Shown here one piece after another: positions 1 to 22,215 of a DNA stretch of 22,215 nt. Every line of letters begins with the position of its first letter. Position 1 is the first letter of the stretch. Under the pieces are notes generated by a model, which saw nothing but the letters and a program-made list of their open reading frames with translations, was not told the origin of the DNA and searched no databases. Both the position numbers and the translations under genes were made by a program. Source of the stretch: a virus. The stretch covers positions 1 to 22,215 of the IMG/VR virus record IMGVR_UViG_3300022927_000138; one strand, written 5' to 3'.

Positions 1-177
1 GAAATACTCACACGCCTCACAGTATTCTTTGAAATACTTCACAGGAATGGTCGCCTTGATGGGCATCTTCCAATCATCCATACCATCAGTCAAGTAGTTG
101 AATCTATTCAATAAATTCTGATGGTTAATAGTCGCTGTCACAGCACTTACCTCAGTGGCAGTCATCTCTTTAGACAT
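1..177 (-). CDS. Partial hypothetical protein (N-terminal 59 residues)
   Basis: An open frame begins with ATG at 177 and reads MSKEMTATEVSAV without a stop to the window edge, so the C-terminus is missing. Its start lies against the TAA stop (177-179) of the upstream 78-aa gene, and the sequence GAGTTGC just upstream may serve as a weak ribosome-binding site. I see no recognisable domain in the visible part, which is mixed polar with several aromatic residues and an ACEYF segment at the edge. It is probably the second gene of the unit started by the promoter at 461-488. Confidence 0.6.
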   Translation of the reverse strand, partial: MSKEMTATEVSAVTATINHQNLLNRFNYLTDGMDDWKMPIKATIPVKYFKEYCEACEYF

Positions 178-413
178 TAAGCAACTCCTCTTACTAGTCT
201 CATTAAATCCTTATCAGCGTAATTACCAGATGAACACCAGTTCCTCATAGCAGAGCATTCAGTAGCGTTGTTTAGACACTCTAAGTTCATCGGGCAAGTA
301 TCACAAGGACATTCTCTTTTATTCTCTGGGCCATAGTGTACTTCAGTCTCAGAGAACTCACTCTTAGTACCTCTGCCGTTATACACTTCACTGTCATACC
401 AAATGTTTTCCAT
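177..413 (-). CDS. Small cysteine-rich protein, possible metal binding
   Basis: A 78-aa protein starting MENIWYDSEV. I prefer the ATG at 413 over the one at 419 because GAGAGG lies seven bases before it and practically touches the earlier one. The second half holds a cysteine cluster with CPCDTCPMNLEC followed by two further cysteines, so a small zinc or iron-sulfur site is possible; this is inference, as no family was recognised. It is the first gene behind a strong sigma70-type promoter at 461-488, so early expression is likely. Confidence 0.7.
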   Translation of the reverse strand: MENIWYDSEVYNGRGTKSEFSETEVHYGPENKRECPCDTCPMNLECLNNATECSAMRNWCSSGNYADKDLMRLVRGVA

Positions 414-460
414 AATCATTCCTCTCTAAAGTTAATCTCTTTTCTCACTCTACATAGCAT

Positions 461-488
461 ATTATACACGATGTCAAGAGATTGTCAA
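461..488 (-). promoter_or_regulatory. Sigma70-type early promoter P1
   Basis: On the minus strand TTGACA (483-488) is followed after 16 bases by a perfect TATAAT (461-466). A second TTGACA (472-477) lies inside the spacer, too close to the -10 to serve. The leader contains AGTGAGA (443-449), a box shared with the promoters near 1.0, 10.35 and 12.33 kb. It drives the cysteine-rich gene and whatever follows to the left. Confidence 0.8.
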
Positions 489-550
489 GTGTTTTTTGCA
501 TCTTTTTTCAAATTATTTTCGCCTGCTGTAACCGTTGACCCATAAGGGTT

Positions 551-952
551 TCAGACGGCCTGGTATGGTTTATCCCACTTACCAACACCCACACTCATGT
601 AATATGCAGTGTGAAAGTAGTCAGTTTGCGAATCGGAGTCGTCAAACCACAGATCACCCACACCAGCTTTAAAGGGAGCAGTCTTGATAATCTCCACAAT
701 CTTATCAAAGAAACCTTGATACTTACCATACCAATCTGTGTGATAATGGTTAATAGAAGTTTCCTCATTAATATTAATCACACGATCTTCACCCTTCATC
801 CACTGAGTAAAGACTTCAAACGCTGGGCCCTTCATTACATTCACGCAAACCTCATGGTGATGCCTCTTAGTCACAGAGAACTTATACTCTGGAAATTCTT
901 TTTTGAGTTCCTTGCGAATCGCAGCGACTTCTTCTGTTGAAATATATGCCAT
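551..952 (-). CDS. Hypothetical protein, LPD29-like N-terminus
   Basis: A 133-aa protein with a good ribosome-binding site (AAGGAGAG, about eight bases before the ATG). The N-terminus, ISTEEVAAIRKELKKEFPEY followed by KFSV, resembles the LPD29 domain found in large polyvalent proteins and phage/plasmid small proteins, where a helix is followed by a beta strand; this assignment is from memory of the pattern and tentative. The rest is rich in aromatics, His and Asp. The gene stands alone between promoter P2 (986-1014) and promoter P1 downstream, so it looks monocistronic. Confidence 0.65.
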   Translation of the reverse strand: MAYISTEEVAAIRKELKKEFPEYKFSVTKRHHHEVCVNVMKGPAFEVFTQWMKGEDRVININEETSINHYHTDWYGKYQGFFDKIVEIIKTAPFKAGVGDLWFDDSDSQTDYFHTAYYMSVGVGKWDKPYQAV

Positions 953-985
953 GTAACTCTCTCCTTAATCTCTCACTATACCTAT

Positions 986-1014
986 ATGTTACCATAACAA
1001 CTCAGTGGTGTCAA
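986..1014 (-). promoter_or_regulatory. Sigma70-type early promoter P2
   Basis: Minus strand: TTGACA (1009-1014), a 17-base spacer, then TAACAT (986-991). The -35 is preceded by CCGC, giving CGCTTGAC as in P6 and P7. The leader carries AGTGAGAG at 970-977. The promoter starts only about 13 bases after the T-tract of the terminator at 1027-1063, and it serves the 133-aa gene. Confidence 0.75.
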
Positions 1015-1026
1015 GCGGTATTTGAA

Positions 1027-1063
1027 AATAAAAAAAACCCTGTAAACTCAATGGCTTACAGGG
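1027..1063 (-). terminator. Rho-independent terminator T1
   Basis: On the minus strand CCCTGTAA (1056-1063, read in reverse) pairs with TTACAGGG (1038-1045) around a 10-base loop and is followed by a run of T (1037-1031). It ends the long leftward transcription unit whose last clear gene stops at 1275. The stem core CCCTGT/ACAGGG is the same as in the terminator at 12376-12399. Confidence 0.8.
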
Positions 1064-1274
1064 TGTATTTCTGTGAATTCTCTGTGGTTATCTGTGAATT
1101 TTTATGAAAATAATTGCGATTCGGGGGTGATTCGCTGTTGACTTTTGTGAATATCTGTGATATAATTTTCGGTCAGTCGGTCAATAACGGACTTTAATGC
1201 ACAAAGATTCATGTTTATTCACATCTTTATCGGAATCTTCCGTAAATCCCACGAAATCCCACATCGTCCCATAT
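1064..1274. other. Gene-poor gap with short TGTGA repeats
   Basis: The 322-base gap between the 133-aa gene and the 180-aa gene holds promoter P2, terminator T1 and this stretch. It contains recurring CTGTGAAT-like units (1071-1079, 1082-1090, 1092-1100, 1145-1154, 1155-1163), a tandem CGGTCAGTCGGTCA and a repeated AAATCCCAC. A plus-strand sigma70 promoter lies at 1138-1166. A minus-strand frame of 36 codons (1102-1212) exists but has no convincing ribosome-binding site. A small RNA or regulatory region is possible. Confidence 0.5.
1138..1166 (+). promoter_or_regulatory. Plus-strand sigma70-type promoter P3
   Basis: Plus strand: TTGACT (1138-1143), exactly 17 bases, then a perfect TATAAT (1161-1166). 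Initiation would fall near 1173. It points right, towards the 3' end of leftward genes, so the product would be a small RNA or an RNA antisense to the 180-aa gene ending at 1275. No plus-strand terminator or convincing plus-strand gene follows. Confidence 0.6.
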
Positions 1275-1817
1275 CTATTCCGCAAACAGTTGTTTCTCTC
1301 TATCTGTTATATCCTTACCGAATATTCTACCCACATTCATTGGTATTTCCTTTACTCTATCCATTACTCTCTTGGCTTTGAACTGTTTATTGATTGTTGG
1401 ATATTGTGTAATGGTATCATTATCTACTATGATTACCTTTGTTCTATTGTAATTCATGTATACCATATAGAAATTGTCTTGTAGGAACTTCTCTTTTCTA
1501 CCTAAGAAGTGTATCCATTTGTAATGAGGTGGCCAGTCATCCTTCCATTCACTCCATCTTTCTATATCGAATGTTGCAATTTCTTTCTTGTCTTTGTCTA
1601 ACAGTGCCATGTCTACTCCATATTGTCCATATGGGTGTAGTCTGAATGTGTCTGGTCTGTTAGATGTTCTTGAAACAAGGTATTCTTTAAGCTTTGGTGT
1701 GTTTGATACCATTGTTGCAAACATCTTTAGGTCTGTGGCATCATCAAAGGAGTCTGTTCGATCCTTATAGTTACCCCATGTATTCTTGTGTATTCTACTC
1801 ACTTGTTGCATCATCAT
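1275..1817 (-). CDS. Hypothetical protein (nuclease-like fold possible)
   Basis: A 180-aa protein beginning MMMQQVSRIHKN. The start at 1817 is chosen because GGAG lies six bases before it, whereas the upstream in-frame ATG at 1832 has none. The middle reads GVDMALLDKDKKEIATFDIE, then a Trp-rich stretch and FYMVYMNYNRTKVIIVDND. A strand carrying Asp followed by an acidic strand is compatible with a restriction-endonuclease-like fold, but I do not see a clean catalytic Lys, so the function is open. Its start overlaps the end of the 91-aa gene by 23 bases, and it is the last gene before terminator T1. Confidence 0.65.
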   Translation of the reverse strand: MMMQQVSRIHKNTWGNYKDRTDSFDDATDLKMFATMVSNTPKLKEYLVSRTSNRPDTFRLHPYGQYGVDMALLDKDKKEIATFDIERWSEWKDDWPPHYKWIHFLGRKEKFLQDNFYMVYMNYNRTKVIIVDNDTITQYPTINKQFKAKRVMDRVKEIPMNVGRIFGKDITDREKQLFAE

Positions 1818-2070
1818 TATCACTCCATTCATTTAATTTATGTACTTTACAGTGTGTGGTCATCATTCTATCCATATGAGCGTCTATGAGATGTGCAAAT
1901 CCATGTAGTGTGGTGTGTATATCATCTGATGTTGATGATACATACTGTCCATCATATAGTGCGTCAGCGTAGTTCTTGAGGATTGTGGCGAATGATCCTA
2001 TCTCCATTATCTCTTGTTCTACGTCATGGTGTGTCTTTTCAAATAGTTGGTTCATTGTTTGTGTGTCCAT
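1795..2070 (-). CDS. Hypothetical 91-aa protein
   Basis: A mostly helical acidic protein, MDTQTMNQLFEKTHHD onward, with many His and Met residues and no recognised domain. It sits in a chain of overlapping genes, overlapping the upstream 81-aa gene by 32 bases and the downstream 180-aa gene by 23. GGAATGG upstream may be its ribosome-binding site. It is likely translated by coupling from its neighbour. Function unknown. Confidence 0.6.
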   Translation of the reverse strand: MDTQTMNQLFEKTHHDVEQEIMEIGSFATILKNYADALYDGQYVSSTSDDIHTTLHGFAHLIDAHMDRMMTTHCKVHKLNEWSDNDDATSE

Positions 2071-2284
2071 ATTGCCATTCCACTACCGCAGCGGTGTTCC
2101 ATTTGTCAGCTTCATGCTGTGCATCTTCCTTATATCTAAACACCATGACAGGGTCTTGGTTTGTCCATGAGGAAGCGTCAGGACTTCTCTTTCTTAGATA
2201 ATCCCATTCACCAGAGTCTATCTCTAGGAAGATGGCATATTCCTTATCCTTGGTTGTCTGTTTTCTTACATGGGGTATACTCAT
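2039..2284 (-). CDS. Hypothetical 81-aa protein
   Basis: The protein starts MSIPHVRKQTTKDKEYAIF, with GGAG seven bases before the ATG. That GGAG sits inside the last codons of the 59-aa gene. Alternating charged and aromatic residues (FLEIDSGEWDYL, VMVFRYKEDAQHEADKWN) suggest a small alpha/beta domain of the kind seen in many short phage proteins. No family is recognised. The 3' end overlaps the 91-aa gene. Confidence 0.6.
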   Translation of the reverse strand: MSIPHVRKQTTKDKEYAIFLEIDSGEWDYLRKRSPDASSWTNQDPVMVFRYKEDAQHEADKWNTAAVVEWQYGHTNNEPTI

Positions 2285-2285
2285 A

Positions 2286-2465
2286 TCATATCTCCGGCGG
2301 TGTGTTATTCTTTATCCTTTGGCTCGTATTGACATAATCCAGTTTGTTTTCTTTGCAGTAGGTTCTTACCTTGATTGCAACAGCTTTGTTCTTTGTCAGT
2401 AGTACTATGCGTCCCTTTTTATTGTATAGTATCCACTTGTTTCTGCTTACCTCTATCAGTTTCAT
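2286..2465 (-). CDS. Small basic hypothetical protein (59 aa)
   Basis: A short reading frame, MKLIEVSRNKWILYNKKG at its start and NNTPPEI at its end. It fills what would otherwise be a hole between the SET-domain gene and the 81-aa gene. Its ATG overlaps the SET gene's TGA stop (ATGA), and its own stop is two bases from the next ATG, so it fits the coupled gene chain exactly. The composition is strongly basic (Lys/Arg), which could fit nucleic-acid contact. No family is recognised. Confidence 0.6.
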   Translation of the reverse strand: MKLIEVSRNKWILYNKKGRIVLLTKNKAVAIKVRTYCKENKLDYVNTSQRIKNNTPPEI

Positions 2466-2749
2466 TTCACTTCGTAAAAGGTGTATTCACAAGTCATCTC
2501 CTCGCCAGGCCATATATCCCTTGTCGCATACAGAAAGTAACGTGAATCCTTCTGTTTCTTTATCATGTTGGGATTGTCTGAATGGTTATAGAATGCACCC
2601 AGCGGGGTTCTTTCCAGCGTTTCCCCCCAATAGAAATGTGACTTACCTATCTCCGTACCTTCTGGTATCATCTTGACGCAAAAGAGGCCTAGTCCTTCTA
2701 TAGAACTTCTGCTGATTGTCACACTATCTGGTAGAGGTCTATAGGTCAT
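2462..2749 (-). CDS. SET-domain protein (putative protein lysine methyltransferase)
   Basis: A 95-aa protein that is essentially a bare SET domain. It shows SSIEGLGLFCVKMIPEGTEI near residues 15-34 (the SAM-binding G-x-G strand), YNHSDNPN at 54-61 (the NHS cofactor/knot motif), and ATRDIWPGEEMTCEY at about 75-89, ending in the catalytic Tyr strand. SET proteins methylate lysines using S-adenosylmethionine. Pre- and post-SET cysteine clusters are absent, as in other small microbial and viral SET proteins. The target is unknown; host DNA-binding or ribosomal proteins are a guess. Translationally coupled to the 59-aa gene. Confidence 0.82.
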   Translation of the reverse strand: MTYRPLPDSVTISRSSIEGLGLFCVKMIPEGTEIGKSHFYWGETLERTPLGAFYNHSDNPNMIKKQKDSRYFLYATRDIWPGEEMTCEYTFYEVK

Positions 2750-2987
2750 GTCTCTTCTTTATCCTGTTAATTAATCTCATCGCTTCTGGAAATTGTTTCA
2801 TTTCCTTTATGTCCTCTTCAAGTGATTCATATCGTAATAGTTCTAATAACACATCCAATTCCCTACGCATAAGGGGGTGTAGTGTCATACGAAAGGCCAT
2901 TACCTCATCATAAGACTCCATCGCCCATATGGCATCCATGAGTTTGTGCTGGTGAGGATTCAGTCCTTCTATTACTATTCTACTCAT
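2739..2987 (-). CDS. Hypothetical helical protein (82 aa)
   Basis: An almost wholly helical protein, MSRIVIEGLNPHQHKLMDAI onward, with leucine-rich and charged helices such as ELDVLLELLRYESLEEDIKE. No domain is recognised. It overlaps the coiled-coil gene upstream by 8 bases and the SET gene downstream by 11. GAGAG precedes the ATG at about six bases. A protein-protein contact role is possible but unproven. Confidence 0.6.
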   Translation of the reverse strand: MSRIVIEGLNPHQHKLMDAIWAMESYDEVMAFRMTLHPLMRRELDVLLELLRYESLEEDIKEMKQFPEAMRLINRIKKRHDL

Positions 2988-3222
2988 CTTTTCTCTCTTC
3001 TAATCTCTCATACATCTGCTCTCGTATGTCGATTACCTTGTTGTTGTGAATAATATCAATAATAGTCTGTGTCAGCTGTCGTTCTCTTCGCAGCCAAAAT
3101 AATCGTTCTTCAATCTTTTTGAGTTCAGTCTCGTAGAACTCTATTTCTTTTTCTTTTCGTAACCTCTGGTCGATAAGGTCGGTTATGAATATGATTCTTT
3201 TGTTGTCTCCACCTGTCTCCAT
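2980..3222 (-). CDS. Coiled-coil hypothetical protein (80 aa)
   Basis: A highly charged helix-former, with RLRKEKEIEFYETELKKIEE followed by RLFWLRRERQLTQ, which has heptad-like hydrophobic spacing typical of a coiled coil. No family is recognised. It overlaps the DUF465-like gene by 40 bases, and the ATG has no good Shine-Dalgarno sequence, so translation is probably coupled to its neighbour. Two adjacent short coiled-coil genes may encode interacting partners (inference). Confidence 0.55.
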   Translation of the reverse strand: METGGDNKRIIFITDLIDQRLRKEKEIEFYETELKKIEERLFWLRRERQLTQTIIDIIHNNKVIDIREQMYERLEERKDE

Positions 3223-3374
3223 AATTCTACTATTTCATCCTTCAGTGCAAGTTTTTCTTTCTTTAATTTGGATATGAATTGTTCTGGTGCTCTTTCTGCT
3301 TCTAGCGCTTCTACTCTTTGATGTAGGTTTTGGTGTTTCTTCTCTAGTATACGGGCTCTTTCACCAGCGTTCAT
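3183..3374 (-). CDS. DUF465/YdcH-like coiled-coil protein
   Basis: A 63-aa protein from MNAGERARILEKKHQNLHQR. The start at 3374 is chosen because AAGGAG lies six bases upstream; an in-frame ATG at 3401 would add nine residues and has only a weak site. The pattern LHQRVEALEAE, then KLKKEKLALKDEI, matches the DUF465 (YdcH) family of short bacterial and phage coiled-coil proteins. The function of that family is unknown. Overlaps the downstream coiled-coil gene. Confidence 0.68.
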   Translation of the reverse strand: MNAGERARILEKKHQNLHQRVEALEAERAPEQFISKLKKEKLALKDEIVELWRQVETTKESYS

Positions 3375-3384
3375 ATTCTTCTCC

Positions 3385-4017
3385 TTAATGTAATTTGACA
3401 TTTCCTGTCAGGTTGAAATCATCTAGGGAATATAGATGTAATAGTTTTATCTCAGGCGGCATCAGAAAGTCCTTGTCAAAGTTATCATCATGCACACCCT
3501 TGTTTACCTTGTTCACCAGACTGAATGCAAATGGTAACACAGGCAAATCGTACATTTGTAGAATGTCATATGCTGTTCTCATTGAATCACCAGAGTTGCA
3601 GATATCGTCCAACAACATAGTTGGCGTGTAATCTGGACAGCCCTCAATCCAATTGCGTAGTGCATATGTCTTTTGTTCTTTTCTTATGGAATATCCGTTT
3701 ATGTGTACACCGAATGCCTGCATGTAGATAGGAATTGCAGTAATCATTGGTGTTGATGCAGTCTCTAGTCCAGAGAGCTGGAAGTCAAAGTGTCCTACCT
3801 CTTCTGCAACCTTCTTCGCCCACATCTGTGTCATTGCACTCAGAAAGTCTGTGCGAAAAAGGCCATTCCGTAAATAGAATACCCATGTATATGTTGTGCC
3901 TGGGATTTTGCCAGGCAGAGTATTCCCCGGCTTCGTGCGAATAATACAATGTTCATCAATAAAGTCTCGTGTCTGTTGCCAGAGACTTTCATACTTTTCA
4001 TCACTAATAATGTCCAT
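3385..4017 (-). CDS. Phosphoribosyltransferase (orotate PRTase-like)
   Basis: A 210-aa type I phosphoribosyltransferase. The PRPP-binding loop is clear at about residues 134-145 (MLLDDICNSGDS). Upstream, SIRKEQKTY at about 110-118 matches the R-K-E-x-K segment of orotate phosphoribosyltransferases, and LETASTPMI resembles the preceding substrate strand. The likely reaction is transfer of ribose-5-phosphate from PRPP to a base, i.e. pyrimidine synthesis or salvage for phage DNA. Length is close to the usual 200-220 residues. GAGGG precedes the start. The gene follows promoter P4 (4167-4195). Confidence 0.78.
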   Translation of the reverse strand: MDIISDEKYESLWQQTRDFIDEHCIIRTKPGNTLPGKIPGTTYTWVFYLRNGLFRTDFLSAMTQMWAKKVAEEVGHFDFQLSGLETASTPMITAIPIYMQAFGVHINGYSIRKEQKTYALRNWIEGCPDYTPTMLLDDICNSGDSMRTAYDILQMYDLPVLPFAFSLVNKVNKGVHDDNFDKDFLMPPEIKLLHLYSLDDFNLTGNVKLH

Positions 4018-4165
4018 TCAATATTACCCTCAATATTATATAGGTCGGTATGGCTACAAGAACTGCCATAGTCAATCCACCGTTAAAAATTACTCCAAAC
4101 ACCATCACAAGAGACAGTGCGATTACCAACGATAGAATATCTGCATTATCAAAATCGTCTACCAT
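4004..4165 (-). CDS. Small two-helix membrane protein (53 aa)
   Basis: The frame starts MVDDFDNADI and then consists of two hydrophobic helices, LSLVIALSLVMVFGVIF and LTMAVLVAIPTYIILRVIL, separated by NGG, so it would be a small inner-membrane protein. It overlaps the PRTase gene by 14 bases. The start is doubtful: the -10 element of P4 (4167-4172) lies directly against the ATG, so transcripts from P4 would begin inside the gene, and only read-through RNA from the 475-aa gene would carry this start. Confidence 0.45.
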   Translation of the reverse strand: MVDDFDNADILSLVIALSLVMVFGVIFNGGLTMAVLVAIPTYIILRVILNGHY

Positions 4166-4166
4166 T

Positions 4167-4195
4167 ATAATACCCCATAACTAACTGATTGTCAA
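4167..4195 (-). promoter_or_regulatory. Sigma70-type promoter P4
   Basis: Minus strand: TTGACA (4190-4195), 17 bases, then TATTAT (4167-4172). It straddles the stop of the 475-aa gene and would start RNA near 4160. It can supply the PRTase-to-SET gene chain down to terminator T1 at 1.05 kb. Confidence 0.65.
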
Positions 4196-5619
4196 TATAA
4201 TTTTACAAAATAACTCGACTGATCTGTATCTGAACTGGCGTATCGAAACAGCTCTGTTGCGAACTCATTTCTCTGTTGTGCAGTACCACTCATCACTGCA
4301 TCTAAAAAGTTTAGACATATGATTTTACTGTTTGTGAAGTTAGATGACTGTGAAGATACTTGTGACATAAATTCATCCTTTGTCATCTCTGGTTGAGATG
4401 GTTTACTGTCCTTGTTATGTTTCTTGTATGCATCGTATAGTTTTTGGTTATAGTTGAAGGCGGGTTGTTTAATCTCTGATAGGAACTGACTTTCTGCTGT
4501 CTTACCAGACTTACCGTTGTAGATATCACTACCAAACACCTTCTTTGTATAGAAGTTGACGTTACCACCACCAATCTTACCCCCAGCAGCGGCCGCACCC
4601 TTAATCTCACCCTGCCATGATGTATCTCCACCAAAGGTTCTGAACTGTACCTCTTTACCAGAGATGCGAACATAAATGTCCTGTGAGTCAAAGAATTTAC
4701 CTGTCTTACCAAAACTCCAATTCTGCCATGTGTGTGTCTCTCGTGCAGCCATCAATTCTGGGGTAGAGAACTCTTGTAGTTTCGCTTCATTTGCTGTTGC
4801 AGCAATTCGTTTCAGTGAGATACCTAACAACGACACTGTACCAGTACCACTAACTCCACCACCAGCAAGACGCAATACCTCACCGTTCAGTTCACCCCAT
4901 GAATTGGTGAACTTCTCTAGTGGTTTTGCAGTGGGTTGAAGTGTACTCATCCAAATGTCGCCTGGGTTCCATTTGTCGTTTGAGAAAGAGCCAGGCGCCT
5001 GTGGTATCTCTGAATCTTTGTCTTTGTTGTGGCAATCTTGTTTTGCCTTGTATACATTACTCATAAAGGAAGAACCCCTATGAAAATAGACTGAACCAGA
5101 TACCCTACGGCCAAACTTCTCCCAAAGTTTGTTTGCAGTCTTGATATAAACGTCTGTCTCAATCCATGAGGCAGGGCCTTTATTGTATGCAGTGTCTAAG
5201 TTGATATCTGTCTTGGCGTACTGTGCAACTGATTTGAGGTCTGCAAACGAAACAGCAGTGACTTTCTTCTTTGCCTTGTTAAACACATATGCACAATAGA
5301 AACACTGTAACGATTCCGTCTTTGCAGTATCCTCTGCACCACCACCAGAACCAGCGCCACCACCAAAGTCACCATCCTTAAAGATTTGTGTTCTCTTTAC
5401 TGTCTTGAGCTCACCAGATGGTCGCCCTTTTTCGTAATAAGTGAGGGTTTCTGTTTTCTTGTCATAATCGACACCGACAATCTCCTTACCAGTTTTACTT
5501 GTAAGTCTAAACGTCTTTTTGTCTTTTATTTTAAGATCAAATATGTCTGGACGTTTGCTTCCAGCGTAATCACCGCTGGAAGCTATTTTTGTCATATCAG
5601 ATGATGATAGAGTTGCCAT
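4192..5619 (-). CDS. Large hypothetical protein (475 aa)
   Basis: No family is recognised with confidence. Visible features are: an N-terminal charged beta-rich region (about 20-82); a glycine-rich linker GGGAGSGGGAED at about 86-97; a CFYC pair at 106-109; a KWNPGDIWM segment at 216-224; a Gly-rich stretch with LLGISLKRIAA; and a C-terminal tail rich in Ser, Gln and Tyr. The linker and modular build suggest a two-part protein; a virion or injected protein is a guess. GGGAG lies six bases before the ATG but partly inside a hairpin (5622-5642). It follows the ParB-like gene and probably shares its promoter. Confidence 0.7.
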   Translation of the reverse strand: MATLSSSDMTKIASSGDYAGSKRPDIFDLKIKDKKTFRLTSKTGKEIVGVDYDKKTETLTYYEKGRPSGELKTVKRTQIFKDGDFGGGAGSGGGAEDTAKTESLQCFYCAYVFNKAKKKVTAVSFADLKSVAQYAKTDINLDTAYNKGPASWIETDVYIKTANKLWEKFGRRVSGSVYFHRGSSFMSNVYKAKQDCHNKDKDSEIPQAPGSFSNDKWNPGDIWMSTLQPTAKPLEKFTNSWGELNGEVLRLAGGGVSGTGTVSLLGISLKRIAATANEAKLQEFSTPELMAARETHTWQNWSFGKTGKFFDSQDIYVRISGKEVQFRTFGGDTSWQGEIKGAAAAGGKIGGGNVNFYTKKVFGSDIYNGKSGKTAESQFLSEIKQPAFNYNQKLYDAYKKHNKDSKPSQPEMTKDEFMSQVSSQSSNFTNSKIICLNFLDAVMSGTAQQRNEFATELFRYASSDTDQSSYFVKLY

Positions 5620-5621
5620 TT

Positions 5622-5642
5622 AATACTCCCTATAAGAGTATT
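5622..5642 (-). promoter_or_regulatory. Hairpin over the ribosome-binding site of the 475-aa gene
   Basis: AATACTC (5622-5628) and GAGTATT (5636-5642) form a perfect 7-bp inverted repeat with a 7-base loop. In the minus-strand RNA the second arm covers part of the GGGAG that precedes the ATG at 5619. It may lower translation of the 475-aa gene relative to the ParB-like gene. No T-tract follows, so it is not a terminator. Confidence 0.35.
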
Positions 5643-6700
5643 TATGCAGCTCCAAGCATTTGTTTTATATTCTGAGGAACAAATTGATTTGCATCAATAA
5701 ACCCACGTTCACCTGTTTTGTTATCTTGTGCAACAAAGCTTTCTACACTCCAAGGAAAACGTCCATTTTCTTCATGGAATTTTGCAGCTGACAAAATCAT
5801 GTCTCCGATTTTGTCAAACTCAGTCATCATACTTGTACGTCTTTCATTTATGGAAGAATCCTCTTTCGGTGTTCTTACATGACAGACAAAGTATGATTCA
5901 CGAGCCTCTTTGGCCCATTTCTGCATTGCAGAGTATATAAATTCGTATTCATAACCCTCTAATACAGACGCACCACATTTGTCACGCTCGATATCATACT
6001 CAAATTTTACTTGATATAGTGGTTCGTTGTTTGCATAGTTTGCTGGGTTTTGGATATATTTTACCAACTGCTCAAAGATGAATGTTGTTACATCTTGAGC
6101 AGCACCAGTTGCTTCTACCACTTTGCGAATGATTTTGCGTTTTGTGTTGCCATGAATATGACTACAATGTTCTTCCACATATGCAGTAATGGCTTCCTCT
6201 GTACGAAGAACTTCTGGTTCAGAACCATGTGTCAAGGCAAGAAGAACCTCAATAATATCTTCTGCTTTTGATGGCAATGAAGGTAGTTTGTTGTTCTCTT
6301 CTAATTGAAATGTTCTGATAGCAAAGTTCTCTGTAATACCATTCACACCAAATTCATAAACATCAAAGATCCAATCTTCAATGCCTGCACGTTGCATTGC
6401 AGCCAAACGGTGAAATCCTGCTACCAATTCATAATGGTATACACGGCCGTTGATTACTTTGGGGTGAGAAAGTTTGCGTACTACAGGTGGACATTGACTG
6501 TAATCAATACCACCAGCAAGAGATGTGGATAGTCTATTGACATGATCTGAACTCAAGCCTCGTTTTCGTGCTTGATTTCGTACCACATCACCAGTAGATG
6601 GGATATATATTTCATCTACTTTTAAGACTTTCGATTCTATGAATTTTGTGCCTTTCGATAAGACCAAGACACGGGTCAACATTTCGGTATTCAATACCAT
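5642..6700 (-). CDS. ParB-like (ParB/Srx-fold) protein
   Basis: A 352-aa protein. Residues about 25-110 form a ParB/Srx-type domain: a VDEIYIP strand, the SQCPPVV region, and YELVAGFHRLAAMQRAGI at about 90-107, whose G-F-H-R matches the GxxRxxA motif of ParB nuclease/CTPase domains. The remaining 240 residues (helical, then FIFEQLVKYIQ and later FPWSVESF) are not recognised. Phage ParB-like proteins act as DNA-binding regulators or nucleases. The start has GGAG seven bases upstream. A very strong promoter with two palindromes lies 75-130 bases upstream, suggesting tight, perhaps self, regulation (inference). Confidence 0.75.
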   Translation of the reverse strand: MVLNTEMLTRVLVLSKGTKFIESKVLKVDEIYIPSTGDVVRNQARKRGLSSDHVNRLSTSLAGGIDYSQCPPVVRKLSHPKVINGRVYHYELVAGFHRLAAMQRAGIEDWIFDVYEFGVNGITENFAIRTFQLEENNKLPSLPSKAEDIIEVLLALTHGSEPEVLRTEEAITAYVEEHCSHIHGNTKRKIIRKVVEATGAAQDVTTFIFEQLVKYIQNPANYANNEPLYQVKFEYDIERDKCGASVLEGYEYEFIYSAMQKWAKEARESYFVCHVRTPKEDSSINERRTSMMTEFDKIGDMILSAAKFHEENGRFPWSVESFVAQDNKTGERGFIDANQFVPQNIKQMLGAA

Positions 6701-6773
6701 TTTCAGTCTCCATTAATAATGATAGTTTTCGCCCACACTGAAGGGGAACTCATTGAAATACTATCCGTTTAAA

Positions 6774-6795
6774 AACGATACGTTACTGTATCGTT
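6774..6795 (-). promoter_or_regulatory. Operator-like palindrome at the start site of P5
   Basis: AACGATAC (6774-6781) and GTATCGTT (6788-6795) are perfect inverted arms around six bases. The palindrome begins where P5 transcription should start (about 6795), a usual place for a repressor site. The ParB-like product is one candidate binder. Confidence 0.5.
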
Positions 6796-6801
6796 ATTAT
6801 T

Positions 6802-6830
6802 ATTATATAGTACGATTTACTATATGTCAA
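6802..6830 (-). promoter_or_regulatory. Full-consensus sigma70 promoter P5 with palindromic spacer
   Basis: Minus strand: perfect TTGACA (6825-6830), exactly 17 bases, perfect TATAAT (6802-6807). The spacer itself is an inverted repeat: ATATAGTA (6805-6812) and TACTATAT (6818-6825) around five bases, overlapping both elements. The promoter serves the ParB-like gene, with a leader of about 95 bases. Confidence 0.85.
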
Positions 6831-6856
6831 TATGTTTTAACTAAAAAATATTAATA

Positions 6857-7666
6857 TTATGTAAAAAAACTGTCTAATGTTGATACACCATACTTGTCTG
6901 CTACTTTATTCACATTACTTGAATTGTGATTCACACTATCACCCCTATGTACATATGGCATAGTGTCCGTAACTGTATAAGATGTTTCGCCTGGACGTTT
7001 AATCTTCCACTGCAAATCTTTGTCTTTTGGATACTCTCTTGTCCACTCCATTGTGGATTGTTTTAATAACTTCTTAGCCGGTTTATTCAGTGGATAGATG
7101 TACCTAAATTGTTTACCCCATACACGAGAGAACCCCAACTCACCCATATGACTGTCACTAGGTCGTGGGCCATACTTGGTGTCCATACGGTTCATCACCT
7201 TTTTCATTTTGCGTTGTATAGTCCGAAAGTGTACCTTCTCACCCTCATCAGTTACATATACATCACTCCATATAAAACCGCCATACAAAAAGTTTGCTGC
7301 TTGATACACATACCCTGGCTTACCAACAATACCATCTGCCCATGTGTACAGATATTTGACGTTTGGGGTATGTCTTTTCATCCACTGTGTCACAAGACTT
7401 TGCATCTGTGACTCAGAGTTGCGAGGCATCGACTCATCCATGCACATTTTACCTATTTCAAAATAGTCTTGCGTGGTAAGATTTGGAAACATCTTTTTGA
7501 TAGTTCCCATAGGATTAGTTCCCCAACCCAACGTAAGAATTCCAACAAGTTCTTCATCTTGATAGGCGCCTAGATAGTGTTTGGTTAGTTTAGGCATCAC
7601 TGGACTATAGTGCCGCTCCTGTACAAACAGTGTTGCTACTCTATAGTCCACTGGTTTTATAATCAT
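6857..7666 (-). CDS. Mom-like GNAT-fold DNA modification protein
   Basis: A 269-aa protein starting MIIKPVDYRVATLF; the ATG overlaps the preceding stop (ATGA), which is why I prefer it to the upstream GTG. Visible blocks are HYLGAYQDEELVGILTLGWG (about 30-49), FEIGKMCMDESMPRNSES (about 69-86) and YLYTWADGIVGKPGYVYQAA (about 105-124). Their order and the D-E-x-x-P-R-N-S/T-E-S and A-D-x-x-x-G-x-x-G-x-x-Y-Q-A signatures match the phage Mu Mom family, GNAT-fold proteins that modify adenine in DNA and protect it from restriction. It is last in the run behind P6. The exact modification made here is not known. Confidence 0.75.
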   Translation of the reverse strand: MIIKPVDYRVATLFVQERHYSPVMPKLTKHYLGAYQDEELVGILTLGWGTNPMGTIKKMFPNLTTQDYFEIGKMCMDESMPRNSESQMQSLVTQWMKRHTPNVKYLYTWADGIVGKPGYVYQAANFLYGGFIWSDVYVTDEGEKVHFRTIQRKMKKVMNRMDTKYGPRPSDSHMGELGFSRVWGKQFRYIYPLNKPAKKLLKQSTMEWTREYPKDKDLQWKIKRPGETSYTVTDTMPYVHRGDSVNHNSSNVNKVADKYGVSTLDSFFT

Positions 7667-8268
7667 GCATCTTGTTCTTTCTGCAAACACATCTCAGCGT
7701 CTGAAATAATTCTGCTTTGTTCATCATGCACAGTTTCCCACATCACCTCATAGAACAAGTCTTGTGATTCATCATCAATAAACTCTTGATCCTCTTCATT
7801 ATATTTACCCTCAAGTTCTGAGTTGTCCTTAATGACAAGAGTAATCAGTTCATCCCAATCCCACTCTGCACCATCAACCATCTCTTCACCCTCATATACA
7901 TATGCACCAAAGAAGTTAGGGCCTTCATCCTCATATGTAAACTCAGTAATCATTTTTGGGTCAACCTTGGCCATCTGTGCAAGAATCCAATTCAATCCTT
8001 GTTCTGGAGGGCTCCATGCAGAATATCCTTGACACCCATCTTCATCAAAGTCTGTGATATAACACCATTTCGGGCCAAGGTTTTCGATTGTCCACGAATA
8101 CTGTCTAACGTCATCCTTGGAAACACCAGCATCTTCATATACCCACATATCACCCATCCAGTATTCATAGTTCTCTTTGACTAGACGGCCTGTTAGTTTT
8201 TTCCAAACTTCTTTTGCTTCATCATTGACTTCTGCAAAACGAATATTAAAATTTACATGATTAGCCAT
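7663..8268 (-). CDS. Api92-like (DUF1281-type) protein
   Basis: A 201-aa acidic protein. The start at 8268 (MANHVNFNIRF) has GGAG seven bases upstream, so the 20 extra residues of the longer frame are rejected. YSWTIENLGPKW, followed by GYSAWSPPEQGLNWILAQMA and then TYEDEGPNFFGAYVY, matches the ferredoxin-like domain of Api92/DUF1281-type proteins found on phages and plasmids, with their W-x-x-x-N-x-G-x-K-W and A-W-S-P-P motifs. Function of that family is unknown. The C-terminus is very Asp/Glu-rich. Coupled to the Mom-like gene by an ATGA overlap. Confidence 0.68.
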   Translation of the reverse strand: MANHVNFNIRFAEVNDEAKEVWKKLTGRLVKENYEYWMGDMWVYEDAGVSKDDVRQYSWTIENLGPKWCYITDFDEDGCQGYSAWSPPEQGLNWILAQMAKVDPKMITEFTYEDEGPNFFGAYVYEGEEMVDGAEWDWDELITLVIKDNSELEGKYNEEDQEFIDDESQDLFYEVMWETVHDEQSRIISDAEMCLQKEQDA

Positions 8269-8494
8269 TTTCTGACTCCCACTGATTAACAAGATTAGAG
8301 AACCCCCATTGCATAGGGGAATATTCATTCAGTTGTTCATGTCGAAAATGTTCGACTTCTGCAACCTGTTCTTCAGTCAACTCAGTGACTTCATCTACAC
8401 CATAGAACTCACATACGAATTCAAACACCGAATCTGTTACTTGAGATTCAATATTATCTTCCCACTTGTGAATTCGATTCCATTCAAACGCCAT
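8261..8494 (-). CDS. Hypothetical acidic protein (77 aa)
   Basis: The protein starts MAFEWNRIHKWEDNIES. The ATG at 8494 has AGGAA about six bases upstream, so I use it instead of the upstream in-frame ATG at 8515. It is acidic, helical and rich in Glu and aromatic residues, without a recognised domain. It overlaps the hydroxylase gene by 11 bases and the Api92-like gene by 8, so it is part of the tightly packed P6 run. Function unknown. Confidence 0.62.
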   Translation of the reverse strand: MAFEWNRIHKWEDNIESQVTDSVFEFVCEFYGVDEVTELTEEQVAEVEHFRHEQLNEYSPMQWGFSNLVNQWESENG

Positions 8495-9023
8495 TATCAT
8501 TTCCTTTCGCATCAAATATCATACAAATCCTTGGAATAGGAGTTGCATTCTTAACGTGGTGCATCGCTTTATTATCGAACCACCATAACTCACCAGCATT
8601 AAATCTCTGTGTCTCTTCATTTACTGTGAAGTCATAATATCCACTTAATACCATGTGATACCGATTTTTATCCTCATAGTACTTACCACCGTCTATGTGA
8701 GGATAAACTTGTTTGTCTGAGCCAAGATGCACAATTGCAACCCTGTAAATCTGTTCATTATATGTTTTTTCAAACCAGTTCAAAAATGCTCTGCAACTAT
8801 CATAATTGTGATATTGGTCAGTTTTTTTTATTGTATTAGAATCGTCAAAATGTGTATGTTCATCATCAACAACACCTTTAATAAGGTTGATAGACATTGT
8901 TTCAGATTGACAGTAAATTTGATCCTGTCTATATGTGTCTAGATAGAAATCATTGAAATTGTCTGCGATTTCTTTCATCATCGGCAGAACATTCATTTCT
9001 GACTGTAACTTTTTAAAATTCAT
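8484..9023 (-). CDS. Aspartyl/asparaginyl hydroxylase-like 2OG-Fe(II) oxygenase
   Basis: A 179-aa protein with a cupin-type iron site. VYPHIDGGKYY puts the His-x-Asp pair at H109 and D111; a distal HHVKN gives H155 or H156; and the Arg at about 165 (in PRICMIFDAKG) would hold 2-oxoglutarate. RYHMVLSG and FNAGELWWFDN match the core strands of the aspartyl/asparaginyl beta-hydroxylase family. Such enzymes hydroxylate side chains using 2-oxoglutarate and oxygen. The substrate is unknown; phage members are common in marine T4-like genomes. Confidence 0.75.
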   Translation of the reverse strand: MNFKKLQSEMNVLPMMKEIADNFNDFYLDTYRQDQIYCQSETMSINLIKGVVDDEHTHFDDSNTIKKTDQYHNYDSCRAFLNWFEKTYNEQIYRVAIVHLGSDKQVYPHIDGGKYYEDKNRYHMVLSGYYDFTVNEETQRFNAGELWWFDNKAMHHVKNATPIPRICMIFDAKGNDNGV

Positions 9024-9389
9024 TTACCTTCGTTTCCCTGTCATTGGATCCTTTACTTCTTGAGTAGATAGGACTTGTAATCCACCCTTGTTGTAGGCCT
9101 GTCCAATAACAGCATTACCAGTATAGGTTGGAACTTTCTTTGTGCTGCAAACACCATCAATAACGTCACTAGTAGGAATACTAGGACGGGCGCTAGAATA
9201 GTCTGGGAATTCATATATTGGAGAGGTCAATTCTTTTCGTTCTTCCTTTGGAACATAACCCATTCTCTTCAGAAACTTTTCGTGTTCTGCTTGGGCAGCC
9301 TGCATCTTTGCAGATACCTTACGTTTCTTTTTGCGAGTCCTCAGATTCGTGTTTGTGTAATACACGGGCAGTAAATGCATTCCGCTCAT
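9024..9389 (-). CDS. Conserved-looking hypothetical protein (121 aa)
   Basis: It begins MSGMHLLPVYYTNTNL, continues with a very basic segment (RTRKKKRKVSAKMQ) and a short helix, then a loop-rich region with YTGNAVIGQAYNKGG and a basic C-terminus DPMTGKRR. I recall similar proteins in marine T4-like phages without a function. The basic and extended character would suit a nucleic-acid or structural contact (inference). GGAGG lies about nine bases before the ATG, inside the upstream 60-aa gene, which it overlaps by 71 bases. An ATG nine bases further in is also possible. Confidence 0.65.
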   Translation of the reverse strand: MSGMHLLPVYYTNTNLRTRKKKRKVSAKMQAAQAEHEKFLKRMGYVPKEERKELTSPIYEFPDYSSARPSIPTSDVIDGVCSTKKVPTYTGNAVIGQAYNKGGLQVLSTQEVKDPMTGKRR

Positions 9390-9501
9390 TATATATAGCC
9401 TCCATCAAAACGTCCATCGACAGATTGTCGATAGACTCACCGTACTGTTCTGCAAGGTCAGTTAAGTTGCTTGTTCGCCTTTGCTTCTCTAAGTAATGCA
9501 T
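9319..9501 (-). CDS. Hypothetical protein (60 aa)
   Basis: The protein starts MHYLEKQRRTSNLTDLAEQY. I place the start at 9501 because AGGAG is exactly six bases upstream; the longer frame to 9576 lacks any such site and its extra part overlaps a better-looking 48-aa frame. Helical, with ESIDNLSMDVLMEAIYNERN in the middle. No domain is recognised. It overlaps both neighbours in different frames, which is unusually dense even for this run. Confidence 0.58.
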   Translation of the reverse strand: MHYLEKQRRTSNLTDLAEQYGESIDNLSMDVLMEAIYNERNAFTARVLHKHESEDSQKET

Positions 9502-9604
9502 TGACAACTCCTGTCCAATAATTGATGCCCCACTCAGAACCAGACTCCTTGCATCGTTCCAGTGCAAGTAGGGCATTGTTTATAAGTCGATTATAATTAA
9601 CCAT
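9458..9604 (-). CDS. Small hypothetical protein (48 aa)
   Basis: The frame starts MVNYNRLINNALLALERC, continues with WGINYWTGVVNALL and ends NKQLN. It begins within the stop region of the 101-aa gene and ends inside the 60-aa gene, filling the space between them. The amphipathic helices and Trp/Tyr content look like a real phage miniprotein rather than a chance frame. The ribosome-binding site is poor, so translation would depend on coupling to the 101-aa gene. No family is recognised. Confidence 0.5.
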   Translation of the reverse strand: MVNYNRLINNALLALERCKESGSEWGINYWTGVVNALLREAKANKQLN

Positions 9605-9902
9605 TAATCAACCCATACGCAGCTTCAACCGCATCATAATCAAAACCACCGATATGCCATTCATACTCTTCAGTAGGAACAGAACCAGTTTTCCAGTTGT
9701 AGATTGAGAACTTTACAAAGTCATCACCAGTGTCAGCGATAACCTTCCACTCTGCATTCACCTTTTCATTAGGGTCTGCATCAGTATAGGTAGGTTTACC
9801 AAGCACCTCAACCAACTTATCGTAGGTTGTAGTGATAGTTCCCTTCAAAGAACTCATGTTCAAATCAACATATTCATTCACATCAAAATCTACTACAGTC
9901 AT
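9597..9902 (-). CDS. Hypothetical protein (101 aa)
   Basis: The protein starts MTVVDFDVNEYVDLNMSSLK; the ATG at 9902 has AAGGAGAG seven bases upstream, so the 15-residue longer frame is rejected. The sequence reads like a compact alpha+beta domain: KGTITTTYDKLVEVLGKPT, then VNAEWKVIADTGDDFVKFSI and WHIGGFDYDAVEAAYGLI. Similar small proteins with a G-K-P and an E-W-H-x-G-G-x-D motif occur in T4-like marine phages. Function is unknown to me. Acidic and probably soluble. Confidence 0.65.
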   Translation of the reverse strand: MTVVDFDVNEYVDLNMSSLKGTITTTYDKLVEVLGKPTYTDADPNEKVNAEWKVIADTGDDFVKFSIYNWKTGSVPTEEYEWHIGGFDYDAVEAAYGLING

Positions 9903-9912
9903 AAGTCTCTCC

Positions 9913-10098
9913 TTATTTACTCTCACCATACAATATAATACCACCAAGTAGACACATTGTCAACCCAATTCCTACAGTTTTTAACATATCACCTAAAGAA
10001 TTTGCGTACTCCATGCACTTGCCGTCACAGTCACCAGCAGAACCAGCAACCATCATTATACCAGTTAGAACCAACAATCCACCAATAATACTTTTCAT
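9913..10098 (-). CDS. Small membrane protein (61 aa)
   Basis: The protein starts MKSIIGGLLVLTGIMMVAGS; the ATG at 10098 is preceded by AAGGAG at a seven-base distance, which decides against the start at 10122. Two hydrophobic helices (about 3-20 and 40-55) flank a polar loop with two cysteines (GDCDGKCMEY). The first helix could also act as a signal sequence, leaving a short tethered protein. The loop cysteines could form a disulfide in the periplasm. No family is recognised. Confidence 0.65.
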   Translation of the reverse strand: MKSIIGGLLVLTGIMMVAGSAGDCDGKCMEYANSLGDMLKTVGIGLTMCLLGGIILYGESK

Positions 10099-10108
10099 AT
10101 CAAGCTCC

Positions 10109-10309
10109 TTACACAGTCTCAATCATACAACCAAATGTCTCTTTAATGACAAAGGTAAAGTCAGTACCTTCTGCCATCTCATTCAGAACCATTTTCTCTT
10201 CCTCTGCATTACCCAAACATTGATGGGTAGCAACGATAATGGGTTCTTGGTCTGGATGACATTCCAGAATTGCAAACCCTTCAATTGGATGTCCAACATT
10301 ATTAAACAT
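10109..10309 (-). CDS. Hypothetical protein (66 aa), first gene of the P6 run
   Basis: The protein starts MFNNVGHPIEGFAILECHPD and has a regular alternation of strand and helix (PIIVATHQCLGNAEEEKMVL, then FTFVIKETFG), suggesting a small folded domain. GAGGAG lies upstream at a suitable distance, within the leader that follows promoter P6. It heads a ten-gene leftward run ending with the Mom-like gene. Function unknown. Confidence 0.65.
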   Translation of the reverse strand: MFNNVGHPIEGFAILECHPDQEPIIVATHQCLGNAEEEKMVLNEMAEGTDFTFVIKETFGCMIETV

Positions 10310-10338
10310 AGCGAATCACTCCTCTCACTTACCCTTAT

Positions 10339-10367
10339 AATATACCATTGTTTCGACAACAAGTCAA
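10339..10367 (-). promoter_or_regulatory. Sigma70-type early promoter P6
   Basis: Minus strand: TTGACT (10362-10367) in the context CGCTTGACT, 17 bases, then TATATT (10339-10344). The leader holds AGTGAGAG at 10322-10329. It should supply the ten genes from 10309 to 6857, between which no other promoter or terminator is seen. Confidence 0.78.
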
Positions 10368-10374
10368 GCGTTTT

Positions 10375-10680
10375 TTATGAAAAAAGTGGGCCTTCATGCC
10401 AATAATATTCTGCATTATTCATGTCAACAAACTGCATAAACTTATCTCTAATGGTAGACATATCACGTTCATATGGCGATATGTCTAAAGTAGTAATCTG
10501 TTCATACATTTCGTTTGTATATCGTTTGTCATCTGAAGTATTGAACTGTTCAACTCCAAAGAATTTGTAAACAGTCCAATCCCACTTTATTACATCACCA
10601 TCGTCATGTATCATAAGTCCTAGTGTGTGGCCACGATACTCTTCCTTTGGTTCAAAGTCTCTATATTTTGCGTAGAGCAT
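10375..10680 (-). CDS. Hypothetical protein (101 aa)
   Basis: The protein starts MLYAKYRDFEPKEEYRGHTL; the ATG at 10680 has AGGAG upstream inside the nucleotidase gene, whereas the longer frame to 10746 has no site. Blocks include GLMIHDDGDVIKWDWTVYKF and a C-terminal WHEGPLFS. It is rich in Asp, Tyr and Trp and unrecognised. It overlaps the nucleotidase gene by 20 bases and is the last gene of the P7 unit; promoter P6 begins right after its stop. Confidence 0.62.
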   Translation of the reverse strand: MLYAKYRDFEPKEEYRGHTLGLMIHDDGDVIKWDWTVYKFFGVEQFNTSDDKRYTNEMYEQITTLDISPYERDMSTIRDKFMQFVDMNNAEYYWHEGPLFS

Positions 10681-11158
10681 TCTGGATTTCTCCTGTAACG
10701 TAGTCAAAACTACATTCGTTAGCTTGGTACAGAATACCAATTCCACCTTTACTTATCCATCTGTCGATGTTTGATGGTTTGTCATCCACCAGAATATTAG
10801 GTGTTCCATCCAACTTGTCAGTTGCATACTTCTCTTTCATACCAGTGAAAATTAGTTTGTCGATAGAGGGCAACCAACCCTTATCAGTCAACCATACTCG
10901 TTTCCAGTAGGCAGAGTTATCTCGATCACCAGTTAGTGGTGAAGAGCAGATTCCCCAATCACCTGTAGAACGAGCAAAGTCTATCAGTTTTTGTGATGTA
11001 GGGAATACATCTAGGGTATTGAAGAAGTCAGTTCCACGCAACTTTGCGATTGCCTTCTCTTTATCCTGTATCATCTTCCAATGATCTTTACCGAACTTTC
11101 GGGCGAACCCATTAAAGAAGTCAGCAATCACTCCATCCATATCCAAATATAATGTCAT
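10661..11158 (-). CDS. HAD-family 5'(3')-deoxyribonucleotidase
   Basis: A 165-aa HAD phosphatase. Motif I is YLDMDGVIADFF with the nucleophile D6 and acid/base D8, motif II is CSSP with S72-S73, Lys at about 110-115 supplies motif III, and motif IV is NILVDDKPSNID with D125-D126. The D-M-D-G-V-x-A-D pattern and size match the NT5C-type deoxyribonucleotidases, which remove phosphate from dNMPs or dUMP and are common in T4-like phages. Its likely role is control of the nucleotide pool during replication. The start is two bases from the end of the metallopeptidase gene. Confidence 0.8.
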   Translation of the reverse strand: MTLYLDMDGVIADFFNGFARKFGKDHWKMIQDKEKAIAKLRGTDFFNTLDVFPTSQKLIDFARSTGDWGICSSPLTGDRDNSAYWKRVWLTDKGWLPSIDKLIFTGMKEKYATDKLDGTPNILVDDKPSNIDRWISKGGIGILYQANECSFDYVTGEIQNALRKI

Positions 11159-11159
11159 A

Positions 11160-11825
11160 TTATTTACCTTTCACTTTCTGCCGCATGGCGGCCATCTTAT
11201 TATAATCTTCTAACCACTTTAGTGGCGACTTAATTGTTTGCGAAACACTCATCTTTACTTTGTGTTCCCGAAACTGCCGTTTCAGTTCCTTTGCAACCTC
11301 AGTTCCTAAGAACCGTGAAATCAGCTTTACCAGTGTCTTACGAAATGGTAAATCGTGGTGCATATGTCCAGCAGTGTGTGCAAGTTCATGTAACACAACC
11401 CACTTGTTCATTCCACATGAAGGTTGTAGTGCAACCCCACGATATGATGCCTGTCCAGCGATACGAGCATTGTAGTTTACCGTTTTCATAATACGCAGAG
11501 CAGGGCTAGATTGTCCTTTCCCTTCTGCAGCAAGTGTTTGGTATGTCTTAGACTTGACTACACGATTGTAGAACTTGGTAATCTCTTTTTCAGTCATAGA
11601 CTGTTTGCATTCTGGAAACTTGCGTTCTGTCGCCCACTCAGACTTGTAGACTTTGTTGCGTCCACTATCTACATAAGAGTTCTGAAGGCGTCCAGTTTTC
11701 TGTTGTTTCAATTTCTTTGCAACATAGTTTGCATACTTGTTTGCAAGGTCGTTACCCATCTTGTTAGTAGCAAGGGCAGCCTTGTAAGCATCATATGCGT
11801 CTTGAGTTCCTACAAAATTAATCAT
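11160..11825 (-). CDS. SprT-like zinc metallopeptidase
   Basis: A 221-aa protein whose centre reads VVLHELAHTAGHMHHDLPFR at about 143-162. H146, E147 and H150 form the HExxH zinc site, with H154 or one of H156/H157 as a likely third ligand. The following helix LVKLISRFLG is as in SprT-like/TIGR04338-type proteins of actinobacteria and phages. The first 100 residues are basic and Lys/Gln-rich, and the C-terminus is also basic, so DNA binding before cleavage of a protein target would fit the SprT theme (inference). No zinc-ribbon tail is visible. Overlaps the 61-aa gene by eight bases. Confidence 0.75.
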   Translation of the reverse strand: MINFVGTQDAYDAYKAALATNKMGNDLANKYANYVAKKLKQQKTGRLQNSYVDSGRNKVYKSEWATERKFPECKQSMTEKEITKFYNRVVKSKTYQTLAAEGKGQSSPALRIMKTVNYNARIAGQASYRGVALQPSCGMNKWVVLHELAHTAGHMHHDLPFRKTLVKLISRFLGTEVAKELKRQFREHKVKMSVSQTIKSPLKWLEDYNKMAAMRQKVKGK

Positions 11826-12003
11826 ATGTCACCTGTACTGCGTAGTCAATCTCATCGAAAATCTTTTCCAAATCTGCAATACGTTCTTTGCATTTCATTT
11901 TTGCAAAACCATTGCCTGGGGTTTTCTTTTTCTTGCGTTCTAAAGACTTCAACATATCAGTGAAGAACACATACTCTTTTTGCAATTGTGTAATGTAATC
12001 CAT
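11818..12003 (-). CDS. Hypothetical coiled-coil protein (61 aa)
   Basis: The protein starts MDYITQLQKEYVFFTDMLKS. The ATG at 12003 is preceded by AAGGAG at six bases; the longer frame to 12090 has no such site. Long charged helices (SLERKKKKTPGNGFAKMK, then CKERIADLEKIFDEIDYA) suggest a helical hairpin. No family is recognised. It lies between the 94-aa gene and the metallopeptidase gene in the P7 unit. Confidence 0.62.
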   Translation of the reverse strand: MDYITQLQKEYVFFTDMLKSLERKKKKTPGNGFAKMKCKERIADLEKIFDEIDYAVQVTYD

Positions 12004-12004
12004 A

Positions 12005-12289
12005 TTAAGCTCCTTCATAACCAAGTGTTCGCATTGCGTCCAGTGGACTAGTCTTTTCTGCAAGGGCAACATATTCCTCAACAGTCGCATTCTTTACTAG
12101 GAAGTTAATCCAAGTCTTGTAGGGTTTACGATACTTAAACCGAGCAATGAATTGTGGGCGGAGTTTGCCTTCCCAACTAGGATGGGCATCTGGATATACA
12201 TCCATCATCATTTTCGCACCCTCAAAGGCGCCTTTATACATGAGATACATACCATCCCAAGTGAATTCTTCTTTAACGAACTGTGTCAT
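12005..12289 (-). CDS. Hypothetical protein (94 aa), first gene of the P7 unit
   Basis: The protein starts MTQFVKEEFTWDGMYLMYKG and contains FIARFKYRKPYKTWINFLVK and a helical C-terminus TVEEYVALAEKTSPLDAMRT. Similar short proteins occur in marine T4-like phages, to my recollection without a known role. GAGG is placed seven bases before the ATG. It opens the unit of five genes (94-aa, 61-aa, metallopeptidase, nucleotidase, 101-aa) driven by P7. Confidence 0.68.
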   Translation of the reverse strand: MTQFVKEEFTWDGMYLMYKGAFEGAKMMMDVYPDAHPSWEGKLRPQFIARFKYRKPYKTWINFLVKNATVEEYVALAEKTSPLDAMRTLGYEGA

Positions 12290-12320
12290 AACAAACCTCT
12301 TTCTCTCAACTTACATATTG

Positions 12321-12349
12321 ATCTTACTTGTTTTTACAACATAAGTCAA
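12321..12349 (-). promoter_or_regulatory. Sigma70-type early promoter P7
   Basis: Minus strand: TTGACT (12344-12349) in the context CGCTTGACT, 17 bases, then TAAGAT (12321-12326). The leader carries AGTTGAGAG (12303-12311), close to the AGTGAGAG box of P1, P2 and P6. It begins shortly after the T-tract of terminator T2. Confidence 0.72.
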
Positions 12350-12375
12350 GCGATTTTCAGAAAAAAAGACAAAAA

Positions 12376-12399
12376 AAACCCCTGTAAAAACAGGGGTTT
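12376..12399 (-). terminator. Rho-independent terminator T2 (structurally bidirectional)
   Basis: CCCCTGT (12379-12385) and ACAGGGG (12390-12396) pair around AAAA, extended by AAA/TTT. Minus-strand RNA meets a T-run (12378-12371) after the stem; the plus strand also has a T-run at 12404-12411, so it could stop both directions. It ends the P-loop kinase gene unit. Confidence 0.85.
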
Positions 12400-12418
12400 A
12401 TAATTTTTTTTGAAAAAT

Positions 12419-13084
12419 TTACCGTTTTTTCTTAGCGAGCTCTTGCGAAATCCAGTTTTTTGCAATGTGATTCGTTACTTTTTTCCTAACCAGCATTGCG
12501 ATTCGCTTCCACACCTTATTAAACACATCTTCACCAGCATCATTATTATCTACAACAATCATACTTGATGCACCAAAAAGTCTTTGAAACTTACCGATAT
12601 TCTGTTGAACGCCGTTCCACATTTGTGTAACTTGATCTTCTGGAAGTGTGCGAGAACGCATTCTATTACGTTCTTGTGCAGTTTCCAGTGATGTGTTCAC
12701 AAAAATCATGTAACATTCATATCCAAGATTCTTGAGGCCTGCGACTTGTTTTGCAATCTTATCATAGTCTTTACCAGTACCATCAATGATAAGTCCAAGT
12801 CTACCTTGCAAGAAATTACCTTGCATGACTTTAGTTGTTGATTTCGCACGAACTCTAATTGCTTGACCTTCATCTGAAAAAATATCTTCTGGTGTAGGTT
12901 CTAGTCCAGCGTCTTTCAACATCTTCTCATAGATATCATCACTGTTGACAATTTTCATACCTAGTCCACCAGTTGTTTTACGAACAACGTAAGACTTACC
13001 AGAGCCGGGCCCGCCTGCTAGAAAAATTGCTTTAAATATATTGGGGTCATAAACCCCCTCTTGCAGTTCCGTAAATGTTTTCAT
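12419..13084 (-). CDS. P-loop kinase (zeta-toxin/polynucleotide-kinase-like)
   Basis: A 221-aa protein with Walker A at 24-31 (FLAGGPGSGKSY). KIVNSDDIYEKML supplies the acidic pair that in zeta/polynucleotide kinases contacts the substrate, LGLIIDGTGKDYDKI is a Walker-B-like strand, and TAQERNRMRSRTLPED is an Arg-rich lid. It probably phosphorylates a nucleotide, nucleic-acid end or sugar nucleotide; the substrate cannot be read from the sequence. AGGA precedes the ATG. Its N-terminus overlaps the 60-aa gene by 38 bases, and a strong terminator follows the stop. Confidence 0.75.
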   Translation of the reverse strand: MKTFTELQEGVYDPNIFKAIFLAGGPGSGKSYVVRKTTGGLGMKIVNSDDIYEKMLKDAGLEPTPEDIFSDEGQAIRVRAKSTTKVMQGNFLQGRLGLIIDGTGKDYDKIAKQVAGLKNLGYECYMIFVNTSLETAQERNRMRSRTLPEDQVTQMWNGVQQNIGKFQRLFGASSMIVVDNNDAGEDVFNKVWKRIAMLVRKKVTNHIAKNWISQELAKKKR

Positions 13085-13229
13085 CCTTAAATCCTAACAA
13101 CTCCATAGTTCGTTCTTTATACATTTTCTCATAGTATTTAGTCTCCTCATCTTTTACAACCTCTACTCTTCTTGTAATCTGTTTTTGAAAAGTCATTTTT
13201 TGAAGTCTGTTTTTGAGTTTGGAAGTCAT
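13047..13229 (-). CDS. Small basic hypothetical protein (60 aa)
   Basis: The protein starts MTSKLKNRLQKMTFQKQITR, so the N-terminal third is strongly basic, followed by a charged helix (EETKYYEKMYKERTMELLGF). GAGG lies about six bases before the ATG at 13229. It overlaps the kinase gene by 38 bases and was probably co-transcribed with it. No family is recognised. It lies at the border between the structural block and the accessory region. Confidence 0.58.
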   Translation of the reverse strand: MTSKLKNRLQKMTFQKQITRRVEVVKDEETKYYEKMYKERTMELLGFKDENIYGTARGGL

Positions 13230-13292
13230 GTCTTACCTCGTTAAGTTAAATGGTTAAATCATAACAAATGAGTTGTTTTTTATGGCCCCCCT

Positions 13293-14726
13293 TTAGAATA
13301 ATACCTCGCCAGGGTCTGATTCACCAGTTGGGATAATTTCATCCACTGAACTGCCTCCATCTGTACATAGTACACCCTGTATCGGATATCTGGTTTGTAC
13401 TGTATCTCTTACACAATCCATAAGAATTTCATGTTTATGCAACCCCTGCCCCCTTGTGAAAGAGTGATGAAGTTTAGATACAAGATATTTACCTGTCAAT
13501 TGTAGATCATTTTCACCGTTGATTTTGTCTTTAATGATAACACCAATCAAATCACCGGCTTGTAATGCAGTATTGCCAGGCACTTTAAGTCTTAAAGAAA
13601 CAGCAGAGTTCAAAGAAGAAAAACGAGACTTTCTTCTCTGCAACCATTTGTCTGTTCCCATGTAATCGTGAGCATCTGTATAGGCGGGATTTAACAATCC
13701 GCCGGGCGTATCTCTATCAATCATTTGCAAATACAAAACTGAATCTGGATACTCAGAAATCTTTTTATTATAATCATCAATTAGTTCTGATGCAGCAGGC
13801 CCTTTTTCTGAACCGTATCTATTAAATTTGTCTACATGAACATCTTTGTCGAAATCTTTTAGATAGTCATATTCAAATTCTTTATAATCTTTATTGAAAA
13901 CATCCAGAAGAAATAGTTTTGAACCGTACATACCAGAACGTCTACTTGCTAGGGTGTTTGTTGTTGAAACAACATCATAGTCTAAAATATTCTGTAACAA
14001 CAAGTCAGGCCTGTTTCTCACAACATCTTCGTTTGGTGTAAGTTCTCTAAAAATAAATCTGGGATTTTTCCTATCCATCATACTATCAATCGTTCTAAAG
14101 AAATATCCCTTTACAGTTTCATAGAATAGAAATGTAGGTGCATAGTCATACTCTTTAGAAGTACAACGTCTAGCGATTGAGTTGATAAATTGAAATGGTC
14201 TAATGTTTGGTGCGATTAGTTTGAAGTTATTGGTTGTCTCTTCATAATAAAATTCTTTTTTAGAATTTAATAGTTCATCGTCACGCAACATGTTTAGAAT
14301 AATGTCTTTTGCTGGTTCACCTTTGTATGACTTTACAACTCTGATAGAATTGTTTCTTACAAGTTCAGCTGTAGTAAATGATAGACTGAATGCATCAGTG
14401 TTATCATTGATACCAATTTTACTGTTTATCTTATAAATGTAAAGGGGTTGGTCACTGAAGTTGATAATTCTAGTTCTATCATCAGTGTCATCAACATTTG
14501 GTGTTGCAAGTTTTAGTTTGAGTTTTTCTTGTCCACAAATACGAGCATTACCCAAAATATCATTTGTGTCTACAAATGATATATCACCAGAAATAGAGTT
14601 TTGAAATATATCTTCGTATATATCAATTGACGCAACAAGGTCGATTAAATTTAATTCTAAACCACCAACCGTACACAGTTTGCATTCTTCAATAATATAC
14701 TCACCGGCATATTGAATTTCAGACAT
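13293..14726 (-). CDS. Baseplate hub protein, T4 gp27-like
   Basis: A 477-aa protein. The N-terminus LIDLVASIDIYEDIFQNSIS, followed by GDISFVDT and GQEKLKLKL, is the strand set typical of gp27/late-gene-D-type hub proteins, in which a 'bias/edge' domain opens the tube. The C-terminal half has SLRLKVPGNTALQAGDLIGV and YLVSKLHHSF with HKHEILMDCVRD, the second tube-like domain. The hub forms the trimeric base of the tail tube and holds the central spike. It is longer than T4 gp27 (about 390). Stop-start spacing to gp53 is two bases, confirming a baseplate operon. No cysteine-rich or lysozyme part is present. Confidence 0.75.
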   Translation of the reverse strand: MSEIQYAGEYIIEECKLCTVGGLELNLIDLVASIDIYEDIFQNSISGDISFVDTNDILGNARICGQEKLKLKLATPNVDDTDDRTRIINFSDQPLYIYKINSKIGINDNTDAFSLSFTTAELVRNNSIRVVKSYKGEPAKDIILNMLRDDELLNSKKEFYYEETTNNFKLIAPNIRPFQFINSIARRCTSKEYDYAPTFLFYETVKGYFFRTIDSMMDRKNPRFIFRELTPNEDVVRNRPDLLLQNILDYDVVSTTNTLASRRSGMYGSKLFLLDVFNKDYKEFEYDYLKDFDKDVHVDKFNRYGSEKGPAASELIDDYNKKISEYPDSVLYLQMIDRDTPGGLLNPAYTDAHDYMGTDKWLQRRKSRFSSLNSAVSLRLKVPGNTALQAGDLIGVIIKDKINGENDLQLTGKYLVSKLHHSFTRGQGLHKHEILMDCVRDTVQTRYPIQGVLCTDGGSSVDEIIPTGESDPGEVLF

Positions 14727-14728
14727 TA

Positions 14729-15259
14729 TTAATTACCACGCAATCTAGATTTTAATTCCTGTTTGATTTGTCCAACAAATTCTGGTTTTACTAATCTGAT
14801 TTTTCTTTTTTGTTCTTGCAATAATTCTTCATATTCATAATTTGTTATAGTAACAGCACCTACTGGAATTGTGTTTGCGGCATCGTTTGGTATTTCAATA
14901 ACTTTTGTGGTATCACCAGATGTTTGACTAAACTCGTAATGGTGTGTTGCGTTTACGTTAGAATATTTACCATGAACATAATCTTCAAATTGTGCAACTG
15001 ACATTGGCCAATCTTCATACCTGTCTGTTATGTTATTTGCTAGTAAAACAATCCAATGCAATAGAGGATCACCATAAAATTCATTTGCAATATACTCTGG
15101 GGTTTCACCATCTTTTACATCATAGTAATCAAATACAATATTATTTTTTTTCGCAAGGTCAGTGAACCTAACTCTTTTTGTAATATCAGAGAGAAGAACT
15201 AAATCTCCATCACCATGAAAATCCACTGCAACTTTAGGAAAACTTTTGAAGTATGACAT
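14729..15259 (-). CDS. 53: Baseplate wedge subunit gp53
   Basis: A 176-aa protein matching T4 gp53 in size and pattern. It begins SYFKSFPKVAVDF, has the early-strand VLLSDITKRVRF, and a LysM-like core at about 45-86: YYDVKDGETPEYIANEFYGD, then HWIVLLANNITDRYEDWPM. gp53 clamps neighbouring wedge subunits together in the baseplate. The C-terminal Lys/Arg-rich helix (residues 140-176) also fits. It lies between the gp48-like gene and the hub gene with two-base gaps, so the three are a single late unit. Confidence 0.85.
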   Translation of the reverse strand: MSYFKSFPKVAVDFHGDGDLVLLSDITKRVRFTDLAKKNNIVFDYYDVKDGETPEYIANEFYGDPLLHWIVLLANNITDRYEDWPMSVAQFEDYVHGKYSNVNATHHYEFSQTSGDTTKVIEIPNDAANTIPVGAVTITNYEYEELLQEQKRKIRLVKPEFVGQIKQELKSRLRGN

Positions 15260-15261
15260 AA

Positions 15262-16128
15262 TTAGTACCCTTCTCTAACTTTTTCTTTAGTGATAAGGTC
15301 AAGTTCTTTAAATTGAAGTGTAAGTTCTGTTTCTACTGGTTGATGGTCTTTAAAAAACTGAGGGCGATCTCCACCAAATTTTACATTGACAGATTCTAAA
15401 GCGCACTCACCAATTCTATGTAGATGAATGCCTGGTTTATATGAAATATTAAATGTTGATGGAACAATCATTGTTCGACCTTCTACACCAATACCCCCTG
15501 ATTTTTCAAATTTTGGCATAGAGTGATATCTAAACATTGTTACAATTTCTTCAACATCAGCAGCTTCAGCTGCTGTCTTTGGTAACATTTTAAATGTAAA
15601 AGAAAATGATCGTCTATCAATACCCTCAAACTTCATTTCAGTTCTGTTATTTTTAATGGTTCCTGAGATAATGTCTGTTGCAGCGGCTGTGCCAGGAGCA
15701 ATAGTACTATCCAACACACCCTTAGCCATACCCTCTGCACCATCACCAACAGCGTTAAGTGCTCCAAGGGCATCAAAACCACTTGATCCCAATGCTTTTG
15801 CAGAACCAAGCGCTGCAGCAACTGCAAACCCTATTTCTGCTTCACCATAGTTTGCTTTATGTGAAACTTCTAATGATGCAGGCATATAAAGACAAATGGA
15901 TGTTCCAAGCTTTCTTGTTGGCGGTCGTGGAACAGACACAGTACTAAATTCCGAACTTCTTCCAGCAGGAGCTGTAGAGTACGCTGTGCCACTAAAATCT
16001 ATCTTTGATTTTTCTTGGACATTGATTTGGAACATCACATAGTAATTTGCTGCATCAGCAGATACATCTGAAGGGTACTTCAGGAATGGTTTACCTGTGT
16101 CTGATCCCAAGTTTGTTACATTTGCCAT
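15262..16128 (-). CDS. 48: Baseplate tail-tube cap protein, gp48-like
   Basis: A 288-aa protein, the first of the minus-strand baseplate unit. Near the N-terminus it reads KPFLKYPSDV, followed by YYVMFQINVQE; the middle is a low-complexity Ala/Gly stretch (about 95-160); and the C-terminal domain has EIVTMFRYHSMPKF, VPSTFNISYKPG and FGGDRPQFFKDHQPVETELT. This layout matches the tail-tube initiator/cap proteins of T4-like marine phages (gp48; gp54 is the alternative). It caps the hub and nucleates the tail tube. A T4 late box lies 27 bases upstream. Confidence 0.72.
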   Translation of the reverse strand: MANVTNLGSDTGKPFLKYPSDVSADAANYYVMFQINVQEKSKIDFSGTAYSTAPAGRSSEFSTVSVPRPPTRKLGTSICLYMPASLEVSHKANYGEAEIGFAVAAALGSAKALGSSGFDALGALNAVGDGAEGMAKGVLDSTIAPGTAAATDIISGTIKNNRTEMKFEGIDRRSFSFTFKMLPKTAAEAADVEEIVTMFRYHSMPKFEKSGGIGVEGRTMIVPSTFNISYKPGIHLHRIGECALESVNVKFGGDRPQFFKDHQPVETELTLQFKELDLITKEKVREGY

Positions 16129-16154
16129 CTAAATAGTCCTATACATTGTGAAAG

Positions 16155-16162
16155 TATTTATA
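16155..16162 (-). promoter_or_regulatory. T4-type late promoter TATAAATA (leftward)
   Basis: An exact TATAAATA on the minus strand lies 27 bases before the gp48-like start. Sigma-gp55-type late promoters need only this element; RNA would start at about 16148, leaving a short leader with TAGGA as ribosome-binding site. It sits in the 39-base space between the divergent gp48-like and gp4 genes. Confidence 0.65.
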
Positions 16163-16167
16163 TAGAC

Positions 16168-16599
16168 ATGGCATACAGAGGTAGATATATTCCATCAAAA
16201 CCACGAAAATACAAAGGCGATCCATCAAATATTATTTATCGCAGTTTGTGGGAGCGTAAGTTTATGGTTTATTGTGATAGAAATGACGCTATCCTAGAGT
16301 GGGGTAGTGAAGAAATTATTATACCTTATATATCTCCTCTAGATGGTAGGAGACACCGTTACTTCCCTGATTTTTATGTTAAGGTGAAACAACAAGACGG
16401 TTCTATAAAAAAAATGTTGATTGAGGTTAAACCCAAAGCACAATGTGGCCCCCCTAAACAACCCAAACGTAAAACACCAAGATTTGTTCAAGAAGTCCGT
16501 ACATGGGGTGTGAACAAAGCAAAGTGGGAAGCTGCTATAGAATGGTGTAATGATAGAAAGATGGAATTTAAAATTCTCACTGAGGATCATCTTGGGTAA
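16168..16599 (+). CDS. 4: Head completion protein gp4 (gp50)
   Basis: A 143-aa protein that I recognise as the T4 gp4 head-completion family. NIIYRSLWERKFMVYCD, then WGSEEIIIPYISP, YFPDFYV at about 65-71 and MLIEVKPK at 83-90 give a PD-(D/E)xK nuclease core (D68, E86, K88). It works at the filled head's neck before tail joining. The usual length is 140-150 residues. No clear ribosome-binding site is present. It starts the rightward late block, back to back with the gp48-like gene. Confidence 0.88.
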   Translation: MAYRGRYIPSKPRKYKGDPSNIIYRSLWERKFMVYCDRNDAILEWGSEEIIIPYISPLDGRRHRYFPDFYVKVKQQDGSIKKMLIEVKPKAQCGPPKQPKRKTPRFVQEVRTWGVNKAKWEAAIEWCNDRKMEFKILTEDHLG

Positions 16600-16603
16600 A
16601 TCG

Positions 16604-16611
16604 TATAAATA
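16604..16611 (+). promoter_or_regulatory. TATAAATA late-type box directly before the 188-aa gene
   Basis: An exact TATAAATA lies only five bases before the ATG at 16617. If used, RNA would start at or near the first codon, giving a leaderless message. It may be a chance match in AT-rich DNA, but it falls precisely in the 17-base intergenic space. Confidence 0.4.
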
Positions 16612-16616
16612 GAAGT

Positions 16617-17183
16617 ATGACATACTTTGATGATATACTAGAAAAAACTGGCGGCAAAGAACGCAGCGTTAGATGGTTTCGTGAGAAAGTTAAAGAACTT
16701 GGAACACCACCATCTCGTCAACTCATTTCTGAGGGGATTGTGACTGGCCGTCCAAGTTTTGGTCGAATGAATTTCTTTTACTACGATCCAAAACATAAAT
16801 TTGAATTACCATACTATGATAGGTTTCCATTGGTTATGCCAATTGAAGAGTACAGAGATGGGTTCTTAGGATTAAATTTTCACTACCTATCTATACCTAT
16901 GAGATTAAAACTGTTGAACATAATTACAGAGTATGCATCAAATGATAGGATGGATGACACTACGAGAATCCGACTTACATGGAACAGAATTAAAAGAAAC
17001 CCTATGGTCAAACCAACAGTAAAAAGATATTTGGCAGATCATGTCAAAACACCATTCCGTAGAATTGATGCAGACGAAATGATGGTTGCAGTATTGTTAC
17101 CTGTTCAGAAATTTGTTAAAGCAACTGAAAACAAAGTTTATGCAGATTCTAGAAGAATGATAAACACAAGGAGGCCTGTATAA
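16617..17183 (+). CDS. Conserved T4-like phage protein (188 aa), probable virion/tail assembly role
   Basis: Pattern: ERSVRWFREKVKELGTPPSR at the N-terminus, GRMNFFYYDPKHKFELPYYD, then YDRFPLVMPIEEYRDGFLGL and NFHYLSIPMRLKLL. I recognise this Y-x-D-R-F-P-L-x-x-P block from proteins of many T4-like and related phages, usually in the structural region and without an agreed role. The highly basic C-terminus (SRRMINTRRPV) could bind DNA or the virion interior. Its last base overlaps the next ATG (TAATG), so it is coupled to the tail-tube-fold gene. Confidence 0.7.
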   Translation: MTYFDDILEKTGGKERSVRWFREKVKELGTPPSRQLISEGIVTGRPSFGRMNFFYYDPKHKFELPYYDRFPLVMPIEEYRDGFLGLNFHYLSIPMRLKLLNIITEYASNDRMDDTTRIRLTWNRIKRNPMVKPTVKRYLADHVKTPFRRIDADEMMVAVLLPVQKFVKATENKVYADSRRMINTRRPV

Positions 17184-17965
17184 TGGCAGCTTTAGACGAA
17201 TTCATCAGCAGTTTTAGTAAGTATGGTGGGCCTGCACTTTTAAACAGATTTGAAGTTGTTATCATAGCACCAGCAGAAGCGGTTCCAAGTTATGATGACG
17301 ATAGACATGTTTCATTTAGAGTTGAAACTGTAACAATGCCTGGCAGAAACATCAGAACTGTTACGAATGAAAATATCTATGGGCCAACACATGAGATGGC
17401 ACAAGGTTTGACATATGCTGAAGATGTGTCTATGACTTTCTTTTTATCAGCAGAACACTTTGAAAGAAATTATTTTATGATGTGGATGGATTATATCTAT
17501 AAACCAAACACTTTTGATTTGGAATATTATCAAGCATATCATCGTCCTATAAACATATACCAATTAGGTAAAAATGGAAAAAGACTGTCTGGTGTTCGAT
17601 TGAATCAAGCATTTCCAAAAACATTAGGCCCCATTGAGTTTTCTCAATCATCCTCAGATTTGGGTAGACAAGAAGTTTCTTTTGCATTTAAGGACATAAC
17701 ATTCTTAGATGCAAATGGAAGGTCTATTTCAAATCCAGACAGAAGAGCTGGTAGTTATAGCAGAGAACAAATTTATCCAGTTTCAGAAACACCCGCCTTG
17801 GATAGAACATCTAGTATTGATGCTTTTAGGAGACTTCAAAATATAAATGCTGCACCCATTGAGCAGTCTATTCGTACAGCTGGGTACACACCAGATAGAT
17901 TTACCACTGTAGAAGAAAGACGAAACTTTCCAAATGCAGATGTTGATGAATTCGGGCCAGTATAA
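17183..17965 (+). CDS. Tail-tube-fold protein (gp19/gp54-like)
   Basis: A 260-aa protein whose first 190 residues follow the tail-tube plan: LLNRFEVVIIAP, FRVETVTMPGRNIRTVTNEN, VSMTFFLSAEHFERNYFMMW with MDYIY, LEYYQAYHRPINIYQL, then FPKTLGPIEFSQSSSDLGRQ and EVSFAFKDI. T4 gp19 (tube) and gp54 (baseplate tube initiator) share this fold. Its place beside gp26 and away from a sheath gene favours a baseplate/tube-initiator role over the main tube subunit. The last 70 residues are polar and disordered-looking. Ends 31 bases before gp26. Confidence 0.7.
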   Translation: MAALDEFISSFSKYGGPALLNRFEVVIIAPAEAVPSYDDDRHVSFRVETVTMPGRNIRTVTNENIYGPTHEMAQGLTYAEDVSMTFFLSAEHFERNYFMMWMDYIYKPNTFDLEYYQAYHRPINIYQLGKNGKRLSGVRLNQAFPKTLGPIEFSQSSSDLGRQEVSFAFKDITFLDANGRSISNPDRRAGSYSREQIYPVSETPALDRTSSIDAFRRLQNINAAPIEQSIRTAGYTPDRFTTVEERRNFPNADVDEFGPV

Positions 17966-17996
17966 TAATTACATAATGCACTATAGGAGATAAATT

Positions 17997-18698
17997 ATGG
18001 CATTACCAAAACTCGCTTCGGCGAAATATGAGTTGACGCTCCCTTCAACTGGACAAAAAGTTGAATACCGTCCATTCCTTGTAAAAGAGGAAAAGGCACT
18101 GATGCTTGCACAACAAGCAGGCACACAGGCAGATATGATAAGAGCAGTACAGGACATTGTAGAGTCTTGTACATTTGACACTCTTAAGCCAAAAGAACTG
18201 CCAATTTTTGATATTGAGTATGTTTTTATTCAGTTGCGTGCCAAGTCAGTTGGTGAGAAAACAGAGGTAACTATCACTTGTCCAGATGACAAGGAGACAA
18301 AAGCCTCTTTGGAAATTAATCTATCAGAAATTGAATGTGTTCGTGAAGTTGGACACGATACAAAGATTAAATTGACTGATACTATTGGAATAATCATGGA
18401 TTATCCAAAGATTGATATGATGGCACAACTAGATACAGAAAATGAAACAGTTGCTACATTTGAAGTAATTAAAAATTGCATCAGTCAAATTTATGATTCA
18501 GAAAACGTATATGTTAGAAATGACATGGAAGATAAAGAGCTAGATGAGTTCATTGAGTCTATGACACATGAACAGTTTGAAAAAGTAAACCAGTTCTTTG
18601 CATCTATGCCAAGAGTTAAAAAATCTGTTAAAGTTAAAAACCCCAAAACTGGTGTTGAGAGTGAAGTTGTTCTACAGGGAATGTCTGATTTTTTTTAA
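17997..18698 (+). CDS. 26: Baseplate hub/tail-assembly protein gp26 (chaperone G-like)
   Basis: A 233-aa protein of the T4 gp26 baseplate family. It shows ELTLPSTGQKVEYRPFLVKE followed by EKALMLAQQAG, the EYVFIQLRAKSVGEKTEVTI strand pair, then TITCPDD, and a C-terminal MTHEQFEKVNQFFASMP helix with a KSVKVKNPKTG hairpin. AGGAG stands before the ATG. The last codons, GAT TTT TTT TAA, contain an eight-T run that forms a slippery site, so a part of the product is predicted to continue in the -1 frame into the gp51-like part (298 residues in total). gp26 here would be the short (G-like) tail chaperone and the fusion the long (GT-like) one. Confidence 0.85.
   Translation: MALPKLASAKYELTLPSTGQKVEYRPFLVKEEKALMLAQQAGTQADMIRAVQDIVESCTFDTLKPKELPIFDIEYVFIQLRAKSVGEKTEVTITCPDDKETKASLEINLSEIECVREVGHDTKIKLTDTIGIIMDYPKIDMMAQLDTENETVATFEVIKNCISQIYDSENVYVRNDMEDKELDEFIESMTHEQFEKVNQFFASMPRVKKSVKVKNPKTGVESEVVLQGMSDFF
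18689..18695 (+). promoter_or_regulatory. Slippery heptamer for -1 frameshifting
   Basis: T TTT TTT in the gp26 frame (TTT at 18690-18692 and 18693-18695) with the UAA stop immediately after. Both tRNA-Phe can re-pair perfectly after a one-base backward slip. The next base, T18696, makes a run of eight. Confidence 0.75.
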
Positions 18699-18892
18699 TA
18701 GCCCTTTCCCACAATAGTTTGGAAAATTATTACCGAATGAATTTCCAACTGATGCAACATCACAAATACTCCTTAACAGAAATAGAGAATTTGATACCGT
18801 GGGAAAGGGAAGTTTATGTTTCTCTACTCCTACAACATTTAGAGGATGAGAGAACAAGACAGAGACAGCAAGCAGCTGATAGAAAGAGATAA
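18695..18892 (+). CDS. 51: gp51-like reading frame, -1 extension of gp26 (chaperone T-like)
   Basis: The -1 frame is open from the slippery site to TAA at 18890-18892, 65 codons: LIALSHNSLENYYRMNFQLM, then QHHKYSLTEIENLIPWEREV and a charged helical tail (EDERTRQRQQAADRKR). The S-L-x-E-I-E-x-x-I-P-W-E-R-E-x-Y motif marks the gp51/tail-chaperone C-terminal partner. An ATG at 18737 would give a 51-aa stand-alone protein, but no ribosome-binding site precedes it and coding-like sequence (NSLENYYR) continues upstream of it, so expression as a gp26 fusion is favoured. The fusion probably assists loading of the tape measure during tail assembly. Confidence 0.72.
   Translation, partial: LIALSHNSLENYYRMNFQLMQHHKYSLTEIENLIPWEREVYVSLLLQHLEDERTRQRQQAADRKR
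18702..18809 (+). promoter_or_regulatory. Long-loop 11-bp stem downstream of the slippery site
   Basis: CCCTTTCCCAC (18702-18712) and GTGGGAAAGGG (18799-18809) are perfectly complementary over 11 bp, closing an 86-base loop. The first arm begins six bases after the slippery heptamer, the spacing expected for a stimulator of -1 frameshifting. The second arm encodes part of the conserved PWERE motif. Confidence 0.65.
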
Positions 18893-18910
18893 ATAAGTTA
18901 AGGAGAGACT

Positions 18911-19255
18911 ATGGCTGAGGAAGAGAAAAAGACTGTTACCGTTGACGCAGCGGTAGCAAAGCGAGATTTGAATGGAGATGGACACATCTCTCAAGAAGAA
19001 TATGAGATGAATATGGAATTTAGAAGAAAAGAACTAGAGGATGCAGATGCTCGTAGAGATGCAATGCGTCAAATGGCATGGTTCTCTTTATTTGGTATGT
19101 TACTATATCCCTTTGCTGTTGTCCTTGCAGTTTGGGTTGAATTAGATCAAGCATCAAAAATACTTGGTGACATGGCCGCAACATATTTTGTTTCAGTTGC
19201 TGCAATCGTTATGGGTTTCTTTGGTGCAAACGCTTATGCAGATAAAAAGAAATAG
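18911..19255 (+). CDS. EF-hand protein with two membrane helices
   Basis: A 114-aa protein. Residues 19-30 are a textbook EF-hand calcium loop (DLNGDGHISQEE: D, N, D at positions 1, 3, 5, Ile at 8, Glu at 12). A charged helix (34-54) and two hydrophobic helices (about 56-76 and 88-108) follow, with a basic end (DKKK). It is therefore likely a membrane protein with a cytoplasmic calcium-binding head. AAGGAGAG gives a strong ribosome-binding site. It sits between the tail chaperone and tape-measure genes. A holin-like or tail-tip membrane role is possible but not shown by sequence. Confidence 0.72.
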   Translation: MAEEEKKTVTVDAAVAKRDLNGDGHISQEEYEMNMEFRRKELEDADARRDAMRQMAWFSLFGMLLYPFAVVLAVWVELDQASKILGDMAATYFVSVAAIVMGFFGANAYADKKK

Positions 19256-19264
19256 GTAATTTAA

Positions 19265-21307
19265 ATGGCAAACTTTTCAGAAGTCGTTGATGAACTAAAA
19301 GAAAACAATCAAAAAACCGCAGATCTTGTGAATTTACAACAACAAGAAGTTGCTGTAGAAACTGCAGCGGGCGGTGCAGCTTCTGCGAGTGCCAAAGAAA
19401 CAGAAAAGAACAGAGAGGGTGAGCGTTCTCAAAACAAAATACTTGCCTCACTCCAATCAATTTCTGGTGGAATTAAGGGGATGGCTGGTAACTTCGGTGA
19501 AATGTTAAAAGACAAAGGAAAACAAGTTGGCGGTGATATCTTTGGTATGTTGAAAAAGTTTGCATTTGGTGCAGCAGTTGCTGGTGTTCTTGTATTTCTA
19601 AAAAGTAAGTATTGGGAAGATACAAAGAAATTTATTGTTGAGGATATGATTCCAGCACTCAAAAATCTTTGGGAAAATGTACTGTCACCTATCTTATCTG
19701 TATTTAAAGATGTATTTGTAAAACAATGGGAAAATGTCAAAGGTCTATTTGATGATCTTGGTACTGCAATTGATCAATTTGCAAGTGGTGATATCTTAGG
19801 TGGTATCACAACTTTGATTGGTGGACTGGGCGAATTCTTCTTTAAAACTGTAGATAATGTATTAACTGGTATATTTAATCTGGTTGCTGGACTCTTTGGA
19901 TTTGAAGGTACTGATTCTATTGGTATGTCTATGTTCAGTTTTATCCTTGACACATGGAGTACAATTACAGGTGCATTTGATGATGTTGTTGAATGGTTTG
20001 GTAGTGCATTCACATGGGCAAAAGAAGGACTTTTGGGTGCTTGGACTTCATTGACTGACTTCGTATCTGAAAAGTGGAACGCAACAAAAGATTTCTTTAC
20101 TGAAAGTTATACATGGGCAAAAGAAGGTATTGCTGGTACTTGGACTTCATTGACTGACTTTGTGACTGATAAGTTTACTAAAGCAACAGAGTTCTTTACG
20201 GAAGTGTTTACTGATCCAAAGTCTGCACTTCAAAATTTGTGGAAGGGAATTACTGGTGATGGTGGACTTGTAGATTTGTTGTTTAGTCCAATTGATTCAG
20301 CCATCACAACTGTAACTGGTTGGTTTAATATTACTATGCCCGCAGATTGGTCACTCACACAGACAGTAAAAGATGCATTGAATATAGTATTTGATTGGAT
20401 TGACTTGGCATTTGTAGATCCTAAAGCTGCACTTGAACAACTATGGACAGGACTAGTTGGTGAAGGTGGTTTGGTAGATTTCTTATTTAAACCAATTGAT
20501 AAAGCAATCGCATGGATACAAGGTGTTTTCAGTTTTGGCAATCCAGAAGAACCGTTTAAAATGAGCACACTGGTAAAAGATGCATTCAAATCTGCTAAAG
20601 AATGGGTAACAGGATTGTTTACATGGGGTGCAGAAGCCGGTACAACTGAAGCAGGCGACTTCTCTATCTCAAAACTTGTTAAAGGTGCAATAGAGAATAT
20701 ATGGAACTGGTTCAAAGGCCTGATGAGTATTGATATTAACTCTATTATTAAATCTATTCCTGGCGCTGAAACCTTACTGTCATGGTTCGCCGCAGATGCA
20801 ACCGAACAAGCACTTGCAGCTGCAACTGAAAGTGGTTTTTATGATAAAGATTGGGTTGGTAATTCAGAGATTAACAGAACAATGGTTGGTTCTGTTCCAC
20901 CAGAACAAATTCAAGCAATCCTTGCTGACAATGATATTAGTGATAGAGATAAACAGTTTCTATTGGACGAACTTGCAAGAAGAGGTGTTCCAACTATGGC
21001 AAAAGGCGGCCCTGTTCAATTAGGAAAATCTTATATTGTGGGAGAACAAGGAAGAGAATTCTTTATACCTACATCAAATGGATTGATTGTACCAGATGTT
21101 TCCAGTGCAAGTGCTAGAACAAATATGGTTCAGTCTGGTTCTGTATCTAATATTGCAAATAGTGTTAGTGGGGGAACTACTATCATCAACGCACCACAAT
21201 CAAATACAAACATCTCTGGTGGCAGCGGTGGTGGTGGAAGAATTATTCCAATGAATGTTACTGATAATGATCCGACATTCAGAGCGATTGCTGCAAACTC
21301 ATTTTAA
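19265..21307 (+). CDS. Tail tape-measure protein
   Basis: A 680-aa protein with the tape-measure marks: a charged helical N-terminus (DELKENNQKTADLVNLQQQE), one hydrophobic segment (about 98-112, FAFGAAVAGVLVFL), long helical repeats and the C-terminal signature GGPVQLGKSYIVGEQGREFF at about 581-600, common to many phage tape measures. A 33-residue repeat (WAKEG...WTSLTDFV, from about 250 and 283) and a 68-residue repeat (DPKSALQNLW/DPKAALEQLW with GGLVD, from about 317 and 385) are visible. At about 0.15 nm per residue it would span a tail near 100 nm. Follows the chaperone genes, the standard order. T4's counterpart is gp29. Its stop overlaps that of the opposite-strand gene. Confidence 0.8.
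   Translation: MANFSEVVDELKENNQKTADLVNLQQQEVAVETAAGGAASASAKETEKNREGERSQNKILASLQSISGGIKGMAGNFGEMLKDKGKQVGGDIFGMLKKFAFGAAVAGVLVFLKSKYWEDTKKFIVEDMIPALKNLWENVLSPILSVFKDVFVKQWENVKGLFDDLGTAIDQFASGDILGGITTLIGGLGEFFFKTVDNVLTGIFNLVAGLFGFEGTDSIGMSMFSFILDTWSTITGAFDDVVEWFGSAFTWAKEGLLGAWTSLTDFVSEKWNATKDFFTESYTWAKEGIAGTWTSLTDFVTDKFTKATEFFTEVFTDPKSALQNLWKGITGDGGLVDLLFSPIDSAITTVTGWFNITMPADWSLTQTVKDALNIVFDWIDLAFVDPKAALEQLWTGLVGEGGLVDFLFKPIDKAIAWIQGVFSFGNPEEPFKMSTLVKDAFKSAKEWVTGLFTWGAEAGTTEAGDFSISKLVKGAIENIWNWFKGLMSIDINSIIKSIPGAETLLSWFAADATEQALAAATESGFYDKDWVGNSEINRTMVGSVPPEQIQAILADNDISDRDKQFLLDELARRGVPTMAKGGPVQLGKSYIVGEQGREFFIPTSNGLIVPDVSSASARTNMVQSGSVSNIANSVSGGTTIINAPQSNTNISGGSGGGGRIIPMNVTDNDPTFRAIAANSF
20012..20166 (+). 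repeat. In-frame 99-base tandem repeat in the tape measure
   Basis: ACATGGGCAAAAGAAGG occurs at 20012 and again at 20111, and the shared GGACTTCATTGACTGACTT follows in both copies. The spacing is 99 bases (33 codons), so each copy encodes WAKEG-x-x-G-x-WTSLTDFV. Such repeats let tape measures change length. Confidence 0.75.
20213..20512 (+). repeat. In-frame 204-base protein-level repeat in the tape measure
   Basis: Two copies start at 20213 and 20417, 204 bases (68 codons) apart. Each encodes D-P-K-x-A-L-x-x-L-W-x-G-x-x-G-x-G-G-L-V-D-x-L-F-x-P-I-D-x-A-I. The DNA is more diverged than the protein, indicating an older duplication than the 99-base one. Confidence 0.65.
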
Positions 21308-21534
21308 TGGTCGTAGATATTGGGCCCGTCTTTAACATAGACAGGTTTACAATATGCAGTAATCCTATCTTTAGGGTCTACTCTATCACGATATGAATAG
21401 TTTCCATACTGTCTTGGTATTGCCTTTGCATAATACTGACACACATCAATACTTCTAAAATACATTGGGTTGGGCTGAACCTGTCGGAACTCACCTGTTC
21501 CTAAAACAACCACTAACATAAAAGCGTGTATCAT
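21304..21534 (-). CDS. Hypothetical small exported or membrane-anchored protein (76 aa)
   Basis: The protein starts MIHAFMLVVVLGTGEFRQVQ, where residues 2-12 form a short hydrophobic stretch that could be a signal sequence. The rest is polar and Tyr-rich with two cysteines (VCQYYAKAI and AYCKPVYV) that could pair in the periplasm. No family is recognised. Its ATG overlaps the stop of the 61-aa gene (ATGA), and its stop overlaps that of the tape measure on the other strand. Confidence 0.6.
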   Translation of the reverse strand: MIHAFMLVVVLGTGEFRQVQPNPMYFRSIDVCQYYAKAIPRQYGNYSYRDRVDPKDRITAYCKPVYVKDGPNIYDH

Positions 21535-21716
21535 GATTCATTCTTTCTCATCTTCCATTCCATGTCTGCGATGTGCATTTTCATTTCACGAATAAATCTC
21601 TCTTGTTCTGTCTCTGGCATATACAGATTTTTATGAACATGTTCATCTATCCATACTACCAATCCAATTAAAAACAGAAGTAAAGTTATAGTAAATATAA
21701 AAAAAAATAAAAACAT
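21531..21716 (-). CDS. Small single-pass membrane protein (61 aa)
   Basis: An N-terminal hydrophobic helix MFLFFFIFTITLLLFLIGLV is followed by a charged amphipathic helix (ETEQERFIREMKMHIADMEW). The size, single N-terminal helix and charged tail are like small phage membrane or lysis-accessory proteins, but nothing assigns a role. GAGG precedes the ATG. It is coupled to the next gene by a four-base overlap and begins two bases after the 161-aa gene. Confidence 0.62.
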   Translation of the reverse strand: MFLFFFIFTITLLLFLIGLVVWIDEHVHKNLYMPETEQERFIREMKMHIADMEWKMRKNES

Positions 21717-21718
21717 TA

Positions 21719-22204
21719 TTAACCTCTATTTGTTTTATACTCAACTAACCACCAAGCACCACCAATAAGAATTCCAGAACAAACAAGAACTAAAACAATG
21801 ACAGCAATAATTTCAAAGAATTTTCTTTGTCTTTCCTGTTGATCGTAAATTGCTTGTTGTCTTTTTTTGCGAATTGACACTTCCATTCTTATGAGTTCAT
21901 CCCATGCGCTAGGCCCTCTTGTGAAAGATATTATCTGTTTAAGTTCAGCTCTCATATCTTCTGCCTTTTTCTTTGCCATGAAAGTGGCCATAGCCTCTTC
22001 CTCAACAGAACCAGCAGCGAACAGTTTTTTGAATAGTGGTGGTTTCTTAGCGTATTCTTCTGCCTTCTTGAGGTCAGACATAGCGCCCATCCATCGTCCA
22101 AGGTCTGAGCCCATAGATTCAACATCTCGGCCGACTTCAAAACCTTTTTTGATAAGATTAAATGCACTCGTGGCAGTCGCCAGAGCGGTAATTGGATCTA
22201 TCAT
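21719..22204 (-). CDS. Hypothetical protein with a C-terminal membrane helix (161 aa)
   Basis: The N-terminal 45 residues (PITALATATSAFNLIKKGFE, then GRDVESMGSDLGRW) resemble a glycine- and alanine-rich amphipathic region. The centre is a long charged helix (about 62-127), and a strong hydrophobic helix FFEIIAVIVLVLVCSGILIG begins at about 128, followed by a short tail. It is probably tail-anchored in the membrane. I recall proteins of this layout in marine T4-like phages without known function. AGGAAA precedes the ATG at 22204; the gene is complete, with 11 bases to the window edge. Confidence 0.68.
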   Translation of the reverse strand: MIDPITALATATSAFNLIKKGFEVGRDVESMGSDLGRWMGAMSDLKKAEEYAKKPPLFKKLFAAGSVEEEAMATFMAKKKAEDMRAELKQIISFTRGPSAWDELIRMEVSIRKKRQQAIYDQQERQRKFFEIIAVIVLVLVCSGILIGGAWWLVEYKTNRG

Positions 22205-22215
22205 TTGTATTTCCT

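Follow-up and report, generated by a model that had tools for sequence, protein, structure and literature searches.

The gp26-family gene of the window (the whole stretch of DNA analysed, an IMG/VR virus record of 22,215 bases) ends on a slippery heptamer at which a -1 programmed frameshift, producing a short and a long tail assembly chaperone of the G/GT kind, is near-certain on comparative grounds. This assessment follows from the conservation of the heptamer, from a -1 domain that begins at the slip site, and from the lack of any SD-bearing start for that domain. The frameshift had been predicted in the first-pass annotation of this DNA, and the comparative evidence strongly supports it, with the site in place at 82 of 84 junctions and SD-like starts at none of 55. 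Both chaperone forms are encoded at the one locus through the T_TTT_TTN site and the -1 domain, each of which is conserved.

The old puzzle of two hub "chaperones" in phage T4, gp26 and gp51, can thereby be restated as a testable pair of short and long forms, the long form being misannotated or missed in cyanophage and pelagiphage genomes. With the core idea in print since 2022, the gain lies in confirmation, breadth and an RNA element rather than in a new principle. What is specifically added is a stem in the RNA, a candidate stimulator that opens the efficiency of frameshifting, and hence the ratio of short to long form, to experiment in a simple reporter.

Slippery site and -1 reading frame

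The gp26-family gene is the only PF12322 gene in the record and is preceded by an SD sequence, AGGAG, at 17985-17989 (features are collected in Table 1). Its frame ends GAT TTT TTT TAA, with the stop at 18696-18698 followed by an in-frame TAG, and the heptamer reported ahead of this stop was confirmed as an in-frame T_TTT_TTT within eight T at 18689-18696. Together with a 6-nt spacer and an 11-bp stem downstream, this is the layout expected of -1 frameshift signals, namely an X_XXY_YYZ heptamer, a spacer of 5-9 nt and a downstream structure (PMC7618472).

Past the slip site the -1 frame is open from 18695 to 18889, with its stop at 18890-18892, and the predicted fusion has 298 aa. The single early ATG of this frame, at 18737, has no ribosome-binding site and is not kept in relatives; the 65 open codons, the size of the fusion and the poor ATG all agree with what had been noted before. 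The -1 domain matches phrog_634, "baseplate hub assembly catalyst", as well as the C-terminal extension of phrog_150; a Pfam search gave no convincing model for it, and it was predicted to be all-helical, with three helices (AlphaFold, pLDDT 86.7). Its earlier description as gp51-like holds as far as the match to the phrog_634/gp51 family is concerned, but its counterpart in T4 gp51 is the C-terminal part and not the whole protein. Profile matches also bore out the gene order proposed previously, which runs from tail tube through gp26, the gp51-like domain and the EF-hand-like gene to the tape measure. A small gene of similar size occupies the position of the EF-hand-like gene in HTVC008M and Melnitz-3.

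Table 1. Positions of the features discussed, in window coordinates.
Feature	Position	Strand	Evidence or remark
Tail tube protein gene, directly upstream of gp26	17183..17965	+	phrog_45 1.9e-33
gp26-family gene, short tail-assembly chaperone form (TAC-N, 233 aa)	17997..18698	+	PF12322 1.2e-66 (T4_baseplate), phrog_150 6.7e-72 ("baseplate hub"); 3' end is the slippery site
Slippery heptamer T_TTT_TTT, gp26 frame	18689..18695	+	Inside the 8-T run 18689-18696
-1 extension, 65 codons and stop: predicted C-terminal domain of long form (TAC-NC)	18695..18892	+	phrog_634 3.1e-29, phrog_150 positions 236-280
6-nt spacer TAATAG, tandem zero-frame stops TAA TAG	18696..18701	+	Sequence; constant across the window's group
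5' arm of proposed stimulatory stem, CCCTTTCCCAC	18702..18712	+	Candidate; codons A-L-S-H, start of -1 domain
3' arm of proposed stem, GTGGGAAAGGG	18799..18809	+	Candidate; overlies conserved P-W-E-R-E codons
Gene for a small EF-hand-like protein that has hydrophobic stretches; lies between the chaperone and tape measure genes	18911..19255	+	Weak EF-hand match 0.0016
Tail length tape measure protein gene (680 aa), expected chaperone client	19265..21307	+	phrog_1272 4.3e-15, phrog_58 1.6e-9

Conservation of the slip site among relatives

The 298-aa fusion, used as the query against IMG/VR, gave 74 loci, to which isolates were added (HTVC008M, Syn19, Melnitz-3, S-PM2, phiM7, ValKK3, Aeromonas P19, Xanthomonas X1, a Desulfovibrio phage and others), yielding 84 readable junctions. 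The alignment of relatives, suggested earlier as a check, placed the T run in frame as T_TTT_TTN, with the gp51 domain in -1, at all but two of these; the 82 heptamer-bearing junctions comprise 65 distinct sequences and fall into 41 clusters at 85% gp26 identity. The two junctions without the heptamer belong to Salmonella phage Maynard and Stenotrophomonas phage IME-SM1. Among five further records, the heptamer was found in ACG-2014e, S-CAM4, ACG-2014d and Vibrio phage D479 and was absent from Vibrio phage K413.

It is the six T of the heptamer that are retained, its final base being T, C, A or G in different relatives, and the zero-frame residue therefore alternates between Phe and Leu. The codon before the heptamer Phe specifies Asp, Ser, Asn, Thr or Ala, yet has T as its last base in every case, and TTT is the invariable codon for the first Phe; at the other F[FL] dipeptides of gp26, T_TTT_TT occurs in just 4 of 173 cases.

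The caveat raised with the original prediction, that an extra T in the run would create a plain in-frame fusion, has been removed. Homopolymers are indeed error-prone, and IME-SM1 apparently carries one T fewer than its sister phage, but a sequencing or assembly error disguising a single in-frame gene can be practically discounted, as contigs from other metagenomes (L001-L004) carry the identical eight T and the 65 distinct junctions, isolates included, always hold the -1 relation despite runs of 6, 7 or 8 T that are often broken by C, A or G. At the level of the family, a homopolymer error is refuted by these sequences.

Slippage of RNA polymerase, with a U gained or lost and the long form translated from edited mRNA, would be a different route to the same product. 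RNA polymerase is able to slip on long homopolymers, and the run of eight T in the window would suit it. Many junctions, however, hold only six T before another base (22 TTTTTTC, nine TTTTTTA and three TTTTTTG among the 65), which is short for the polymerase, and the phase of the heptamer, the 6-nt spacer and the downstream structure all fit ribosomal slippage, leaving the polymerase with a very slight chance of being responsible.

Three exceptional junctions deserve separate description. In Maynard (L084, 3640-3960) and K413 (L094, 2049-2252), a gp51-like -1 domain lies right after gp26, at ATT TTC ATT TAA and CTT TTC AAG TAA respectively, with no T_TTT_TTN, and these phages may use another slip site or another mechanism. 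The IME-SM1 record (L085, NC_054952.1, 3725-3770) reads GAG GAT TTT TCG, one T short of the GAG GAT TTT TTC GGC TGA of Stenotrophomonas phage Ps15 (L088), in which the heptamer is present. As a consequence the annotated gp26 ORF of IME-SM1 continues in another frame; judged from the two sequences, a homopolymer error in that record is likely, or else the site has been lost.

Absence of a separate start for the C-terminal domain

In many database records gp51 appears as a short gene that starts at an internal ATG, and in phages phiM7 and ValKK3 an ATG overlaps the gp26 stop, so that reinitiation is conceivable in these two. It could accordingly be supposed that gp51 is a small separate protein, whose translation begins at an internal start codon of its own or resumes once ribosomes have terminated on the gp26 stop codon. 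The 55 aligned extensions, however, make this highly improbable: the window's group has no ATG near the stop, no -1-frame ATG lies upstream of the slip site in overlap with gp26 in any of the 55, and the position of the first ATG varies, without conservation, between codons 4 and 33. An SD-like 4-mer precedes this first ATG in none of the 55, against 59 of 62 gp26 starts, and a proper gp51 start with a ribosome-binding site, which would have told against the original prediction, was thus looked for and not found. Both remaining frames are interrupted by stops in every extension (55/55). Conservation of the -1 domain begins at the slip site itself, with the invariant or near-invariant residues L4, H6 and L9 lying ahead of the annotated gp51 starts. 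Finally, phiM7 and ValKK3 both retain the heptamer, and in T4 the domain is joined to a gp26-like protein in one gene. The evidence is therefore in favor of ribosomal frameshifting as the source of the long form.

The inspected records contain either a short gp51 annotated from an internal ATG or nothing, and a joined CDS at gp26/gp51 was absent from every one of them. In L077-L083, L086 and L089-L092 the gp51 annotation starts at a non-conserved internal ATG or is lacking, and the extensions of 54-57 aa in Aeromonas P19 and Xanthomonas X1 either go unannotated or are annotated from the wrong start.

A candidate RNA stem downstream of the slip site

The 11-bp stem described earlier was confirmed: CCCTTTCCCAC and GTGGGAAAGGG are exact reverse complements, separated by a loop of 86 nt, and the stem starts 6 nt after the heptamer. 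This complementarity exceeds chance, with the duplex of the two arms giving z = -2.8 when the window's own codons were permuted and -4.0 when codons were resampled, both nulls being codon-preserving, and the 142-nt fold giving z = -4.2 against dinucleotide shuffles (single strand). Among 38 cluster representatives, 19 have an arm duplex stronger than the synonymous-codon null (p < 0.05), with z of about -2 to -5 in the window's group. The 121-nt fold has a mean z of -2.8, compared with -1.35, -0.75 and -0.66 in three control windows within gp26 (mean -0.9; Mann-Whitney p 8e-10).

In the window's group, the stem spans nt 8 to nt 115 counted from the slip, its starting point being the same throughout. 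Across an alignment of 51 sequences, 80% of cells pair, as against 43-62% when slid, and 45 cells have changed on both sides of the arms (0/500 shuffles; counts not corrected for descent). The clearest case links column 18, the third base of a Leu codon, to column 117, the third base of a Glu codon, where the combinations are CG 24, TA 18, CA 3 and TG 0 (CTN/GAR rows only; Fisher p 8e-10, uncorrected for phylogeny). When the comparison was confined to phylogenetically independent pairs with different bases at column 117, only three of six were concordant, and the covariation is therefore supportive rather than conclusive.

Whether the complementarity had been kept in relatives was another of the checks proposed at the outset, and the answer is mixed: it persists, with a constant spacer, in the window's group, but is absent or altered in several lineages. 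In L048, L064 and L068 there is a different stem that starts at nearly the same distance from the slip site. RNAalifold gave no consensus over all 51 junctions, probably because the stem is long-range and missing from some lineages, and per-sequence codon-preserving tests were used in place of such a consensus. A very stable structure was also seen past the slip site of Desulfovibrio phage 7757 (L082, about 2489-2620; codon-preserving z -5 to -7), with a 14-bp hairpin that lies farther downstream than the stem of the window.

It could be argued that the frameshift is real whilst the 11-bp complementarity is a functionless by-product of codon choice, given that chaperone frameshifts in some tailed phages are said to need no stimulator (PMC5009743), that RNAalifold found no consensus and that several lineages lack the stem. 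Such a by-product is considered rather unlikely, as the codon-preserving nulls, the gp26 control windows, the constant spacer and the third-position covariation all oppose it. That the stem acts as a frameshift stimulator is instead mildly favored.

More broadly, the chaperone frameshift of Kyanoviridae and allied T4-like phages may be driven by a conserved long-range stem, 6 nt past the U-run, in which the A-L-S-H codons pair with P-W-E-R-E codons about 90 nt on, other lineages re-forming a stem with other partners; we regard this as a little better than an even prospect. If so, a structural stimulator would serve the tail-length machinery, in contrast to the tailed-phage sites reported without one, and T4 could have come to its two-gene solution through loss of the site. 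The RNA structure may be new, no description of a downstream stem having been found in the available literature on T4-like chaperones, which does not include the 2022 Virology paper.

Proposed mechanism

Most ribosomes would terminate at the TAA at 18696 and release the 233-aa short form, whilst some would slip back by one base, with the Phe-Phe codons held on U_UUU_UUU, and read 65 more codons to give the 298-aa TAC-NC. Both the stop codon that immediately follows the heptamer and the stem beginning after the 6-nt spacer would probably make slippage more frequent. If the lambda gpG/gpGT pair is a guide, the tape measure protein would be coated by the short form, and tail tube subunits would be brought in, at low stoichiometry, through the helical C-terminal domain. 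We infer the slippage itself, its efficiency and the binding to tape measure and tube; on the lambda analogy, a chaperone role towards both is quite probable.

T4 genes 26 and 51

A review of T4 (PMC3004832) presents gp51 as an essential protein that is not found in the finished particle and whose function is unknown. Genes 26 and 51 of T4 lie divergently on opposite strands, which means that no frameshift between them is possible in T4 itself. The 249-aa gp51 matches PF12322 over residues 1-201 (3.9e-52), phrog_150 through its C-terminal extension (2.6e-84), and phrog_634, whereas in the 208-aa gp26 the match to phrog_150 is limited to the first part; the two proteins align with each other at 2e-6. 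On these matches, T4 gp51 is a full gp26 paralogue with an added C-terminal domain, gp26 being the short form and gp51 the long form, and T4 therefore encodes the two forms as paralogous genes. A reading of T4 gp51 as the T domain alone was rejected, since the PF12322 and phrog_150 matches identify it as gp26 paralogue plus domain. The suggestion that gp26 and gp51 of T4-like phages are a G/GT-type pair consequently stands as regards the short and long forms, but T4 reaches them by two genes and no frameshift. The arrangement in Aeromonas phage 44RR2.8t is as in T4.

Comparison with known chaperone systems

Foldseek comparison of the gp26 fold with the PDB returned nothing significant, the HK97 chaperone 2ob9 appearing at E 3.6, and a PDB sequence search with the gp26 profile gave no real match. 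No solved chaperone of the lambda type was matched significantly by fold, and the lambda division of labor is drawn on here as an analogy. The fold of the C-terminal domain, compared by Foldseek as well, gave no informative match. The profile of phrog_1326, "tail assembly chaperone", matches the window weakly (0.044), and the named top Foldseek matches of the gp26 fold among viral models were mostly gp26-like baseplate hub proteins. Two proteins of Leptospira phage LE4 with adjacent UniProt accessions, A0A343LED6 and A0A343LED7, showed a match to the gp26 fold (E 2.6e-6) and a weak, non-significant one to the -1-domain fold (E 3.9); from these predicted structures they are possibly another short/long pair, far from T4-like phages.

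In lambda, the short part of the chaperone has the tape measure protein as its binding partner and the extension the tube protein, with gpG and gpGT made at about 30:1 and the frameshifted product needed at about 1 in 30 (PMC5009743). Lambda G/GT and the window locus both lie between the tail tube and tape measure genes, the window having one small intervening gene, and in both the short ORF has a -1 slippery site at its 3' end. The two systems are unrelated in sequence, however, and their slippery sites differ, that of lambda being G_GGA_AAG (PMC7618472) and that of the window U_UUU_UUN.

The chaperone (TAC) locus of Vandenendeviridae and Andersonviridae likewise uses a -1 frameshift, at GTTTTT near the end of TAC-N, and has its C-terminal part mis-annotated as a separate gene, as here. 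These are different phage families, and the available part of the paper describes no stimulator for the TAC locus (PMC12846349).

Set against T4 itself, the window shares homologous short and long forms (208 and 249 aa in T4) but differs in its frameshift. In 2016, T4 was still considered the exception to G-T frameshifting, and stimulators were seemingly absent at some tailed-phage sites (PMC5009743). The chaperone genes of T4-like phages were then identified by Vladimirov, Gautam and Davidson (Virology 2022, 566:9-15), as cited in two later papers (PMC12846349; PMC10274946), the first of which credits them with the poly-T -1 signals in TAC-N genes of T4-like phages and the second with the observation that some T4-like phages have one short and one long fused gene instead. 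As far as these citing papers convey it, the frameshift idea for T4-like chaperones is correct and already in print. The chaperones of that study and those of the window share their protein families, a poly-T -1 site that ends the short form and a long form with a C-terminal domain, with no essential difference between them, and the window is a further member of that system.
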